Positions 1-64,000 of a stretch of DNA of 64,000 nucleotides are shown in pieces. A model generated the notes under the pieces. The model had not been told where the DNA came from. It did no database searches and saw only the letters and a program-made list of their open reading frames with translations. The stretch spans positions 62,001 to 126,000 of the forward strand of contig CAJXVM010000010.1 in the NCBI GenBank assembly GCA_913061095.1. Reading direction: 5' to 3'. This stretch comes from an uncultured Ignavibacteria bacterium. Lineage in GTDB: Bacteria > Bacteroidota > Ignavibacteria > SZUA-365. Within the stretch, counting starts at the first letter, position 1; every line of letters begins with the position of its first letter. The position numbers and the translations under genes are program-made.

Positions 1-2
1 TC

Positions 3-815
3 GTGCCCATTTCGCTTGCCTGGCAGGAATTGCAGCCGCGTAATGAACATTTTTACCGCGTCGACGTTCTCCCGGCGAAGGTGCGCGAGGAGCAGAAGCG
101 CTTCAAACTCGCATGGCATGGCTATCTGCTCCTGCTGCTCCTTTTTGTGATCGTGACCGTGCTGACTGTCATGGGGCTGCAGCGTCAAGCCGAGATCGGC
201 ACGCTTTCATCAGCACTGGCATTCGATCGCAAGCAGATCGAGGAGCAGCGAATCATTGTCGATCAGATCAATGAGCTTGAAACGCGCTCCACCGCGATCC
301 GAAATGCCACAACGACTCTTGATACGCTGTTGCTGAATTCGGAACTGTGGACGGAGACGCTCGATACGCTCGCGGTCAGTGCGGGCGCTCTTCGAGATAC
401 CTGGGTCAGCGAGATGAAAATGGATCAGGATGGTGCGATCACTGTTACCGGATATTCAATGAAACGATCCAGCATCCCGACCTTTTCCGATGCGATCGGT
501 ACTACGATGCTTCGGGAAATCACTGTGCAGGAAATCGGGGAGGCAAAAGTGTTTCGGTATGATGTCCGCCTGCAGCCCGACAGCCTTTATCCGTACAGCA
601 ACTCACGTGCGGCACGCTGGCATGATTCCGTCTCAACGGCCCTCGGCAGTATGGCGGAAGAAACGGCTCCGCAAAGCGGTGTTCGACAGTCCGCTCAAAC
701 CGCCTCTCCGCAGTCGGAGGGAACGCCGCCCGTGAATTCACCCGCCGAGGAAATCCCGCCCACGGAAGTCCCGCCGGACCGCGAAGCGCCGCCGCCGGAA
801 CCAGAGATCAGGTAG
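3..815 (+). CDS. PilN-like type IV pilus assembly protein (5' edge, possibly truncated)
   Basis: Inner-membrane alignment-complex protein of a type IV pilus or type II secretion-like machine. Visible: an 'RVDVLP..VREEQKRFK' stretch like the PilN 'INLLPxxxR' motif (residues ~20-35), one membrane segment at ~40-60, a coiled-coil stretch at ~65-105, a compact alpha/beta domain at ~110-190, and a Pro/Glu-rich tail of ~70 residues that PilN usually lacks. A GTG at base 3 can serve as start, but the gene touches the window edge, so it may be longer, even a PilM-PilN fusion; the ~18 residues before the PilN motif make this plausible. A PilO/PilP gene and a secretin follow in the same direction with spacings of about 10 bases, so this is one operon. 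Confidence 0.75.
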   Translation: MPISLAWQELQPRNEHFYRVDVLPAKVREEQKRFKLAWHGYLLLLLLFVIVTVLTVMGLQRQAEIGTLSSALAFDRKQIEEQRIIVDQINELETRSTAIRNATTTLDTLLLNSELWTETLDTLAVSAGALRDTWVSEMKMDQDGAITVTGYSMKRSSIPTFSDAIGTTMLREITVQEIGEAKVFRYDVRLQPDSLYPYSNSRAARWHDSVSTALGSMAEETAPQSGVRQSAQTASPQSEGTPPVNSPAEEIPPTEVPPDREAPPPEPEIR

Positions 816-827
816 AGGAGAGATATT

Positions 828-1736
828 ATGCCCTATGCCATACGAAACAGCATTCTGCTTGTTGTCCTTCTTGTCCTCGTCGGTGGGGGTGGTGCGGCGT
901 ACATTTTTTTCTATCAGGATCCCCGTATCGAAGAACTCGAAGCCGAGCGCAGAAAAATCCAGGAACAGCTTGGCGATGCGGACGACATGTTTGACCGGCT
1001 CGTTTCTGTACAGGAGCGTGTCGAAGTACTGAACGCATCGTGGAGACAGCGACCGAAGACGATGCCGAACGAGGAGATTGCCAGCACCACCAATGCGTAT
1101 CTGAATGATATCCTTGTATTGAGCTCTGCACTGGATCTCAACGTCTTCACTCAGGAGCAGGTTCCGCAGAATGGCTGCGGGTACGTCCGCTATCATCTCG
1201 CCGGGCAGGGTGCATTCGAGAGCTTTGCGCGCCTCGTGCAGTACCTGGAACACGGTCCGCGTCTCATGAAGCTGACGAATTTCGATGTGCGCGAGGTTCA
1301 TATGGTGGATGATGAACTGGGACGAATTCAGCATACCGTTCAGTTCGATATCGATCTCCTCGCATACTATTCTGAGCAGGTGCCCTTCGCGGATACACTG
1401 ACAACGCTCTCGCTCGCATCGACGCGGTTCGCACCGATATCATATGATCCATTCACATCACTGATCACGCCGGAGATCCCGCCCAACACCTTCGATCTGC
1501 CCAATGTTGAGAAATCGACACTGCTTGCGATCATGAAAGGGCGCGCATTCATCAGCGATCAGAACAGCCAGCTTATCATGCTTTCGGAAGGTGATGAGGT
1601 CTATCTCGGCTATGTTTCCAAAATCATGCCGGAACGTCGCCAGGTGCTGTTCCTTCTCAACAAGGGCGGCATCATCGAGCGTTACATGCTGACACTTCGG
1701 CTTGAAAACCTGTTCCTCGGAAAGCAAAGGAATTGA
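828..1736 (+). CDS. PilO-PilP fusion, type IV pilus assembly protein
   Basis: Residues 1-~185 look like PilO: a short cytoplasmic start, one membrane helix (~8-28), a coiled coil (~33-75), then an alpha/beta periplasmic domain. Residues ~205-302 resemble PilP/GspC-type beta domains: a proline-rich linker, then 'KGRAFISDQ..QLIMLSEGDEVYLGYVSKI', the small beta-sandwich that docks on the secretin. PilO and PilP are normally separate proteins, PilP being a lipoprotein; here one chain links the inner-membrane platform to the secretin. A strong Shine-Dalgarno (GAGGAGA) precedes the ATG. It lies between pilN and the secretin gene, where pilO and pilP belong. The PilP assignment rests on position and fold-like pattern, not on an alignment. 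Confidence 0.7.
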   Translation: MPYAIRNSILLVVLLVLVGGGGAAYIFFYQDPRIEELEAERRKIQEQLGDADDMFDRLVSVQERVEVLNASWRQRPKTMPNEEIASTTNAYLNDILVLSSALDLNVFTQEQVPQNGCGYVRYHLAGQGAFESFARLVQYLEHGPRLMKLTNFDVREVHMVDDELGRIQHTVQFDIDLLAYYSEQVPFADTLTTLSLASTRFAPISYDPFTSLITPEIPPNTFDLPNVEKSTLLAIMKGRAFISDQNSQLIMLSEGDEVYLGYVSKIMPERRQVLFLLNKGGIIERYMLTLRLENLFLGKQRN

Positions 1737-1746
1737 GGATACTCCC

Positions 1747-3024
1747 ATGAATATCAGACTCACTCACATCATCACTCTGTTTCTGCTGCTCCTGTTCAGC
1801 TCCAACGCATTTGCGCAGGACAGGCTTCCCGTGCGCCAGTATACTGCGCCCGAGGAATTGATCTCCATGGATGCCGCGACTACGCTCACGCAGGCAGTCG
1901 ACATCTTCAATAATGCCAGCAAACGCTTTCGCGGGAAACCGATCATTTTCGAAGAAGAAAGCAAGGATCCCATCGGGATCAATGTCACACACATGCACTG
2001 GCGGGACGCCTTCGAACTGGTTCTGCGCGCCAACGGATACTGGTTCGAAGAAACTGAAGACTACCTGCGTCTTTTTGCCATGAAGCAACAGGGAGCGGGA
2101 GCGGACACATCGAAGGCACAGGCAGATGTTGCGATTCAGACACGTGAGGTGCAGATTTCCGCTGTCTTTTTCGAAGCGAACCGCACCGAGCTGGAGCGAC
2201 TTGGGCTCGACTGGCTGCTGACGCATCAGACATCAACAAACACGATCCAGCAGTTGACATCCACAACCGGGACAACATCTTTTGAAACGCAGGAAGGTGA
2301 GGATTCCGAAGGAGAGACTGAGATCGAGATTGGAAGCATCACGACACTCGCATACGGGCAGGGTGCACTCGAAGTACTTGCCGCGTTGAAGGCTCTGCAG
2401 TCTGAGAATCTCGGAGAACTGATATCCAGTCCGAACATTACTGTTCGCTCCGGCGAAAAAGGGCGGATTCAGGTCGGACAGGATTTCTCAGTGAAAATGA
2501 GAGATTTCGCCGGAAATACTACCGAGCAGTTTTTCAGTACCGGTACAATTATCGAAGTGACGCCGACGGTTCTTGAAAAAGATTCGATCGAGTTTGTCAA
2601 TCTTGTCATCACTGCAGAACGAAGTTCGGCACAGCCTGATCCCGTCAGCACCATTATCAATAAAACTCTGGCGAATACATCCGTTGTTCTTATCGATGGT
2701 GAAGAAACCGTTGTCGGCGGGCTGGTCACCAATGAACTTCGTCACGTTCGTCGCGGCATCCCGTTCCTGAAAGATCTCCCCTGGTGGGTGTTCGGACTGA
2801 AGTATATTTTTGGGTACGAAGAAAAACAGGTCGATAAAAAGGAACTTATCATTCTCTTGAAGGCCAACATCGTTCCCTCGGTCGAAGAACGCGTCGCGCA
2901 GAAAATGGAGGAGATCGCGCGAGGTCAGAATGCACTGCAGAAGGAGTCGACCAGACTGGAAACACTCCGTCTCGACCTCGTTCGTCAGATTGAGGAAGCG
3001 AAAAACCGCAGCGGCCTCGAATAA
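1747..3024 (+). CDS. Secretin, PilQ/GspD family outer-membrane channel
   Basis: Forms the outer-membrane ring through which pili (or a type II-like substrate) pass. The 425-residue protein has a Sec signal peptide ending AFA, with Gln as first mature residue; an N0-like domain at ~30-105 ('MHWRDAFELVLRANGYWFEE'); and the secretin beta-barrel domain from ~120 to 375 with the family signature 'EETVVGGLVTNE...GIPFLKDLPW'. A charged coiled-coil tail ends the protein. It is short for PilQ: only one N-domain and no AMIN domain, so the PilP-like docking part of the upstream fusion may compensate. The ATG at 1747 is chosen over an in-frame start at 1702 inside the previous gene, because it has a GAGGA site and directly precedes the signal peptide. 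Confidence 0.88.
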   Translation: MNIRLTHIITLFLLLLFSSNAFAQDRLPVRQYTAPEELISMDAATTLTQAVDIFNNASKRFRGKPIIFEEESKDPIGINVTHMHWRDAFELVLRANGYWFEETEDYLRLFAMKQQGAGADTSKAQADVAIQTREVQISAVFFEANRTELERLGLDWLLTHQTSTNTIQQLTSTTGTTSFETQEGEDSEGETEIEIGSITTLAYGQGALEVLAALKALQSENLGELISSPNITVRSGEKGRIQVGQDFSVKMRDFAGNTTEQFFSTGTIIEVTPTVLEKDSIEFVNLVITAERSSAQPDPVSTIINKTLANTSVVLIDGEETVVGGLVTNELRHVRRGIPFLKDLPWWVFGLKYIFGYEEKQVDKKELIILLKANIVPSVEERVAQKMEEIARGQNALQKESTRLETLRLDLVRQIEEAKNRSGLE

Positions 3025-3093
3025 GTGCGGTGTGTGTTCCGGTCCGGGAGGACTGATATTGCTTTGAATAGACGCAACGCGAAGGTCACATAG

Positions 3094-5793
3094 ATGAAAC
3101 TGTTTTCCAATCTCTCCATTCGCGCCAAGCTGACAGCGGTGATTTCACTGCTGTTCTGGACGGTTTCAATTTTCATTTTCATATTCTTTCCTGCGCGTCA
3201 GCGCGATCAGGCCTATGATGCGCTGACAGAACGCGCGAACATGACCGCGAGACACGCGGCGAGCTTCCTCGAGCTGGAAGGGGTGTCCGTCGCAGACGAT
3301 GCCATGCGACAGCGGGCGCTGTCCGCGGCACGGGCCAGCGCCGATACGCTGCTGCTGTATGCTGTCATCGTCGATAACAAGGGGAATACCGTCGAGTCGA
3401 TAAATCTTCCGACCGCAGAACAGGCGGACTACAGGGAGGTCGAGGATCCGTACGGCTCGGATATTGGTGTCTGCAAAGCAAAGGAGACCATCAAAGCCGA
3501 CGGGAAGATTCTGGGGACCATCTTTCTCGGGCTGTCGACCAGCCAGGTGCACGCGCGCATGGAAGACATGCAGACGACGATCGCTTTGATCAGTCTCATC
3601 ATTTTTCTGATCGGTGTTGCTACAGTGATCGGTGTCTCGACAGTGATCACGAATCCACTGCGGAACATGGTACAGACCGTCGAGCAGATTGCGGGCGGCG
3701 ATTTCGTGAAACGCGCACGGGTTTCAACGCAGGACGAAGTGGGGCATCTGGCCTTCTCATTCAATCAGATGGTAGGCAATCTCAAGAAAGCGTATGACGA
3801 ACTGGAAAATGCCAACCTGACACTTGAGCAGCGCGTGGGTGAACGCACCAAGGAACTGAATGAGGAAATTGTTGAGCGCAAGCGGGTCGAGGAAGCGCTG
3901 CGCGAAAGTGAATCCCGTCAGCGGGCCGTCCTCAGTGCGTTGCCCGATCTCATGCTGCTGCGCGACGGTAGCGGCATTTATTCTCCCGATCCCGTCCTGC
4001 TGATTCCTCCCGGTGAAGTAAAATCGGATATGACACGCGAACAGTACGCCTGGAGCCTGATGGCGCGTTTCGAACCGTACTTTGAGGCAGCGCTTACGAC
4101 GGGGGAAGTGCAGGTGCAGGAGTATTCGATTCCGTTCGATGAAATGCCGCGCTATTTCGAGGCGCGCATCGCTCCCTGCGGTATTGATCAGACGGTTACC
4201 ATCGTGCGGGAAATCACCGACAGGAAAGAAGCGGAATCGCAGCTCACGCTTCAGAGTGCCGCGCTCGAGGCCGCAGCGAATTCCATCGCCATTCTTGATC
4301 TGGATGGCAGCATCATCTGGGTCAACCCCGCCTATACGGATCTGACCGGCTATTCATTCACCGAGGTATTTGGCAAGAATGTGCGCGATATCGATATCGC
4401 CGTCGAGCAGCAGGATATCCTCGATTCCATGTGGAATACCATTGAATCCGGGAATGTGTGGCAGGGCGAACTGCTGATGCGGAAGAAAGACGGCAGCTCA
4501 TATTACGAAGAGCAGACGGTCACGCCGGTTCGGGACAGTGCCGGCGAGGTGACGCATTTCATCGCAATCAAGAGCGATATTTCAGAGCGCAAGAAAATTG
4601 AACAGTCTCTGATCGCTGCGAAGGAAAGTGTTGAGGCTGCTGACAAGCTCAAGGATGCCTTTATCGCGAATATTTCGCATGGTATCCGCACACCGCTGTA
4701 TATCATGATCGGCTATCTGAATCATATTTCCTCTGAACTGAAATCATCGTTGACGCCGGAGCAGGACAAATATTTCGGATTTGTCTTCGAGTCGGCCGAC
4801 CGCCTCACGAAATCTATCGATCTCATCCTCGATATCTCTCGTCTGCAGACAGGAAATATCGAATTCCAGGATATCGAGATATCGCTCCGGCGCATCATCG
4901 AGGACCAGATTCTCGAAGTCAAGTCGATTGCGGCGAAGAAGAATCTTGCCCTCACCTTCGACAATCAGCTGGGAGATGTCCGCGTACGCGCCGATGAAGG
5001 CTTTCTGGCGAAATCCATCCACAGCCTTCTGGAAAACGCGGTGAAATTCACTCGAAAGGGATACGTGGAAGTGCGTCTGTACCCACGGGATACGGGTGAG
5101 ATCTCAATTGATGTCGAGGATACCGGCGTTGGAATATCCGAGGACTATCAGAGCAAGATGTTCCAGATTTCCACACCGGCAAACGACGCCGCGGGGCATG
5201 CCTTCGAAGGCGTCGGACTCGGACTCGCGCTCGTGCGCCGTTACCTCGAGCAGCTTGGTGGGCGCATCACCATCAAAAGCGCGCGCGGCGTCGGATCCAT
5301 ATTCACGATTACGCTCCCGGAGGAGCTGATCGTCTCGCATGAAGATATTCCGAAGCTCTCGAAATTTGTCAAGCGTGAAAAAATCACTGACGATGTTCAG
5401 AAAGAACATGGCGGGAGAGCGCTTCCGAATCTGCTCGTGATCGAGGATGATGCCGACACCAGGCAGTTCATGAAAATCACTCTGAAGAAGCACTATAACG
5501 TCTTTACGGCTGAAAATGTCGCAGAGGCGCATGAAATCGTGAACAACAAGAAGGTGCAGATCGTCATCGCCGACGTTTCGCTTGGCGGCGAAGAATCCGG
5601 GCTCGATTTCGTCTCGGAAATTCGCAAGATTCCCCGTTACAGCAAGATCCCCGTCATCGCGGTGACGGCGCATGCATTCGCATCGGACAGAGACCGCTGC
5701 ATCGCCGCCGGCTGCAACCGATACTTCTCAAAGCCTGTCGACCACGCACAGCTGCTCCGCACGATGGAAGAATTGCTGGCCGGTGTCATCTGA
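3094..5793 (+). CDS. Hybrid sensor histidine kinase/response regulator (HAMP-PAS-PAS-HisKA-HATPase-REC)
   Basis: Membrane sensor kinase of 899 residues. In order: membrane helix (~10-33), periplasmic sensor (~34-158), second helix (~160-182), HAMP (~183-235), coiled coil (~235-275), two PAS domains (~280-380 and ~385-510), HisKA (~520-590), ATPase (~635-750, with N, 'DTGVGIS' and 'GVGLGLALV' boxes) and a receiver (~775-899) with phospho-acceptor D827 ('VIADVSL') and conserved T/K. The phospho-acceptor His is H529 in 'ISHGIRTPL'; the usual acidic residue after it is glycine. It starts 69 bases after the secretin and may be co-transcribed with the pilus genes, which would suggest control of surface behaviour, but the output partner is not in view. 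Confidence 0.93.
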   Translation: MKLFSNLSIRAKLTAVISLLFWTVSIFIFIFFPARQRDQAYDALTERANMTARHAASFLELEGVSVADDAMRQRALSAARASADTLLLYAVIVDNKGNTVESINLPTAEQADYREVEDPYGSDIGVCKAKETIKADGKILGTIFLGLSTSQVHARMEDMQTTIALISLIIFLIGVATVIGVSTVITNPLRNMVQTVEQIAGGDFVKRARVSTQDEVGHLAFSFNQMVGNLKKAYDELENANLTLEQRVGERTKELNEEIVERKRVEEALRESESRQRAVLSALPDLMLLRDGSGIYSPDPVLLIPPGEVKSDMTREQYAWSLMARFEPYFEAALTTGEVQVQEYSIPFDEMPRYFEARIAPCGIDQTVTIVREITDRKEAESQLTLQSAALEAAANSIAILDLDGSIIWVNPAYTDLTGYSFTEVFGKNVRDIDIAVEQQDILDSMWNTIESGNVWQGELLMRKKDGSSYYEEQTVTPVRDSAGEVTHFIAIKSDISERKKIEQSLIAAKESVEAADKLKDAFIANISHGIRTPLYIMIGYLNHISSELKSSLTPEQDKYFGFVFESADRLTKSIDLILDISRLQTGNIEFQDIEISLRRIIEDQILEVKSIAAKKNLALTFDNQLGDVRVRADEGFLAKSIHSLLENAVKFTRKGYVEVRLYPRDTGEISIDVEDTGVGISEDYQSKMFQISTPANDAAGHAFEGVGLGLALVRRYLEQLGGRITIKSARGVGSIFTITLPEELIVSHEDIPKLSKFVKREKITDDVQKEHGGRALPNLLVIEDDADTRQFMKITLKKHYNVFTAENVAEAHEIVNNKKVQIVIADVSLGGEESGLDFVSEIRKIPRYSKIPVIAVTAHAFASDRDRCIAAGCNRYFSKPVDHAQLLRTMEELLAGVI

Positions 5794-6007
5794 TGCCTTT
5801 TCCAATTTCCTCCTGTGGCGCCTGATCAACCACGCTGAAAATCCCTCCTCCACAATTGTGTTGCCTTCACGGGCATTGCGTATCTTGCATCTGTCCCGCA
5901 GGTCCGATGTCTGGAAGCCGCGCGGGCCGTGGTTCTGATGCATACTGTGCATGACATACATCGTTTGAGCAAGCGAAAACCAACTATCATCAGAATGAGG
6001 GAACACA

Positions 6008-7540
6008 ATGGAATTCCTGAAACAGCTCGGCATCAAGGATGTGAACTGCGGTGCATCCAGCGGCAGCGACTGGTTCGAATCGCAGGATGGCGGCGCGCTG
6101 ACCATCACTTCACCCGCAGACGGGAAGACGATCGCAACCGTCTATCAGGCAACCGAAAAGGACTATGAGACCGTCATCACGCGGGCGGAGGATGCCTTTC
6201 GGTACTGGAGGACCATCCCTGCTCCGAAGCGTGGAGAGATCGTCCGCCAGATCGGACTGCGTCTGCGCGAGTACAAGGATCCGCTCGGCCGCCTGGTATC
6301 GTACGAGATGGGGAAATCACTGCAGGAGGGATGGGGAGAGGTGCAGGAAATGATCGATATCTGCGACTTTGCCGTTGGTCTTTCCCGGCAGCTCTACGGA
6401 TTCACCATGCATTCGGAACGGCCCCAGCACCGCATGTATGATCAGTACCATCCGCTTGGTATCGTACTGACGATTTCCGCGTTCAATTTCCCGGTCGCCG
6501 TGTGGTCGTGGAACGCGATGATTGCAGCAGTCTGCGGCGACGTCAATCTCTGGAAACCATCCTCGAAGGTTCCGCTGACCGCCATCGCCTGTCAGAATAT
6601 CATCGCGGAAGTGCTTCGGGAGAACGATCTGCCCGAAGGTGTTTTCTCTCTTGTCGTCGGAAAGGGATCCACCATCGGCGAGCGCATGCTCAATGACAAA
6701 CGCATTCCGCTGGTATCCGTCACCGGATCAATCAGTGTCGGACGTCATGCCAATGAAGTCGTCGCGCGCCGCTTCGGGAAGACCATTCTCGAACTCGGCG
6801 GTAATAACGCGATCATTCTCACGCCGGACGCCAATCTCAGGATGGCAATCCCGGCGGTGGTGTTCGGTGCGGTGGGAACAGCGGGGCAGCGATGTACCAC
6901 CACACGCCGTCTGATCGTGCATGAATCCATATACGATCAGGTGAAGGAATCGCTTCTGCGCGCCTACGGATCGCTGCGCATCGGAGATCCGCTCGATCAG
7001 AATAATCATGTCGGTCCACTGATTGACACCGCAGCCGTCGCCATGTTCACGAAGGCGCTCGAACTCGCCGAGAAGGAAGGCGGTACACTGCTTTATGGTG
7101 GGGAGGTACTGAAGGGCGAGGAGTACGAGTCGGGCTGCTATGTGCGTCCCGCGATCGTGGAAGCGCAGAATCACTTCGAGATCGTGCAGGAGGAAACATT
7201 CGCTCCGATCCTGTACCTGATCAAGTACAGCGGCGGCGTGAACGAGGCGATTGCGCTGCATAACGGCGTCGTCCAGGGGCTTTCATCCGCCATTTTCACC
7301 GACCGGCTGCAGGAAGCCGAAGCGTTCCTTTCACATGCGGGATCCGACTGCGGCATCGCGAATGTCAATATCGGCACCTCGGGTGCGGAAATCGGCGGCG
7401 CATTCGGAGGAGAAAAGGAGACCGGTGGCGGGCGTGAATCCGGATCCGATGCGTGGAAAGCCTACATGCGCAGGCAGACGAACACCATCAATTTCGGCAG
7501 CGAACTGCCGCTCGCACAGGGCATCAAGTTCGATATCTGA
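6008..7540 (+). CDS. Aldehyde dehydrogenase, family 7 (alpha-aminoadipate semialdehyde dehydrogenase-like)
   Basis: NAD-dependent oxidation of an aldehyde to a carboxylate; family-7 enzymes (antiquitin/ALDH7A1, bacterial AmaB) act on alpha-aminoadipate semialdehyde in lysine breakdown. The 510-residue protein is full length. Seen: '[13 protein letters not shown]' substrate/cofactor loop, '[11 protein letters not shown]', 'VTGSISVG' (NAD-binding glycine loop), general base E262 in 'LELGGNNAI', and catalytic C296 in 'GQRCTTTRR'. The '[27 protein letters not shown]' type C terminus, with GGGRESG, is characteristic of family 7. GAGGGA lies just before the ATG. It stands alone; no other lysine-degradation gene is near. 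A possible promoter with TATCTTGC at 5881-5888 lies upstream but has poor spacing. Two terminators follow at 7612 and 7659. Confidence 0.92.
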   Translation: [510 protein letters not shown]

Positions 7541-7611
7541 CCATTCCGTTGATTCGGCTGTGGCAGCGACAGTACGTCCTCTGCAGACCTGATTTTCAGC
7601 CGCTCCGAGAA

Positions 7612-7657
7612 CCGTCATTCCCGGACGAGTATCCTCCGGTCGGGGATGACGGTTTTT
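7612..7657 (+). terminator. Rho-independent terminator of the aldehyde dehydrogenase gene
   Basis: CCGTCATTCCCG (7612-7623) pairs with CGGGGATGACGG (7641-7652) in a 12-bp stem with one G.U pair, followed by five T. Confidence 0.85.
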
Positions 7658-7658
7658 G

Positions 7659-7690
7659 CGCCGTGGTTGAACCAACTGCGGCGTTTTTTT
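7659..7690 (+). terminator. Second tandem Rho-independent terminator
   Basis: CGCCGTGGTTG (7659-7669) pairs with CAACTGCGGCG (7673-7683), an 11-bp stem with two wobble pairs and a 3-base loop, followed directly by seven T. It begins one base after the T run of the first terminator. Confidence 0.85.
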
Positions 7691-7757
7691 GTAGTCATAG
7701 GGAGATCGTCGCCCATGGCAGGCGAAACGACAACAAGAACAGATCAATGATCGAAAC

Positions 7758-8267
7758 ATGACTGAACGCAATATGCTGTTCCGGCAGGTCCTCGGTTCGT
7801 TTGCAACCGGTGTGGCCATTGTCACTACACGGCATGACGATGAATATTTCGGACTGACAATCAACTCCTTCACATCGGTTTCCCTTGAGCCGATGCTGAT
7901 ACAGATCAATATCGCGAAGCACACGACCTCGCATGAATATATCCTCGAATCCGGTCACTTTGTGGTCAACATCCTCGCGGAAGATCAGCAGCTGCTGTCG
8001 ACGATATTCTCAGGAGCTCCGCCCGCGGAGCGATTCAAGCATGTTGAAACGTGGGAGACGAAGTCAGGTGGTCCGGTGATCGAAGGATCACTGGCATTTA
8101 TCGATGTCAAACTGGTGAGGACATATGACGGCGGTGACCACACCATTTTTCTGGGAGAAGTGACAGATATGCGGAATCTGCGGGAGGATGCACCGCCCCT
8201 GATATACTACCGTGGAAAGTATGCGAGGCTCGAAGGCGGAGCGGATCAATCGAGCGGTTCGGCGTGA
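7758..8267 (+). CDS. Flavin reductase-like protein (FMN-binding split barrel)
   Basis: Member of the flavin reductase domain family (HpaC/ActVB-like), which binds FMN and usually reduces it with NAD(P)H for a partner monooxygenase. The 169-residue protein has the family pattern: 'FRQVLGSFATGVAIVTT' start, 'GLTINSFTSVSLEPMLIQINI' (flavin-phosphate contact), 'HFVVNILAEDQ' and 'HTIFLGEVTDM' near the end. No monooxygenase gene is adjacent, so its partner and substrate are unknown. It is isolated from the preceding gene by two terminators and its last 22 bases overlap the convergent metal transporter gene. No clear Shine-Dalgarno precedes the ATG at 7758; it is preferred because the flavin-reductase pattern starts within six residues. 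Confidence 0.85.
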   Translation: MTERNMLFRQVLGSFATGVAIVTTRHDDEYFGLTINSFTSVSLEPMLIQINIAKHTTSHEYILESGHFVVNILAEDQQLLSTIFSGAPPAERFKHVETWETKSGGPVIEGSLAFIDVKLVRTYDGGDHTIFLGEVTDMRNLREDAPPLIYYRGKYARLEGGADQSSGSA

Positions 8268-9646
8268 ATGAAGACACTACATATGCGCTCTTCACCGGCG
8301 AGAAGTGCATGTTCTATCTGATCCACAATCGCATGCATTTCCTGCAGCGTCAGCGACGCCGGGAGAGTGATCGTGATCGAAAGCTTCAAACCTTCTTCAA
8401 TCTCGAAGACATCAATACCGCGTAGACCGCATCCGGCATGCGCTGCGATAACATCGGATGCGCGCTGTATTACATGATCCCGTTCAGCGGAGGCCGCCGG
8501 GCGGGCAGGGAGCACGGCTGTGGTATCCTCCTCGAGATGAATCCGTACGTCGGAAACATTCGGAATCTCACGGAGAATACGGTTTTCCACGATCGACGCG
8601 ATTTCATGTGCTTCGCTGAACGGAGTACCCTGGGGATACTCAATGTCGAATTCAATGTAATACTGGTCATTGACCCAGAGCAGCAGCACATTGTGTGCCG
8701 TCAGTCCTGACTGCCGCACAAGGTATTCGATTTTATCGGCAAGTTTTTCCCGCACTCCAATCACCGGTTCCGGGTGGACAATGAGATCGGCCCGCGGAAG
8801 CACCTCACGCACGGCAGCCTCCACCGCATCGACGATGCCGTGGGCGCGGTCGAAAAACGTCGTGCGCTGAATCCCGATGACAAGATTTATAAAGAGTGTT
8901 CCTCCGGATGGACGAATGCGCATCCTGCGAATGCTCTCGACGCCGTCGATCTCTTCGACGATGGTGGTCACCGTCTGTTGAATGCCGGGAGGGACGCGAT
9001 CGAGCAGTCCATCGACCGTGCGTTTGCCGAGGCGCAGGCTGATCCAGATGACGATAAGCGCGACGATGGCGGCAGCGATGGAATCCGCTTCCGGAAAACC
9101 CACCATCACGGAGATAAGCCCGATAAGGACGACCAGTGAACTGAAAATGTCCGTGCTGAAATGAAGTGCATCCGCTTCGAGCGCCTGGCTGTCATATTTC
9201 TTTGCAATCCGCATCAGTGCCCGGGAACGGGAGATGTCCACACCGATGGATATGATGATCACGGCAAACGCCCAGAAATTCACCTGGATGTGGACGGCCT
9301 CGCCGGTGAGCCGCTCCCACGCTTCATAGAGAATCCATACCGATGTGAGCAGGAGGAGAAAGGTCTCGAACAGTGCGCTGAGATTCTCAATCTTTCCATG
9401 GCCGAATTGGTGATCCTCATCCGGAGGACGATCGGCGACGCGCACGGCGAAAAACGTGATCGTGGCAGCGAGAAGGTCGAGTCCGGAATGCAGCGCTTCG
9501 GAGAGGATGCCAAGAGATCCCGTCCACAACCCGACGCCAAGTTTCATGCCGGTGAGAAATACCGCAGCAATGACGGAGGTCATTGCCACCCTGCGCTTCT
9601 CCGCGATCATTTCCCTGTGTGCGATCGTATGATGCTGATCGGTCAT
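8246..9646 (-). CDS. Cation diffusion facilitator (CDF) transporter with three C-terminal domains
   Basis: Proton-driven efflux of Zn2+, Fe2+, Co2+ or similar divalent cations from the cytoplasm. Residues 1-~205 are the six-helix CDF core with both metal-site motifs, H53xxxD57 ('ALHSGLD') and a second HxxxD in 'DALHFSTD', plus 'DHQFGHGKIE'. At 466 residues it is ~160 longer than a usual CDF. The extra length is explained by three successive C-terminal cytoplasmic domains of the ZT-dimer kind, each with a beta strand, a 'P/F..AH.I...(V/I)E' helix and a final 'V.IH.EP/EE' strand (about 210-300, 300-385 and 390-466). The metal cannot be deduced. It is convergent with and overlaps the flavin reductase gene. 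Confidence 0.93.
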   Translation of the reverse strand: MTDQHHTIAHREMIAEKRRVAMTSVIAAVFLTGMKLGVGLWTGSLGILSEALHSGLDLLAATITFFAVRVADRPPDEDHQFGHGKIENLSALFETFLLLLTSVWILYEAWERLTGEAVHIQVNFWAFAVIIISIGVDISRSRALMRIAKKYDSQALEADALHFSTDIFSSLVVLIGLISVMVGFPEADSIAAAIVALIVIWISLRLGKRTVDGLLDRVPPGIQQTVTTIVEEIDGVESIRRMRIRPSGGTLFINLVIGIQRTTFFDRAHGIVDAVEAAVREVLPRADLIVHPEPVIGVREKLADKIEYLVRQSGLTAHNVLLLWVNDQYYIEFDIEYPQGTPFSEAHEIASIVENRILREIPNVSDVRIHLEEDTTAVLPARPAASAERDHVIQRASDVIAAHAGCGLRGIDVFEIEEGLKLSITITLPASLTLQEMHAIVDQIEHALLAGEERICSVFIHAEPLD

Positions 9647-9702
9647 TGCTGAAATCTAGCACTTTTCGCCGTCGAGGAAAAGGTGTGAATTTCCGTCCTG
9701 TA

Positions 9703-9733
9703 TTGTCATCCCGCTGTTGATCTCGTATGTTTC
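9703..9733 (+). promoter_or_regulatory. Bacteroidetes-type promoter upstream of upp
   Basis: TTG (9703-9705), 20 bases, then TATGTTTC (9726-9733), matching the TTTG / TAnnTTTG pattern; the expected start lies about 20 bases before the upp ATG. Confidence 0.55.
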
Positions 9734-9760
9734 CTCCATCAGAAACAGTCGCACTGACTC

Positions 9761-10393
9761 ATGCTACATATCTCCGATCATCCACTTATCAAGAAAGATA
9801 TTACCGCGCTGCGCAACCGGGAAACCGGTTCCGACGAATTTCGAAGGCTGGTTCGCAGGATAGCGCAGCTCATTGCCTACGAAGCCAGCAGGGACCTGGA
9901 CCTCGAACAGTACAGAGTGCAGACGCCGCTCGAGGAAACAGCGGGATGGAGGCTGACGCGCCCGATAATTCTCGTCCCCGTTCTGCGTGCCGGGCTCGGC
10001 ATGGTCGACGCTTTTCTGGACATGCTCCCCGGTGCACGTGTCGGTCATATTGGACTCTACCGTGATGAGGAAACCCTCGAACCGGTTGAATATTATACGA
10101 GCTATCCGGAGACACTCGGGCAGGCCAATGTCTTTCTCCTCGATCCGATGCTTGCCACAGGTGGCAGCGCAGTCGCTGCCATGCGTATCCTGCGCAACCA
10201 GGGTGCGAACGACATTCGTCTCATATCGCTCGTCAGTGCGCCAGAAGGAGTCGCCGCTCTCGAAGCTGCATTCCCGGAGGCGCATATCTATACGGCCGTG
10301 CTCGATCACGGACTGAACGATCAGGGATACATCGTGCCGGGACTGGGTGACGCGGGGGATCGCATTTTCGGAACGGGAGCGGAGACAGGGTGA
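9761..10393 (+). CDS. upp: Uracil phosphoribosyltransferase
   Basis: Pyrimidine salvage: uracil + PRPP gives UMP + diphosphate, in the cytoplasm. The 210-residue protein is of normal length and has the full family pattern: 'HPLIKKDITALRN..T', 'ETAGW', 'PILVPVLRAGLGMVD' type core with 'PVLRAGLGM', the PRPP-binding loop 'LLDPMLATGGSA' and the uracil-binding end 'LNDQGYIVPGLGDAGDRIFGT'. The start ATG is fixed by 'MLHISDHPLIKKDITALRN', the usual beginning of the family. It has its own promoter-like site and overlaps the next gene by 4 bases (GTGA). Confidence 0.97.
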   Translation: MLHISDHPLIKKDITALRNRETGSDEFRRLVRRIAQLIAYEASRDLDLEQYRVQTPLEETAGWRLTRPIILVPVLRAGLGMVDAFLDMLPGARVGHIGLYRDEETLEPVEYYTSYPETLGQANVFLLDPMLATGGSAVAAMRILRNQGANDIRLISLVSAPEGVAALEAAFPEAHIYTAVLDHGLNDQGYIVPGLGDAGDRIFGTGAETG

Positions 10394-11067
10394 ATGGCGG
10401 GAAGAAGAAACGCGCGGGACTGCGAAACAGTGCTGCGCTCATCCTCAGTCTGCTGTTGCATACGGCAGGAATGCTGACAGCCCTGCTGATACACCTGCAC
10501 GATCCGCCGTCAGCGGATCGACGGATCGAGCTCGGGATACTGCCATCGCCGGAGCCGAGGACTGCTCCACAGCAGACGGACTCAGGGCCTGAAGCCACTG
10601 CGAGGAAGACGCATCTGCAGCAGCGTCGCATTTCGGTTCCGGCCCCACAGACACCGCAGCTCCCGGATATCCCGGAGCGGGAGCCGGAGGAAGAACGGCG
10701 CGACCCAACCGTGATCGAAATTCCATCGAGTCCGCTTGAGAAGGAAATGACCCCGGAGGAAGCATGGTCGGAGCTGGGACAGCTGCTCGAGAAGCATCCG
10801 GAATTTCGGGAGATGGTAGTGCGTGAGATGCTTGCGGGAAGCGGGTTTGCGCCAGACACACTTCCGAAAATCAGTCTCTATCTCGAGCAGATGATCGGCG
10901 GTCGATTTGATCGGTCATGGCTCCAAAACAGGAGTGCCATCGAACACGCCTTTCGCAGCTACGACGGTGTCCACGGTTGGAGGCAGAATTCCAATTACGG
11001 AAACCAGGTCAATGTGCTGGGGCTTCTTCGCTTTCTCATCGATCTCATCGAAGGTGATGACGAATAA
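10390..11067 (+). CDS. Unknown membrane-anchored protein with TonB-like layout
   Basis: Not recognised as a known family. The 225-residue protein starts with a basic segment, a single hydrophobic helix (~14-35, 'ALILSLLLHTAGMLTALLI'), then a proline/glutamate/arginine-rich stretch (~38-125) and a folded C-terminal region (~125-225) rich in helix-forming residues. A short basic N terminus, one helix and a Pro-rich periplasmic linker is the layout of TonB/TolA energy transducers, but the C terminus lacks an obvious TonB 'YP..A' motif. Start is a GTG whose last two bases overlap the upp stop, so translation is probably coupled. A strong terminator follows at 11105. It could be a TonB/TolA-like partner for the ExbB/ExbD genes elsewhere in this window; that is inference. 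Confidence 0.6.
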   Translation: MNGGKKKRAGLRNSAALILSLLLHTAGMLTALLIHLHDPPSADRRIELGILPSPEPRTAPQQTDSGPEATARKTHLQQRRISVPAPQTPQLPDIPEREPEEERRDPTVIEIPSSPLEKEMTPEEAWSELGQLLEKHPEFREMVVREMLAGSGFAPDTLPKISLYLEQMIGGRFDRSWLQNRSAIEHAFRSYDGVHGWRQNSNYGNQVNVLGLLRFLIDLIEGDDE

Positions 11068-11104
11068 ATTCGTCGCGTGTATCGGGAAGCATGACTGGAG
11101 AAAG

Positions 11105-11138
11105 AAAAAGAGGCTGTCCAATCGGACAGCCTCTTTTT
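11105..11138. terminator. Bidirectional Rho-independent terminator
   Basis: AAAAAGAGGCTGTCC (11105-11119), loop AATC, GGACAGCCTCTTTTT (11124-11138): a perfect 15-bp symmetric stem with A-run and T-run, between convergent genes, so it can end transcripts from both sides. Confidence 0.92.
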
Positions 11139-11157
11139 CAGATTTGGACACTGAAGA

Positions 11158-14100
11158 TCAGCGGGCCAGTGTCATCCGAATACTCGCGGTTCTTCCGCCG
11201 GAGCGGAGTACGCCGAGATAGGTACCGCTGGCAAGGCCTGATGCGTCGAAGCCGACACGATGGGTTCCGGCGGAACGGTAGCCATCGACGACAGTCGCTA
11301 CAGGGCGTCCAAGCGCATCGTACACGATCAGTGACACCTCGCCGGAAGCCGGGAGGGTGAAGCTGAGCGTGGTGGACGGGTTGAACGGATTCGGGTAGTT
11401 CTGTTCGAGATTGAACACCGAGGGCGTCGGGACACGCTCGCTGGAAGTCAGGATGGAGAATGCGACTTCCACAGTGTCGGAGATGTTGACACCGTCGTTG
11501 GCGACGACGCGCAGACGGTATCCGCTTTTGTTCGCTTCACCGAAGATCGAATCCTGCTGTGCCTGAGATTCGAACTGCAGTGTTTCCCAGTTCATGCCGT
11601 TGTCGCTGCTGAACCATACGGTATACCAGAACTCGGTATCTCCGTCCGCATCAGTGGCGCTCCACCGGGCGACGAGACTGTCATCCTTGACGTCCTGGTT
11701 GTTCTCCGGGAAATTGATGGTGACAACAGGTTTGTTCTGCGAGAGAATGCGCTCGGCGACGATGTTGCCCTCGTGTTCGACGACAACGCGGCGTGCGTCA
11801 TCAGGACAGGGAACGACAAATGCAAAGTGCTCGGTCTCCATTTTCGGATCCGGCGCCGTCATGGCATCGACCTCATCGAGGCCCTGCGCACGGAACGTCG
11901 GGTGGTACAGGTAGCTCGCAAGCTCCTGATTCGATGCGTCGAGCACCTTGAAGGTGTGAGTCGCGTACATCGGGTCCATCATCGAGGAGGGCGTCGCATT
12001 ATCGAGCCGCAGCCACGGACCGAAGGAGAACATCATGTTGGTACTGTCGACACTGCCCTCGATGAACAGTGCCTTCTCCACGGTGCCAGTCTTGCTGAGC
12101 GCTTTTTTGCGTGCAGTGAAATTCTCGACAGCGGTAAAGAGATTCTCGAATTCCATCTTGCTGATCCAGATGAAATAATTGAATCCGCCGGTCTGATCGG
12201 CAGGCAGCTGGCTGCCGCCCATGAAGCAGCGTGTGTTCATCATTCGGGACACCTTGTTGCGGACACGGTCGCGAATGATGCGCTCCTCGGCAATGTCCAG
12301 ACCGTCCATGATCGGCAGTCCGATAAAGTAATTCCGGTACTGCTCCTGCTGATCGGGATTGTCGGGATCCAGGTCACCACGGCGCAGGCCGAAGGAGTGT
12401 CCGAGAAGATGCACGCCGTGCTTCCAGTGGTCTGCGCTGGCGACTGCGAAGTCCCAGATTCCCGACCAGTTCAGCGTCTGAGAAGCGCGATGATTGAACT
12501 CCTCTTTATCGAGGCGATTGCCGAACCAGCCCGGCTGGACGGCCATGAGGTAGCGGTCCTGGGCGGGATCCGCAATACGCATCTGCTTGTAGGCCTTGAC
12601 AAGATACGGCTGCCAGGTTTCCTGCAGCAGCGTATCGGCGAAGCCCATATAGCTGTAATCGGCCACCTGCGGTGCGGTCGTGAACTGCGCCTGTCCGGAC
12701 TTCATCGGCCAGGCCTTCTCCATGAAAGTTTTTGCGCTGTCAGACCAGCTCTGAAGGCGTCCGAGTGCGCCCTGCGGGTATCCATCGGCACCCTGCACGA
12801 AGATGTTCACTTCGGGATCGCCCTCGTTGCCGAATGCCGTGCTTTTCGCTTCGTGGTAGACCACGGTAGAATTATTGAATTCATTGGCTTCGACCACGCG
12901 GCCCTTGCTGTCGCCGGCCTCGGGCGGATCAACGGTGACGGTCACTTCGACAGTTCCCGCATCGAAGCCGAGTTCGTCGACGAAGAACAACAGCAGCACC
13001 GGCTGTCCGCCCGGAAGTGCGATTTCCGTCAGCGGATCTTCGAACGTGTAATCAACACCGATGTAATCTTCATCGTAGATGTAAAACCTGTCGTAGGTGT
13101 TTCCGTTGGCTTCGACCACAACCTTGAACGGAGTGGAAATCCCTTCGGTAGTTGTGATGGTCGTGCGGACGGCGAACGCCTTGTTCGGGACAATGGCGCT
13201 CGTCTCCGCGTTCCCCTGAAGGATTTCCGGTTCGTACACCTGCAGGTCGGGACCGGTCTGTTTTTCGAGACTCAGAAGGAAGGCCTTTTCGATGCACTGC
13301 AGGTCTGTCTCGAAGAACATCGAGAAGCCGGTCACGTTGGAATACTCGGGGGGAATGGTGATGACGAGTGAAAACCTTCCCTGCGCATCGGAAACAAGCG
13401 TTCCCTGCATCAGCGTCTCGCCGAGGATCTCAAGGCGGTAACGCACTTCGACACCCGCACTGTCGACGCCGGTCAGCACATTGAACACATGTCCGTTGAA
13501 CACGATGGAGTCTTCGGAATTTGCAATGAGCTTCGTCTTGCTCGGTTCGAGCGACATCCAGTAACTGGCCTCGGGATACTGAACACGGAGGAAAGGATCG
13601 AGTTTGACCTTGCCCATCGTGGCGCGTTCACCGGGCTTCGGGCCCGTGCAGATGCCCCAGTAATTCATCGTTCCATCAATCGAATCGGTCTCGAAACCGA
13701 AATTCGAGATATTGCCGATGTCGTCGTTCTGATCGCGCATGAAGAAATTGTAGTTGACGTGCACGCCACCGACATCCTTCGGATCGAAACCTCCCTGAAG
13801 AGGTGAAATATTGATGCTCGCCCGGCTCTCGAGGGTGTTGAAGCGGACGATCGTTTCGTTGCTGATCGTGACGTTCCCATCCTCGATGGTGCAGTATTCC
13901 ATGGCAGTCGGTACGTCCTTCGGTTCGATGGTGATCTGCCCCATGTTCACCGTCGTATTGGTGACTTTGCTCGCACGCAACGTGGAGTTTTCGTCGATGA
14001 GCATGTTGTCGGCCTCTTTCGCGCCCACGAGCTGCGCCTCATGCGTCAGGTGACAGTTTTTCGCATAGAGGTTGTTGTGGAAATGCTTCATGTACGCGTA

Positions 14101-14811
14101 GTCGTTCCGCTGCTGGTCGGTCACCCAGTCGAAGGTGACATTGTCCAGACGCGATTCGATGTCTTCGCGGATGTTCACATCGGAGCCAACGAAGGTAAAG
14201 TCCTTGAGCGGACCCATCTGACCGGAGCAGTCAATGTTGATGTCGTAAATCCGTCCGCCGGATGCGGAAAACTGTCCATGCCAGGTCTGGGAGGGATTGC
14301 TGCTGCCGAACACCTTGATGCCGGAGATGGTCCCCGCGCTTCCCAGAATCCACGAGATATCAGCGCCCTTGCCAAAATGCAGGTTCCCGCCGGGCCATAC
14401 TTCAACGGTATCGACGAGATCGGTCTGCATGCTGAGCGTGTCGGGACGTGTCAGAATCCCCTGAATATCCCCACCGAGAAAAACACCGCCCGGCAAATCT
14501 CCATCAAGGAAACCACCGGCAGTGCGATACGCACGGAACTGGTACTGATACTGATTCCCCTTGGTTAGTCCGTAGTCCGTGATGATTTTTCCATCATCCT
14601 GATTGAGCCTGACCGTTCCGAGAAGCTTGGCTCCCCGGTAGAACTCAACTTTTGAAAAATCAGTATTCGTCAGATTGAACATGACAAGATCGGCGGAATT
14701 GTCACCGACGTAAATGATGCCACCGGGTACAAACTGTGCCTCGGCGGGCGGAGCGCCCAGCAGCAGGAGAAACAGCACTGCCGGCAGGAAAGCGGTAACA
14801 GCTCTTCTCAT
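11158..14811 (-). CDS. Very large exported protein with type IX secretion sorting domain
   Basis: 1217 residues. A Sec signal peptide ends AEA before Q26. Residues ~100-400 are Asn/Thr-rich with repeated short strands, like a right-handed beta-helix; ~400-520 and ~520-660 look like beta-sandwich (CARDB-like, 'VVEANEFNNSTVV') modules. Residues ~680-960 hold an alpha/beta region with 'VHLLGHSFGLRRGD' (H801, H805, S806): either a metzincin motif HExxHxxGxxH missing the Glu and last His, or an alpha/beta-hydrolase GxSxG elbow. Residues ~1040-1125 are Ig-like, and the last ~85 residues are the sorting tail ('LEQNYPNPFNPSTTLSF' ... 'SASGLASGTY'-like). Secreted or attached to the surface through T9SS. 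Substrate and activity unknown. GAGG lies before the ATG; it is a single-gene transcript. Confidence 0.85.
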   Translation of the reverse strand: MRRAVTAFLPAVLFLLLLGAPPAEAQFVPGGIIYVGDNSADLVMFNLTNTDFSKVEFYRGAKLLGTVRLNQDDGKIITDYGLTKGNQYQYQFRAYRTAGGFLDGDLPGGVFLGGDIQGILTRPDTLSMQTDLVDTVEVWPGGNLHFGKGADISWILGSAGTISGIKVFGSSNPSQTWHGQFSASGGRIYDINIDCSGQMGPLKDFTFVGSDVNIREDIESRLDNVTFDWVTDQQRNDYAYMKHFHNNLYAKNCHLTHEAQLVGAKEADNMLIDENSTLRASKVTNTTVNMGQITIEPKDVPTAMEYCTIEDGNVTISNETIVRFNTLESRASINISPLQGGFDPKDVGGVHVNYNFFMRDQNDDIGNISNFGFETDSIDGTMNYWGICTGPKPGERATMGKVKLDPFLRVQYPEASYWMSLEPSKTKLIANSEDSIVFNGHVFNVLTGVDSAGVEVRYRLEILGETLMQGTLVSDAQGRFSLVITIPPEYSNVTGFSMFFETDLQCIEKAFLLSLEKQTGPDLQVYEPEILQGNAETSAIVPNKAFAVRTTITTTEGISTPFKVVVEANGNTYDRFYIYDEDYIGVDYTFEDPLTEIALPGGQPVLLLFFVDELGFDAGTVEVTVTVDPPEAGDSKGRVVEANEFNNSTVVYHEAKSTAFGNEGDPEVNIFVQGADGYPQGALGRLQSWSDSAKTFMEKAWPMKSGQAQFTTAPQVADYSYMGFADTLLQETWQPYLVKAYKQMRIADPAQDRYLMAVQPGWFGNRLDKEEFNHRASQTLNWSGIWDFAVASADHWKHGVHLLGHSFGLRRGDLDPDNPDQQEQYRNYFIGLPIMDGLDIAEERIIRDRVRNKVSRMMNTRCFMGGSQLPADQTGGFNYFIWISKMEFENLFTAVENFTARKKALSKTGTVEKALFIEGSVDSTNMMFSFGPWLRLDNATPSSMMDPMYATHTFKVLDASNQELASYLYHPTFRAQGLDEVDAMTAPDPKMETEHFAFVVPCPDDARRVVVEHEGNIVAERILSQNKPVVTINFPENNQDVKDDSLVARWSATDADGDTEFWYTVWFSSDNGMNWETLQFESQAQQDSIFGEANKSGYRLRVVANDGVNISDTVEVAFSILTSSERVPTPSVFNLEQNYPNPFNPSTTLSFTLPASGEVSLIVYDALGRPVATVVDGYRSAGTHRVGFDASGLASGTYLGVLRSGGRTASIRMTLAR

Positions 14812-15138
14812 ACAAAATACCTCGAAGTTATGGTGTTAGCTGTATGCTACAGGAGAATAAACCGTGTAAGGGAAATTTGTTTCAATGGGACGGGGAATCA
14901 CCCGGCGAGAAGCAGGAGAGTCGAAGTCCGTATCACATGGAAACTACTTCATTCCATGCCTAAAAAGCAAGGTGATTTGCCGTGCGGGTGCTCCCGGATT
15001 GCTGCCTTTGATAAGACGGTGTGAATCTGGATGGGAGGGTAAGGATTAGTATCTGCCTGTCCCAGAGGGTCCTCGGGATGTACTTGTCCCGCATATCCCC
15101 GCTGTCGTAGTTTTCCCCAAGCACACAGGATTTTTCCG
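14812..15138. other. 327-base divergent intergenic region
   Basis: Separates the T9SS protein gene (minus) from the biotin ligase gene (plus). A good promoter-like site for the ligase lies at 15084-15115. On the minus strand only weak candidates are seen (a TTG with TATTCTCC 23 bases downstream, around 14862-14895). A 64-codon open frame at 14830-15024 has no family features and no ribosome-binding site, so no gene is called here. No tRNA or strong hairpin was found. Confidence 0.6.
15084..15115 (+). promoter_or_regulatory. Bacteroidetes-type promoter upstream of the biotin ligase gene
   Basis: TTG (15084-15086), 21 bases, TAGTTTTC (15108-15115), 24 bases before the ATG. Confidence 0.55.
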
Positions 15139-15876
15139 ATGATCGGTTCACACCATATTTCGCTCGATACCGTCGACTCCACGAACCTGCATGCCCGGGA
15201 GCTCCTCCGTGAGGGCGCAGCGGAAGGCACCGTTGTTTCAGCGCTGCATCAGACTGCAGGACGCGGCCGCAAGGACCGCAGCTGGACCGACCGTCCGGGA
15301 CAGAATCTGCTCGCGAGCTATATGCTCAAACCGAAACGCGAACCTGCCGAGTGGGGTGGCGTCCCGCTCATGACCGGGCTTGCCGCGTTGCGCGCGCTTC
15401 GCGGTTTCGTTCCCCTCGACATCCATCTGAAATGGCCTAATGACGTATTCGTCGGTGACCGAAAGATCGCCGGCATTCTCACTGAATCGGTCTCCGTCGC
15501 GGGAACATCCTGGATTATTGCCGGCATCGGTATTAACCTCAATCAGACGGAATTCGATGGCACGTACCGGCATCCGCCGACCTCATTGCTGCTGGAAAGC
15601 GGCAGACCGTGTGACCCGAACGATATGCTCACCGCGCTGTCGAAGGAACTCGATGTGCTGTACGGACTCTGGCAGAAACAGGGAAATCCGCCCGTGCTGG
15701 ATCTCTGGAAACAGCAGACGCGCATGCTCGGTGCACGCGTGCATATCGAAGAGGAAGGACAGATACGTACCGCCACCGCGATCGGAATCAGCGGGGAGGG
15801 AGCACTGGTCGTCCGTGCTGATGACGGGAAAACCGAGCAGATCTTCGCGGGGGATGTCAGTATCGCGGTGAAGTGA
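15139..15876 (+). CDS. birA: Biotin--[acetyl-CoA-carboxylase] ligase (monofunctional)
   Basis: Activates biotin with ATP to biotinyl-AMP and attaches it to the Lys of biotin carrier proteins. The 245-residue protein has the catalytic loop G41-RGRKDRSW, 'LKWPNDVFVGDRKIAGIL' with catalytic K109, 'IAGIGINLNQ' and a C-terminal SH3-like domain (~195-245). It lacks the N-terminal helix-turn-helix of E. coli BirA, so it should be a pure ligase without repressor function. Its substrates would include the carrier subunit begun at 63790 and other acyl-CoA carboxylases such as the partner of the carboxyltransferase at 24414. The ATG follows a promoter-like site by 24 bases, with no strong Shine-Dalgarno. 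Confidence 0.95.
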   Translation: MIGSHHISLDTVDSTNLHARELLREGAAEGTVVSALHQTAGRGRKDRSWTDRPGQNLLASYMLKPKREPAEWGGVPLMTGLAALRALRGFVPLDIHLKWPNDVFVGDRKIAGILTESVSVAGTSWIIAGIGINLNQTEFDGTYRHPPTSLLLESGRPCDPNDMLTALSKELDVLYGLWQKQGNPPVLDLWKQQTRMLGARVHIEEEGQIRTATAIGISGEGALVVRADDGKTEQIFAGDVSIAVK

Positions 15877-15939
15877 CACGCCAGCGGCATTTCCGATAAG
15901 ACAGCAGTATTTCCGACACGGCGAAGGAACACCATCCCG

Positions 15940-17157
15940 ATGGATACACACTCCATGTATCTCGACAATGCGGCCACGACACCCATCGACAAGCGTGTGT
16001 TCGAGGCAATGCTCCCCTGGCTGCGGGATGAATTCGGGAATCCCTCGAGCATTCATTCACACGGTCGGCGTGCCAGAATCGCCATCGAACGTGCGCGCGC
16101 GAACGTGGCCGCTCTCATCGGCGCCGATCCCTCCGAAATCATCTTTACGAGCGGCGGCACGGAGAGCGACAACACCGCCATAGCAATGGCTGCGGGCGAG
16201 GTTCACGGCGACCGAACGAATTCCGGGAGCGGAGGTGCACGGTTCATTTCATCGCAGGCAGAGCATCAGGCAGTGCTCAAGCCCCTGGAGCACCATGCGC
16301 ACGTCGGAGACAGCGTCGCATGGCTCCCTGTCGATCATGCCGCGGTGCCGCGGACCGAGACCGTCGTCCGGCATATCGGACCGGAGACGCGCCTGCTTAC
16401 ACTGATGCATGTCAACAACGAAACCGGGGGGATTCTCCCGCTCGCAGATGTGGCAAAACTCGCGGAGGCACATGAGATCCCGTTTCATAGCGACATGGTA
16501 CAGAGCGCCGGAAAACTCGCGACGGACATTCACGCAATGGCTGTCGATTTCGCTTCACTGTCGGCACACAAGCTGCACGGCCCAAAGGGAAGCGGTGCTC
16601 TTTACGTACGGGGAGGTATCGACGTCGAATCCATCCTGCGCGGCGGCGCTCAGGAACGTGGCCGGCGCGGCGGAACGGAGAACGTAGCCGGCATCGTGGG
16701 TTTCGGGGAGGCGGCGCGCCTCGCGCTTCTCGAGCGCGAGGAACGCATGGAACGCTGGATGCAATTCCGGGCGGAAGCCGTCACCCTGCTGCAGGACGCA
16801 TTCGAGCACCTCATCGTCAACGGTGACGGGGAGGAAGTGCTTCCGTCGATCCTCAGCGTCTCATTTCCCTCAACCCACTATGACATCGACGGCGAAATGC
16901 TTCCGATGCGCTGTGATCTTGCCGGACTCGCCATCTCGAGCGGCTCCGCCTGTACGGCCGGCAGTGTGGCTCCCTCGCATGTCATGCGCGCGATCGGGCA
17001 TGATGAGCGAACAGCAGGGGCGAGCGTGCGGATATCGTTCGGGGGGATGACCACGCGGGAAGAGGTGCGGCGCGGCACCGGGATGCTGATCAGGGTTGTT
17101 CAGGAAATGGCGGGGCCTTCCAGTCTCCGCTCCCACTCGCGCATGACGATTCCGTAA
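15940..17157 (+). CDS. Cysteine desulfurase (NifS/IscS family, PLP-dependent)
   Basis: Converts L-cysteine to alanine and passes persulfide sulfur to Fe-S cluster or tRNA thiolation systems. The 405-residue protein opens with 'MYLDNAATTPID' after five residues and has 'FGNPSSIHSHG', 'TSGGTESDN', the PLP Lys K211 in 'SAHKLHGPKGSGALYVR', and the catalytic C338 in 'SSGSACTAGS'. The 'RGGTENV' motif and short active-site loop spacing fit the NifS/IscS group rather than SufS. No iscU, thiI or mnmA lies nearby, so the acceptor is unknown. Two in-frame ATGs (15940 and 15955) are possible; the first is used. The final 58 bases overlap the convergent ppx/gppA-type gene. Confidence 0.95.
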   Translation: MDTHSMYLDNAATTPIDKRVFEAMLPWLRDEFGNPSSIHSHGRRARIAIERARANVAALIGADPSEIIFTSGGTESDNTAIAMAAGEVHGDRTNSGSGGARFISSQAEHQAVLKPLEHHAHVGDSVAWLPVDHAAVPRTETVVRHIGPETRLLTLMHVNNETGGILPLADVAKLAEAHEIPFHSDMVQSAGKLATDIHAMAVDFASLSAHKLHGPKGSGALYVRGGIDVESILRGGAQERGRRGGTENVAGIVGFGEAARLALLEREERMERWMQFRAEAVTLLQDAFEHLIVNGDGEEVLPSILSVSFPSTHYDIDGEMLPMRCDLAGLAISSGSACTAGSVAPSHVMRAIGHDERTAGASVRISFGGMTTREEVRRGTGMLIRVVQEMAGPSSLRSHSRMTIP

Positions 17158-18038
17158 CGCAGACCGCGCTCGGACACGGTCATGGACGGGATGTTGCGAA
17201 TTTCCGTGAGCCGTTTCAGGATGGCGATGCCGACAAGAATGATATCGGCGCGGCCGGGATCCACGCGCATTGCGTTCACGATGTCATCGTGGCTGAGCTG
17301 CTTGAACTGATCAAAGCGCTCCTGGATCATGTTCCGTGTCAGCTCGAATCCGGCGACTTTTTCCCTGTCATATTCCGCGAGTTCCTGTTCGACGGCCGCA
17401 AGTGTCGTGACCGTGCCGGCAACACCGACGAAGGTCGTTTCCACGGGATTGAACACCGGATATGCATCCAGCGCACCGTCGATGTGTCTGACCAGCCGAT
17501 CGAGCTCGTCGTTGCGGGGAGGGGTGTGATGCAGGTACTTTTCCGTCAGACGCACACAGCCGATATCCACGCTCTTCCGTTCGAGAATATGAAAGCCTTT
17601 CCCGAGCGTCAGTTCCGTGCTGCCGCCGCCGATATCCAGCACGGCATACTGGCCGGAGCGGTCCGAGAATCCCGATATCGCTCCACCATAAGTCCACAGC
17701 GCCTCCTCATCTCCACTCAGGATCTCAATCTCGAGACCGAACTGCCTGTACATGTAGTCGAGGTATTCGTCGCCATTTTTCGCATCGCGCAGCGCACTCG
17801 TGCCCGTAGCCAGAACGACATCCGCATGCTCCCGCTCGATGACATCGAGATACTCGCGGAGGAAGCGCTCACTGCGTGTGAATGCGTCCCATTCGATCGC
17901 TCCCGTTTTATCCACGCCTCGTCCGACGCGGGCCACGACCTGCCGGTCAGTTACAACGCGCAGTGAACCGTCATCATCGATATCCGCGATGAGCATGAGC
18001 ATGGTGTTCGTGCCGATATCGATGCTGGCGGCTCTCAT
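17100..18038 (-). CDS. Ppx/GppA family exopolyphosphatase / pppGpp phosphohydrolase
   Basis: Hydrolyses terminal phosphates of polyphosphate or converts pppGpp to ppGpp; the two activities cannot be told apart here. The 312-residue protein covers the two actin-like lobes only: 'ASIDIGTNTMLMLIADI' (phosphate 1 loop), 'ATSALRDAKN', 'LDIGGGSTELTLG' (phosphate 2), 'VGVAGTVTTLAAV' and 'VSERGLRYGIV'. It lacks the C-terminal HD-like domain of long GppA/Ppx. The start at 18038 (MRAASID) overlaps the prmA stop as ATGA and has AAGGAGG just upstream; an upstream start at 18071 would lie within prmA and is rejected. The 3' end overlaps the cysteine desulfurase gene. Confidence 0.93.
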   Translation of the reverse strand: MRAASIDIGTNTMLMLIADIDDDGSLRVVTDRQVVARVGRGVDKTGAIEWDAFTRSERFLREYLDVIEREHADVVLATGTSALRDAKNGDEYLDYMYRQFGLEIEILSGDEEALWTYGGAISGFSDRSGQYAVLDIGGGSTELTLGKGFHILERKSVDIGCVRLTEKYLHHTPPRNDELDRLVRHIDGALDAYPVFNPVETTFVGVAGTVTTLAAVEQELAEYDREKVAGFELTRNMIQERFDQFKQLSHDDIVNAMRVDPGRADIILVGIAILKRLTEIRNIPSMTVSERGLRYGIVMREWERRLEGPAIS

Positions 18039-18880
18039 ATATCCTCCTTGCGGGCCGCGATGGCGGACCATTCATCCTCGGTGATTTCTTCATCGACGTG
18101 CAGGCGAAGCTGCTCCAGCGCGAGGTGAATGTCACGCGCATCCCATTCGTAAAAGCCGGAGAGAATGATCCGTCCTCCGGGATTCAGATGGACATCGAAA
18201 CGCGGCAGCATCTGCAGGTTGTCGATTTTCGTGATGTTTGAGAGAATGACATCGAACGTGCCTTCCACATTTTCGATGGATCCCTGCCCGAGCAGCACGC
18301 GGTCGGCCACACCGTTGCGCTGCGCGTTTTCCAGTGCGTTGTCGTAGGACCATTCGTCGGTGTCGAGCCCTTCAGCCAGCATGGCGCCGAGGCGCACCGC
18401 GGCAATGGCGAGCACACCCGTTCCCGTCCCCATGTCGAGAACGCGGTCGCCGGCACGCACATGTCTCTCGAGCAGACGAAGCATGAGGCGCGTCGTGGCG
18501 TGATACCCTGTCCCGAACGACATCTTGGGATCGATGGTGATGATCATGCTGCCGGACGGTGCGTCGACCGTTTTCCAGGAAGGAGCGATGAACAGGTGGT
18601 CACTCACCTGAATGGGCTCGATACTCTGCTCCCACAGCTCGTTCCAGTTTTCCTTCGCGATTTCCTCGCGTTCGAACGTCGGGGAGATGCCGTCGCGTTC
18701 ACAGGCACTGCGGAAGGCGCTCTCGCTGCGTTCCCAGGCGTCACAGTCAAAATAGACTTCCCACCAGTGCTCCTCCTCGAGGAAACCGAGCGGGTCATAC
18801 GCGATCATGCGTGCCTGGAGATCCGAGGCATCTGCTGTCTGGGGGAAGCGGAGGCGGACGAACATTTCACTGGATCTCAT
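18035..18880 (-). CDS. prmA: Ribosomal protein L11 methyltransferase-like SAM-dependent enzyme
   Basis: Trimethylates ribosomal protein L11 using S-adenosylmethionine. The 281-residue protein has the PrmA N-terminal substrate domain (~1-90: 'GFLEEEHWWEVYF', 'ENWNELWEQSIEPIQV') and the methyltransferase fold with 'PKMSFGTGYHATTRLML', motif I 'VLDMGTGTGVLAIAA', 'GLDTDEWSYDNALENAQ' and 'DVILSNI' (motif IV, NxxxN-like). Start at 18880 has GGAG six bases upstream and overlaps the M28 gene by 14 bases; a second ATG at 18865 is possible, while the long open frame to 19033 lies inside the M28 gene. It sits between an M28-family gene and ppx/gppA in one overlapping transcript. Confidence 0.92.
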   Translation of the reverse strand: MRSSEMFVRLRFPQTADASDLQARMIAYDPLGFLEEEHWWEVYFDCDAWERSESAFRSACERDGISPTFEREEIAKENWNELWEQSIEPIQVSDHLFIAPSWKTVDAPSGSMIITIDPKMSFGTGYHATTRLMLRLLERHVRAGDRVLDMGTGTGVLAIAAVRLGAMLAEGLDTDEWSYDNALENAQRNGVADRVLLGQGSIENVEGTFDVILSNITKIDNLQMLPRFDVHLNPGGRIILSGFYEWDARDIHLALEQLRLHVDEEITEDEWSAIAARKEDI

Positions 18881-19901
18881 GATGCTCCGTGGTATGCATG
18901 CCGAAAATGACGGAGAGAAGGAGCTGCCCCACGTCGGAGAGCGGAGCGGGGGAACACTGCGACGGAAGATCATCGAGCGTGTGCCAGTACTGACGGCGGG
19001 GATCACTCGTATTCTGCCCGACAAGCTCCGCATCGACGATATTGATCGTCTTTATTCCCGCCACGGTATTGAGCGGAACGTGGTCATCGTATATCCCCGA
19101 GTGCGACCGCCGCACGAATCGCGTCAGGCCCTGCTGCTCGGCTGCATCCCATACCATGGTCAGCACATCGCTCGCATACCGGCGCGAGAATTCCTCCATG
19201 GGAAACACGGCCTCGCGATCACCGACGAGGTCAAGCAGGATGCCAAACATCGGGAGGGGATGAGAAGGATCCAGACTCGCAGCGTAGTACTTCGAACCGA
19301 GACAGAACATGGATTCATCGCCTTCGCGGCCGTAATCCTCACCATCGAACAGGATGATGTCGACACCGACGGGAGGGGAATGTTCCACAAGCACCTCCGC
19401 GAGATGCAGCAGCACCGCGACGGCGCTCGCACCGTCGTTCGCGCCCGGGACAGGCCGTAACGCGCGGTCAGGATCGGGTTCGCGGTCCGCGGTCGGACGT
19501 GAATCCCAGTGCGCCGCCAGAAGAATCCGCTGCTTCGCGCCGGGATTGATTTGAGCGATGACATTTGTCAGGGGGAGTGTCTCTCCCTCGTAGCCGGGGA
19601 ATTCGAAGGACTGCAGTTCGGTGTCGATGCCGAGGGAGTCGAAGAAGGAACGGAAGAACTGGAGACAGTCCGCGTGCGCCTCAGTCCCGGGGACGCGCGG
19701 TCCGAAGGCGACCTGACGCTCGAGCAGGGCGAAGGCGCGGTCGCCGGAATACGAAGGGATTGAAGCGGGAACGGAATACGACGGTATCATGGGGGTACGG
19801 TTTTCCGGAGTGTTGTCTCGGCATGAGCACAGCAGCATCGATGAAAGAACCGCGGTGATGATCGATGTTGCAACCAGGTGTTGTGTGCTCATGCGCCTCA
19901 T
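18867..19901 (-). CDS. M28-family zinc lipoprotein, probable glutaminyl-peptide cyclotransferase
   Basis: Zinc-dependent M28-fold enzyme. N terminus is a lipoprotein signal (lipobox 'LLCSC' at ~22-27), so it should be anchored in the envelope. Metal and catalytic motifs: 'LLAAHWDSRP', 'GANDGASAVA', 'ILFDGEDYG', 'LLDLVGD', 'SGIYDDHVPLN' and 'YWHTLDD'. The 'DDHVP' and 'WHT' pattern with C-terminal 'CSP.SL..VGQLLL' fits the glutaminyl cyclase-like branch (forms N-terminal pyroglutamate) better than classical aminopeptidases; this is inference. Several exported proteins encoded nearby have Gln at the mature N terminus, the substrate such an enzyme needs. First gene of an overlapping transcript with prmA and ppx/gppA. 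A start at 19892 is also possible, since the promoter-like site ends at 19906. Confidence 0.82.
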   Translation of the reverse strand: MRRMSTQHLVATSIITAVLSSMLLCSCRDNTPENRTPMIPSYSVPASIPSYSGDRAFALLERQVAFGPRVPGTEAHADCLQFFRSFFDSLGIDTELQSFEFPGYEGETLPLTNVIAQINPGAKQRILLAAHWDSRPTADREPDPDRALRPVPGANDGASAVAVLLHLAEVLVEHSPPVGVDIILFDGEDYGREGDESMFCLGSKYYAASLDPSHPLPMFGILLDLVGDREAVFPMEEFSRRYASDVLTMVWDAAEQQGLTRFVRRSHSGIYDDHVPLNTVAGIKTINIVDAELVGQNTSDPRRQYWHTLDDLPSQCSPAPLSDVGQLLLSVIFGMHTTEHHEIQ

Positions 19902-19905
19902 TGCG

Positions 19906-19935
19906 GAAAACTACGGAAGTTTCTTTCGGCGACAA
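19906..19935 (-). promoter_or_regulatory. Promoter-like site overlapping a terminator
   Basis: On the minus strand TTTTTTG (its TTG at 19935-19933), 19 bases, TAGTTTTC (19913-19906). The T run is the tail of the terminator of the upstream protease gene. Transcripts would start near 19900, giving almost no leader for the M28 gene. Confidence 0.5.
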
Positions 19936-19981
19936 AAAAGCGACCGCCGCAGCGTATCACGGAGGATTGACTGCGGCGGTC
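19934..19981 (-). terminator. Rho-independent terminator of the M36-like protease gene
   Basis: On the minus strand GACCGCCGCAG (19981-19971) pairs with CTGCGGCGGTC (19952-19942), 11 bp, followed by GC and six T (19939-19934). It begins 27 bases after the protease stop codon. Confidence 0.88.
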
Positions 19982-20007
19982 GGAAATCAGCTGAATGCGG
20001 GCTGCTG

Positions 20008-23000
20008 TTATTCGAGCAGCATCATCTTGCGTGTCAGGCGCTGATCGCCGTGGCGCAACTCGTAGAGGTAGAGTCCGCTCGGAAGATCCGACGCGTCGAA
20101 GACAATCGTGTGGGCGCCGGCATCCATGCGGGCATCGACCAGCCTTCGCACGACGTCACCGAGGCTGTTGTAGACGGTGAGCGTGACGTCGCCGCTTTCC
20201 GGGAGCGTATAGCTGATGCGCGTGCTCGGATTGAAGGGATTCGGATAGTTCTGATCGAGCGCAAGTGCAGTCGGTACTGCGCTGCGATCTTCAACACTTA
20301 CCAGCGACTGATTGATGTCGAGGATCTCGAAATCATCCAGCGCGGCTTCTACCAGTGAGCCCGGTTCGTCATCGGATGCGCGGAAGAACACCTTGAACTT
20401 GTCGGTTGGCTCGACGTAGCTGCGAAGGATGAATATTTTGGCCTTCCAGGACGCATCCGTCTGACGGGTTCGTTCGAGATTGGTCCATGTGAGACCTCCG
20501 TCGGATGAAGCGCGCACCAGCCAGTAATCCTGGCCGGGTTCCGCACCGGCATCGTTACTGTACCAGCGGTAGTAGCGCAGCACCGGCTGCGTCATGGCAC
20601 TGATATCGTAATTCGCAGTATTCAGCTGCGTCATGCCGTCATCGACATCATTCTCGCCGAGCCCGGCACCCCGGCGGGCGTTTCCGGTCACCCAGCATTT
20701 ATCGAGACCCTCACCCGGAGTGTGGTCCTCGTTCGGCTGCACGTACGGCACTTCGCCTTCACTTCCGAGCTGGGTATTCCAGGTGCCGACGGGAACGTCA
20801 CGTTCCCATTCGCCGCTGGTCCCGTCACTGGCCACCTGCCAGCCGTCACTGTTCTCCGCGTCGTGGAAGTACTTGCGCTCGAACCCGACCAGGAAGAGGT
20901 AGTCACTTTCCGGAGCGTTCAGCGGTTCCTGGAGGCTTGAACCGTAATTGTCGAAGGCTTCCATGTAATAGCGAACGATCGAACCGGCCGGCTGCGGCGG
21001 CAGGGACGCGGTAAACGTCTCAGTCGCAATGTCGTACTCCCCGATCACGCGCTCCGAGGTCGTCCAGTTATCAGTGGAGTAGATGACGTCCACCTGACTG
21101 ATGAAAAGGTTTTCCTCATCGATATTGCCGGAGATGCGCGCCGTGCCCGTCACCTCGTACGGTTCGGTGACCGAATTCTGGTCGCTGACGCCGTTGTGGA
21201 TGACGAGAATCGCCGAACCCGGGATCCCGTGTGCCTGGAAGGCTTCAATAATAGCTTCGCTGTTGGGCGTTCCGTTTGAGAGATCGCCGTCGTCGTCGTC
21301 CGCGACGAGAAACTCGATGAAATAGTCCGCAAGCGCCTCGCCAAGGGCGACGGCATCAGGCACGCCGTACATGGCGTCGTGGTAGAGGCGAGCGGTGCGC
21401 TCAAGCCCGATGGCCTCGCGCACATCCCACACCGCGCCGGTGAGAATCATGCCATCGGTATGGATCTGGCCGCTGACATTTTCCGGGTAGCGCAGTTCGT
21501 TGTCGGAGTTGCGGATCGTGCCGCCGTTCGGGTTCAGCAGCGCTTCGGCCTTCATGAAACCAACGCCGATGCGCGGATCGTCACGCAGCAGATTTGTGGT
21601 CATGTCGGCGATGGCTTCCTTCAATGCGCCGTTGACCGGACCGCGTCCGATAAGTTTCTGCGTCAGCCAGATGTGAATGCCGTGTCCCATCTCATGGTGA
21701 ATCACCGATGAAATTTCACCCGTGTTGCCGCACTGACTGCTCTCGCGGAAAAAATTCACACCGCGACCGTCGAAAAATGCATTGCACTGATCGTTGATCT
21801 CAACGAGTCCGGGGATCTGAGCGTCCAGGCGGCTGTTGTTCGCAGACGGATCGAGTGCGCGCGAGAAATCCCGCACGAGGTTCATGTGGTAGAAGGTATT
21901 CCGTTCGGATGCGATACTGTTCGAATCGTCCCAGACGATTTCGATGTTTTGATCAGCAGCGACGGTCTGCGTCAGATAGGCGTTCGACGGGTCTCCGCCG
22001 CGGGAGGTGTCATCACGGAAAACGCGCGCATACGGACCGGTTAGCTGTGCTACCAGCTGTCCTGTACTGTTCGATCCGAGATCTGCGGTAAAACGTCCGT
22101 CAGCGTCAGTGGTGTACATCTTGCCGTCCACCCACACGTACGCATTCATCAGAGGCAGTGTCTGCTCGTCGAGTGTCCATGATTCAGGGTAGACCTTGAT
22201 CATGACGCGGCCGTCGACGACGTTTGCGCTCGCGTTCGGCCCGCCGCCGCCGTGGAAATGCGTGATCAGGTCATGACGCCAGACGATGTTTCCTTCGTGT
22301 GCGTCGACGTAGGTGTCCCAGAGCTCATCATGTCCGTTCCGAACCTGGAAATTGTAGACGAGACGGTACGTGATGTGGTCGGTGTACTTGACCGGAAGAA
22401 TATAAAGCTCACCGCCTTCGATATTGTCGTTGGCAGGAGTATAGGGAAGACCGGCTTTGGCGAACTCCCGCGCGGCCATGCGCGAAACCGTCGGAGTGGT
22501 CTCAACGTCGATGCGGGGATGGAAATCACTGCCGAACATGAATACGCGGCCGTCTTCGCTGATGCGCAGATCGACATAGGAATTCAGCACATCGATGCCG
22601 TCATACACCTGAATATATTTCTGGTAGGCCTTGCCCCTGATGATTTCGGAGTAGAGCAGACGCAGGTTTTTCTCGCTGATGTTCAGCGTGCCGGCATGTT
22701 CCGCGAGGAACTGCTTTCCGGCCTGCGGGGCATTGAGCAGATTGATGCTCCGGTAGCCGCTGATCGGAATACCTGACCCCCATGCACGGTGCGGCGTTCC
22801 GCGCAGGGCGTCGTACCGAAACGTCCAGTCGGGATTGCCGTTGATGAAATTCCTGAATCCGCGATGGGCTTTGGAAAGCGACATGCTTTCCTGCAGCTTC
22901 TGCTGCGTGAGGATGACCTGTTCCTCCGGCAGGGGAACGGCAATTCCTTCGTCACTGTGATGATTGTGCTGTCCTGCAGCGCCCGTCGCAAACAGGGCGG

Positions 23001-23031
23001 TGAACAGGACTGTCATTAGCAGATTTCGCAT
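20008..23031 (-). CDS. FTP-domain zinc metalloprotease (M36/fungalysin-like) with T9SS sorting domain
   Basis: Secreted gluzincin-type peptidase, 1007 residues. Signal peptide ends AAG before Q21. An FTP-type inhibitory propeptide spans ~40-200 ('LYSEIIRGKAYQKYIQVYDGIDVLNSYV'-like core, here ~125-150). The catalytic domain (~350-600) has H446-E-M-G-H450 with E472 in 'LKEAIADM' as likely third zinc ligand. Beta-sandwich modules follow (~610-920), including an immune-inhibitor/MAM-like region 'FEIDDF'-type ('EAALDDFEILDI'). The last ~85 residues are the T9SS tail ('LDQNYPNPFNPSTRIS' ... 'LPSGLYLYELRHG'). Likely extracellular or surface proteolysis for nutrition. GAGG precedes the ATG and a strong terminator follows, so it is a monocistronic unit. 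Confidence 0.9.
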   Translation of the reverse strand: MRNLLMTVLFTALFATGAAGQHNHHSDEGIAVPLPEEQVILTQQKLQESMSLSKAHRGFRNFINGNPDWTFRYDALRGTPHRAWGSGIPISGYRSINLLNAPQAGKQFLAEHAGTLNISEKNLRLLYSEIIRGKAYQKYIQVYDGIDVLNSYVDLRISEDGRVFMFGSDFHPRIDVETTPTVSRMAAREFAKAGLPYTPANDNIEGGELYILPVKYTDHITYRLVYNFQVRNGHDELWDTYVDAHEGNIVWRHDLITHFHGGGGPNASANVVDGRVMIKVYPESWTLDEQTLPLMNAYVWVDGKMYTTDADGRFTADLGSNSTGQLVAQLTGPYARVFRDDTSRGGDPSNAYLTQTVAADQNIEIVWDDSNSIASERNTFYHMNLVRDFSRALDPSANNSRLDAQIPGLVEINDQCNAFFDGRGVNFFRESSQCGNTGEISSVIHHEMGHGIHIWLTQKLIGRGPVNGALKEAIADMTTNLLRDDPRIGVGFMKAEALLNPNGGTIRNSDNELRYPENVSGQIHTDGMILTGAVWDVREAIGLERTARLYHDAMYGVPDAVALGEALADYFIEFLVADDDDGDLSNGTPNSEAIIEAFQAHGIPGSAILVIHNGVSDQNSVTEPYEVTGTARISGNIDEENLFISQVDVIYSTDNWTTSERVIGEYDIATETFTASLPPQPAGSIVRYYMEAFDNYGSSLQEPLNAPESDYLFLVGFERKYFHDAENSDGWQVASDGTSGEWERDVPVGTWNTQLGSEGEVPYVQPNEDHTPGEGLDKCWVTGNARRGAGLGENDVDDGMTQLNTANYDISAMTQPVLRYYRWYSNDAGAEPGQDYWLVRASSDGGLTWTNLERTRQTDASWKAKIFILRSYVEPTDKFKVFFRASDDEPGSLVEAALDDFEILDINQSLVSVEDRSAVPTALALDQNYPNPFNPSTRISYTLPESGDVTLTVYNSLGDVVRRLVDARMDAGAHTIVFDASDLPSGLYLYELRHGDQRLTRKMMLLE

Positions 23032-23220
23032 ACATATCCTCGTGAACGTGTGGTTTTTGGCGGGCCGCAGGGGCTTGCAGGGAATGACACCGAAATCATG
23101 TGTCTGGTTACCGTCTTCAGCAAATCCTCGGCTTTCGTCTACACATATATGATGAATTTCTTCGCAATATGATTCAAAAACAAGTCAGGAGTCCGTCCCG
23201 GTTCCGCGAAAAGGAGTCAT

Positions 23221-24270
23221 TCAGTCATCCCCATTCAGGCGCGTGGATGAAAAGTGTCCATTCGCCTGATGCAGCGACGAGAGCGAAAACTCCACATCCT
23301 CCCAGTGCCAGCAGGCGGAAGCGTGCTGCTCGAGGACTTGCTTCAGCGGCGGTTGGTGCAGCACGCAGGTTTCCGTCGCATACGCACAGCGGGAATGGAA
23401 ATTGCAGCCGGCCGGGTAATGTGTCGGACGTGGAACCTGCCCCGGGATGATCGACAATCGTTCTTTCGGCGCATGGAACGCGGGGATTGACGCAAGGAGT
23501 CCCGCCGTGTAGGGATGACGGGGGTGGTGAAAAATGTTATGCACGGTACCGCATTCCACGATATGCGACGCGTACATGATGGCGACGCGGTCGCATACTT
23601 CCGCGACTACACCGAGATCGTGCGTGATGAGAAGGACAGTCATCCCCATGTCTTTGCGGAGATTGTTTATCAGACGCAGCACCTGTGCCTGAACGGTCAC
23701 GTCGATGGCCGTCGTGGGTTCATCGAGAATCAGGATACTCGGATTGGCCACCAGTCCCATCGCGATCAATGCGCGCTGGCGCATACCGCCGGAGAGCTGA
23801 TGCGGGTAGGATGTCATCGTCACATGCGGATCGGAAATCCCGACACGGGCGAGCATGTCGACGGACTGTGCATAGGCATCCGACCAGCTCTTGTCCTGGT
23901 GGTAGAGCAGGGTTTCCGTCAGCTGGTCACCGATCGTGAATACAGGGTTCAGCGAGGTCATGGCCTCCTGGAAGACCATACCGATCTCATTGCCGCGCAC
24001 ATCGCGCATTTCGCGCTCGCTGAGCCGGAGAAGGTCGCGCCCGTCAAAGATGATTTCTCCGCCGGTGATGCTTCCGGGGGGACGAATCAGACGCATGATG
24101 GAAAGCGCACTTACCGTTTTCCCGCAGCCGGATTCACCGACGAGTCCGAGTGTTTCACCTTTCCGGAGATGGAAGGAGATTCCGTCGACGGCATTGGCGC
24201 TGCCTTCGTCGGTGTCGAATGTAGTGGTGAGGTTTCGGACGTCGAGAACCGGGCTGTTTTCCTGCTTCAT
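23221..24270 (-). CDS. Oligopeptide/dipeptide ABC transporter ATP-binding protein (DppD/OppD type)
   Basis: Cytoplasmic ATPase that powers import of peptides or nickel-like solutes. The 349-residue protein has Walker A 'GESGCGKT', Q-loop '[20 protein letters not shown]', signature 'LSGGMRQR', Walker B '[12 protein letters not shown]', H-loop 'LLITHD', and the C-terminal oligopeptide extension '[19 protein letters not shown]' with the Cys cluster 'CNFHSRC..A...C' that can bind an Fe-S cluster in DppD-type subunits. The ATG at 24270 ([11 protein letters not shown]) is used; the open frame to 24450 would run over the divergent carboxyltransferase start region. No permease or binding-protein gene is next to it, so it is an orphan ATPase in this window. 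Confidence 0.93.
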
Positions 24271-24353
24271 GCATGCATCCGGTGGGCAGGATTGAATTAT
24301 CATGAAAGATACTGCGATCGCCTGCAACAGACAACTGCAGCTCTGCCTCCGGA

Positions 24354-24385
24354 TTTGTGTCCCCGCCGGGGGTGATGTATTTTCC
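24354..24385 (+). promoter_or_regulatory. Bacteroidetes-type promoter upstream of the carboxyltransferase gene
   Basis: TTTG (24354-24357), 20 bases, TATTTTCC (24378-24385), 28 bases before the ATG. Confidence 0.55.
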
Positions 24386-24413
24386 TCCTGTGTTCCACAG
24401 CCGCAGCGATTCC

Positions 24414-26066
24414 ATGAGCGCAGATCAGATCTCCACCCGCAGCGAAGCATTTCTCGTCAACGAGGATTTCATGAAAAACATGCTTCGCGTGCTGCATGCC
24501 CGCGAACAGCAGGTGCAAATGGGTGGGGGAGAGAAAGCCATCGCCCGTCATCACGACCGTGGGAAGATGACCGCGCGTGAGCGCATCGATGCCCTGCTGG
24601 ATGAGGACAGCACGTTTCTGGAAATCGGCCTTTTCACCGCCTGGGAAATGTACGAGGAGTATGGCGGGGCGCCGTCGGCCGGCACCGTATTCGGTATCGG
24701 GAAGATCCACGGCCGTGACTGCGTCATTGTCGCCAACGACGCCACGGTCAAGGCGGGAGCATGGTTTCCCATCACCTGCAAGAAGAATCTCCGAGCGCAG
24801 GAAATCGCCATTGAGAACCGTCTGCCGATCATCTACCTCGTGGATTCGGCGGGGGTCTTTCTTCCCATGCAGGATGAAATTTTTCCGGACAAGGAGCATT
24901 TCGGCCGAATTTTCCGCAACAACGCGGTGATGTCTTCGATGGGCATCCCCCAGATCGCTGCCATCATGGGGTACTGTGTCGCCGGCGGAGCGTATCTGCC
25001 CATCATGAGCGATGAAGCGCTGATCGTCGAGAACACCGGCACGGTGTTTCTCGCCGGGGCGCACCTGGTGAAGGCTGCCATCGGTGAAAACATCGACAAC
25101 GAGGCACTCGGCGGAGCACGCGTGCACAGCGAAATCAGCGGCGTCACCGATTACCGCATGCCCGACGATCCGACGGCACTGCAGACCATACGTGACCTCG
25201 TCTCGAAACTCGGCGCCCGGGATCATGCCGGCTTTGACCGCATCGCATCTGTCGCGCCACGTCGTCCCGCGTCAGACCTCTACGGTCTCATGCCGAAGGA
25301 TCGCTCGAAGCCCTACGACACCCATGAACTGCTTTCCTGCATTGTCGACGACAACGAGTTTGTCGAGTACAAGGCGGATTACGGTCGATCTGTGGTCTGC
25401 GCATACGCCCGTATCGACGGCTGGGCCGTGGGCGTCGTCGCGAATCAGCGGAATATTGTCAGGGACGGAAAGGGGGAAATGCAGATCGGAGGCGTGATCT
25501 ACAGCGACAGCGCAGACAAGGCGACCCGCTTTATCCTGAACTGCAACCAGAAGCGCATCCCGCTGGTGTTCCTGCAGGATGTCACGGGCTTTATGATCGG
25601 CAGCCGCGCCGAACATGGCGGGATCATCAAGGACGGTGCAAAAATGGTCAACGCCGTGGCGAACTCCGTCGTTCCGAAAATCACCATCATCACTGGCAAC
25701 AGCTACGGGGCCGGCAACTACGCCATGTGCGGCAAGGCCTACGATCCGCGCTTCATCTTCGCCTGGCCGACGGCGCAGATCGCTGTGATGGGAGGCGCGC
25801 AGTCGAGCCGCACGCTGCTCGAGATCCGCATCGGACAGATGAAAAAGGCCGGGAAGGAAATCAGCAAGGAAGATCAGGAGGCGATGCTGCGCGAGATTCA
25901 TGACCGCTATGACAGTCAGATGAGTCCGTATTACGCCGCCGCGCGCCTGTGGGTGGACGGTATCATCGATCCCGCGCATACGAGGGAGGTCATCTCCGGC
26001 TGCATTGAGATCGCGGACAACAATCCCGATGTTCCTCAGTTCAATCCCGGCGTCATCCAGACATGA
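24414..26066 (+). CDS. Acyl-CoA carboxylase carboxyltransferase subunit (methylcrotonyl-CoA carboxylase beta type)
   Basis: Transfers the carboxyl group from carboxybiotin to an acyl-CoA. The 550-residue protein has both crotonase-like halves: N-half 'ARERIDALLDEDSTFLEIG', 'VDSAGVFLPMQDEIFPD..HFGRIF', 'MGYCVAGGAYLPIMSDE' and C-half 'VANQRNI', 'DVTGFMIGS..E..GIIKDGAKMV', 'SYGAGNYAMCGKAYDPRF'. The 'FLPMQ.E.FPD..HFGRIF' segment is typical of methylcrotonyl-CoA carboxylase beta (leucine breakdown) rather than propionyl-CoA carboxylase, but geranyl-CoA or other acyl-CoA substrates cannot be excluded. No carboxylase subunit is adjacent; one lies 36 kb away at 62273. Start 24414 is preferred over 24357, which lies on the promoter-like site. 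Confidence 0.92.
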   Translation: MSADQISTRSEAFLVNEDFMKNMLRVLHAREQQVQMGGGEKAIARHHDRGKMTARERIDALLDEDSTFLEIGLFTAWEMYEEYGGAPSAGTVFGIGKIHGRDCVIVANDATVKAGAWFPITCKKNLRAQEIAIENRLPIIYLVDSAGVFLPMQDEIFPDKEHFGRIFRNNAVMSSMGIPQIAAIMGYCVAGGAYLPIMSDEALIVENTGTVFLAGAHLVKAAIGENIDNEALGGARVHSEISGVTDYRMPDDPTALQTIRDLVSKLGARDHAGFDRIASVAPRRPASDLYGLMPKDRSKPYDTHELLSCIVDDNEFVEYKADYGRSVVCAYARIDGWAVGVVANQRNIVRDGKGEMQIGGVIYSDSADKATRFILNCNQKRIPLVFLQDVTGFMIGSRAEHGGIIKDGAKMVNAVANSVVPKITIITGNSYGAGNYAMCGKAYDPRFIFAWPTAQIAVMGGAQSSRTLLEIRIGQMKKAGKEISKEDQEAMLREIHDRYDSQMSPYYAAARLWVDGIIDPAHTREVISGCIEIADNNPDVPQFNPGVIQT

Positions 26067-26069
26067 GCC

Positions 26070-26960
26070 ATGCGCCGATTCCTCGTTGTGCTGATGTTCG
26101 GGATCCTCACTGCCTGCGTCGCGGAGTCCGCAGCCGGATGCCAGCCGCTGCATGTTTCCGATACCGCGTCATCCAGACCGGATCCCGGATTGCACCATCC
26201 CACTTCACTCATTCACTCCTATGCCTGTTCACCATCTGAAACGTCCTGTCCCGGTCGAGACAGCCTCGTTTCCGTGGATCCGGACGATCCTCCCACGGAC
26301 GATCAGGCCGGGGAGGAGAATTTCGTCACGAAAATCTGGCTCTTCCTTCGCGGCTTCATTCTTCCCGATGAACTGACCCTGATCTACGAGCTCCGGTCGT
26401 GGCTCAGTCGCCAGGATCCCCTGCATCCCCGGACGCGTGCGGGAGACCTGCGCCGCACGGATGAGATTTACCATCGCGCTGTGTATCTTGCCGAAGGCGA
26501 TGCGGTGCTGGCGATGCTGGGCTGCGCCTGGGCGACGCTGCCGTATCACACGTTCCCGGCGCGCGTGCCGCTCATCGATGTCGGCATCACCGTGCCCGTC
26601 TCGACCGAGCGCAGGGACGCGTTCGAGCGACGCATGGCGAACATCCCCGGGATGCTGTTTTCAGATTCCCCGCGCGCACTCGACCGTGACAAGCTGCCGC
26701 ATTTTTTCGGATCCGCCTGGCTGCAGCTGCTGACAGGAAGACCGGGTGTGGCGACATTCGCCGGAGAGGCGCTGGAATGGGCGGAATCGATATTCAAGCT
26801 GGAAGGATCACGCGATGCCCGTGACATCGCCGTCAATCATCTCGGTGTGCAATTCGCCCGCGCGCTGCAGCAGCATCGCGACGTACTGCCGTCTGACATT
26901 CTGAAACTCGAACTGGATTCGCATGAGCTCAGGAACAACGCACAAGATCCTGCTCGTTGA
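26070..26960 (+). CDS. Unknown lipoprotein-like protein
   Basis: No family recognised. The 296-residue protein has a lipoprotein-type N terminus ('MRRFLVVLMFGILTAC', lipobox LTAC with Cys16), a Cys/Pro/Ser-rich low-complexity stretch (~20-75), and a mainly helical, charged domain (~85-290) with 'GFILPDELTLIYELRSWLSRQDPL', 'GCAWATLPYHTFPARVPLID' and 'DAFERRMANIPGMLFSD'. The gene starts 3 bases after the carboxyltransferase stop and its end overlaps the sigma-54 regulator by 38 bases, so the three are likely one transcript. Repeated hydrophobic segments such as 'AWLQLLTG' suggest a compact periplasmic fold. Function unknown. Confidence 0.7.
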   Translation: MRRFLVVLMFGILTACVAESAAGCQPLHVSDTASSRPDPGLHHPTSLIHSYACSPSETSCPGRDSLVSVDPDDPPTDDQAGEENFVTKIWLFLRGFILPDELTLIYELRSWLSRQDPLHPRTRAGDLRRTDEIYHRAVYLAEGDAVLAMLGCAWATLPYHTFPARVPLIDVGITVPVSTERRDAFERRMANIPGMLFSDSPRALDRDKLPHFFGSAWLQLLTGRPGVATFAGEALEWAESIFKLEGSRDARDIAVNHLGVQFARALQQHRDVLPSDILKLELDSHELRNNAQDPAR

Positions 26961-28290
26961 CGACGAGCAAAGCATCCGCGACACGCTCCGCATGACGCTG
27001 GAGTACGAGGGATTCGAGGTCGCCGATGTCGACAGCGGCATCAGGGCGCTCGAGAAAATCGACGAGATTCGCCCCGACGCGATCATTCTCGATGTGAAGA
27101 TGTCGGGACTTGACGGCATCGAAACGCTCGAGCGTCTGCGGGAATCGCATCCGCACATCCCCGTCGTACTGCTGACCGGACACGGAAGCATCGAAACGGC
27201 GGTGGAGGCCACGAAGAAAGGCGCGTTTGATTTCCTCTCCAAGCCGCCCGACCGGGAGAAAATTCTCATCACGCTTCGGAACGCCATCCGCCAGACGGCA
27301 CTGCTGCGTGAAAACATCCGCATGCGCGAGGAGATCGAGGGACGCGACGTCATGGTCGGCTCGTCGGCGGTCATGAAGGATCTGCGCGCCACCATCGCGC
27401 GCGTGGCTCCCACCGAGGCCTTTGTGCTGATTACCGGTGAAAATGGAACGGGGAAGGAGCTTGTCGCGCGCGCGCTGCATCGCCAGAGCTCCCGTGCATC
27501 GCGCGAACTCATCGAAGTCAACTGCGCGGCGATACCGCATGAACTGATCGAGTCGGAACTCTTCGGCCATGAGAAGGGCGCGTTCACCGGCGCGACGGGG
27601 CAGCGCATTGGAAAATTCGAGCAGGCGGACGGCAGCACGCTCCTTCTCGATGAAATAGGGGATATGAGCCTGTCGGCACAGGCGAAGGTGCTGCGCGTTC
27701 TCGAGGAAGGAGCGATCGAACGCGTCGGCGGAAACAAGCGCATCAGCGTGGACGTGCGCGTCATCGCCGCAACGAACAAGGATCTCTCCTCGGAAATCAG
27801 TGAGGGGAATTTCCGCGAGGATCTCTACCACCGTTTGAATGTCATCCCGATTCACGTGCCGCCGCTGCGCGACCGCCGCGAAGACATCCCGGACCTCATC
27901 CGCTTTTTCCTCGCCGAGAGCAGCAGCAAGAACAAGCTGCCGCCCCGGGAAATCGACGATGACGCGGTCGATCGTCTGAGAGGCATGCCGTGGTCGGGAA
28001 ATGTCCGTGAACTGCGAAACGCCGTCGAGCGCCTGGCCATCATGGTCTCCGACCACATCACCAGCACCGATGTCGAACGCTACGTCCTTGGCGGACCCAA
28101 TGCGCTCGACAACTCGCTGTCGATGGATCTTTCATTTCAGGAATTCAAGGACAGAGCGGAAGAACTTTTCCTGCGCCGGCAGCTGGAACGCTTTGACTGG
28201 AATGTCAGCAGGACGGCAGATGAACTTGGCATTCAGCGCAGTCATCTGTACAAGAAAATCAACAAGTACGGGCTGGAGCGGGATTCCTGA
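26923..28290 (+). CDS. Sigma-54-dependent response regulator (NtrC/ZraR type)
   Basis: Two-component transcription activator acting with sigma-54. Receiver (~8-120) with D57 as phosphorylation site ('IILDVKMSG') and acidic 'VDDEQ'; AAA+ domain (~140-375) with Walker A G172 'GENGTGKE', sigma-54 contact loop GAFTGA (219-224), Walker B 'LLLDEIGDM', 'RVIAATNKDL', and 'WSGNVRELRN'; C-terminal Fis-type helix-turn-helix (~420-455, 'NVSRTADELGIQRSHLYKKI'). Full length at 455 residues. No histidine kinase gene is adjacent; the sensor is unknown. No sigma-54 type -24/-12 site (TGGCAC-N5-TTGC) was noticed in the intergenic regions examined by eye. Confidence 0.95.
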   Translation: MSSGTTHKILLVDDEQSIRDTLRMTLEYEGFEVADVDSGIRALEKIDEIRPDAIILDVKMSGLDGIETLERLRESHPHIPVVLLTGHGSIETAVEATKKGAFDFLSKPPDREKILITLRNAIRQTALLRENIRMREEIEGRDVMVGSSAVMKDLRATIARVAPTEAFVLITGENGTGKELVARALHRQSSRASRELIEVNCAAIPHELIESELFGHEKGAFTGATGQRIGKFEQADGSTLLLDEIGDMSLSAQAKVLRVLEEGAIERVGGNKRISVDVRVIAATNKDLSSEISEGNFREDLYHRLNVIPIHVPPLRDRREDIPDLIRFFLAESSSKNKLPPREIDDDAVDRLRGMPWSGNVRELRNAVERLAIMVSDHITSTDVERYVLGGPNALDNSLSMDLSFQEFKDRAEELFLRRQLERFDWNVSRTADELGIQRSHLYKKINKYGLERDS

Positions 28291-28668
28291 TCATCTGCCG
28301 GATTGAGACGCACGGGTCGTATCCGATTCCACGCGCATGGAATCGGCGGTGGTCAGACGCTCGAAACGCTCAATGGTTTCACGATAGAGGGCTTCGGTAA
28401 GTTCCCTGTCCTGCGCCGTGCGCCGCGCAGCGGCGAAGAGAGCCGCCGTGTCGGCGTCATGCTCCTCCAGAAGGGAATCAACCGCCGCGCGCAGACGCAG
28501 CGTATCTCCACGGTACAGCTCACCGAGGTAGATGATTTCCGAGTATACATGACGGAACTCCCCGTCAGAAAGAGCATCGGAACCGCCGTCCCGCGAACAG
28601 GAAACGAAAACGAACGTGATGGCGGCACACAGCACGCACAGAAACAGCGATGGGAATTTCATGACCAT
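28291..28668 (-). CDS. Small unknown lipoprotein
   Basis: About 125 residues; no family recognised. N terminus 'MKFPSLFLCVLCAAITFVFVSC' is a lipoprotein signal with lipobox FVSC, so the mature part begins with Cys. The rest is helical and charged ('EFRHVYSEIIYLGELYRGD', 'DSLLEEHDADTAALFAAAR', 'FERLTTADSMRVES'), similar in layout to small DUF4296-like Bacteroidetes lipoproteins, though I cannot confirm this. Its stop abuts the sigma-54 regulator stop (28290/28291). ATGs at 28668 and 28662 are both possible; GGGGA lies 4-5 bases before the first. The second shares its CATG with the divergent EamA start codon. Confidence 0.7.
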   Translation of the reverse strand: MVMKFPSLFLCVLCAAITFVFVSCSRDGGSDALSDGEFRHVYSEIIYLGELYRGDTLRLRAAVDSLLEEHDADTAALFAAARRTAQDRELTEALYRETIERFERLTTADSMRVESDTTRASQSGR

Positions 28669-29542
28669 TTTTCCCCGGGCGGACCGGTATCTTCTCGCGA
28701 TTACACTCATCTGGGGATCCACGTTCTCGGTGACAAAAGTTGCGCTGACCGACCTGCCGCCCCTCATGCTGCAGGGAATGCGGTTCTCGCTTGCGGCGCT
28801 CATGGTTGGAATCTATACCTGGCGTGACATCAAAGCAACTACGCCCGGCTCATTGAAGAGCGGTCTCATCCTGGGACTGCTTCTCGGACTCGGCTTCACT
28901 TTTCAGACTGTCGGACTCGTGCACACCACCGCTTCGAAGGCAGGATTCCTCACCGGGACCATGGTCGTGTTCACGCCTCTCCTGCAGCTGTTGATTGAAC
29001 GGCGCATGCCGAGTTTCGGGAATACCGCAGGGGTTCTGATCGTGGGCATCGGACTCTACATCTTCACCTCACCTGCGGGCGGAGATTTCAACCTCGGTGA
29101 TTTCCTCGTTCTCCTCTGCGCCGTTGCATTCGCATTTTACATTGTCTATCTCGATGTATTTACCAAGGCGGAATTCCGCCGGGAGATCGTCTTTTACCAG
29201 TTTGTCGTCACTGCCGCCGTTGCCTTCGCCATCGGACCCTTCCTCGAATACGGCGCTCCGGAGTTCACCATCGATGCCATGGGAGCAGTGCTCTATCTGG
29301 CGTTTTTCGCCTCCACCGTTGCGATTTTTGTTCAGTCGAAGTACCAGCGGGAAACAACGCCAACGCGGGCGGCTATCATATTCACGATGGAACCGGTGTT
29401 CGCAGCACTGATCGCCTTTTTCGCACTGCGGGAAACAATGGGTGTGGTCGAAGCCACCGGTGCCGCGGTGATGGTGGCAGGACTGCTGTTCTCGGAACTG
29501 TACGGGCTCCGCGGGAAGCGCGCATCAGATAAGTCCGCTTGA
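28661..29542 (+). CDS. EamA/DMT-family transporter
   Basis: Inner-membrane exporter-like carrier of the drug/metabolite transporter superfamily, 293 residues. Two EamA repeats, each of five predicted membrane helices, are seen: first (~5-140) with 'YLLAITLIWGSTFSVTKVAL' and 'FTFQTVGLVHTTASKAGFLTG', second (~150-285) with 'GDFLVLLCAVAFAFYIVYLD' and 'PTRAAIIFTMEPVFAALIAF'. The 'FTMEPVFAALIAF' motif is the family's conserved Pro/Glu helix. Substrate unknown. Its ATG (28661-28663) shares the CATG with the divergent lipoprotein start, so its promoter must lie inside that gene; an in-frame ATG at 28619 would extend it into the lipoprotein gene. The end overlaps pmbA-like by 18 bases. Confidence 0.92.
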   Translation: MTIFPRADRYLLAITLIWGSTFSVTKVALTDLPPLMLQGMRFSLAALMVGIYTWRDIKATTPGSLKSGLILGLLLGLGFTFQTVGLVHTTASKAGFLTGTMVVFTPLLQLLIERRMPSFGNTAGVLIVGIGLYIFTSPAGGDFNLGDFLVLLCAVAFAFYIVYLDVFTKAEFRREIVFYQFVVTAAVAFAIGPFLEYGAPEFTIDAMGAVLYLAFFASTVAIFVQSKYQRETTPTRAAIIFTMEPVFAALIAFFALRETMGVVEATGAAVMVAGLLFSELYGLRGKRASDKSA

Positions 29543-30850
29543 CGCTCCGTAGAGTGCATCCTTGACACGGAGAGGCGGGAGAAGCATGGGTACATACGTT
29601 CCTGTCGTGGAGGTATGTTCGGGGATGCCGGCATCCTCGAGTTCCTTGAGCATGTATACCGGTGTCTCGCGTATCATCAGGTTGCGTACCGCGCCGGTGA
29701 TCGTTCCGTCCTCAATCATGAAGAGTCCATCCCGCGTGGAACCGCTGAGCAGGCAGTTCTTCGGGTCGATCATGCGCAGGTCGGCGAAACCGCTCACAAG
29801 AAGTCCCCGCGAAGTGCCGGCGATCAGCTCATCAAGCGTCTGCTCGCCGCCGTCCATCATCAGGTTCGTCGGCGGAGCGACGGGTTCGATGCCGCGTTCG
29901 TCGGCGGTATAGCGATCGACCGCCACCTGCTCGATCACACCGTTCCGAATCCAGGTTTCCGGTTTGACGGGAATGCCGTCAAGAGTGAATGGAAGGGAAA
30001 GCAGTCCCTGTGCAGCGGGATCGGAACGAAGCGTGACAGTTTCCTTGAACATTTTGCTGCCGACAAAACTGCTTCCGTCGAGTTTCCGCAGGAAGCTGCC
30101 GTCCTCTTCAATCGCACGCTGCGAAAACTGCTGGATGAAGGGAGCGAACAGGTCGGCAAGCGCGCGCGGCTCAAAGACGGTTGTGATGCGGGTGGGGTCG
30201 ATCTCGACAGGGTTCCGCCACGCGGCGCACTTGTCGATGGCGGTTTGTACCGTACGTTCGATGCGGGACGTATCCAGGGAGGAAGAGAAGTGTTCTCCGA
30301 ATCCGGTGCTCTGCCCGTTGCTCGCATAGACGCGAAACCGTGTGTGGATTCTGTCCGAGGGATGATGAAGCAGCAGTCCATTCGAGGTCGCGACAGAGAT
30401 CGATGAGCGTGTCGCGGCGATGCTGCCGGAGATCCGCATGTCGGCGCCGGTGGATTGACCGATCACGCCGCGGATGACTTCGGCGGAGGGGATGCGCATC
30501 TGTGCGCTGTCATCGGCGGCTGGCTGTGCGCTTGCATCCGCACCGGGAAACGGAAACACACGCGGCGATTCCGGCATGACCGACGCGTGGCGTGCCGCAC
30601 GTTCGACGAGTGCGTTCAGTCCTTCCTCACTCAGGTCGTTTGTGCGCGCGCTGCCGTAGCGTCTTCCGACGCGGACAGTGATCTGCAGGGAACTGTCGGA
30701 CGTCCGATGCGGGGCGTCGGGCAGGTTCTCCGCGATACGAAACACGGTGCCGTCCGTACTGCGAAGCACGGCATGTATTTCATCGACGCGGTCGTTCTGC
30801 ATCAACCCGGCAAGCAGCCGTTCCGCCTGCCTTCGAGAGAGAAAACTCAT
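29525..30850 (-). CDS. TldE/PmbA-like protein
   Basis: Member of the TldD/TldE (PmbA) family, which in E. coli forms a heterodimeric zinc peptidase that degrades unfolded peptides and matures microcin. The 441-residue protein has the family layout: N-terminal domain with 'EIHAVLRSTDGTVFRIAE', and a C-terminal domain with 'TTVFEPRALADLFAPFIQQ', 'VGSKMFKETVTLRSDP', 'GLLVSGFADLRMIDPKNCLLSGSTRDGLFMIEDG'-like core, pieces of which are typical of PmbA. TldE is normally the non-catalytic subunit and no HExxxH is present here. Start 30850 overlaps the tldD-like stop as ATGA and has GGAGG upstream. It is translated with the tldD-like gene. Confidence 0.87.
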   Translation of the reverse strand: MSFLSRRQAERLLAGLMQNDRVDEIHAVLRSTDGTVFRIAENLPDAPHRTSDSSLQITVRVGRRYGSARTNDLSEEGLNALVERAARHASVMPESPRVFPFPGADASAQPAADDSAQMRIPSAEVIRGVIGQSTGADMRISGSIAATRSSISVATSNGLLLHHPSDRIHTRFRVYASNGQSTGFGEHFSSSLDTSRIERTVQTAIDKCAAWRNPVEIDPTRITTVFEPRALADLFAPFIQQFSQRAIEEDGSFLRKLDGSSFVGSKMFKETVTLRSDPAAQGLLSLPFTLDGIPVKPETWIRNGVIEQVAVDRYTADERGIEPVAPPTNLMMDGGEQTLDELIAGTSRGLLVSGFADLRMIDPKNCLLSGSTRDGLFMIEDGTITGAVRNLMIRETPVYMLKELEDAGIPEHTSTTGTYVPMLLPPLRVKDALYGASSGLI

Positions 30851-32400
30851 CCTGCCTCCTGTGCGGTATAGACGGGGATGCGACGGAACACGGCGGCGGG
30901 AACGGACACGGAAAACGGCACCTCCCACAACGCGCTGCTGCGCCCGGGAAAAAGGTCACCCGCCGTGATGCGTTCGTTGTCAGAGCTGAGCATATCGAGC
31001 GCCTTCCAGAACTGCTCAACCGAGGTCTCGATTTCCACACCCCTGACAGGCTCAGCGACCTCTCCGCCGCGTATCATCCAGGCCATCTGCGGACGGACAC
31101 GGAACAACGTTTTCGCCGGATTCATCATCACCCGAGATCGGCCTTTGACGAGCAGGCCGTTGTCCACGTTCGCTGCGAGTTCTGTTACGGTTCCTCCGGT
31201 CCCGGCATTCATGACAATATTCGGCATCGCGGCGGCGACGGGGATGTTCCACATGCCGGTTCGCGTGAATCCGAGTGTCTCGAAACCGGCGAGACGCGGC
31301 AGTGTCTCGTCGAAAGGGAGACGGACGACGCGCCCCGCATCGACGATTGTCCCGGAGGGGGAGGGACGTCCTGTGTCGTCCCAGCCGCAGCTTGCGAGAC
31401 CGCGCGGGAGCGATGAATCCGCTCGCAGCGTCAGCAGCTCGGATCCCACGGTGATGTTTGCGAGGTTGTTGATGTCGATCCACTGATCACCGGGACGGTT
31501 GCCGTCGAGCGCGAGCACAGTGCGGGGATCGAGATGGGGAAGGAGGGTATCGAAGAGCAGGTCCCAAAGAAGTGTTGGATGCACGACGAGGTCATAGCTG
31601 TCGCGCGCAACGGGATCGGCGGTCTGCAGCTTCAGCGCTTCCTGCATCGATGTCTCAAGATCGCTTTCGAGTGACGCGTTGACGATTTCCCATCCCGCAG
31701 CCTGTGCTTCGAGGCTGCTGCTACGGGTGTCCATGCGGCGCAGTCTCTGATGGAAGGCCGTCACGGCGAAATTCGGATAGGTGAACGTGCTTCGCTGCCG
31801 GAGGACTGCGTCGCGGGAAGTCACCAGTTCCGATTCCATGCGGCGGAAGAACAGGTTGGCGACGGCGAAGGGGATTTGCGATATGCTCAGAGCTTTTTCC
31901 GTCAGACCACGGAGGACGTCGATTTTCTCCTCGATGGAAACGGCAAAGGGATCCGTTTCCATCGGGGATTCCCAGGCCTGCCGGCCGGCTTGCTCCCGTG
32001 ATGACAGATCGATATCCTGTGTGCGAAGTTTCGCGAGCTGGGATGCGGAAGCGATTGCGGCGGATGCGAGTGCGTCGGGACGACCCGGCTCCCATGACGA
32101 GACCGCGGCGCTTCCCCAAGCGCCTCCGCTGAACACCCGCAACGCGATTCCTGCCTCATCACTGCTCTCAAGAGCGGAAATGTCCGTTTTCCGCAGCTGA
32201 AGCATTTCGGAACGATCACGGCGGAAGAGCGCTTCGGCATAGGTCGCACCGGCATCGAGAGCGCTCTGGACGGCATCCTGCAGCCAGTCGGTTTTCACGA
32301 CAGGCGCAGCGGGTGCAATGCGATGTGATCGAAGGTCCAGCGGAGTGAGCGCCGCGGCGGCGGTGAATGCAGAGGCCTGAAGGAATGTTCGTCGTTTCAT
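30847..32400 (-). CDS. Tat-exported TldD-like protein lacking the zinc motif
   Basis: TldD-family fold, 517 residues. The start 'MKRRTFLQASAFTAAAALTP' is a twin-arginine (Tat) signal, so the protein should be exported folded. TldD landmarks are recognisable: 'EALFRRDRSEMLQLR', 'VGSELLTLRADSSLP', 'GTIVDAGRVVR', 'PNIVMNAGTGGTVTELAANV', 'GEVAEPVRGVEIE'. But the catalytic HExxxH, expected around residues 280-290, is replaced by 'VVHPTLLWDLLFDTLLPHLD', and the later Cys that completes the zinc site is absent. No HE pair occurs in the whole protein. It is therefore probably not a zinc peptidase, unless the site is rebuilt. Start at 32400 precedes the Tat motif directly. Its ATGA overlap with the TldE-like gene indicates a matched pair. 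Confidence 0.85.
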   Translation of the reverse strand: MKRRTFLQASAFTAAAALTPLDLRSHRIAPAAPVVKTDWLQDAVQSALDAGATYAEALFRRDRSEMLQLRKTDISALESSDEAGIALRVFSGGAWGSAAVSSWEPGRPDALASAAIASASQLAKLRTQDIDLSSREQAGRQAWESPMETDPFAVSIEEKIDVLRGLTEKALSISQIPFAVANLFFRRMESELVTSRDAVLRQRSTFTYPNFAVTAFHQRLRRMDTRSSSLEAQAAGWEIVNASLESDLETSMQEALKLQTADPVARDSYDLVVHPTLLWDLLFDTLLPHLDPRTVLALDGNRPGDQWIDINNLANITVGSELLTLRADSSLPRGLASCGWDDTGRPSPSGTIVDAGRVVRLPFDETLPRLAGFETLGFTRTGMWNIPVAAAMPNIVMNAGTGGTVTELAANVDNGLLVKGRSRVMMNPAKTLFRVRPQMAWMIRGGEVAEPVRGVEIETSVEQFWKALDMLSSDNERITAGDLFPGRSSALWEVPFSVSVPAAVFRRIPVYTAQEAG

Positions 32401-32497
32401 GTCGCGTCTGCGCCAGTGAAGCAAATCGTTCTGGAAGATAGAGACTGCATGCGAGTTGTAAAAACATTTGGTATTTTGCCCGGCGACGATGCGTACG

Positions 32498-32761
32498 ATG
32501 TACTGCACCATATCCGGACTTGTTCAGGGCGTTGGTTTTCGCTACTTCGCTTCAGTGCGCGCACGTGCACTTGGACTGCGCGGCTGGGTGCGAAACCGTT
32601 ACAACGGTGACGTGGAAATCGCCGCACAGGGTGATGACGACGCGCTGCAGGACTTTCTCGACGAACTGCGTTCGGGGCCGCGCTCGGCACAGGTACGCAA
32701 GGTGCGCGTCGACTGGCAGGAGGAAGAAGAGATGTACGACAGTTTTGAGATACGCGCATGA
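32498..32761 (+). CDS. acyP: Acylphosphatase
   Basis: Hydrolyses acyl phosphates such as acetyl phosphate. The 87-residue protein has both family motifs: 'GLVQGVGFRYF' with catalytic R15 and 'GWVRNRYNGDVEI' with catalytic N33. The ATG at 32498 gives the normal length; earlier in-frame starts at 32468 (TTG) and 32489 are less likely. A TATTTTGC sequence at 32472-32479 resembles a -7 box, but no TTG lies at the right distance. First gene of a seven-gene plus-strand run; it overlaps ispF by four bases (ATGA) and diverges from the tldD-like gene. Confidence 0.95.
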   Translation: MYCTISGLVQGVGFRYFASVRARALGLRGWVRNRYNGDVEIAAQGDDDALQDFLDELRSGPRSAQVRKVRVDWQEEEEMYDSFEIRA

Positions 32762-33249
32762 CAGGACTTCCGTTCCGCATCGGCCTCGGCTATGATGTGC
32801 ACCGCCTTGCCCGCGGGGAATCCCTTGTGCTCGGCGGAGTGTCGATTCCCTCGGACGTCGGTACGGTCGCGCACAGCGACGGCGACGTGCTTCTGCATGC
32901 CATCTGTGACGCCTTGCTGGGTGCCGCGGCACTCGGTGACATCGGTGAGCATTTTCCGGATACCGACGAACAGTATCGCGACGTGTCGAGCATCGAACTC
33001 CTGCGCCGCTGCATCGCCCTGCTCGACGAGCATGGCTGGCGCGCCGGAAACCTGGATGCCATGCTCATGCTTGAGCGTCCAAAAATCCTGCCGCACAAAC
33101 ACGAGATGCGCAGCCGGATCGCCGAGGCCATGCAGCTGCCGCTGGATCACATATCCCTCAAGGCCACGACAGGGGAGGGCATCGGGTTCGTGGGGCGCGG
33201 TGCCGGTATCGAGGCGCAGGCTGTTGTTCTCCTGCTGCCGAAGGACTGA
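32758..33249 (+). CDS. ispF: 2-C-methyl-D-erythritol 2,4-cyclodiphosphate synthase
   Basis: Fifth step of the MEP isoprenoid pathway: CDP-ME-2-phosphate to MEcPP plus CMP. The 163-residue protein is complete, with metal-binding 'GYDVHRL' (Asp, His), 'SDGDVLLHAICDALLGAAALGDIGEHFPDTD' region (His ligand and substrate loop), and the C-terminal 'KATTGEGIGFVGRG' signature. Because it makes a trimeric enzyme with its active site at the interface, the intact motifs suggest activity. No other MEP gene is in the window. Translationally coupled to acyP by ATGA. Confidence 0.97.
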   Translation: MTGLPFRIGLGYDVHRLARGESLVLGGVSIPSDVGTVAHSDGDVLLHAICDALLGAAALGDIGEHFPDTDEQYRDVSSIELLRRCIALLDEHGWRAGNLDAMLMLERPKILPHKHEMRSRIAEAMQLPLDHISLKATTGEGIGFVGRGAGIEAQAVVLLLPKD

Positions 33250-33255
33250 CCGCCC

Positions 33256-33885
33256 ATGCTGGAGGAAATCGTCGCCACACTCTCGAACGTCGACTTCGTC
33301 TGGATTTATCTCGCGGTATTCGGCATCGCCTACATCGAAAACATTTTTCCTCCGTTCCCGAGCGATGTGATTGTTGTGTTCGCCGGCTCACTGATCGCCA
33401 TCGGGAAGGGCAGTGCGCTGATCACTGTCCTTATCGCGACCGGGGGCAGCACGCTCGGTTTCATGTCGATGTACTGGATCGGGGATCAGTTCGGCACACG
33501 GATTCTCGAAACCGGGCGCATCCCGTTTATATCCATAGAAACCGTGCGGAAGGTGCAGGCCTGGTTCGGCCGCTACGGCTACTGGGTGGTCATCGGCAAC
33601 CGCTTCCTCGCGGGCACGCGCGCCGTGATCAGTTTCTGCACCGGTATCGCGGAAATGAACATCACGGTGACGGCGCTGCTCTCCGCGGTCAGCGCTCTGC
33701 TGTGGAATTCCATCCTCGTGTATCTCGGATATGTGGTGGGCGATAACTGGCGCATCATTGGCGCGTATCTTTCCACCTACAGTAAAATCGTGACCGCCGT
33801 GATCACGCTTCTGATTCTGCTCTGGGCGGGATACCGCTGGTGGCAGATGCGGCGGGAACAGCGCATGAAGAACAAGGTCAATTGA
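33256..33885 (+). CDS. DedA-family membrane protein
   Basis: DedA/DUF SNARE-associated family inner-membrane protein; members transport or scramble undecaprenyl phosphate or other lipid carriers and support membrane potential. The 209-residue protein has an N-terminal 'YIENIFPPFPSDVIVVFAGSLIA' re-entrant segment (conserved E and PSD), 'GSTLGFMSMYWIGDQFG', 'GNRFLAGTRAVISFCTGIAEM' (family motif R with G-x-R) and two final helices. It begins 6 bases after ispF. Its place next to PAP2 and Lnt fits a role in envelope lipid recycling, but the substrate is not established. Confidence 0.93.
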   Translation: MLEEIVATLSNVDFVWIYLAVFGIAYIENIFPPFPSDVIVVFAGSLIAIGKGSALITVLIATGGSTLGFMSMYWIGDQFGTRILETGRIPFISIETVRKVQAWFGRYGYWVVIGNRFLAGTRAVISFCTGIAEMNITVTALLSAVSALLWNSILVYLGYVVGDNWRIIGAYLSTYSKIVTAVITLLILLWAGYRWWQMRREQRMKNKVN

Positions 33886-33894
33886 TTACTCCGC

Positions 33895-34482
33895 ATGATC
33901 GACTGGCTCTACAGCATCGACGTCGCACTGTTTCGCTTCGGCAACGAGACGATCGCCAATCCGGCGGGAGACTGGTTTTTCCCCTTCATCACCAATCTCC
34001 GGAACATGATCGTGCCCTACGCGCTGCTCGTGCTCGGACTGCTTTTCTTCGGGAAGAAACGCGGTGCGGTTACCGTTCTGCTGCTGATCGTGACGATCAC
34101 GCTCGCGGACCAGATCAGCAGCTTCGTCGTCAAACCGTGGGTGGGCAGACTGCGTCCGTGTCATGTGCTCGACGATGTGAGGCTTCTTGTCGGCTGCGGT
34201 TCGGGGAAATCATTCACATCGTCCCATGCCACGAATAATTTTGCACTCGCGGTGCTCGTTTCACACTTTTACCCCGTGGCGCGTCCATGGCTGCTGCTTT
34301 TCGCGTCACTGGTGGCTTTCTCCCGCGTGTACGTCGGCGTGCATTATCCGTCAGACATCCTCGGCGGAGCGGTGCTCGGTACGCTCATTGCACTTGCAGT
34401 TGCGTACCTGTGGGAACAGGGCAGCCGGCGCGTGACATCGTGGTACCAGACTCGCCGTTCAGCGAAAGAACAGAACACATGA
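33895..34482 (+). CDS. PAP2-family phosphatase
   Basis: Membrane phosphatase of the PAP2/undecaprenyl-diphosphatase-like family. The 195-residue protein carries all three catalytic motifs: 'KPWVGRLRPC' (C1, KxxxxxxRP), 'SSHATN' (C2, PSGH position, here SSHA) and 'SRVYVGVHYPSDILGG' (C3, SRxxxxxHxxxD). Five to six hydrophobic segments surround them, with the active site expected at the periplasmic face. Likely substrates are undecaprenyl diphosphate or phosphatidylglycerol phosphate. It lies 9 bases after the dedA-like gene and overlaps lnt by ATGA, consistent with lipid-carrier recycling. Confidence 0.93.
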   Translation: MIDWLYSIDVALFRFGNETIANPAGDWFFPFITNLRNMIVPYALLVLGLLFFGKKRGAVTVLLLIVTITLADQISSFVVKPWVGRLRPCHVLDDVRLLVGCGSGKSFTSSHATNNFALAVLVSHFYPVARPWLLLFASLVAFSRVYVGVHYPSDILGGAVLGTLIALAVAYLWEQGSRRVTSWYQTRRSAKEQNT

Positions 34483-36140
34483 ACGATATCCCGCATATTC
34501 AGACGACATCACTACTGCCGGATGATCGCCGGCGAGAGCGCCGTGTACGTATCGCGCTTGCGGTAACGACCGGTGTGCTTTTCGCCCTGGCGTTTCCGCC
34601 TGTTCCGACCGGTCTGACCGCATTTGTTGCACTTGTGCCGCTGCTGTTTCTCATCGAACGGATCGGCAGCGCTGCCGGCGTGTTTCGCTGGTCGTATCTC
34701 GCGTTCCTGGTCGGCAACGCCGGAACGATCTGGTGGATCAGCGGCTGGTGGGGAGAGGATCCCTGGCTGAAAGCAGCGGGTGTTGTGGTCAATCTCATTC
34801 ACCCTCTGCTCTTTACGCCGCCGTTGATCGTGTACCATGTCATCAGGCGGCGTACGGGATTCGCAGCCGCCGCTGCGGCCTTTCCCTTTCTTTGGACGGC
34901 CTGGGAATGGCTGCTCCACCTTCCGGAACTCTCTTTTCCATGGCTGCTGCTCGCCAATACACAGACATACGATGTGATGAATATCCAGTTCATCAGCTGG
35001 ACAGGGGCGTTTGGTCTGACGTTCTGGATCACCGGTATCACCATCCTGATTTTCGTTCCGACTCGGCAGCTCCTGCGCGGTCACTGGCAGCTTCACTCCA
35101 GGCGGATGTATGTCATTGCCGCCGTGCTGGTGCTCGCCCTGGTGCTGCCAAAGATTCATTCCGCCCTGGTTATGGATGATCCGGTACGGGCGTCGGCGAC
35201 GCTCCGCGTTGGTATCATTCAGCCCGATATCGATCCCTACGACAAGTGGGGCGCCGGCGAAACGCCGATGCAGAAGCTGCGGAGTCTTGTCGAAATCTAC
35301 GATTCTCTCGCCGCGTATAATCCCGATCTCATGCTGCTGCCGGAAACGGCGATTCCGTTTCGCATCCTGCAGCCACGCTACGACGAGGAGTGGCGCTGGC
35401 TGCGCGCGCATGTCGACAGCGTCGGCGTCCCGCTGCTGACCGGATTCCCGCATACGGTCCTGTATGAGGATCCGGCGACCGCTCCTGCGAGTGCGCGACG
35501 CATTCGCGACAGTCAGCTGCGCTGGCTGGATTTCAATTCCGCGATGCTGATGGAGCCTGGCGAGGTCGCACCGCAGATATACCATAAATCCCGTCTCACC
35601 CCGCTCAGTGAGCGTATTCCGTATCTCGATGCCCTGCCGTTTCTGCAGGACGCGCTGAGCTGGGGCGTGGGGATCAGCAACTGGGGCCTGGGAAACGACA
35701 CCACAGTTTTCCACCTGCGGAACAATGAAAAGACGATCGGTTTCTGGGCAATGATCTGTTATGAAACCCTGTATCCTTCTTTCGCTGCGGGCTTTGCGAA
35801 GCGGGGAGCGCAGGCCTTTGGTGTCATCACCAACGACGGGTGGTTCGGAAACTCATCCGGACCCTATCAGCTCAAGCAGTACACGGTGCTGCGCGCGGTG
35901 GAAAACAGGCGCGCGGTGGCACGCTGTGCCAACAACGGCATCAGCTGTTTCATCGATCCCTATGGACGCGTCCGGCAGGAAACCGCACTGTATACGCGAA
36001 CCGGCATCATCGGTATCGTGCCGCTGATCGAGGAGCAGACCTTCTATACGCGTTACGGCGACTGGCTGCCACTCGGTACCGTCGTTGTCGCGGGATTTTT
36101 CATTCTTTTTTCCATCATCGCACCCTATTACAAGACATGA
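34479..36140 (+). CDS. lnt: Apolipoprotein N-acyltransferase
   Basis: Adds the third acyl chain to the N-terminal Cys of lipoproteins, at the periplasmic face of the inner membrane. The 553-residue protein has about six N-terminal membrane helices (~20-235), a nitrilase-like periplasmic domain (~245-520) with the catalytic triad E289 ('LLPETAIPF'), K370 ('YHKSRLTPL') and C427 ('MICYETLYP'), and a last membrane helix. 'ITNDGWFG' and 'ARCANNGISCFIDPYG' are further Lnt marks. It would process lipoproteins seen in this window (18867, 26070, 28291). The ATG at 34479 overlaps the PAP2 stop; the longer open frame from 34287 lies inside PAP2. Confidence 0.96.
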   Translation: MNDIPHIQTTSLLPDDRRRERRVRIALAVTTGVLFALAFPPVPTGLTAFVALVPLLFLIERIGSAAGVFRWSYLAFLVGNAGTIWWISGWWGEDPWLKAAGVVVNLIHPLLFTPPLIVYHVIRRRTGFAAAAAAFPFLWTAWEWLLHLPELSFPWLLLANTQTYDVMNIQFISWTGAFGLTFWITGITILIFVPTRQLLRGHWQLHSRRMYVIAAVLVLALVLPKIHSALVMDDPVRASATLRVGIIQPDIDPYDKWGAGETPMQKLRSLVEIYDSLAAYNPDLMLLPETAIPFRILQPRYDEEWRWLRAHVDSVGVPLLTGFPHTVLYEDPATAPASARRIRDSQLRWLDFNSAMLMEPGEVAPQIYHKSRLTPLSERIPYLDALPFLQDALSWGVGISNWGLGNDTTVFHLRNNEKTIGFWAMICYETLYPSFAAGFAKRGAQAFGVITNDGWFGNSSGPYQLKQYTVLRAVENRRAVARCANNGISCFIDPYGRVRQETALYTRTGIIGIVPLIEEQTFYTRYGDWLPLGTVVVAGFFILFSIIAPYYKT

Positions 36141-37174
36141 AGACAATCGACCTGCGCAGTGACACGGTAACACTGCCGACCGGGGAAATGAAGGAGGCCA
36201 TGGTCAGCGCGCCACTCGGCGACGACGTCTATGGCGAGGACCCAACAACCAATGCATTTCAGGAGGAGATGGCGGCGCTCTTCGGCATGGAGGCGGGGCT
36301 GTTCGTTCCCACCGGCGTTCTGGGAAATCAGCTCGCGCTGAAAGCCTGGACGCAGCCCGGCGACGAGGTTATCGTCGAACGTGAATCCCACATTTTCAAC
36401 TATGAAACCGCCGCCCCTGCACTGATGTCCGCACTGCAGCTGAACACCGTTCCGACGAGAAGAGGAGTCTACGCTCTCGACGACCTGGCTGCCGCCATTC
36501 GTCCGTCTAAGTATTACTATCCCCGCACATCGCTTGTCTGTATCGAGAATACGCATAACCGCTATGGTGGCACTCTCTACGGCATCGAACGCATCCGAGA
36601 GCTCCAGCGATTCTGTGCGGAGCGGAAGCTGCGGCTGCATCTTGACGGGGCTCGCATCTGGAACGCACATGTCGCCTCAGGGACGAAGCTGCGTGCCTAC
36701 GGAGAGGCGGTGGATTCGATTTCCATCTGTTTCTCGAAGGGACTTGGTGCACCGATGGGATCGATGCTGCTTGGTCCCCGGGACTTCATTGCGCGTGCAC
36801 ACAAATTCCGGAAGATCTTCGGCGGCGGAATGCGCCAGACCGGCATCATGGCCGCTGCGGCGCAGCATGCGGTCAGGCATCACCTCCCGCTCATGGAAAA
36901 GGACCACGAGCGCGCTCGCGTCCTTGCCGAAGCCCTGCAGCACTGCGACGGATTTTTCGTGGACGAATCGCGGGTGCAGACAAACATGGTGTTGCTTGAT
37001 TTCTCGACGTCGGCGCTGTCGCCACAAAACGCCATGCAGATGCTTGCCGACAGCGGTATCCGTATCGGCATGGGCATGGGCCGCGCACTCCGAGCCGTCA
37101 CCCATCTTGATTTGAGTGACGATGATCTGCAGCAGGCCGTTGACGTGTTTCACAGACTTTTTCCCGCATCATGA
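36137..37174 (+). CDS. ltaE: L-threonine aldolase (low specificity, PLP-dependent)
   Basis: Splits L-threonine or L-allo-threonine to glycine and acetaldehyde. The 345-residue protein has 'DLRSDTVTLPTGEMKEAM', 'GDDVYGEDPTTNAFQEEMA', 'FVPTGVLGNQLAL', 'ENTHNRYGGTLY', 'LHLDGARIWNA' (Asp for PLP ring) and the PLP-binding K201 in 'CFSKGLGAPMGS'. It is normal in length. The ATG at 36137 is the ATGA overlap with lnt; a longer open frame from 35840 is a shadow in another phase of lnt. It overlaps the following thioesterase gene by four bases. Confidence 0.95.
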   Translation: MKTIDLRSDTVTLPTGEMKEAMVSAPLGDDVYGEDPTTNAFQEEMAALFGMEAGLFVPTGVLGNQLALKAWTQPGDEVIVERESHIFNYETAAPALMSALQLNTVPTRRGVYALDDLAAAIRPSKYYYPRTSLVCIENTHNRYGGTLYGIERIRELQRFCAERKLRLHLDGARIWNAHVASGTKLRAYGEAVDSISICFSKGLGAPMGSMLLGPRDFIARAHKFRKIFGGGMRQTGIMAAAAQHAVRHHLPLMEKDHERARVLAEALQHCDGFFVDESRVQTNMVLLDFSTSALSPQNAMQMLADSGIRIGMGMGRALRAVTHLDLSDDDLQQAVDVFHRLFPAS

Positions 37175-37641
37175 CCATTCCCATCGAAAAATTCCGCCAC
37201 CGGTATTCACGCCGCGTTCTATCCTATCACGTCGACCGGCAGAACGTCGTGCACAATCTCTGGTATTTCTTTTATTTCGAGGAGGCCAGGGTGGAGTACA
37301 TCCGCCAGGTCGGACTCCCCATCGACCAGGGGACGTTCATCACGCATGACAAGTACTTCGTGGTTCGCAACAGCTGTGACTACTATGCGCCGGCGCTGTT
37401 CGACGAGGATCTGACGATTCTCACGCGCATCTCATTCGTACGGAATTCCAGCATCGGTTTCGAACACTGGGCGATGAAACAGGACGGCACACCCGCGGCG
37501 AAAGCCGAGCATGTGTTCGTGCATGTCGATGAAAAGACCGATCGTCCGAGCCGCGTGCCCGACGATTTGCGCGATATGATCCGGTCATATGAGGGGGAGC
37601 ATGTGGCGTTCATCACGGAGAGCGATTCCGCCACTGATTGA
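37171..37641 (+). CDS. Acyl-CoA thioesterase (4HBT hot-dog fold)
   Basis: Hot-dog-fold thioesterase of the 4-hydroxybenzoyl-CoA/YbgC type that hydrolyses an acyl-CoA or acyl-ACP. The 156-residue protein has the usual 'V(D)..xVVHNLWYFFYFEEARVEY' start (D22, H28, N29), where other members have D..GHVNN..Y..Y.E.AR, followed by 'DLTILTRISFVRNSSIGFEH' and 'AEHVFVHVDEKT'. Substrate unknown. It is the last gene of the acyP operon, translationally coupled to ltaE. A dyad at 37691 and a hairpin at 37799 follow. Confidence 0.88.
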   Translation: MTIPIEKFRHRYSRRVLSYHVDRQNVVHNLWYFFYFEEARVEYIRQVGLPIDQGTFITHDKYFVVRNSCDYYAPALFDEDLTILTRISFVRNSSIGFEHWAMKQDGTPAAKAEHVFVHVDEKTDRPSRVPDDLRDMIRSYEGEHVAFITESDSATD

Positions 37642-37690
37642 ACTGTCGCGGCCGAAACCGTCTGCCAGCGCGGGCGTTCTTTTTATCCAG

Positions 37691-37705
37691 GTTACCGGCG
37701 GTAAC
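37691..37705. other. Short perfect dyad
   Basis: GTTACC-GGC-GGTAAC, a perfect 6-bp inverted repeat with a 3-base centre, in the intergenic space between convergent genes. It could be part of a terminator (a T run lies before it on the plus side) or a protein-binding site; neither is supported further. Confidence 0.3.
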
Positions 37706-37798
37706 GCCCACGCGCAGGACACCTGAGTCGTCATGTGACTCACAGCGGATTGTTTCAGGCAGTCGCCGCCTGTTTGTGGGAGCAGCATGCCGGAGATG

Positions 37799-37824
37799 AG
37801 AAAGGGCTCTGTTTGGAGCCCTTT
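37799..37824 (-). terminator. Hairpin, probable terminator of the smpB-tyrS-pdaD transcript
   Basis: AAAGGGCTC (37801-37809) pairs with GAGCCCTTT (37816-37824), loop TGTTTG. On the minus strand the stem is followed by CTC (TTTCTC) with only a short T run, 24 bases past the pdaD stop. It may also end the plus-strand operon. Confidence 0.5.
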
Positions 37825-37847
37825 ACACGCGAGTTAAACTGTTTTCC

Positions 37848-38393
37848 CTATTCAGGGAGGAGGACCGCACAGGAGATCACCGTGGTCCACATTCCGAGTT
37901 TGCCCTCGGCAGACTGCGTCAGGTTGAAGGACTTGAAAATTTTTCCGCTCGCCTTGTAAACCTGTTCGCGCTCATCCCAGGCGGAATCGGGATCGAAATC
38001 CACGCCGAGTGTTGTCGCCAGCATGGTGGCGGCCAGATCCTCTGCATATTCTCCAGCCACTTTTTGAGTTTCGCCGAACGGATGATGCTCGGACAGGTAG
38101 CCGTAGGTCGCTCCGTCGGCGGGAATGGCCACCCCGATGGAGGAGGCGATGAGACGGTTTGCTTCGTTCGTGGCGTTGCGTGCCATCACGACGAAGGTGA
38201 TTTCGCCGGGCTGGAGCTTGTTGAGCCCGACTTTCTTACTGATGCGCTTGCAATTCGGGGGATAGATACTTGAGACGGTCACAAGGTTCTGCTGTTCGAG
38301 ATCCGCGTCGCGCAGTGCAAGCTCGAAAGACTGCAGGTAGTCCTTGTGCCTGCCGACGCCCTTTGTGAAAAAGATTTTCTTGGGAACGAACAA
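37848..38393 (-). CDS. pdaD: Pyruvoyl-dependent arginine decarboxylase
   Basis: Makes agmatine from arginine, the first step of polyamine synthesis, using a self-made pyruvoyl group. The 181-residue protein begins '[17 protein letters not shown]' and has the self-cleavage site '[10 protein letters not shown]' with S41-S42 (the second Ser becomes pyruvoyl), and '[15 protein letters not shown]' and '[10 protein letters not shown]'. Length and motifs match the archaeal/chlamydial type. The start is a TTG at 38393 with GGAGG 9 bases upstream; the open frame continues to 38447, but that would lie in the tyrS stop region. Probably the third gene of smpB-tyrS-pdaD. Agmatine-processing genes are not present here. 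Confidence 0.93.
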
Positions 38394-38433
38394 TGGTGGT
38401 ACCTCCGGAAATAAGGATGCGACACGAAGGAAA

Positions 38434-39657
38434 TCAGTTACGGACAATTTTGACGAAGCGGCGCTTGCCGACTTTCACAACGATTTCATCACCCGCGGGA
38501 ACGGGTGCAGTAGGGTCGGTGATTTTCACGTCGCCCGCACTGACGGCGTTCTGCTGCATGAGTCGGCGTCCCTCGCTTTTGGATGCAACGAGTCCGGCCT
38601 GATGCAGCACGTCCAGCAGTAAAGTATCACTGTCCCCGGGAAGCGCAAACACATCGATGTCGTCCGGGATCTGCTTATTCTTGATCACGTGATCGAAATG
38701 TGCCTCCGCCCGGGATGCAGCTTCCGTGTCGTAGAACTGCGCAACGATATCGCGCGCGAGTTCCCGCTTGAAGTCCCGCGGATTTTCACCACGTTCCATC
38801 GCCGCGTTGATGTCCGCAAGACGATCTCCCGGAACGTCGGTGACCAGACGGAACCACGGCATGATGAGATGATCGGGAATGGAGAGCGTCTTCCCGTACA
38901 TATCTTCCGCCGTGTCATTGAAGGCGATGTAATTATCGAGCGACTTGCTCATTTTTTCCTCGCCGTCTGTGCCGACCAGCAGCGGCATGGTGAGGATGAT
39001 CTGTGGTTGCTGCCCGAATTCCCGCTGGATTTCCCGTCCGACGAGCAGGTTGAATTTCTGATCGGTGCCGCCGAGTTCAACGTCGGATTCGATGGCCACG
39101 GAATCGTAGGCCTGGGCGAGTGGATAGAGGAATTCATGAATGCTGATCGGCTCCTGGCTCCGGTAGCGCTTTTCGAATTCATCCCGCTCGAGCATGCGCG
39201 CAACGGTGTAGCGGGCCGAAAGCTTGATAACATCCTCGAAGGTCATGGGACTCAGCCAGTCCGAGTTGTAGCGAATTTCAACGCGGTCGATGTCGAGAAT
39301 GTGGGAGGCCTGATCGAAGTAGGATTGACCGTTCTTACGCGTTTCCTCCAGCGAAAGCGAAGGACGGGTTTTACTTTTACCGGTGGGATCGCCGATCATG
39401 CCGGTGAAATCTCCCACGATCAGCACGGCACGGTGCCCGAGATCCTGGAACTGCCGCATTTTCCGCAGCACGACCGCGTGGCCGAGATGCAGGTCGGGGC
39501 GGCTCGGATCGCAGCCAAGCTTGACGCGCAGCGCCGTTGAGGTTTTCAGCGATTCTTCAAGACGCCGGGCCATCTCTTCCTCGGGAAGAATTTCAGAGAT
39601 GCCGCGACGGATGATGTCCATCTGTTCATTGACAGGGGGGAAGGATGTCTTGCTCAC
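38434..39657 (-). CDS. tyrS: Tyrosyl-tRNA synthetase
   Basis: Charges tRNA-Tyr. Class I synthetase of 407 residues, with the HIGH-type motif H57-LGH60, '[14 protein letters not shown]' (tyrosine specificity loop), KMSKS at residues 235-239 and a C-terminal S4 RNA-binding domain (~340-400: '[21 protein letters not shown]'). This is the TyrRS subgroup found in Bacteroidetes and many other bacteria, with a longer linker and S4. It overlaps smpB by four bases, and pdaD follows 40 bases downstream. Confidence 0.97.
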
Positions 39658-40109
39658 AGGTGCCGTTCCATTTCTCGTTTGATGTCGCGCTGCTTGAGCG
39701 CATGTCGTTTATCGTAGGTCTTTTTCCCCTTGCAGACGCCGAGCTCGATTTTCAGATGCCGACCGGCGAAGTAGAACTGCAGGGGAATGAGCGTGAAGCC
39801 CTTTTCATGAACTTTCTGCGCGAGCTTGCGAATCTCTTTTTTGTGCGCGAGAAGTTTTCGAACGCGGATGGGATCGTGGTTATGGATGTTGCCCTTTTCG
39901 AAAGGACTGATATGAAGGTTGTGCAGCAGCAGCTCGCCTTCCTGGACCGTGGCATACGCATCCTGTACGTTCAGTTTACCTTCACGAACGGATTTTACCT
40001 CAGTGCCGCGCAGCACGATGCCGACCTCGACGGTTTCAAGCACATGATATTCGTGCCGCGCCCGCCGGTTGGTGAGGATGATTTTGCGATTTTCAGGGTC
40101 CGTTTGCAT
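39654..40109 (-). CDS. smpB: SsrA-binding protein
   Basis: Binds tmRNA and delivers it to stalled ribosomes for trans-translation. The 151-residue protein shows the whole family pattern: 'NRRARHEYHVLETVEVGIVL', 'GTEVKSVREGKLNVQDAYA', 'SPFEKGNIHNHDPIRVRKLLAH', 'GFTLIPLQFYFAGRHLKIELGVCKGKKTYDKR' region and a basic C-terminal tail '..[13 protein letters not shown]'. Its ATG at 40109 is fixed by the short N terminus. First gene of the smpB-tyrS-pdaD transcript; divergent from rimP. No ssrA gene was found in the window. Confidence 0.96.
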   Translation of the reverse strand: MQTDPENRKIILTNRRARHEYHVLETVEVGIVLRGTEVKSVREGKLNVQDAYATVQEGELLLHNLHISPFEKGNIHNHDPIRVRKLLAHKKEIRKLAQKVHEKGFTLIPLQFYFAGRHLKIELGVCKGKKTYDKRHALKQRDIKREMERHL

Positions 40110-40145
40110 TCGAGTGATTCACGAAATGATGCAGGGCAGAAATAA

Positions 40146-40175
40146 GAGAATTAATGAAAAAAGACCTGCGGACAA
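40146..40175 (-). promoter_or_regulatory. Promoter-like site for smpB-tyrS-pdaD
   Basis: On the minus strand TTG (40175-40173), 19 bases, TAATTCTC (40153-40146). Its TTG is half of the CAATTG palindrome shared with the rimP promoter. Confidence 0.4.
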
Positions 40176-40206
40176 TTGCAAGTGAGAGACGCAACCTCTA
40201 TATTTA
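40176..40206 (+). promoter_or_regulatory. Promoter-like site for the rimP-pnp operon
   Basis: TTG (40176-40178), 20 bases, TATATTTA (40199-40206). Transcription would start near 40212, directly before the hairpin at 40217. Confidence 0.5.
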
Positions 40207-40216
40207 TGTGTTCTGG

Positions 40217-40240
40217 ATGTGGGGCTTCCCCGCATTTTTT
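40217..40240 (+). terminator. Terminator-like hairpin in the rimP leader
   Basis: ATGTGGGG (40217-40224), loop CTT, CCCCGCAT (40228-40235), then five T. An 8-bp stem with one G.U at the very 5' end of the expected transcript, 17 bases before the rimP ATG. It could attenuate or protect the mRNA. Confidence 0.4.
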
Positions 40241-40257
40241 ATTAATAGCGCAAAAAC

Positions 40258-40701
40258 ATGCACGAGACGCTGAAACATACCATTGAACACCTGCTCGAAG
40301 GCTCTGAAATCCGCCTGGTTGACCTGTCGGTTGCACCGCGCGGCAGGAAGCAGATGCTCGAGGTGTTTGTCGATACCGAGACGGGAATCACCGCCGATGA
40401 GCTCGCGGCATTCAGTCGCAGTCTCGAAGAGGAAATCGAGAAGCGCAGTGTCTTCAGCGTTCCATATACGCTGGAGGTGTCATCACCGGGTCTCGAACGT
40501 CCTCTCCGATTCCCGTGGCAGTATCGGCGGCATACGGGCAGGCAGGTCAACGTCGCCTACAGAAAGGTTGACGAACAGATGGTGCATACCGGCGAGATTG
40601 TCGATGTCGACGAAGATCAATTGATCGTACGCGATGGCGAAGGTCTCCGTGCGATCCCGCATGAAAACATCGAACGCGCAGTTATTCAGGCAACCCTGTA
40701 A
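40258..40701 (+). CDS. rimP: Ribosome maturation factor RimP
   Basis: Needed for 30S subunit maturation. The 147-residue protein has the N-terminal alpha/beta domain (~1-75: 'LLEGSEIRLVDLSVAPRGRKQMLEVFVDTETG' region) and the C-terminal SH3-like domain (~76-147: 'LEVSSPGLERPLRF', 'GEIVDVDEDQLIV', 'IPHENIERAVIQ'). Standard length and order: rimP precedes nusA and infB as in most bacteria. The short leader starts with a hairpin, so expression may be tuned at the start of the operon. Confidence 0.95.
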   Translation: MHETLKHTIEHLLEGSEIRLVDLSVAPRGRKQMLEVFVDTETGITADELAAFSRSLEEEIEKRSVFSVPYTLEVSSPGLERPLRFPWQYRRHTGRQVNVAYRKVDEQMVHTGEIVDVDEDQLIVRDGEGLRAIPHENIERAVIQATL

Positions 40702-40749
40702 ACGAATGTATATGTACAGCAAGAATCCTTCTGGAGGCAGAAGATAATC

Positions 40750-42021
40750 ATGAGCCGCAGCATGAATTCCTCCGAAATCGTTGATTCCTTTGGTCAGATG
40801 GTCCGTGAAAAGGGCATCGACCGCGATCGCCTTATTTCCGTGATCGAGGACATCTTCGGCATGATGGTCAAAAAGCGCTACGGTCTCGAGGCCAATTACG
40901 AGATCGTGGTCAATATGGATAAAGGCGATATCGAAATCTTCCTGATCCGGGAGGTCGTCGAAGAGGTTGAAGATGAAACCCTCGAAATCGACGTCGAAAC
41001 AGCACGGGCGAAATCCGGCGAGGAACTGGAGGTCGGTGAGGAGTATGTTGAGATCATCAATCTCGCGGAGTTCGGCCGGCGCCTCGTCTCGACTGCCAAG
41101 CAGAATCTCAATCAGCGGATCAAGGAGATCGAAAAGGATCTCATCTACGATGAGTACTCCGACAAGGTCGGCGATATCGTCGTCGGCGACGTGTATCAGG
41201 TGCGCCGCAACGATGTCCTTATCAATCATAACCGGACGGAGCTGATTCTGCCGAAACAGGAGCAGATCGGAAAGGAACGCTACCGCAAAGGGGACGTCAT
41301 CCGCTGTGTGATCAAGGATGTCGTGCGCAAGGGCAGCGGCATGCCGATGGTCATTGTCTCCCGCGCCGACGCGCTCTTCCTGCAGAAACTCTTCGAGCAG
41401 GAGATCCCGGAGATCTATGACGGCGTGATTTCCATCCGGAAAATCGCCCGTGAGCCCGGTGAGCGCGCCAAGGTGGCCGTCGAATCGCATGACGACCGCA
41501 TCGACGCCGTCGGTGCATGTGTCGGAATGAAAGGCGTACGCATTCATGCCATCGTGCGTGAGCTGAACAATGAGAATATCGATGTCATCAACTGGACCGA
41601 CGATTCGCACCTGTTCATCCAGCGCGCGCTTGCGCCGGCTAAGCTGCTCGACGTGAAGCTCGATCGAACGACACAAACTGCGCAGGTGCATGTCGATGCC
41701 GATCAGGCTTCCCTCGCGATCGGGCGGAACGGACAGAATATCCGTCTCGCATCCGAGCTGACCGGTTTCCGCATCGAAATTGTCAAGGAAGGTGAGGAGA
41801 TCACCAAGACTATGGCAGAGTACGAAATCGATATCAACGAGTTCGTCCCGGAGTTTGGCGAGGAATTGATCAACAGTCTGATCGCGGCAGGATACAAAAC
41901 TGCGAACGACGTCATTCTCGCCCCGGTCTCCGATCTGCTGGCGAAAGTACCCGGCCTCTCCATCGAGCAAATCAACGATATCGTTGTCGAAATGAAGAAG
42001 GCCTTTGCTGAGGAAGAATAA
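40750..42021 (+). CDS. nusA: Transcription termination/antitermination factor NusA
   Basis: Binds RNA polymerase and RNA, modulating pausing and termination. The 423-residue protein has the N-terminal polymerase-binding domain (~1-135), S1 (~140-210, 'GDIVVGDVYQVRRNDVLI'), two KH domains (~215-370, including 'IDAVGACVGMKGVRIHAIVRELN' and 'ASLAIGRNGQNIRLASELTG') and a short C-terminal helix-hairpin-like stretch. An acidic repeat C terminus as in E. coli is absent. It follows rimP by 48 bases and precedes infB by 29. Confidence 0.97.
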   Translation: MSRSMNSSEIVDSFGQMVREKGIDRDRLISVIEDIFGMMVKKRYGLEANYEIVVNMDKGDIEIFLIREVVEEVEDETLEIDVETARAKSGEELEVGEEYVEIINLAEFGRRLVSTAKQNLNQRIKEIEKDLIYDEYSDKVGDIVVGDVYQVRRNDVLINHNRTELILPKQEQIGKERYRKGDVIRCVIKDVVRKGSGMPMVIVSRADALFLQKLFEQEIPEIYDGVISIRKIAREPGERAKVAVESHDDRIDAVGACVGMKGVRIHAIVRELNNENIDVINWTDDSHLFIQRALAPAKLLDVKLDRTTQTAQVHVDADQASLAIGRNGQNIRLASELTGFRIEIVKEGEEITKTMAEYEIDINEFVPEFGEELINSLIAAGYKTANDVILAPVSDLLAKVPGLSIEQINDIVVEMKKAFAEEE

Positions 42022-42050
42022 GGCTCAGCAATGTTTCATAATTTCTCACT

Positions 42051-44963
42051 ATGACTGGCGAAATGGCTGTAACGCAAAAGAAAAAGAAAACACGTCTGTA
42101 CAAAGTCGCGAAGGAGTTCAACCTCTCGCATGACACGCTGACGGATTTCCTGACCAAGAAGGGATACGAGGTCAAGAACCACATGTCCATCATCGATGAG
42201 GAAATGCTCGACCTCATCGAAAAGCATTACAAGAAGGAAAAGACCGACGCGGAGCGGCATGCACGCAAGCGCCGGGAATTCGATGAGATGGACCGACGTC
42301 GCCGGGGCGAAGACAAGAAGGAGGATGAAACTGAAGAGGCACCGGAGCCTTCCGAACCGGCAAAGGCCGAAGAGGAGACTCCTGCTGAGGTGTCGGCCGG
42401 GGAGGATGCATCCGAAAAGGAAGCCGAAGCCGAAACGGTCGTAGCGGAAACAGAGGAGGCCGAAGCGCCTGTCGCTGAATCGGCGGAAGAGGAAGCGCCT
42501 GTCGCTGAAGAGGAACAGCCTGAAGCACCCTCTGAAACGGAAGTAGAGGAAAAGGCGCCCGCGGCAGCGGAAGAACCCGCCGAATCCGAAACGGTCGAAG
42601 CTGAGGCTGAAGAAACGGTTGAAACCGAGAAGGAGGCCGAAGCAGCCGCCGTAGAACCGGCGGAGAAAGCTCCCGAAGCAAAGACGAAAGAGAAAGCAGA
42701 ACCGGTCGAGTCCGCCGACGAGGACGTCGCTGGGGAAAAACCCGTGGAGGAAGCGGAAGAGAAAGCTCCGCGGAAGAAGGCGAAAAAAGACGAAGTCGAT
42801 GTCTCCATCGAGGCAAGCCTTCCAAAGATGCGCGGGCTGACCGTCAAGGGCAAAATCGACCTCGAGTCAACTCCTGATCGTCAGAAGGGCGAGCAGGGAG
42901 AAGAAGCTGAAGGCGACCGTCCCCGGCGAAAAAAGAAGAAAAAGAAGAAAGTCGCGAAAAGCGATGTCGCTCCGGACACGCTCGATGCAGAAGTGCTCAA
43001 GAAAAAGCTGTTCAAACGCGGCAAGAAGAGCAAGGCGCGCGAAGTGGACCAGGCGGAAGTCGACAGCGCGATCAAAAAGACGATCGCCTCCATGTCCGAT
43101 TACGGCCCTGTCACCGGTCGCGCCGCTTCCCGGAAGAAAAAGCGTGCCCGCCGCGAAGAAGAACAGGCGCGGGAGATTGAACAGCAGGAGCGCGCGAAGC
43201 AGACGCTTGAAATCTACGAGTACGCGACGGTCAGTGAGCTGGCGCAGCTCATGGATGTCAATGTCAACGAGGTGATTCAGTCCCTGATCGGACTCGGCAT
43301 CATGGCCTCGATCAATCAGCGCCTGGACATGGAAACCATCGAACTGGTCGCATCCGAATTCGGCTTCGACGTGCGTCAGCACGAGGAATACACGGAGGAC
43401 GTCCTCGAGGATGAAGAAGATCCGGAGGATACTCTTGAGTCGCGGCCGCCGATCGTTACGATCATGGGCCATGTCGACCACGGAAAGACAAAGCTCCTCG
43501 ATTTCATCCGCAAGACAAACGTCGTCGCGGGTGAGAGTGGTGGCATCACGCAGCATATCGGTGCCTACACGGTGACTCTGGAAAACGAGCGCAAGCTCAC
43601 GTTCCTCGATACTCCCGGCCATGAGGCCTTTACCGCCATGCGCGCGCGTGGCGCCCAGGTCACCGACATCGTGGTTCTCGTCGTTGCCGCCGACGACAGC
43701 GTCATGCCGCAGACAGTCGAGGCCATCAGTCACGCGCAGGCAGCGAATGTCCCCATCGTCATTGCCATCAATAAAATCGACAAGCCCGAAGCGAATCCCG
43801 ATCGTATCAAGCAGCAGCTTGCCGACAGGAACATCCTTGTGGAAGACTGGGGTGGGAAGTACGGCTGTGTGCACCTGTCCGCGAAGCAGGGAACGAACGT
43901 TGATGAACTGCTCGAGCGTCTCGTGCTCGAAGCCGATATTCTCGAACTGAAAGCGAATCCCGATCGTGAAGCGCGCGGAACAGTCATCGAGTCCGAGCTC
44001 GATCGCGGGAAAGGGATTATCGCAACGATCCTTGTGCAGAAGGGTACCCTTCTTGTCGGCGACTCGTTCGTTGCCGGCAATGAATTCGGAAAGGTGCGGG
44101 CGCTTCTCGATGAACGCGGCAATCGCGTCGATGAGGCGGAGCCGGCCACACCTGTTCAGGTGCTCGGGTTCAACGGTTCACCGCAGGCAGGCGACAGCTT
44201 CGTCGTCGTCGAGAGCGAACGTAAGGCCCGCGAGGTAGCGTCGAACCGCCAGCAGATCAAACGCGAATCTGATTTCCGCCGCGTTCGCAGGAAGACGCTT
44301 GATGACATCTCCGAGCAGATCAAGCTCGGCGGTGTGCAGGATCTGCCGATCGTTGTCAAGGGTGACGTGGACGGTTCGGTCGAAGCGCTCTCTGATTCGC
44401 TGCAGAAGCTTTCGAACGAGGAAGTGCGCATCGATGTGATCCATAAAAGCGTCGGTGCCATTTCGGAGTCTGACGTTCTTCTCGCGAGTGCATCGAATGC
44501 GATTATCATCGGATTCCGTGTCCGTCCGAATCTCAACGCACGCAAGCTTGCCGAGACCGAGGACGTCGATATCCGCATGTACGAAATTATCTATGACGCG
44601 ATCGAAGATGTGAAAAATGCCCTGGAGGGATTGCTGCGTCCCGACATCTCCGAGCGCGTAACGGCGACGGTGCTTGTCCGCGAGACCTTCAAGATCTCGA
44701 AGGTCGGTGTCATCGCCGGCTGCTACGTGCAGGACGGCAAGATCACACGCAACAGTCGCGTGCGTCTGCTCCGTGACGGCATCGTCATGTTCACGGGCGG
44801 TATCGATTCGCTGAAGCGCTTCAAGGACGACGTCCGTGAAGTGGACAGCGGGTTTGAATGCGGGCTCAGTCTGCAGGGATTCAATGACATCAAGGTTGGC
44901 GATGTGATCGAATCGTTCGAGCAGGTTGAGGTCAAACGTTCTCTGGATCAGACGCAGAAATAG
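42051..44963 (+). CDS. infB: Translation initiation factor IF-2
   Basis: GTPase that places fMet-tRNA on the 30S subunit. 970 residues. N-terminal IF2N domain (~10-60) is followed by ~200 residues of acidic, Glu/Ala-rich low complexity (~75-265), then a Lys-rich basic stretch (~275-330), a second IF2N-like domain (~375-440) and the GTPase: G1 GHVDHGKT (473-480), 'DTPGHEAF', 'NKID', followed by domains II, III and C2. The Glu-rich part alternates 'EAE.', 'APVAE' units and reads on the minus strand as Ser/Leu-rich frames that are not genes. ATG at 42051 or 42063; the first is used. Confidence 0.97.
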
Positions 44964-44965
44964 GA

Positions 44966-45319
44966 ATGTCCATTCGCACCGAACGCGTCGCGCAGCTCAT
45001 AAAGGAAGAGATCAGCCAGACCCTCACGCGCGATATCGAAACAGAGGGGTATGGCCTTCTCACCGTGACCGATGTCATCATGACCCCGGATCTGCGGATC
45101 GCGAAGGTCTATATCAGCCATTTTCAATCCGGGAAAACCGACGATGAAATTCTGTCCTTTCTCGATGAAAATGAAAAACACATCCGCATGGCGGTGGGGA
45201 AGAATGTCCGCCTCAAGTTTACTCCCGAGCTCCGGTTCTTTATCGACCAGACGCTCGACCGGGTGGAACGCCTCGAAGAACTGATCCGTAAGATTCACGA
45301 GGATGAGAACAGTCGTTGA
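44966..45319 (+). CDS. rbfA: Ribosome-binding factor A
   Basis: Late 30S maturation factor. The 117-residue KH-like protein has 'IRTERVAQLIKEEISQTLTRDI', 'LLTVTDVIMTPDLRIAKVYIS' and 'KFTPELRFFIDQTLDRVERLEELI', the usual RbfA pattern. It begins 2 bases after infB and its stop overlaps the truB start, as in the standard operon order infB-rbfA-truB. Confidence 0.96.
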   Translation: MSIRTERVAQLIKEEISQTLTRDIETEGYGLLTVTDVIMTPDLRIAKVYISHFQSGKTDDEILSFLDENEKHIRMAVGKNVRLKFTPELRFFIDQTLDRVERLEELIRKIHEDENSR

Positions 45320-46068
45320 CGAACGCACCTGGGTTCAATACCATTGAACAGTTCAGCACACCGGAAGGGGGCGTTCTCCTGGTGGATAAACCGTCGTCAT
45401 GGACATCCTTCGATGTGGTCAACAAGATCCGGAGAACGCTTCGCGTTCGCAAGGTCGGCCACGCCGGCACACTGGATCCGATGGCGACCGGACTTCTCAT
45501 TCTCTGCTCGGGACGTTCGACGAAAAGCATTGACCGGTATCAGGCCCTCGTGAAAATGTATGAGGGAACAATGCGACTTGGTGCAGTGACGGCAAGCTAT
45601 GATGCGGAAACACCAGCGGAAAACGAACAGCCGCTCGGTGACATTGCGGCGCATGACATCCGCGATGCGGCACAGCGCTTCACCGGTGACATCGAACAGC
45701 TGCCGCCGATGTACTCCGCGGTGAAGGTGAAGGGGCAGCGTCTGTACAAGCTCGCACGAAAGGGGGAGGAGGTGGAGCGGGCACCGCGACGCGTACACAT
45801 CGCACGGTTCGACATAGAGGATGTGACACTTCCTGACGTGCGCTTCACCGTGGTGTGTTCGAAGGGTACCTATGTGCGCACACTCGCGCACGATCTCGGT
45901 CAGACACTCGGATGCGGCGCCTACCTCTCATCCCTGCGGAGAACGGCGATCGGCACGATTCATGTCGCGGATGCGTGGAGCATTGATGAGCTCGTCACCG
46001 CTGCGCGGAAGCGCGATTCCGAACAAGTGCAACAGGAGAATTCCCATGCGCGTCCTTCGGAGTCTTGA
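45316..46068 (+). CDS. truB: tRNA pseudouridine-55 synthase
   Basis: Makes pseudouridine 55 in the T-loop of tRNAs. The 250-residue protein has 'GVLLVDKPSSWTSFDVV', the catalytic D54 in 'GHAGTLDPMATGLL', 'YEGTMRLGAVTASYDAETP', 'QLPPMYSAVKVKGQRLYKLAR' and 'VVCSKGTYVRTLAHDLG'. It lacks the C-terminal PUA domain of longer TruB. A TTG at 45316, overlapping the rbfA stop, is used as start; no ATG fits before the 'GGVLLVDKP' motif. The end overlaps ribF by 23 bases. Confidence 0.95.
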   Translation: MTNAPGFNTIEQFSTPEGGVLLVDKPSSWTSFDVVNKIRRTLRVRKVGHAGTLDPMATGLLILCSGRSTKSIDRYQALVKMYEGTMRLGAVTASYDAETPAENEQPLGDIAAHDIRDAAQRFTGDIEQLPPMYSAVKVKGQRLYKLARKGEEVERAPRRVHIARFDIEDVTLPDVRFTVVCSKGTYVRTLAHDLGQTLGCGAYLSSLRRTAIGTIHVADAWSIDELVTAARKRDSEQVQQENSHARPSES

Positions 46069-47017
46069 AGAATTTTCGCGTGGTGCCCCTGTCACGCTCA
46101 CGCTCGGAACGTTCGACGGTGTGCATCGCGGCCACCGGAAAATCATCGACCGGACGGTTGCCATCGCGCGCGAGACCGATACGCGGAGTGTTCTGCTGAC
46201 CTTTGATCCGCATCCACGCGAGGTCATCGGTCGCCATGGCGCACCGACGTACCTGCTTACGACCATCGACGAACGGATCCGGCTGTTGGAACATACGGGC
46301 CTGGATATCTGCCTGGTGCTTCCGTTTACACGGGACCTCTCCGTACTGGACGCCGGAGTGTTTTTCGAGGAGTATGTCGTTCGGAACCTCCACAGCTCCC
46401 ACGTTGTCGTTGGCATCGACCATGCATTCGGACGAGGACGTTCAGGAACGGTAGTGAAACTCGAAGAGTATGGAAATGCGTTCGGGATCGGTGTCACGGT
46501 GGTCGGCGAACTGCTGATCGATGGTGTCAAGGTCAGCAGTACATCGATTCGAAATGCATTGCTGGAGGGGAAACCCAAGCGCGCGGCATCGTTTCTCGGA
46601 CGACCGTATATTCTCTCCGGGATCGTCACGCGCGGAGAAGGTGTCGGAACCGTGATCGGTTTCCCGACCGCGAACATCGAAATCGAGACGAACAATAAAC
46701 TTCTGCCGAAAAACGGCGTGTACCTCGTTTTTGTACGGTACGATGGAGAAATCCGCCGTGGCATCATGAATGTCGGAGTACGGCCGACCGTATCAAAACA
46801 GATGCATATTTCCGTAGAAGTTCATATTTTTAATACTTCGGGCGATTTGTACGGACGTCATATGCGTATCGCCCTTCTGGACCGTCTTAGGGACGAGATC
46901 CATTTCGAAAATCGCGATCAGCTGATCGCACAGATTCGAACGGATATCGCGTTTGCGAAGGAAGAGTTCGAATCAAAAGACAGAGAATACAACATAGAAC
47001 AATGTACATTTCTGTAA
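46046..47017 (+). CDS. ribF: Bifunctional riboflavin kinase / FMN adenylyltransferase
   Basis: Makes FMN and FAD from riboflavin. The 323-residue protein has the nucleotidyltransferase half (~1-185: '[16 protein letters not shown]', '[11 protein letters not shown]', '[15 protein letters not shown]', '[14 protein letters not shown]') and the riboflavin-kinase half (~190-310: '[16 protein letters not shown]', '[14 protein letters not shown]', '[10 protein letters not shown]', 'VEVHIFN..GDLYG'). ATG at 46046 ([10 protein letters not shown]) has AGGAG eight bases upstream; the open frame from 45872 lies inside truB. It precedes rpsO by 13 bases. It supplies FMN/FAD to flavoproteins such as the flavin-reductase-like protein at 7758. 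Confidence 0.96.
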
Positions 47018-47030
47018 GGAGAAACATCCC

Positions 47031-47300
47031 ATGCCTCTGACAAAGGATCGCAAACAGGAACTGGTGAAGAAATTCGGCGGCAGTGAAAAGAACAGCGGAA
47101 AACCCGAAGTGCAGATCGCCATTCTGACCGAAACCATCAATGGCCTTTCCGAGCACTTCTCGACGAACAAGAAAGATCATCACAGCCGCCGCGGCCTTCT
47201 GAAAATGGTTGGCAAGCGTCGCCGCCTTCTCGCGTATCTGCAGAAAGTGGACATCGCGCGCTACCGCACCATCGTGAAGGAACTTGAACTCCGTAAATAA
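47031..47300 (+). CDS. rpsO: 30S ribosomal protein S15
   Basis: Primary 16S rRNA-binding protein of the 30S platform. The 89-residue protein has the whole family pattern '[21 protein letters not shown]', '[26 protein letters not shown]' region and '[12 protein letters not shown]'. AAGGAG lies 9 bases before the ATG. As in many bacteria rpsO is followed by pnp, 42 bases downstream. In E. coli the rpsO-pnp region is a target of RNase processing; nothing here shows a processing hairpin. Confidence 0.98.
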
Positions 47301-47342
47301 GGCGTGCGCCTCACTCACTCTAAGGGTAACTGAACACACAAT

Positions 47343-49577
47343 ATGATTACTACAAAAACGATAGACTTAGACGGCAAGACTCTCACGCTCGAGACCGGTC
47401 GCTTCGCCCGCCAGGCGAGCGGCGCGGTCATGATCACGCTGGGTGAAACCATGGTGCTTGCCACCGTTGTCCTCGCGGATCCGCGTGAGGGAATCGATTT
47501 CTTCCCGCTCAGCTGCGAGTACCGGGAGAAAACGTCCGCAGCGGGGAAAATCCCCGGCGGCTTCTTCAAACGCGAGGGAAAACCTTCGGAAAAGGAAGTC
47601 CTTTCCGCGCGTCTGATCGACCGTCCCATCAGACCCATGTTCGCGGACAACTACCGCAATGAAGTACAGGTCGTCGCGTCTGTCTATTCCTCCGACCAGG
47701 AGAATGACGGCGACGTGCTGGCCGCTACCGCGGCATCCGCTGCGCTGATGGTGGCCGGGGCTCCCTTCGACGGTCCGATCGCCGAAGTCCGCGTCGCGCG
47801 CGTCAATGGCAGCTTCGTGATCAATCCCACCTTTACCGATCTCAGGGATGCCGACCTCGAAGTGGTCGTCGCCGGGACTTTGGATTCTATCCTCATGGTC
47901 GAGGGCGAAGCGCGCGAGATCTCAGAACGCGACATGCTCGATGCGCTGGAATTCGGCCAGAAGCATATCGCAACCATCTGCAGGGCAATCGAGGAATTTG
48001 CCGCGGAAGCAGGCAAGCCCCGCATGGAGGTCGAAACGGAAGAGCTTCCCGAAGGAATCGAGGATCGCATCCGTGAGATGTCCTACGACCGCCTGCTGCA
48101 GCTCGCCGAGACCGTCATGGCGAAGGAGGAACGATCCGAAGCCACGAAAGCCGTATATGATGAAATCCAGGAAGCCCTCGCCGAGGATTATCCCGAGCAG
48201 GAGGGTCTTATCAAGCGTATCATCCATGACTTCGAAAAGGATGCCATGCGCAAGACCATCCTCGAGAAGAGCAAGCGGCTCGACGGTCGCGGTTTGACGG
48301 ATGTCCGGCCAATTACCGTTGAGGCAGGACTCCTCCCACGTGCACACGGTTCCGCACTGTTCACGCGCGGCGAAACCCAGGCCCTGATGTCATGCACGCT
48401 CGGAACCAAGTCGGATGAGCAGATCATTGACGGACTGCTTGAAGAGTCGCGCAAGCGCTTCATGCTTCATTACAATTTCCCGCCGTTCTCCGTCGGAGAG
48501 GCTGGACGCTTCGGCTTCACCAGCCGCCGGGAGATCGGACACGGGAACCTCGCCGAGCGTGCGCTGAAAAACATGATGCCCTCCGAGGAGGATTTCCCGT
48601 ACACGATACGTCTGCTCTGTGACATCCTGGAGTCGAATGGCTCGTCGTCGATGGCGACTGTCTGCTCCGGATCCATGGCCCTTATGGACGCCGGTGTGCC
48701 GCTGAAGCAGGGCGTCGCGGGTGTCGCAATGGGACTGATCAAGGAGGGTGACCAGGTCGCTGTCCTGACCGATATCCTCGGCAACGAGGATCATCTCGGA
48801 GACATGGATTTCAAGGTCGCTGGCACACGCGACGGCATCAATTCCTATCAGATGGATATCAAGATCAAGGGCATCAGCTTCGAAATCATGGAGCGCGCCC
48901 TGGAGCAGGCCCGCCAGGCACGTCTGCATATTCTCGACAAAATGGACGAAGCCATTACGGAATCCCGCACCGATCTGTCGAAGTACGCGCCTCGTCTGAC
49001 GACACTTTATATTCCTGTCGATCAGATCGGTGCCGTTATCGGTCCGGGCGGAAAGACGATCAAGAGCATCGTCGCGGAAAGCGGCGCGGAAGTCAATATC
49101 GAAGATGACGGCCGTGTGATTGTCGCCGCGGTGAACCGTGAAGACAGTGACCGTGCCGTTGAGATGATCAAGCGAATTACGGCGGTGCCCGAGGCGGGTG
49201 AGACCTATACTGGCCCGGTCAAAAGGATCGCGGAATTCGGCGCCTTTGTGGAGATTCTTCCCGGCAAGGAAGGTCTGTTGCATATCTCGCAGATCGACTT
49301 CCGTCGTATCAATTCTGTCGACGAGGTATTGAAAGTCGGCGACATGGTGACGGTGAAGCTGCTCCGTGTCGAGGATAACGGAAAGCTCGTCCTCAGCCGC
49401 AAGGCGCTCATGGAACCGCCCGAGGGATATGAAGAGCGTGAATCCTCCGGTGGAGGCGGCCGCTCACGTGGTGACCGTAGCAGCGGAGATCGACGCAGCG
49501 GAGATCGACGTGGCGGTGACCGACGTGGCGGTGACCGTCGCAGCGGTGATCGTCGCGGAGGCGGCGGACGCGGCTAA
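47343..49577 (+). CDS. pnp: Polynucleotide phosphorylase with GDRR-repeat tail
   Basis: Phosphorolytic 3'-5' exoribonuclease of mRNA decay. The 744-residue protein has two RNase PH domains (~10-215 and ~300-520, with 'RGRGLTDVRPI'-like and 'TRGETQALMSCTLGT'), the connecting helical domain, KH (~560-615: 'IGAVIGPGGKTIKSI') and S1 (~625-690). The last ~45 residues are 'GGGRSRGDRSSGDRRSGDRR'-type repeats, coded by six 15-base units at 49470-49559. PNPase normally ends shortly after S1, with or without a short acidic tail; a strongly basic RGG-like tail should bind RNA. Last gene of the conserved rimP-to-pnp run. Confidence 0.97.
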   Translation: MITTKTIDLDGKTLTLETGRFARQASGAVMITLGETMVLATVVLADPREGIDFFPLSCEYREKTSAAGKIPGGFFKREGKPSEKEVLSARLIDRPIRPMFADNYRNEVQVVASVYSSDQENDGDVLAATAASAALMVAGAPFDGPIAEVRVARVNGSFVINPTFTDLRDADLEVVVAGTLDSILMVEGEAREISERDMLDALEFGQKHIATICRAIEEFAAEAGKPRMEVETEELPEGIEDRIREMSYDRLLQLAETVMAKEERSEATKAVYDEIQEALAEDYPEQEGLIKRIIHDFEKDAMRKTILEKSKRLDGRGLTDVRPITVEAGLLPRAHGSALFTRGETQALMSCTLGTKSDEQIIDGLLEESRKRFMLHYNFPPFSVGEAGRFGFTSRREIGHGNLAERALKNMMPSEEDFPYTIRLLCDILESNGSSSMATVCSGSMALMDAGVPLKQGVAGVAMGLIKEGDQVAVLTDILGNEDHLGDMDFKVAGTRDGINSYQMDIKIKGISFEIMERALEQARQARLHILDKMDEAITESRTDLSKYAPRLTTLYIPVDQIGAVIGPGGKTIKSIVAESGAEVNIEDDGRVIVAAVNREDSDRAVEMIKRITAVPEAGETYTGPVKRIAEFGAFVEILPGKEGLLHISQIDFRRINSVDEVLKVGDMVTVKLLRVEDNGKLVLSRKALMEPPEGYEERESSGGGGRSRGDRSSGDRRSGDRRGGDRRGGDRRSGDRRGGGGRG
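49470..49559 (+). repeat. Six imperfect 15-base tandem repeats in the pnp 3' end
   Basis: Units start GGTGACCG or GGAGATCG and encode GDRxx (GDRSS, GDRRS, GDRRG, GDRRG, GDRRS, GDRRG). The frame is preserved, since the unit is a multiple of three; unit number could vary between strains. Confidence 0.9.
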
Positions 49578-49615
49578 AGCAGTATTCATCCACTATTGAC
49601 ATCACGGAGTCGTTC

Positions 49616-49918
49616 ATGTCCAAGGTGATATTTTCCATTTCCTACCCGATCAAGGACGAAAGACGGGAGGAGTACCTGGAAACCGTTCGGGAGCTTAAAA
49701 ACTACCTGACGAACGAGCGGGGAAAAAAGTATTCCGTTTATGAAAGCAAGACGCGTCCCAACACTTTCAACGAAGTATACTTCTGTGATTCGATGGACGA
49801 GTACGACGCGATCGAGGATGATTCGGATGAAATCACGGAGATGCTGATCAACCGCATCGTCGATGAATTCATCAAGGATGGAAAAACGGAATATAAAACC
49901 CTTATCGAGGCGGTGTAG
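49616..49918 (+). CDS. Small conserved-looking unknown protein
   Basis: 100 residues; not recognised. It starts with a strand-like 'SKVIFSISYPIKDERREEYLE' and has 'FNEVYFCDSMDEYDAIED' and a charged helix to the end. This alpha/beta layout resembles dimeric alpha-beta barrel (ABM-like) proteins, but no active-site residues can be named. GGAG precedes the ATG. It lies 38 bases after pnp, could be the last gene of that operon, and overlaps the convergent PBP4 gene by 17 bases. Codon use is like its neighbours. Confidence 0.65.
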   Translation: MSKVIFSISYPIKDERREEYLETVRELKNYLTNERGKKYSVYESKTRPNTFNEVYFCDSMDEYDAIEDDSDEITEMLINRIVDEFIKDGKTEYKTLIEAV

Positions 49919-51338
49919 CTTCTTTCAATCGCCCGCTGTAGCGCAGGCAGTGCTGCACGATCCGGTCCTGGATCTCCCTGTACGGCCTGTGCTTTCCATG
50001 AAAATTCTGCATGAGGATAACCACACTGAGCAGGCGCCCCCCGGGCGCCTGTGCGTATCCTGAGAGGGCCGAAACGCCGCTCACAGTGCCCGTCTTGCCC
50101 CGGAACGTTCCCGGGAATCGGAGGTTTCGCATCCTGCGCTGCAGCGTTCCATCCTTTCCGGCCACGGCAAGCGAGGCGGCATACCGTTCGAAATGTGACG
50201 TCTGCGCCATCCCGGCAAGAAGAGCGCCGATGAACGATGCCGGGACGAGATTGTAGAAGGAGATCCCGGATCCATCGCGAAGGTGCAGATCGTCGACCGG
50301 GAAACCATGTTTTTTCAGAACATGCTTCATCGCCGCTATGCCATCCTCGGCGGAAATACCGTGACGCCCGGGAGAAACCTCTGACGCCAGGAGCCGAAGC
50401 AGAGATTCAGCGCTGAGGTTGTCGCTTTCCTTGTTCAGTTCCTCGAGTACACGGTCAATCCCATGCGTTGCCTTCCCGAGTTCGCCACCCACGGTCCAGG
50501 GTGCATCGTGAACGATCACGACGGAGTCCGCGGTGATCCCGTTCTCACGAAAGGAAGCCAGGAGAAGTTCCGCAACGACCGTCTCCGGCTGCCAGAGACT
50601 CAGACGTTTGTGGGCTTTTCTCCCTGCTCGTAGTGTTCCCTCAATGACGATGCGGTTGCTGCGAGGAAATTTGTCGATGTCGAGGTCGGTCCTGGATCCG
50701 CTGACTGCACGGTTCTCTACGGTAATGGATCTGGTTGAAGGGAACACGCTAACCTCAAGCGGAAGACCCTTTTGCGTGGAAGCAGCGCAAGTGATGCGTA
50801 CGGTATTTCCACCGAAGGGAAAAGCGGACAGATAGGGCATGAACGGATCGGATTCATCGTCCCACATCCAGCCGGGGCCGTAAAAAGCATCGTCGAGCAG
50901 CGTCCCGTCGAGGAAGAGTGTATCGATCTCTCTGACGCCCCCCTCATGCGCGATATCAGCCAGTTTTTGAATATCTTTCTCTCCGAGCTGCGGATCGGCT
51001 CCGCCGGTGAGAACGATTGATTTCAAGGTGCTGTCGACTGCGGAAAGCGTTGTTCGAAAGTGCACATTCTCCGGAAGGCCCAGAAGCGCAGCAGCGGATG
51101 TGAACAACTTCGCATTTGAGGCAGGACGCAGCAGCAGATCCGCATTCCTGCTGAAGAGAATCTGCCCGTTCTCGCAGTCGCGTACCTCGACAGCTGCGAC
51201 AGTACGTTCGAACAGCGCCCCGGAGATTTCACTATCCAGTTGCTGCGCCAGCTCCTGCTTCGCATCTTTCTGGGCATACGCCGATGTTGAAAGCGCAAGC
51301 AGGGCGATACATGCATACATTTCTAAGCGACCATTCAT
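49902..51338 (-). CDS. dacB: D-alanyl-D-alanine carboxypeptidase/endopeptidase (PBP4, family S13)
   Basis: Low-molecular-mass penicillin-binding protein that trims or opens peptidoglycan cross-links in the periplasm. 478 residues. A Sec signal peptide ends AYA with Gln as residue 23. Active-site motifs are complete: 'RPASNAKLF' (SxxK), 'ESDNLSAESLLRL' (SxN) and 'RGKTGTVSG' (KTG). The long insertion of family S13 between the first two motifs (~110-280) is present. The ATG at 51338 shares CATG with the divergent gene and has GAGAAG upstream; ATGs at 51359 and 51320 are possible. The 3' end overlaps the small gene at 49616. Confidence 0.94.
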   Translation of the reverse strand: MNGRLEMYACIALLALSTSAYAQKDAKQELAQQLDSEISGALFERTVAAVEVRDCENGQILFSRNADLLLRPASNAKLFTSAAALLGLPENVHFRTTLSAVDSTLKSIVLTGGADPQLGEKDIQKLADIAHEGGVREIDTLFLDGTLLDDAFYGPGWMWDDESDPFMPYLSAFPFGGNTVRITCAASTQKGLPLEVSVFPSTRSITVENRAVSGSRTDLDIDKFPRSNRIVIEGTLRAGRKAHKRLSLWQPETVVAELLLASFRENGITADSVVIVHDAPWTVGGELGKATHGIDRVLEELNKESDNLSAESLLRLLASEVSPGRHGISAEDGIAAMKHVLKKHGFPVDDLHLRDGSGISFYNLVPASFIGALLAGMAQTSHFERYAASLAVAGKDGTLQRRMRNLRFPGTFRGKTGTVSGVSALSGYAQAPGGRLLSVVILMQNFHGKHRPYREIQDRIVQHCLRYSGRLKEATPPR

Positions 51339-52662
51339 GAGAATCTTCTCACTGCTCATTGTTCTTGTTTTCCTCCGCCCGGGGGCACAGCTGTCCGCAA
51401 CGCAGATCCTGCAATCGGACAGTCTGAAGTTCGCCGAATTTTCATCGGCACTCGGTAAGATCTTCTCCGATGAAAAAATTCAGAGCATACTATCAAAACT
51501 GCCGCCGAACTGCAACATTTTCGGATACGACGTCGGGGATTTCTCCGGCGATGACGGCATGGACGTCGTGCTGTCCACCAGGCTTGACGATGCCCGTGAT
51601 CGGACTATCGATGTCCATTTTTTCGTAAATGCCGGGAGTGCCTTTCATCATGCGCAGACCCTGCAGCGCAGATTCGTGCTCGAACCGATCGAGGTTGGTT
51701 TTACCATCGAACGGGGCGCGGCATTCGTCACGGAAAAGACGGCCGAGTTCGGATGGCGCATCACGGGATACGCTGTCAGGGATGGAATTTTTCGTCGTGT
51801 CTCTCAATGGACAACTGACCGGATGCGTTACCGTGGCCGGCAGACAGCCGTGGGCTTCGAGCGTTCGTACGATCTGCAGAACAACATGGCGGAAGAACAT
51901 TATTTCGGAACGAACAGCAACCGTAGTTTTCTGCGGCAGACATTCTACGATCTTCCGCTGTTCCGGGAGAATGATGACATCCCCGCAGCGATTACGCGGC
52001 AGATTGGCGATAGCACCGCCCTGATGGTCGTTCGAGGCGGGAGCAGCTGGCATGGTCCGGAAGACTGCAGCATCCTCTGCAGCGGCGTCTATGACTCCTC
52101 TTCGGTGGAGCTGCATCTTACAATCCGTGATGATCGGCTGCTCTACGAGGGAGTGCTCGATTCAAGTGACTATGCCGCTCTTTCATTTGATTTCAGCAGG
52201 AAAACGCGCCTCCGGCCCGGGGGTGCCGCCCAGCAATGGTCACCGAACACGAGGCTCGATATCCTTCTTGTGATGGGAGACGGAGAGAGGCGAACTCCGG
52301 TGGTGGAACTGCGCGGCAGCAAGCTTTCATCCGCCCACGGTCATGAAGTCCGGGTGTCAATGCGTGAGGATTCCACGCAGTTCCACCTCTATCATTTCAC
52401 CGTGCGCCTCCCGCGCAGTCTATTTGAATCCGACGGCAAACCCGTCCCTGCGGGATTTGTCTGCTGGTATCACGATGTCGACTATCCGGCGAACCTGTCG
52501 TGGGTATCGATGGCTGCCACATCGCGCGCATTTGAACCGGACGCACCGGAAACCTGGGGACGTCTTCATTTCGTCCGTGACGCGCGCGAGCGTTATGAGT
52601 GGGAAAACCTGCATCTGCGGGCAATGACACGGCACCTCCGGCGGGCGGGCGTTCTGCCCTGA
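51337..52662 (+). CDS. Unknown secreted protein with a CBM9-like C-terminal domain
   Basis: 441 residues. A signal peptide (~1-22) is followed by a region with 'VGDFSGDDGMDVVLSTR', similar to FG-GAP-like repeats, up to ~200, and a C-terminal beta-sandwich (~250-430). The latter shows the layout of CBM9-like domains: strands with 'VELHLTIRDDRLLYEGVLD', 'RLDILLVMGDGE', a proline-flanked turn and a final 'DAPETWGRLHFV'. CBM9-like domains bind sugars in glycanases and occur also alone. No catalytic domain is seen. It diverges from PBP4; start ATG at 51337 lacks a Shine-Dalgarno and is chosen for the signal peptide. Function unknown. Confidence 0.72.
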   Translation: MRIFSLLIVLVFLRPGAQLSATQILQSDSLKFAEFSSALGKIFSDEKIQSILSKLPPNCNIFGYDVGDFSGDDGMDVVLSTRLDDARDRTIDVHFFVNAGSAFHHAQTLQRRFVLEPIEVGFTIERGAAFVTEKTAEFGWRITGYAVRDGIFRRVSQWTTDRMRYRGRQTAVGFERSYDLQNNMAEEHYFGTNSNRSFLRQTFYDLPLFRENDDIPAAITRQIGDSTALMVVRGGSSWHGPEDCSILCSGVYDSSSVELHLTIRDDRLLYEGVLDSSDYAALSFDFSRKTRLRPGGAAQQWSPNTRLDILLVMGDGERRTPVVELRGSKLSSAHGHEVRVSMREDSTQFHLYHFTVRLPRSLFESDGKPVPAGFVCWYHDVDYPANLSWVSMAATSRAFEPDAPETWGRLHFVRDARERYEWENLHLRAMTRHLRRAGVLP

Positions 52663-52668
52663 GGCAGG

Positions 52669-52700
52669 TTTGTTTCAACCTCGCAAAACAAGTAAGTTGA
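52669..52700 (+). promoter_or_regulatory. Bacteroidetes-type promoter upstream of secA
   Basis: TTTG (52669-52672), 20 bases, TAAGTTGA (52693-52700), 30 bases before the ATG. Confidence 0.5.
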
Positions 52701-52730
52701 AATTTTGCGAATGTTCATGGAAGAGGTACC

Positions 52731-55700
52731 ATGCTGAATTTTATATCTCGAGTCTTCGGCGGAAGCAAGCATGAGCGTGATCTCAAGGATCTGTATCCGA
52801 TCGTCGAGGAGATCAACGAATACTATGAATCATTCCAGTCGTTGACGGATGACGAACTGCGCGCGAAAACCGACGGTTTCCGTGCGCAGATTGCGGAAGC
52901 GACAGGGGAGATCGAAAAGGAAATAGAATCAATTTCGGCGAAGCTGCGGGAGGATCAAGAGGATATCGACCGTGAAGCTCTCCATGAGAAGCAGAAGGAA
53001 CTCAGGGAGGATCTCAAGGATACCATCGAAGATGTGCTTGATGAGATCCTTCCGGAAGCGTTCGCCGTTGTCAAGGATACCTGCCGGCGCCTGATGGGAC
53101 ACGAGTACGTCGTCGTCGACAACAAGATGACGTGGAACATGATCCCATTCGACGTGCAGCTAATCGGCGGCATCACTCTGCATCAGGGGAAAATCGCCGA
53201 GATGGCGACCGGTGAGGGAAAGACGCTCGTCGCGACTCTGCCGATGTTCCTGAACGCACTGCCCGGCAAGGGAGTGCATCTCGTTACGGTCAACGACTAC
53301 CTTGCCCGCCGCGACAGTGAGTGGATGGCTCCCGTGTTCGAATTCCACGGGATCAGGGTCGGCTGCATTCAGAATGACATGGGACCGCAGCAGCGCCGTG
53401 AAATTTATAACATGGACATTACCTACGGCACGAACAACGAATTCGGCTTCGATTATCTGCGCGATAATATGGTGATCGACTCCAATGAAATGGTGCAGCG
53501 TCCGCACAATTACGCGATCGTCGACGAGGTGGATTCCGTCCTCATCGATGAAGCTCGCACACCGCTGATCATCAGCGGTCCCGTCGGTGACACTGATCAC
53601 AAGTTCGACGAAATGAAACCGCGCGTGGAGCGGCTGGTCAATGCCCAGACCGCCTATGTCGCCAAGATTCTCGCTGAAGCGGAACGTCTCCTCAAAGAGG
53701 ATAAACGGGAAGAGGCGGGCGTCCTGATCTACCGCGCCCAGCGGGGACTGCCGAAAAACAAGCGGCTGCTGAAAATCCTCAGCGATCCGGAAAACGAAAC
53801 GCTGATGCAACGCACGGAAAACACCTATCGCGCGGACAATGCCCGTCGCATGCCGGAAATCATCGATGAATTGTACTTCGCCATCGATGAGAAAACCTAC
53901 ATCGTCGACCTGACCGACAAGGGCCGCGAATTCCTCGCCCCTTCAAAAGACGAGTCGGATTTCTTCGTCCTGCCCGATATCGCCGCGGAACTGAGTGCCC
54001 TCGAGAATCAGGGACTCGATAGCAAAGATCTTCAGCGGGAGAAAGACAGGATCCAGCAGATCTATGCCGAGCGCAGTGACCGTATCCACACCGTGCATCA
54101 GCTCCTGAAGGCATACTGCCTCTACGAAAAGGACGTCGAGTACGTGGTGCAGGAAGGCAAGGTCATGATCGTTGATACGTTCACCGGGCGCATCCTGCCG
54201 GGACGCCGATACTCGGAAGGGCTGCACCAGGCGATCGAAAGCAAGGAAAATGTCAAGGTGGAGGGCGACACGCAGACGCTCGCCACGATCACCCTGCAGA
54301 ACTACTTCCGTCTCTACAACAAGCTTGCCGGCATGACCGGCACCGCGGAAACGGAAGCAGGCGAGTTTTATGAAATCTACAAACTCGATGTCGTTGTCAT
54401 CCCGACGAACAAACCGATCGTTCGAGACGACCAGGAAGATCACATCTATAAGACCAAACGCGAGAAGTACAACGCGGTCATCGATTATATCGAGGAGGCA
54501 CGGGAGAACCGGCAGCCGACCCTGGTCGGCACAACCAGTGTTGAGGTCTCGGAGACGCTTTCGCGCATGCTCAAACGCCGGGGTGTTCCGCACAATGTTC
54601 TGAATGCGAAACACCATCGCCGTGAGGCGGAAATCGTCGCCAATGCCGGACTTCCGGGAGCTGTGACCATCGCAACAAATATGGCGGGACGCGGCACGGA
54701 CATCAAGCTTGGACCGGGGGTAAAGGATGCCGGGGGACTTGTCATCATCGGCACGGAGCGTCACGAAGCACGGCGCATCGACAGACAGCTGCGCGGCCGA
54801 GCGGGGCGTCAGGGCGATCCGGGTGTTTCACGATTCTACCTGTCGCTCGAAGATGACCTGATGCGGCTGTTCAAGTCCGACCGCATTGCCAGCATCATGA
54901 CACGGCTTGGCGTCGAGGAAGGTGAGGTGATCAAGCATCAGATGATCACTAAGTCCGTGGAACGTGCGCAGAAGAAAGTCGAGGAGAATAATTTCGGCAT
55001 TCGCAAGCGTCTCCTCGAATATGACGACGTCATGAACCAGCAGCGAACCGTCATTTACTCGCGTCGCCGTCAGGCACTCATCGGCGAGAATCTCCGCGAC
55101 GAAGTGTATGACATGCTCGACCAGTACGTCGAAGAGCTCGCCGAGCAGTACTGGGACGAAGGCAATATGGAAGGTCTTCGTGAGGAAGTGCGCCGCAACC
55201 TTGTCATCGATCTTGATCTGGACAAGGAACGTCTCAGCGTCTCCGGCGCCCCGGAGCTGAAAGAGCAGATCGTGAAAGCGGCCGTCGATTTCCTCAGGCG
55301 AAAGGAGGAGGATCTCGGGGCGGATCTCATGCAGCAGCTGATGCGCATGGCCATGCTCCAGGTCATCGACATGCGCTGGAAGGAACATCTGCGCGAGATG
55401 GACGACCTGAAGGAAGGCATCCATATGCGTGCCTACGGACAGAAGGATCCGCTCATCGAGTACAAGCGCGAAGCGTTCGAACTCTTCGTGCAGATGCTCG
55501 GCATGATCAACCGCGAAGTCCTCGGCATGATATTCCGCCTGTATCCCATGCGAGAGGAAATGCCCGATCAGCCGAAGGGACCAAGCGTAAGTGATCTCGT
55601 CACGACACATCAGTCCTCGGCGGGGATGGGATATCAGGCCGATCGCCAGGCCGCGCCTGGCCATGAAGCGCCGCAGGAAGCCACGGGCGGCAAGCGCCAG

Positions 55701-55790
55701 CCGATCCGCGTCGAGAAAAAACCTGGAAGAAATGATCCCTGTCCCTGTGGAAGCGGGAAGAAGTACAAGCATTGTCATGGACGAGAGTAG
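52731..55790 (+). CDS. secA: Preprotein translocase ATPase SecA
   Basis: Drives Sec-dependent export at SecYEG. The 1019-residue protein has Walker A MATGEGKT (~158-165), 'DYLARRD', 'YGTNNEFGFDYLRDNM', 'DEVDSVLIDEARTPLIISGP', 'TNMAGRGTDIKLG', 'GRAGRQGDPG' and a C-terminal zinc-binding 'NDPCPCGSGKKYKHCHG'. It is ~120 residues longer than E. coli SecA. Two insertions explain this: an acidic helical one after the first ~50 residues (~55-100), and one near ~275-330 before 'YFAIDEKTYIVDLTDKG'. Such insertions are usual in Bacteroidetes SecA. It would export the many signal-peptide proteins in this window. Confidence 0.97.
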   Translation: MLNFISRVFGGSKHERDLKDLYPIVEEINEYYESFQSLTDDELRAKTDGFRAQIAEATGEIEKEIESISAKLREDQEDIDREALHEKQKELREDLKDTIEDVLDEILPEAFAVVKDTCRRLMGHEYVVVDNKMTWNMIPFDVQLIGGITLHQGKIAEMATGEGKTLVATLPMFLNALPGKGVHLVTVNDYLARRDSEWMAPVFEFHGIRVGCIQNDMGPQQRREIYNMDITYGTNNEFGFDYLRDNMVIDSNEMVQRPHNYAIVDEVDSVLIDEARTPLIISGPVGDTDHKFDEMKPRVERLVNAQTAYVAKILAEAERLLKEDKREEAGVLIYRAQRGLPKNKRLLKILSDPENETLMQRTENTYRADNARRMPEIIDELYFAIDEKTYIVDLTDKGREFLAPSKDESDFFVLPDIAAELSALENQGLDSKDLQREKDRIQQIYAERSDRIHTVHQLLKAYCLYEKDVEYVVQEGKVMIVDTFTGRILPGRRYSEGLHQAIESKENVKVEGDTQTLATITLQNYFRLYNKLAGMTGTAETEAGEFYEIYKLDVVVIPTNKPIVRDDQEDHIYKTKREKYNAVIDYIEEARENRQPTLVGTTSVEVSETLSRMLKRRGVPHNVLNAKHHRREAEIVANAGLPGAVTIATNMAGRGTDIKLGPGVKDAGGLVIIGTERHEARRIDRQLRGRAGRQGDPGVSRFYLSLEDDLMRLFKSDRIASIMTRLGVEEGEVIKHQMITKSVERAQKKVEENNFGIRKRLLEYDDVMNQQRTVIYSRRRQALIGENLRDEVYDMLDQYVEELAEQYWDEGNMEGLREEVRRNLVIDLDLDKERLSVSGAPELKEQIVKAAVDFLRRKEEDLGADLMQQLMRMAMLQVIDMRWKEHLREMDDLKEGIHMRAYGQKDPLIEYKREAFELFVQMLGMINREVLGMIFRLYPMREEMPDQPKGPSVSDLVTTHQSSAGMGYQADRQAAPGHEAPQEATGGKRQPIRVEKKPGRNDPCPCGSGKKYKHCHGRE

Positions 55791-55808
55791 GCGGACAACA
55801 GCGATCAC

Positions 55809-56561
55809 GTGAACGACCACCCGCAACATGAAGGCTCTCGCAGGAAGGCCGGTCTGACCTGTCCTTCCTGCGGCGCGGAGAACAGTGTGCTCGATCTCCG
55901 CTGCCATGCATGCGGTGCGTTCATTCGTGATCGTGTCCCCACGCTGAACCTGTTCTCCGCGCTCTGGGGCATATTCGAATCGCCGTCCAGGGCGTTTCTT
56001 CGCATCGCGCGCAGTGAGCAGAAGAACTATGTCCACCTGCTCTTTGCACTCCAGGGACCGCTGCTGCTGGCAATCGTGCTGTCGGCGGCGCGTGCCGGTG
56101 ATCTCGGCTACCCCTTCGGCATATTGCTGCTTCTCATCGGAGCTGCCGGACCACTGCTGGGACTGATGCTGCTTCCGCTCGGCGTACTGCTGACACGCTT
56201 CATATTGCGCCGAACAGTGCAGGCAGGACTGCGTTACCGCGACGTTGCCGCTTTTATCGCGTACGGCCTGTCGCCGTTGATGTGGGCATCCGTGATTGTG
56301 CTTCCGCTGCAGCTCGGATTGTTTGGACTGACGCTGTTCTCCACGAATCCGCCCGGCTGGCAGGTGCAGCCGCTCCCGTTCTGGATGCTCACTTCCCTCG
56401 ATGGCATCGCCATCGCGTGGAGCGGCCTGCTGCTGCCGCGCTCCCTCGCCGTCTACAACGTGCCGTTCGGGCGAAGCATGCTGCTTTACCTGCCGTTCTG
56501 GGGGTACCTGATCGGTTGTACATCAGGGTTCGCCCTGTTGCTGCCGGCCATACGGTTTTGA
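55809..56561 (+). CDS. Yip1-like membrane protein with N-terminal zinc ribbon
   Basis: 250 residues. Residues ~15-40 form a zinc ribbon ('CPSCGAENSVLDLRCHACGAF', two CxxC pairs), then 'SALWGIFESPSRAFLRIARSEQKNYV' is typical of bacterial Yip1-domain proteins, followed by about five membrane helices (~75-245). Role unknown; Yip1-domain proteins often occur near envelope genes in Bacteroidetes. Start is a GTG at 55809, 18 bases after secA, so it may be read with secA. ORFs on the other strand here are shadows. Confidence 0.75.
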   Translation: MNDHPQHEGSRRKAGLTCPSCGAENSVLDLRCHACGAFIRDRVPTLNLFSALWGIFESPSRAFLRIARSEQKNYVHLLFALQGPLLLAIVLSAARAGDLGYPFGILLLLIGAAGPLLGLMLLPLGVLLTRFILRRTVQAGLRYRDVAAFIAYGLSPLMWASVIVLPLQLGLFGLTLFSTNPPGWQVQPLPFWMLTSLDGIAIAWSGLLLPRSLAVYNVPFGRSMLLYLPFWGYLIGCTSGFALLLPAIRF

Positions 56562-56594
56562 TTTGAACACTGTGACTACTCTATCAGAGAGACC

Positions 56595-57296
56595 ATGACA
56601 TTCGAAGAGACGCTCGCATCCCTGCATGGCGGCCTTATCGTATCCTGCCACGCCGATGAGTTTGAGGACGAACCGCAGTTCAGCGCGTTCAAGTACTTTG
56701 TGCGCTCGGCAATCGCGGGAGGAGCAGTCGGACTTCGGATCGAGGGACCGGAACGCATTCAACGCATCCGTTCGATTACAAAGCTACCAATCATCGGCTT
56801 CGTCCACGGCACATACGAGAACGGTTCGCCGCTTATCACACCCGCGCTGGACGACATATCCAGACTGATTGATGCGGGGGCAGACATCATCGCCATTGAC
56901 AGCACAAAGCGAAAGCGTCCCGGAGATATCGACGGATTCATCTTTTTCGAGCAAGCGCGCAAGCGGTATGACGTTCCGCTCTGGGCTGATGTCGCTGGTT
57001 TTCGAGAAGGCGTGCGCGCCGCTGAAATGGGTGCGGACGTCATAGCGACAACGCTTGCGGGCTACACCCCCACGACGAGCACCGGGGACTATCGCACCCC
57101 GGACTACCCACTCATACGCGAGCTGGCATCATCGCTGACGCATCCGGTAATCGCAGAAGGTCGCATCTGGTCACCGGCTGACGCTGTCCGCTGTCTCTCG
57201 CTCGGAGCCCATGCGGTTGTCGTGGGATCGGCGATCACGCGTCCGCAGATCATCACGCAGATGTTCGTCAGTGAGATCCGGCAGCACCGGGATTGA
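56595..57296 (+). CDS. nanE: Putative N-acetylmannosamine-6-phosphate 2-epimerase
   Basis: TIM-barrel enzyme that turns ManNAc-6-P into GlcNAc-6-P in sialic acid or ManNAc use. The 233-residue protein has the NanE pattern: 'LHGGLIVSCHADEFEDEP', 'GAVGLRIEGPERIQRIR', 'LPIIGFVHGTYENG...ITPALDDI', 'GADIIAIDSTKRKRP' with likely catalytic Lys, 'ADVAGFREGVRAAEMGADVIATTLAGYT' and 'PVIAEGRIWSPADA'. No nanA, nanK or sialic-acid transporter is in the window, so a substrate cannot be confirmed. A short hairpin (57309-57334) follows but has no T run. Confidence 0.9.
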   Translation: MTFEETLASLHGGLIVSCHADEFEDEPQFSAFKYFVRSAIAGGAVGLRIEGPERIQRIRSITKLPIIGFVHGTYENGSPLITPALDDISRLIDAGADIIAIDSTKRKRPGDIDGFIFFEQARKRYDVPLWADVAGFREGVRAAEMGADVIATTLAGYTPTTSTGDYRTPDYPLIRELASSLTHPVIAEGRIWSPADAVRCLSLGAHAVVVGSAITRPQIITQMFVSEIRQHRD

Positions 57297-57343
57297 TGAG
57301 GAGGGGGAAAGGGGAATTCTCACAAAATCCCCTTGAATATTGC

Positions 57344-57374
57344 TTGAGTTTCGCGCATGTGAGGCGTATTTTAG
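57344..57374 (+). promoter_or_regulatory. Bacteroidetes-type promoter upstream of exbB/tolQ
   Basis: TTG (57344-57346), 20 bases, TATTTTAG (57367-57374). The leader would be about 140 bases, with GGAGG just before the exbB ATG and nothing else recognisable. Confidence 0.5.
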
Positions 57375-57517
57375 TGATGATGTGAGTGCTGTGCGCAACG
57401 ACCATATCTTTTTCACATCTCGGGCATCGCTGCCATCAGAACATGCAGCGGGAGTTCAGCTCGACACAACGATTGACACTTTGAACCCTTAATACTCTAT
57501 CATGGAGGCATATTAAC

Positions 57518-58213
57518 ATGCAGCATGTTCTTGGAACCTTCCTACTGCTCCTTCAAGAAGCCGGGGACACTGGCATCGTCAATTTTCTCGTAGAAAAGTT
57601 CAACCAGGGTGGCGGTTTCATGTGGCCGATCCTCGCGAGCCTCGTGCTCGGGTTGGCTTTTGTTATTTTCAAATTCATCTCCCTTGCACGCGCCTCCGTC
57701 AATACCAAGAAGTTCATCGTTGAGGTCAAGAAAGCCCTCGATGATGGTGGCGTCGAAAAAGCCATCGAAGTGTGCTCAAAGAACAGCGGCTCCGTCGCCA
57801 GTGTTTTCCAGGCCGGCCTGATGCGCGCGGATGAGGGCATCGAGGCCGCGGAGAAAGCCGTGATCAGCTATGGCTCGATCGAGATGTCCTTCCTCGAGCG
57901 CGGAATGATCTGGATTTCGACATTCATTTCCATCGCCCCGCTGCTCGGTTTCTCCGGTACGGTTGCCGGTATGATCCAGGCCTTTGACTCCATCGCCGCG
58001 GCCAAGAACATTTCGCCGGAAATCGTCGCAAGCGGTATTTCCGTGGCACTGCTCACGACACTCTTCGGCCTTATCGTGGCCATGATTCTGCAGGTGTTTT
58101 ACAACTATTTCATCTCCCGCATCGACAAGCTTGTTGTTGAAATGGAAGAGAGCTCTATCGAGCTGATCGATTCGCTCGTGCTGCTGGAACGCAACAAGAA
58201 GGCCTCCAGCTAA
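57518..58213 (+). CDS. ExbB/TolQ/MotA-type proton channel protein
   Basis: Inner-membrane proton channel that powers TonB- or Tol-type work at the envelope. The 231-residue protein has three membrane segments (~25-55, ~135-160, ~170-195), with 'GGFMWPILASLVLGLAFVI' and the family's 'GLMRADEGIEAAEKAV' loop and 'IAPLLGFSGTVAGMIQAF' (conserved Pro/Gly and Thr of the channel). It is followed by two ExbD/TolR proteins at 40 and 13 bases. Bacteroidetes commonly have this exbB-exbD-exbD order with TonB separately. No TonB is present; the TonB-like orphan at 10390 is a possible partner. Confidence 0.93.
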   Translation: MQHVLGTFLLLLQEAGDTGIVNFLVEKFNQGGGFMWPILASLVLGLAFVIFKFISLARASVNTKKFIVEVKKALDDGGVEKAIEVCSKNSGSVASVFQAGLMRADEGIEAAEKAVISYGSIEMSFLERGMIWISTFISIAPLLGFSGTVAGMIQAFDSIAAAKNISPEIVASGISVALLTTLFGLIVAMILQVFYNYFISRIDKLVVEMEESSIELIDSLVLLERNKKASS

Positions 58214-58252
58214 TCATCGCTTCTGTCTCAATTTCAACACCAGGAGTTATCC

Positions 58253-58762
58253 ATGTTTCGAAAGAAAAAGCGACCAGGCGCAGAGATCAGCTCGAGCGGG
58301 TTGGCGGATATCGCCTTCCTCATGCTGCTCTTCTTCCTGGTGACCACGACGATCGATGTTGACACCGGCATCGATCTGGTGCTGCCGCCCTGGGTCGAAA
58401 ATGCCGAGCAGGTTGCGATCAAGTCCGAGAATATCGCCAACCTGCTTGTCAATGAGGTAGGAGATGTGCTGCTCGATGAGAAGATCATCGGCGTTCCGCA
58501 GATCAAGGATGAGATGGTCTCGCGCATCAAGGCGAACCCAAAGCTGATCATCTCTTACAAGACCGTGCGTGACACACCGTATAAAATTTACATCGACGTT
58601 ATGGATCAGCTGAAGATGGCCTACGACGATCTCCGCAGCGAATATGCGCGTGAGAAATTCGGCATCCCCCTTGACAAGGCCAGTGAAGAGCAGGTCCAGG
58701 AAATTCGCAGGGCGATCCCTCAGCGCATCTCCCTTGCCGAACCGACTCAGGCAGAAGGGTAG
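58253..58762 (+). CDS. ExbD/TolR family biopolymer transport protein (first copy)
   Basis: Partner of the ExbB channel. The 169-residue protein has a short basic N terminus ('MFRKKKRPGAEISSSGLADI'), one membrane helix (~20-40) with the conserved channel Asp in 'GLADIAFLMLLFFLVTTTID', and a periplasmic domain (~45-169). The end of the protein has a helical extension, 'YAREKFGIPLDKASEEQ', that standard ExbD lacks. AGGAG precedes the ATG. Located between exbB and the second exbD. Confidence 0.92.
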   Translation: MFRKKKRPGAEISSSGLADIAFLMLLFFLVTTTIDVDTGIDLVLPPWVENAEQVAIKSENIANLLVNEVGDVLLDEKIIGVPQIKDEMVSRIKANPKLIISYKTVRDTPYKIYIDVMDQLKMAYDDLRSEYAREKFGIPLDKASEEQVQEIRRAIPQRISLAEPTQAEG

Positions 58763-58774
58763 GAGGTATCGAAT

Positions 58775-59188
58775 ATGAAATTTCAGAAAAAAATATCGAC
58801 AACCAAGCAGGACATTCCGACGTCGTCCCTGCCCGACATCATCTTCATGCTACTGATTTTCTTCATGGTCTCGACCGTGCTGCGTGAAGTCGACGTGCAG
58901 GTGCAGTATACGCTGCCGGAAGCCGTCATGGTGGAAAAAATCGACAACAAGCGTCTGCTCTCGTACATCTGGATCGGCCAGGACGAGCGCATTCAGATCG
59001 ATGACAGCATCATTCCTGTCGGCGCAATCAGCAACATCGCCTATCAGAAGCGCATGAACAATCCCAACGTCATCATGTCTCTCCGCATCGACAAGGGATC
59101 GCGCATGGGTATCGTCAGCGATGTGCAACAGGAACTGCGCCGTGCTGATGCGCTGCGTATCAACTATTCGGCGCTTGTGAAACTCTGA
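58775..59188 (+). CDS. ExbD/TolR family biopolymer transport protein (second copy)
   Basis: 137 residues, with a basic N terminus, one membrane helix (~15-40) with 'SLPDIIFMLLIFFMVSTVLR' (Asp in the helix), and a periplasmic domain. It differs clearly from the first copy, so the two probably form a hetero-oligomer with ExbB. GGAGG precedes the ATG. A terminator at 59208 follows, so the exbB-exbD-exbD unit ends here. Confidence 0.92.
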   Translation: MKFQKKISTTKQDIPTSSLPDIIFMLLIFFMVSTVLREVDVQVQYTLPEAVMVEKIDNKRLLSYIWIGQDERIQIDDSIIPVGAISNIAYQKRMNNPNVIMSLRIDKGSRMGIVSDVQQELRRADALRINYSALVKL

Positions 59189-59207
59189 ACCGATCGACTT
59201 ATTCGGG

Positions 59208-59242
59208 AAAAGGCAAGCGTCCCTGCGATGTTTGCCTTTTTT
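59208..59242 (+). terminator. Rho-independent terminator after exbB-exbD-exbD
   Basis: AAAAGGCAA (59208-59216) pairs with TTGCCTTTT (59232-59240), a 9-bp stem with a 15-base loop and a T run to 59242. It lies upstream of the yqeY-like ATG. Confidence 0.75.
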
Positions 59243-59263
59243 CGTTTCACAGAGAGGTACCTC

Positions 59264-59716
59264 ATGAATTTCAGTGAACGCATCACGCAGGATTTGAAAA
59301 CGGCGATGAAGCAGGGCGACCGACAGCGCCTCGAAACGCTTCGCACGCTTCGGGCCGCGATACTCGAATTCGAAAAGGAAAAGGCCGGAAACGTGGTTTC
59401 CGATGAGGATGCCCTGCGCATTCTCACCGCAGCCGCTAAAAAACGCCGGGAGGCCATCGAGCAGTATCGCAACGCAGGGCGCGAAGACCTCGCCGCAGCG
59501 GAAGAAGGTGAACTCGCCGTCATTTCAGAATATCTTCCGACACAGCTGACGGAAGAAGAGGTCGAGACTGCGGTTCGTCAGGCAATCAAAGCGGCGGATG
59601 CAACGGATATGTCGGATATGGGCCGGGTGATGGGACCGCTCATGAAGCAGCTCAAGGGACGCGCGGACGGAGCGCTGGTGCAGTCAATCGTCCGCCGCCT
59701 TCTGGGAGGCAGCTGA
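59264..59716 (+). CDS. GatB/YqeY domain protein
   Basis: YqeY-like protein of 150 residues; the domain also forms the tail of GatB and binds tRNA. It is helical, with 'RITQDLKTAMKQGDRQRLETLRTL', 'AAKKRREAIEQYRNAGREDLAAAEEGELAVISEYLP' region, and 'GRVMGPLMKQLKGRADGALV' near the end. The start is 59264 (MNFSERI); the open frame from 59228 includes the terminator T run. AGAGAGG lies upstream. Its stop is adjacent to the mutS2 GTG start, so the two are likely one transcript. Exact role unknown. Confidence 0.9.
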   Translation: MNFSERITQDLKTAMKQGDRQRLETLRTLRAAILEFEKEKAGNVVSDEDALRILTAAAKKRREAIEQYRNAGREDLAAAEEGELAVISEYLPTQLTEEEVETAVRQAIKAADATDMSDMGRVMGPLMKQLKGRADGALVQSIVRRLLGGS

Positions 59717-62101
59717 GTGCCGGCACCTCTCGCTCCCTACGCAGATGCGCTCTCGAAACTGAACTTCGAACGCATCATCACGCATATCACCGGCTACTGT
59801 GCCTCCGGATACGGTGTCGAGGTTACCACGCGTCTCGAGCCGTCGAACGTGTTCGCCATCGTACGTGACGAGCTTGTCCGCGTCGACGAGGTCCGTGCTC
59901 TCCTTGATGCAGACGAACGCCTGCCGCTCGAAGAACTCGATGATGCGCGTCCCGCACTGCACCGGGCGTCGAAAACGGGAAGCATGCTCCCGGCCGAGGA
60001 TTTTCGACACATTCTTCGCACACTCATCGTTTCCCGAAAACTGAAAACCTTTCTCGGCAAGCGCTCAGACCGCTGTCCGTTGCTGCATCAGACCTGTGCA
60101 GAACTGTTCGATGATAAAATGCTCGAATTCCATATCGACCGCGTCGTCGATGAGGAGGGAGGTGTCAGGGATTCCGCAAGCAAAGAGCTGCGCGCGATCC
60201 GGCGGGAGATCATCGAGAAGTCCGGTCAGCTGCGGCGACGTATGGAAAATATCCTCAAGCGCACGTCGGATGAAGACATGGTGATGGAGGAACTCGTCAC
60301 CATGCGTGACGGACGCATGGTCCTGCCCGTCAAGGCGGAATACAAACGGCAGGTTCAGGGATTCATTCATTCCACCTCCGCCACGGGACAGACGGTCTAT
60401 ATTGAACCGACCGAAACACTCGAACTCAACAACGAAATCCGTGATCTGCAATTCGCTGAAATCCGCGAGGTGAACGCGATACTCACAGAGCTGACCGACC
60501 GCCTGCGCAGCGCCGTACAGCATCTGCTGCGAAGCATCGAGCTCATCGCCGAACTCGACAGTCTCAACGCCCGTGCCCGGTATGGAAAGGAGAGCCTCGG
60601 TGCCTGTCCACACGTGAGACTCGACGGTCCGCTCGTGCTCAAACACGCGCGACATCCGCTGTTGCTTCTCCATAAAAAGCGAAAAGACGTGGTGCCGCTC
60701 GATCTCGAACTGGGCGACGAATACAGCACGATTATCATCACCGGACCAAACGCCGGCGGCAAAAGTGTGACAATGAAGACGGCCGGACTATGCGCACTTA
60801 TGGTGCAGAGCGGTATCCCGGTACCCTGTGACGCCGAAAGTGAATTTCCGGTGTACCGCGGTATCTATGTCGACATCGGCGACGAGCAGTCTGTTGAAAA
60901 CGACCTCAGTACATTCAGCTCGCATATCAGCCGGCTCGCGCGGATTGTCGATCAGGCTGACGCATCATCTCTCGTGCTCATCGATGAAATCGGGACCGGC
61001 ACGGATCCTGCTGAAGGCAGCGCTCTCGGTGCCTCGATTCTCGAACGTATCACCGCCGCGCAAGCCCATGTCATCGCCACGACGCATCACGGCATGCTCA
61101 AGGCGTTCGCTCACGAAAAGGACGGCATGGCGAATGCTGCGATGGAGTTCGATCTGCATACCCTGCAGCCAACGTATATCTTCCGCCCGGGACTTCCCGG
61201 CAGCAGCTATGCGTTTGAAATCACACGGCGTCACGGTATGCATCCCTCCATCATCGAACGTGCACGTGAAATTCTTGGAACGCAGTCCGATGCGCTCGAG
61301 CATCTTCTCGCCGAGGTGGAACGGCAGTCACAGGAACTCGGCATCCGGTTGCGGAAAAGCGAACAGGAGGAAGAGGAGTATGCGCGTCTCGTTGAGGAAT
61401 ACTCGCGCAAATTAAAGGGGATGAAGCAGGAGGCGAAAAGCATTCGGCAGGAGGCGCTCGACGAAGCTGCGCGGATTCTCGAGGAAGCCAATGCATCGGT
61501 CGAGGACGCCATTCGTACGATACGGGAAGAGCAGGCCTCCAGAGAGGCAATCCGCAGGGCGCGTGAAGATGTGGTCCGGCAGAAAAAGCAGGTGAAGGAT
61601 GCGCTCGATGAAATTCGTCCGGAGGCTGCCATCGAGCAGGAAGGCGAAAGCGAGATCATCCGTGCTGGTGATGAGGTGGCAATGAAAGAACATCCGGCGA
61701 CGAAAGGTATCGCCCTCGAAGATGCACGGAAAGGCAAGGTGACCGTCGCGTTCGGCTCAATGCGCATGAACGTGGATGCCGCCGGTCTGACGCGGCTTCG
61801 TGCCGCGGAAAAACCCGAACGCGTTTCCACCGCGCATCTTCCGGAAACCGTCGAAAGCAATGAAATAGATGTACGTGGGATGTACGGGGACGAGGCCATA
61901 CGCGAAATCGACCGCTTCCTCTACCAGGCCTGGTCGATGGGGATGAAACGCATCGATATTATTCACGGTAAGGGAACCGGCGCGCTGCGCAAACGCGTGC
62001 ACTCCTACCTTCGAGACCTGTCGTTCGTCGAGAATTATGCACTGGGTGAATGGAACGAAGGTGGGTCCGGCATGACGAAGGTCTGGTTCAGAGATGAGTG
62101 A
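59717..62101 (+). CDS. mutS2: MutS2 endonuclease/ATPase
   Basis: MutS paralogue; suppresses homologous recombination and in some bacteria splits collided ribosomes. The 794-residue protein lacks the MutS mismatch-recognition domain. It has the core/lever helices (~1-330), the ATPase with Walker A GPNAGGKS (343-350), 'DIGDEQSVENDLSTFSSH' (~395), 'VLIDEIGTGTDPAEGSALG' and 'ATTHHGMLKAFA', a long coiled coil (~525-640), a KOW-like part (~645-690) and the C-terminal Smr nuclease domain (~710-794: 'IDVRGMYGDEAIREIDRFLY', 'IIHGKGTGALR'). Start is GTG, directly after yqeY. Confidence 0.96.
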   Translation: MPAPLAPYADALSKLNFERIITHITGYCASGYGVEVTTRLEPSNVFAIVRDELVRVDEVRALLDADERLPLEELDDARPALHRASKTGSMLPAEDFRHILRTLIVSRKLKTFLGKRSDRCPLLHQTCAELFDDKMLEFHIDRVVDEEGGVRDSASKELRAIRREIIEKSGQLRRRMENILKRTSDEDMVMEELVTMRDGRMVLPVKAEYKRQVQGFIHSTSATGQTVYIEPTETLELNNEIRDLQFAEIREVNAILTELTDRLRSAVQHLLRSIELIAELDSLNARARYGKESLGACPHVRLDGPLVLKHARHPLLLLHKKRKDVVPLDLELGDEYSTIIITGPNAGGKSVTMKTAGLCALMVQSGIPVPCDAESEFPVYRGIYVDIGDEQSVENDLSTFSSHISRLARIVDQADASSLVLIDEIGTGTDPAEGSALGASILERITAAQAHVIATTHHGMLKAFAHEKDGMANAAMEFDLHTLQPTYIFRPGLPGSSYAFEITRRHGMHPSIIERAREILGTQSDALEHLLAEVERQSQELGIRLRKSEQEEEEYARLVEEYSRKLKGMKQEAKSIRQEALDEAARILEEANASVEDAIRTIREEQASREAIRRAREDVVRQKKQVKDALDEIRPEAAIEQEGESEIIRAGDEVAMKEHPATKGIALEDARKGKVTVAFGSMRMNVDAAGLTRLRAAEKPERVSTAHLPETVESNEIDVRGMYGDEAIREIDRFLYQAWSMGMKRIDIIHGKGTGALRKRVHSYLRDLSFVENYALGEWNEGGSGMTKVWFRDE

Positions 62102-62204
62102 TTCGCTTCGCATAGGGCGATCACGTCCGATCGCAATATTTGCGAGGGTACGTAATGTCCTTATCACAACAACACACTGATTTCAAGGCCTGAAGGCCAC
62201 CCGG

Positions 62205-62235
62205 TTGGATTTCCATGCCCGATTGCGTATTATGG
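62205..62235 (+). promoter_or_regulatory. Weak promoter-like site upstream of the biotin carboxylase gene
   Basis: TTG (62205-62207), 20 bases, TATTATGG (62228-62235). The -7 box matches only in TA and the spacing; a GGCCTGAAGGCC dyad lies just before it. Confidence 0.35.
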
Positions 62236-62272
62236 GCGCGGACAAAAGCATCTGGACCTTTCGCAATCCACC

Positions 62273-63793
62273 GTGACTCATATTCAGTCTATTCTCGTCG
62301 CGAATAGAGGGGAAATTGCCGTCCGCATTATCCGGGCCTGCCGCGAACTCGGCATCCGGAGCGTTGCGGTCTATTCTGAACCGGATATCGCATCACCGCA
62401 TGTGCGGCTTGCCGACGAAGCCTACTGCATCGGACCTGCGGAGTCGAGCAGGAGCTACCTTCAACAGGATGTCATTATCGAAGCGGCGAAATCCAACGGC
62501 TGCGATGCCATCCATCCCGGTTACGGTTTTCTCTCGGAAAATGCCTCATTTGCACGCGCCGTGACTGAGGCGGGACTTGTGTTTATCGGTCCTCCGGCAG
62601 ATGCGATTGAGACAATGGGTGATAAGACCTCGGCGCGCACCCTGATGATCAAGCGCGGCGTCCCCGTTGTCCCCGGCACGGAAAGTGCCGTCCAGTCTCC
62701 TGAAGAGGCGGAGCGCATCGCCGCCGGAGTCGGCTATCCCGTTCTCCTCAAAGCGGCAGCGGGCGGAGGAGGAAAGGGGATGCGTGTTGTCGAGAAGCCT
62801 GAAGACCTCCGCCGCTCGCTTGAGAGCGCGCAGAACGAGGCACGTGCCGCATTCAGCGATGACCGGGTATATATCGAGAAATTCGTCATAGAACCCCGCC
62901 ATATTGAAATCCAGGTGCTTGCTGACAGCCACGGAAATGCCGTGCATCTCGGTGAACGGGAATGCTCGATTCAACGCCGTCATCAAAAAGTGGTCGAGGA
63001 ATCACCATCGGTCATCGTCGACAATGATCTCCGTGCACGCATGGGCGAGGCCGCCCTGCTGGCCGCTCGCGCCTGCGGATATGTCAATGCCGGCACCATC
63101 GAATTCCTCGTCGATCGTGATCGCAATTTCTATTTCCTCGAAATGAACACGCGTCTTCAGGTCGAGCATCCCGTGACCGAGCTCGTCACCGGCATCGATC
63201 TGGTGAAAATGCAGATACGCGTCGCGGAAGGGAAAAAACTGCCGTTTACCCAGGATGATGTCGTGTTTCGCGGACATGCCATCGAGTGCCGGCTCTGCGC
63301 GGAGGATGTCCGTAACAACTTCCTTCCCGACACGGGCGTGATCAGCATGCTGCGTCCATCGCAGGGTTTCGGCGTGCGCGACGATTCCGGTGTCATGGAA
63401 GGAAGCGAGATTTCAATCCATTACGATCCGATGTTCGCCAAACTCGTCGTCTGGGGGATGAACCGCACTGATGCGATCGGCAAAATGCGACGCGCACTCG
63501 ACGACTATCTGATATCGGGTGTGGAAACGACGATCCCTTTCTGTCGCTTCGTGATGGATCACCCTCGATTCATCGACGGTGATTTTCAGATCGACTTTGT
63601 GCAGAAACACTTCAGGCCGGAAGAACTGGTGCAGCCGGACGCCGACCATGAAATCGCCGCCGCACTTGCAGCGATCGCGGCGTTCGAGTCGAAATCACCC
63701 GGGCCGTCTGATGAACGCAACGGTCAGCCGGGGGCGGTGGGGCGATGCTCGCCCTGGGCGCTTCAGTTCCGTGCAGGAGGGGGCGGCTTATGA
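62273..63793 (+). CDS. Biotin carboxylase subunit of an acyl-CoA carboxylase
   Basis: ATP-dependent carboxylation of carrier-bound biotin. The 506-residue protein has 'ILVANRGEIAVRIIRACRELG', 'HPGYGFLSENASFARA', the ATP-grasp Gly loop 'KAAAGGGGKGMRVVE', 'GERECSIQRRHQKVVEESPS', 'NFYFLEMNTRLQVEHPVTEL' and 'GHAIECRLCAED'. The end (~475-506) is a Gly/Arg-rich extension. A separate carrier gene overlaps by 4 bases (ATGA), so this is a two-subunit enzyme like acetyl- or acyl-CoA carboxylases; the matching carboxyltransferase may be that at 24414 or lie past the window. Start is GTG at 62273. Confidence 0.93.
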   Translation: MTHIQSILVANRGEIAVRIIRACRELGIRSVAVYSEPDIASPHVRLADEAYCIGPAESSRSYLQQDVIIEAAKSNGCDAIHPGYGFLSENASFARAVTEAGLVFIGPPADAIETMGDKTSARTLMIKRGVPVVPGTESAVQSPEEAERIAAGVGYPVLLKAAAGGGGKGMRVVEKPEDLRRSLESAQNEARAAFSDDRVYIEKFVIEPRHIEIQVLADSHGNAVHLGERECSIQRRHQKVVEESPSVIVDNDLRARMGEAALLAARACGYVNAGTIEFLVDRDRNFYFLEMNTRLQVEHPVTELVTGIDLVKMQIRVAEGKKLPFTQDDVVFRGHAIECRLCAEDVRNNFLPDTGVISMLRPSQGFGVRDDSGVMEGSEISIHYDPMFAKLVVWGMNRTDAIGKMRRALDDYLISGVETTIPFCRFVMDHPRFIDGDFQIDFVQKHFRPEELVQPDADHEIAAALAAIAAFESKSPGPSDERNGQPGAVGRCSPWALQFRAGGGGL

Positions 63794-64000
63794 GTACCGT
63801 GTATACTGTACGCATTCATGATAGAGAATACCTCATTCGACGGGATAGAGACAACAACCTCTTCGTGAACGACATCCCCCTTTCTGTCGAACACGTTCCC
63901 GTCGCCGAAGGCATGTTGCTTCGGTTCAACAATCGCAGTTTCACCGTCCACGTCGAACGCAGTCCGAAAGACGGAACGACGTATCTCGTGAACGTCAACG
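63790..64000 (+). CDS. Probable biotin carboxyl carrier protein subunit (3' truncated by window)
   Basis: Only the first 70 residues are in the window. The ATG is within the stop of the biotin carboxylase gene (TTATGA), so translation is coupled. The visible part ('MSTVYTVRIHDREYLIRRDR' start, 'PVAEGMLLRFNNRSFTVHVE') is a strand-rich domain like the N-terminal part of acyl-CoA carboxylase biotin-carrier subunits; the biotin site 'MKM' would come later. Its identity is inferred from position and partial pattern. Confidence 0.6.
   Translation, partial: MSTVYTVRIHDREYLIRRDRDNNLFVNDIPLSVEHVPVAEGMLLRFNNRSFTVHVERSPKDGTTYLVNVN

Follow-up and report, generated by a model that had tools for sequence, protein, structure and literature searches.

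The window analysed here, a stretch of 64,000 nucleotides from a contig of an uncultured Ignavibacteria bacterium, carries at 8246–9646 on the minus strand a gene for a cation diffusion facilitator (CDF) transporter with three C-terminal domains (CTDs), which runs from ATG to stop and encodes 466 amino acids. A flavin-reductase-like gene on the plus strand (7758–8267) is convergent with it, the two ends overlapping by 22 bases, and a uracil phosphoribosyltransferase gene (9761–10393) is divergent from it. Elsewhere in the window, 3094–5793 encodes an ordinary hybrid histidine kinase with HAMP, PAS, HisKA, HATPase and receiver domains; Rfam returned zero matches across the whole window at its gathering thresholds.

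The initial annotation had read three tandem CTDs from the letters of this gene, and Pfam bears this out, finding one Cation_efflux and three ZT_dimer stretches. The transmembrane domain (TMD) spans residues 18–215 (9002–9595, minus strand; Pfam Cation_efflux at 23–215, E 1e-44) and forms six long helices in an AF2 model. It is followed by CTD1 (residues 217–295, 8762–8998), CTD2 (296–373, 8528–8761) and CTD3 (384–464, 8255–8497), all on the minus strand, which, taken singly, reach 50.3, 37.7 and 27.4 bits with ZT_dimer; each exceeds the cut-off of 26.7 bits, CTD3 barely. When the CTDs were aligned with one another, the observed score was reached by 3, 5 and 1 of 1000 shuffles for pairs 1–2, 1–3 and 2–3, respectively, and the recurrent motifs first noted in the repeats are present (H269/H347/H438 and H291-E293/H370-E372/H461-E463). 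At the family level, PF01545 (Cation_efflux) scored 153.1 bits against a cut-off of 26.6, and the NCBIfam model of the CDF superfamily, TIGR01297, scored 240.2 bits against 82.35. The FieF/YiiP equivalog NF050169 stayed under its cut-off (192.8 versus 420 bits), as did the MntE, MamB, MamM, Cdf31, MamV, ZitB and DmeF equivalogs, of which MamB came best (164.6 versus 350 bits).

The idea of a triplicated domain hung on the fold of the second and third segments, and in single-chain AF2 models both CTD2 and CTD3, judged as single domains, adopt the CDF CTD fold. Three consecutive helix-strand-strand-helix-strand units are predicted at residues 222–295, 302–373 and 386–464; the whole-protein model, built from a 16-sequence alignment, has a pLDDT of 84.7 and a pTM of 0.51, and CTD2–CTD3 modelled alone from 33 sequences reached 95.9 and 0.72. 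Among solved single domains, the CTDs of the magnetosome CDFs MamM and MamB, which carry one CTD each, scored highest: MamM for CTD1 (Z 14.9, rmsd 1.5 over 82 residues), MamM for CTD2 (Z 13.4, rmsd 1.7 over 82 residues), where it tied with the cytosolic domain of the Thermotoga maritima CDF (2zzt, Z 13.2, rmsd 1.4 over 80 residues; 6vda, likewise Z 13.2), and MamB for CTD3 (Z 12.8, rmsd 1.7 over 80 residues), which also matched YiiP (Z 12.0, rmsd 1.7 over 81 residues). The T. maritima domain is the best PDB sequence match of CTD2 as well (E 2e-4) and has D at the D334 place; this protein has one CTD, which resembles the middle one of the three here. In a Foldseek search with the CTD2–CTD3 model, CDF CTDs appeared at ranks 4, 6, 7 and onward, mostly with an rmsd below 3 Å over one domain. 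OsmY, methionine adenosyltransferase and CnfU stood at or near the top of the same E-value ranking with an rmsd of ~15–16 Å, and we take these model-based matches as chance likeness among two-domain alpha-beta chains. Against YiiP chains the whole model deviated by 9–12 Å, and the angle that it predicts for the CTDs relative to the TMD was therefore set aside.

Three-CTD transporters proved to be widespread. Among the window's kin, 40 of 41 genomes, its own counted, contain some CDF match, and a three-CTD CDF is present in all 11 other genomes of its genus and family (G001–G011), whole in nine and split by contig ends in G002, whose second piece is 47% identical, and G011. A scan of genome contigs with query alignment A1 matched at least 597 stretches, at least 483 of which encode relatives. 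Counting CTDs among homologues had been proposed from the outset: among the best 80 of these relatives, 66 have three CTDs (one, L043, is open at its start), two have two, 11 have one and one is broken by a stop in CTD3. Because the matches were ordered by their likeness to a three-CTD query, with near-duplicates such as L103/L105 among them, 66 of 80 should not be read as a natural frequency. The 66 are assigned to Acidobacteriota, Chloroflexota, Chlorobiota, Ignavibacteriota, Planctomycetota, Myxococcota, Elusimicrobiota, Pseudomonadota, Armatimonadota, Gemmatimonadota and others, although most sources are MAGs and could include misplaced contigs; cultured strains with three-CTD CDFs are Ktedonobacter racemifer, Thermogemmatispora carboxidivorans and Azospirillum sp. 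B510, in the last on a plasmid. The architecture is retained in relatives down to ~40% identity and is thus not an artefact of assembly or reading frame. A profile of CTD2–CTD3 gave near full-length matches of at least 95 bits in 47 of 198 genomes from the window's phylum, the next best match (58.5 bits) covering one domain; 38 of the 47 belong to a single family (f26), probably Chlorobiaceae, judging from the contig-scan matches. On viral contigs, none of 16 pattern matches was a relative.

Residues 21–295 of the window protein align to YiiP of Shewanella oneidensis (E 4e-33); YiiP/FieF of this species and of E. coli is a single-CTD Zn2+/H+ antiporter, which the window protein resembles in its DHH site B and its CTD fold. 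Alignment to YiiP TM2 places the first half of site A at H53 and D57 (9476–9490, minus strand); the second half is H162 and D166 in TM5 (9149–9163, minus strand), and the site B loop comprises D76, H79 and H83 (9398–9421, minus strand). Across 86 three-CTD proteins (the 66 from the contig scan and 20 from other searches, with five partial rows omitted), D57, H162, D166 and D76 occur in all 86, H79 and H83 in 85 each and H53 in 84; site A is complete as HD-HD in 84/86 and site B in 85/86. K85 (86/86) and D216 (85/86) are conserved too, and we take this pair to be the counterparts of the charge interlock between TMD and CTD in YiiP. The HD-HD arrangement of site A differs from the DD-HD of E. 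coli YiiP and is described for clades shown to carry mainly Zn (PMC5703985). An iron-linked clade shares HD-HD (PMC5703985), so Zn2+ is not certain as the substrate; judged from these residues, it is the most likely one.

CDFs usually consist of one TMD and one CTD (PMC7864060). The CTDs characterized so far are reported to dimerize and to bind Zn at the dimer interface, which is thought to activate efflux, and a single change of a CTD ligand to reduce transport substantially (PMC10710835). Using a sequence alignment to S. oneidensis YiiP, we located the equivalents of its site C at residues 240, 256, 269, 291 and 293 in CTD1, 318, 334, 347, 370 and 372 in CTD2, and 409, 425, 438, 461 and 463 in CTD3. 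Beside H234, H263 and D287 of YiiP, we take its H250 and H285 to be further metal ligands. H234 is assigned to site C1, H263 to C2 and D287 to both (PMC10617992).

The full pattern H-[HD]-H-H-[DE] occurs in no CTD1 (0/86), in CTD2 of 82 proteins and in CTD3 of 52, with 51 carrying it in CTD2 and CTD3 together. CTD2 is incomplete in only four (L015, L019, L023 and L108), and its H318, H370 and H347 are found in 86, 85 and 84 of the 86. The single CTD of YiiP holds a binuclear site; in the three-CTD proteins, CTD1 has no His at the places of YiiP 234 (residue 240) or 250 (residue 256) in any of the 86. The last three ligands (H, H, D/E) are retained in CTD1 of 51/86, so weak binding there is possible; D or E stands at 240 in 24/86. 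At the five positions the window protein reads RVHHE in CTD1 (R240, V256), HDHHE in CTD2 (H318, D334, H347, H370, E372) and RTHHE in CTD3 (R409, T425, H438, H461, E463), leaving CTD2 as its only full site. The Azospirillum sp. B510 protein, which lies outside the 86, reads QDGAH (with D at 256), HDHHE and HHHHE. A cysteine adjoins ligand position 425 of CTD3, at position 426, in 66/86. The distance from H291 to H318 is 26–28 residues in 84/86, fitting a rigid CTD1–CTD2 unit, as far as spacing can suggest one; CTD2 and CTD3 are more loosely spaced, H370 and H438 lying 66–70 residues apart in 76/86.

For comparison we hand-picked 20 single-CTD CDFs of the same phylum (frames of 289–400 aa) among the ZT_dimer matches listed. 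These controls have His at 256 in 18/20; at 240 they have His in 9/20 and E, N or D in 11/20, which makes 256 the stronger sign of ligand loss. The two controls with Asn at 256 (L116 and L118) are close one-CTD relatives. Among the best 80 of at least 483 relatives, all 11 with one CTD have H240, and at 256 nine have Asn and the other two I or K, so they too differ from YiiP at this position. The one-CTD sisters from Ignavibacteriota and Bacteroidota (for example L054, L065 and L077) are 52–59% identical to the window protein over approximately residues 16–294, share sites A and B, and end after CTD1. In those inspected, L054, L065 and L077 among them, a His lies two residues past Asn256, a possible shifted ligand on the same strand face. 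Both two-CTD proteins have H240 and read HHHHE in CTD1.

The initial annotation had suggested that triplication could change either metal sensing or dimer gating, and the ligand pattern, with CTD1 degenerate, CTD2 near-invariant and CTD3 variable, points towards altered metal sensing. Taking together the three domains, the fold predicted for them, their conservation and this pattern, we infer that the protein is probably a dimeric CDF metal/H+ antiporter, most likely for Zn2+, in which metal sensing is divided among three tandem CTDs. CTD1, next to the membrane, retains the fold and the conserved hinge residues and lacks metal ligands; it would probably serve as a metal-poor dimer scaffold that relays movement to the TMD. 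Human ZnT7 is reported to dimerize despite a CTD without metal sites (PMC10932157), so a metal-free CTD1 could play such a part. CTD2, with its near-invariant YiiP-like ligand set, would probably be the main Zn2+ sensor, and CTD3 may be a second sensor in many members, degenerate in the window's lineage. A rise in cytoplasmic metal would then load CTD2 (and CTD3), the CTDs of both chains would be drawn together via CTD1, and efflux would increase. Metal binding is reported to alter the CTDs of S. oneidensis YiiP only slightly (PMC10710835), and control may therefore work by something other than closure.

The ligand sets bear on two other readings. CTD2 and CTD3 could form a metal buffer or a hand-over chain that passes Zn2+ toward the transport site with no role in gating; the CDF CTD is described as having a metallochaperone-like fold (PMC10710835), and the 51 proteins in which both added domains hold full ligand sets would suit such a role. 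In YiiP, however, the metal site of the CTD is located where the two chains of the dimer meet and is believed to regulate activity (PMC10617992, PMC10710835, PMC10932157), and in the window's lineage CTD3 lost ligands yet the domain stayed, which a pure buffer hardly explains; we give this reading a small chance. The extra CTDs could instead serve mainly as dimer contacts or as a surface on which a partner protein or higher oligomers could dock, the metal of CTD2 being structural, which we consider to have a slightly smaller chance. CTD3 ligands do vary by lineage while its fold is constant, and a YiiP site C double mutant with Fab is reported to form domain-swapped dimers of dimers (PMC10617992), so CTDs can set the oligomer state. 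One member from Armatimonadetes (L041, locus 71–1993) also carries a GNAT domain (PF00583, E 8e-15) in frame behind CTD3, a possible fusion. Against this reading, few residues of the added region are as constant as the CTD2 ligands.

We next turn to the age of the three copies. A tree of 98 single CTDs was built from 28 hand-chosen proteins of the 86, seven one-CTD and two two-CTD proteins and three distant ones. A starred branch (support 97) has all CTD1s on one side, together with the CTDs of one-CTD relatives. The CTD2s and CTD3s sort mostly by position rather than by organism, with 3 and 2 label changes against ~24.6 after shuffling; on these few columns neither forms a supported single clade, and the CTD3 of one long row (L017) falls among the CTD2s. 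Since the CTDs sort by position across phyla, the three-CTD arrangement is old, and the sequences make it most likely that the copies were already distinct when these lineages split or when the gene was passed among them. The two CTDs of L066, a two-CTD protein from Planctomycetota, both read HHHHE and are mutual neighbours (support 94), a separate duplication.

The place of the one-CTD relatives was addressed with two TMD trees, both of them quick trees with weak deep forks. In the first, one-CTD rows were nested among three-CTD rows. The second added 13 single-CTD outgroup rows and omitted 15 three-CTD rows that had long branches or were near-duplicates, the five partial rows and 8 of the 20 controls; here the one-CTD rows lie near the base, but the three-CTD rows L022 and L087 lie there too, and the root branch has a support of 69. 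An AU test did not reject the grouping of all 86 three-CTD rows in one clade (p 0.463), a result that falls short of demonstrating such a clade, and the association between CTD number and H240 comes down to two independent pairs, too few for the sign test (p 0.5), both on starred branches. As far as these sequences go, the one-CTD relatives may represent the ancestral state or a loss of CTD2–CTD3, and the two domains may have been gained once. That one-CTD sisters exist at such high identity means that the pump presumably works without CTD2–CTD3 in those species, but the idea that the extra copies are tolerated passengers with no distinct function is scarcely credible, given that many phyla retain the arrangement, that its spacing hardly varies and that the CTD2 ligands are nearly invariant.

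Returning to divided sensing as the preferred reading, a more specific form of it is possible, and we put it forward tentatively: sensing would have moved off the membrane-proximal CTD, leaving CTD1 as a metal-free dimer scaffold and CTD2/CTD3 as a second sensory layer, in which CTD2 and CTD3 may pair within the chain as a pseudo-dimer with its own complete site C and may give a stepwise response to metal instead of a single switch. Sensing and gating by CTDs in CDF pumps are described as debated, with metal-dependent closure in some pumps set against the small changes in S. oneidensis YiiP (PMC10710835). In the usual CDFs one domain both dimerizes and senses, so mutations may disturb both. 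In three-CTD CDFs, across many phyla, the two tasks seem to fall to different domains of the same chain, and these proteins, or their comparison with one-CTD sisters, would allow sensing to be viewed separately from the integrity of the dimer. In titles and abstract openings of the open-access literature, which leaves most subscription journals outside, we found no description of CDFs with two or three CTDs. Three-CTD CDFs thus appear to be a widespread CDF subfamily that we did not find described; domain databases may list such architectures.

Among the flanks of the 66 three-CTD loci (ORFs of at least 90 aa, sets of at least three loci, genes named from reading their sequences rather than by search), no metal-related neighbour recurs across phyla. 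The larger recurrent sets each stay within a single phylum, for example an OsmC-like gene at nine loci and a membrane-protein gene at 12 in Acidobacteriota; a kinase-like set of three loci spans Acidobacteriota and Chloroflexota. None of the sets looks metal-specific. At its nine loci (L048, L052, L055, L069, L071, L073, L074, L080 and L090) the OsmC-like gene closely follows the CDF gene in the same orientation, from an overlap of a few bases to 381 bases on. The architecture also matters for annotation: the three-CTD protein of Azospirillum sp. B510 is named merely 'cation diffusion facilitator family transporter' in its annotation. On plasmid pAB510c of this strain (L109, 4001–6143), the three-CTD CDF gene overlaps a same-strand MgtC/SapB family gene by 11 bases, suggesting one transcript.

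Follow-up and report, generated by a model that had tools for sequence, protein, structure and literature searches.

A TldD/TldE pair with a Tat-type signal whose TldD subunit lacks the known metal site throughout an order of Ignavibacteria

Sequence and fold both place the TldD-like and TldE-like proteins encoded side by side in the window (the whole stretch of DNA analyzed, 64 kb in length) in the TldD/TldE superfamily, and the TldD-like subunit no longer carries the known metal site. Because the known metal-binding and catalytic residues are replaced by other, strictly conserved ones, the pair has probably lost the known type of protease function. On balance, the evidence favors a TldD/TldE heterodimer that has ceased to be a metallopeptidase of the TldD type (M103) and that selection has retained for another role outside the cytoplasm. 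In its most likely form, judged from sequence comparisons, this would be a non-M103 shell, its subunits exported together by Tat, whose cleft is remodeled, constrained and putatively ligand-binding. The pair represents an order-wide natural case of a TldD subunit that has lost the metal site although the pairing, the export signal and the locus persist. It makes two matters testable: whether the purpose of exporting TldD/E by Tat is to assemble the heterodimer and not to load metal, and what role the TldD/E chamber may have besides peptide cutting.

The gene pair and its replaced residues

The TldD-like gene (30847..32400, minus strand) is intact from an ATG at 32400 to a TGA at 30847, and codes for 517 residues that include a Tat-type signal and lack HExxxH. 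The TldE-like gene (29525..30850, minus strand) is likewise intact from its ATG at 30850 to its end at 29525, and codes for 441 residues with no evident signal peptide. The two are joined by an ATGA stop/start overlap (30847..30850, minus strand), which is also present in most relatives of the order; the overlap described in the sequence-only reading is therefore real, and both reading frames are open throughout. PF19289 and PF01523 score above their curated cut-offs in both proteins, and PmbA_TldD domains are therefore present (TldD-like, PF19289 6e-22 and PF01523 2e-10; TldE-like, PF19289 5e-35). The single-chain AF2 model of the TldD-like protein (pLDDT 90.6, pTM 0.88) has E. coli TldD 5njc as its best Foldseek match (TM 0.72/0.77) and reaches a VIA Z of 33.0 against E. 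coli TldD 5njf, and that of the TldE-like protein (P0002; pLDDT 92.2) has a TM of 0.84 to E. coli TldE 5nj5_B. Structural matches beyond TldD/TldE entries are weak and uninformative, comprising MHC-like folds (VIA Z ≤5.5) and membrane barrels. The possibility that the TldD-like protein (P0001) is a second TldE is ruled out by BLAST scores, with an E-value of 3e-54 to the Tat-TldD L019 versus at best ~5e-9 to TldE. Its clamp region aligns with TldD, and the best Foldseek match is also a TldD.

In E. coli TldD, the metal is held by H262, H267 and C454, E263 is the general base, E270, D272 and K456 tether the clamp, and R362 stabilizes it (PMC5810440; E. coli numbering here follows that paper). 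In the former HExxxH helix of the TldD-like protein (residues 280–291, DLLFDTLLPHLD; 31528..31563, minus strand), H262 is replaced by F283, E263 by D284, H267 by P288 and E270 by D291, and H289 is a new invariant. In the former clamp (residues 481–498, GDLFPGRSSALWEVPFSV; 30907..30960, minus strand), the third ligand C454 is replaced by P485 and K456 by R487, and W492 and F496 are new invariants. Two further exchanges are D272 to R293 and R362 to A391. Both features of an M103 catalytic subunit, HExxxH and the third ligand (Cys454/Asp), are thus absent, and alignment with canonical TldD confirms the replaced site that had been proposed from the sequence. The same reading had noted that neither protein contains an HE pair. 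The dipeptide is indeed absent from both whole sequences, but a TldE without HExxxH is normal (PMC5810440), and the anomaly lies in the TldD-like protein only. Misalignment of the motif is ruled out, as the helix columns agree between hmmalign, MAFFT and a profile alignment to E. coli TldD; the third-ligand column, which MAFFT shifts by one residue when the distant E. coli protein is included, was read through the closer Cys-bearing relatives L021 and L027.

One conserved feature is at odds with complete loss of the site, in that the position of E263 holds a carboxylate (D or E) in 14 of 15 order members. The E. coli H262A mutant keeps its metal through E263, and the pair could by analogy still be a metallopeptidase with an alternative set of ligands. 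This reading is quite improbable. The H262A protein is inactive although it retains H267 and C454, both of which are lost here, and H267A misfolds (PMC5810440). A metal site of the H262A kind is, on these sequence grounds, unlikely in the TldD-like protein.

Loss of the motif across the order and selection on the cleft

Of the 16 genomes from the order, 15 carry a homologue of the TldD-like protein, and further homologues occur in some families elsewhere in the class and phylum. HExxxH is found in 0/15 within the order, versus HE[ST]xxH in 58/58 distinct Tat-TldD proteins outside it, in a survey that beyond the order covered the same phylum. The proposal that Tat-signal TldD proteins be surveyed for the lost motif has thus returned a clear division. 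Equivalents of H262, E263, H267, E270, D272 and R362 are invariant in all 58 outside proteins, and the third ligand is Cys or Asp in 56/56; within the order, equivalents of both His residues, Asp272 and Arg362 occur in none of 15 proteins, and the Cys/Asp ligand in none of 14. The third-ligand position is instead occupied by Pro (12) or Lys (2), and the second-His position by Pro (13) or Tyr (2). A loss common to all order orthologues, set against a motif kept in every protein outside, excludes a chance loss.

Three observations indicate an old loss that the order members share by vertical descent. First, the loss is common to the orthologues of the order. Second, a single change on the tree accounts for it (SH-aLRT 99), although family f3 sits on a very long branch. 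Third, the pair has one and the same chromosomal position in each of the order's three families, flanked on one side by genes for a carboxyltransferase, a response regulator and EamA, and on the other by IspF/acylphosphatase, DedA, PAP2, Lnt and threonine aldolase; in class members outside the order the pair does not lie there (0/5 checked). The stretch shared by the three families (26923–36140 of the window, and relatives L058–L069 and L036) is a housekeeping neighborhood that includes an NtrC-type regulator. These neighbors provide no hint of a function or ligand, which weighs somewhat against the favored explanation.

The former cleft appears, from sequence conservation, to have been remodeled rather than to be decaying, as indicated by purifying selection, by the single syntenic locus and by a low-entropy cleft with new residues. 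Pairwise dN/dS is 0.11–0.36 for the comparisons with a finite dS, although dS is close to saturation. In a sample of 11 full-length proteins from families f1 and f2, few and related sequences, the 18 former cleft columns have a mean entropy of 0.90 versus 1.42 for the whole protein. A mean this low is reached by only 0.25% of randomly drawn column sets, a figure that is somewhat favorable because the columns comprise the positions of the E. coli paper and a few neighbors already seen to be conserved (e.g., 285 and 289). Taken alone, the clamp stretch has low entropy (2.5% of windows), and the helix stretch is not significant (12% of windows). The new conserved residues of the cleft are P288, H289, D291, D299, G300, P485, W492 and F496.

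Long branches on the tree, and the presence in the genome of a second, Sec-type pair with HEIFGH, could be read as signs of a pseudogene or of an exported peptidase that is redundant and slowly decaying. We rejected this reading, as very improbable, on conservation, synteny and dN/dS: throughout the order the genes are uninterrupted and keep a single syntenic position, dN/dS is well below 1, and the cleft columns are conserved above average. Several members of the order, moreover, have no other TldD match by PF19289.

Predicted export and candidate roles

The N-terminus of the TldD-like protein, MKRRTFLQASAFTAAAALTPL, matches the Tat motif, and the protein starts MKRRTFLQASAF. The Tat-type signal region spans residues 1–25 (MKRRTFLQASAFTAAAALTPLDLRS; 32326..32400, minus strand), and residues 1–26 are of low confidence in the AF2 model. 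RRTFL is conserved in the order, RRxF[LI] is present in 14/14 order relatives with an available N-terminus, and TatC is encoded in the same genome. The Tat-type signal first proposed from the sequence is thus supported at the level of the motif, but the Pfam TAT_signal model scores only 14.2 bits, below its cut-off of 22.7. The N-termini of the TldE partners in the order revealed no evident signal peptide. It is established for HybOC and PaoABC that partners lacking a signal can be exported as hitchhikers, and HybC and PaoB/PaoC travel in this way (PMC4273604). Since the TldE-like protein has no evident signal, and if it pairs as in E. coli, it would have to cross as a Tat hitchhiker. The persistence of the Tat motif after loss of the metal site suggests a role for Tat export in assembly of the heterodimer rather than in metal loading.

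In the mechanism proposed here, the two proteins would be translated by coupling, would fold and pair in the cytoplasm, and the TldE-like protein would cross the membrane on the Tat signal of its partner. In the periplasm, the hollow shell may bind an unfolded peptide or small ligand in the remodeled cleft (around H289, D291, D299, W492 and F496) and may shield or hold it without TldD-type hydrolysis. The sequence-only reading had suggested an exported, non-peptidase assembly or a new function such as a scaffold or cofactor-binding protein. That suggestion in its general form fits the lost ligands, the new cleft residues and the retention of fold, Tat motif, partner and purifying selection; a scaffold or cofactor binding remains a guess.

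The same residues also allow a competing reading, in which the enzyme has been repurposed: a different metal or hydrolase site could be built from H289 and the acidic residues at 284, 291, 299 and 482, with a non-peptide or modified molecule as its substrate. All 15 order members, the distant family f3 among them, have H289 at a position that is Pro or Ala in canonical proteins. Residues D291 and D299 stand where canonical proteins have Glu, position 482 is D or E in 12/14, and other members of the superfamily reportedly act on non-peptide amides, as N-deacetylases are named in the title of Vobruba's 2022 work (cited in PMC10885120). However, conservation at T285 and D291 is not strict (V in L017; S in f3), two former ligand positions are Pro, and no known motif is recreated. 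A repurposed enzyme is accordingly a minority possibility. A similarly low probability attaches to the broader proposal that the exported TldD/E shell became a new enzyme or a cofactor or ligand carrier, with a putative site in which invariant H289 is joined by newly acquired acidic and aromatic side chains in place of the old zinc site.

Other TldD/TldE systems

A search of the genome's contigs identified two loci only. The genome has a second pair, which lies on contig C6 (L077:5700-9385) and encodes a 579-residue TldD with HEIFGH and a Cys near its C-terminus, and an adjoining 615-residue partner with a weak PF19289 match; both have Sec-like N-termini. An E. coli-like cytoplasmic TldD/TldE pair was not found in the genome by PF19289. 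As both systems are predicted to be extracytoplasmic in the same genome, the site-less TldD or its TldE could serve as a decoy or regulator, modulating the intact, Sec-exported TldD by pairing with it. Two observations render such a role improbable. First, order members G005, G008, G009 and G010 carry the site-less pair and no other TldD detectable by PF19289; in the single-contig assembly of G008, the site-less pair accounts for the only PF19289 matches, and the pair thus needs no intact TldD beside it. Second, the Sec-type TldD has its own, weakly matching partner gene adjoining it.

The favored reading, an exported shell that is no longer an M103 peptidase, can be placed among several known systems. 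The pair resembles E. coli TldD/TldE (PmbA, MEROPS M103) in both subunit folds, in the combination of one TldD with one TldE and in the aligned clamp region. It differs in that the E. coli complex is active with Zn/Fe through H262, H267 and C454, whereas here the three ligands, Asp272 and the brace Arg362 are replaced and the TldD carries a Tat signal. The E. coli complex is cytoplasmic. The Tat-TldD and TldE pairs of other families in the class and phylum share the Tat motif and an adjoining, signal-less TldE, but they keep the HE[ST]xxH motif and Cys/Asp ligand that the window protein lacks; those of other families in the class are ~21–27% identical to it over the whole length.

Two further groups of the superfamily are comparable. 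TldE/PmbA homodimers without a catalytic site (1vpb, 1vl4, 3qtd and 3tv9) are catalytically silent TldD/E-fold shells, as the window pair is proposed to be, whereas the TldD-like protein belongs to the TldD lineage, has a separate TldE partner and exhibits new invariants in the old cleft. The lincosamide PmbA_TldD proteins LmbQ/CcbQ and LmbIH, set beside the window pair by description rather than by sequence, are a precedent for non-peptidase roles, although they belong to actinobacterial biosynthesis clusters, unlike the window pair; going by the title of Vobruba's 2022 work, they are reportedly N-deacetylases. A literature search that reached few subscription journals found no work on Tat-exported or site-less TldD. 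Several genomes elsewhere in the phylum (L100; G234, G251, G289, G300, G310 and G481) contain two to four Tat-TldD copies, several of them within ~10 kb, and the sequences read from these genomes keep HExxxH.
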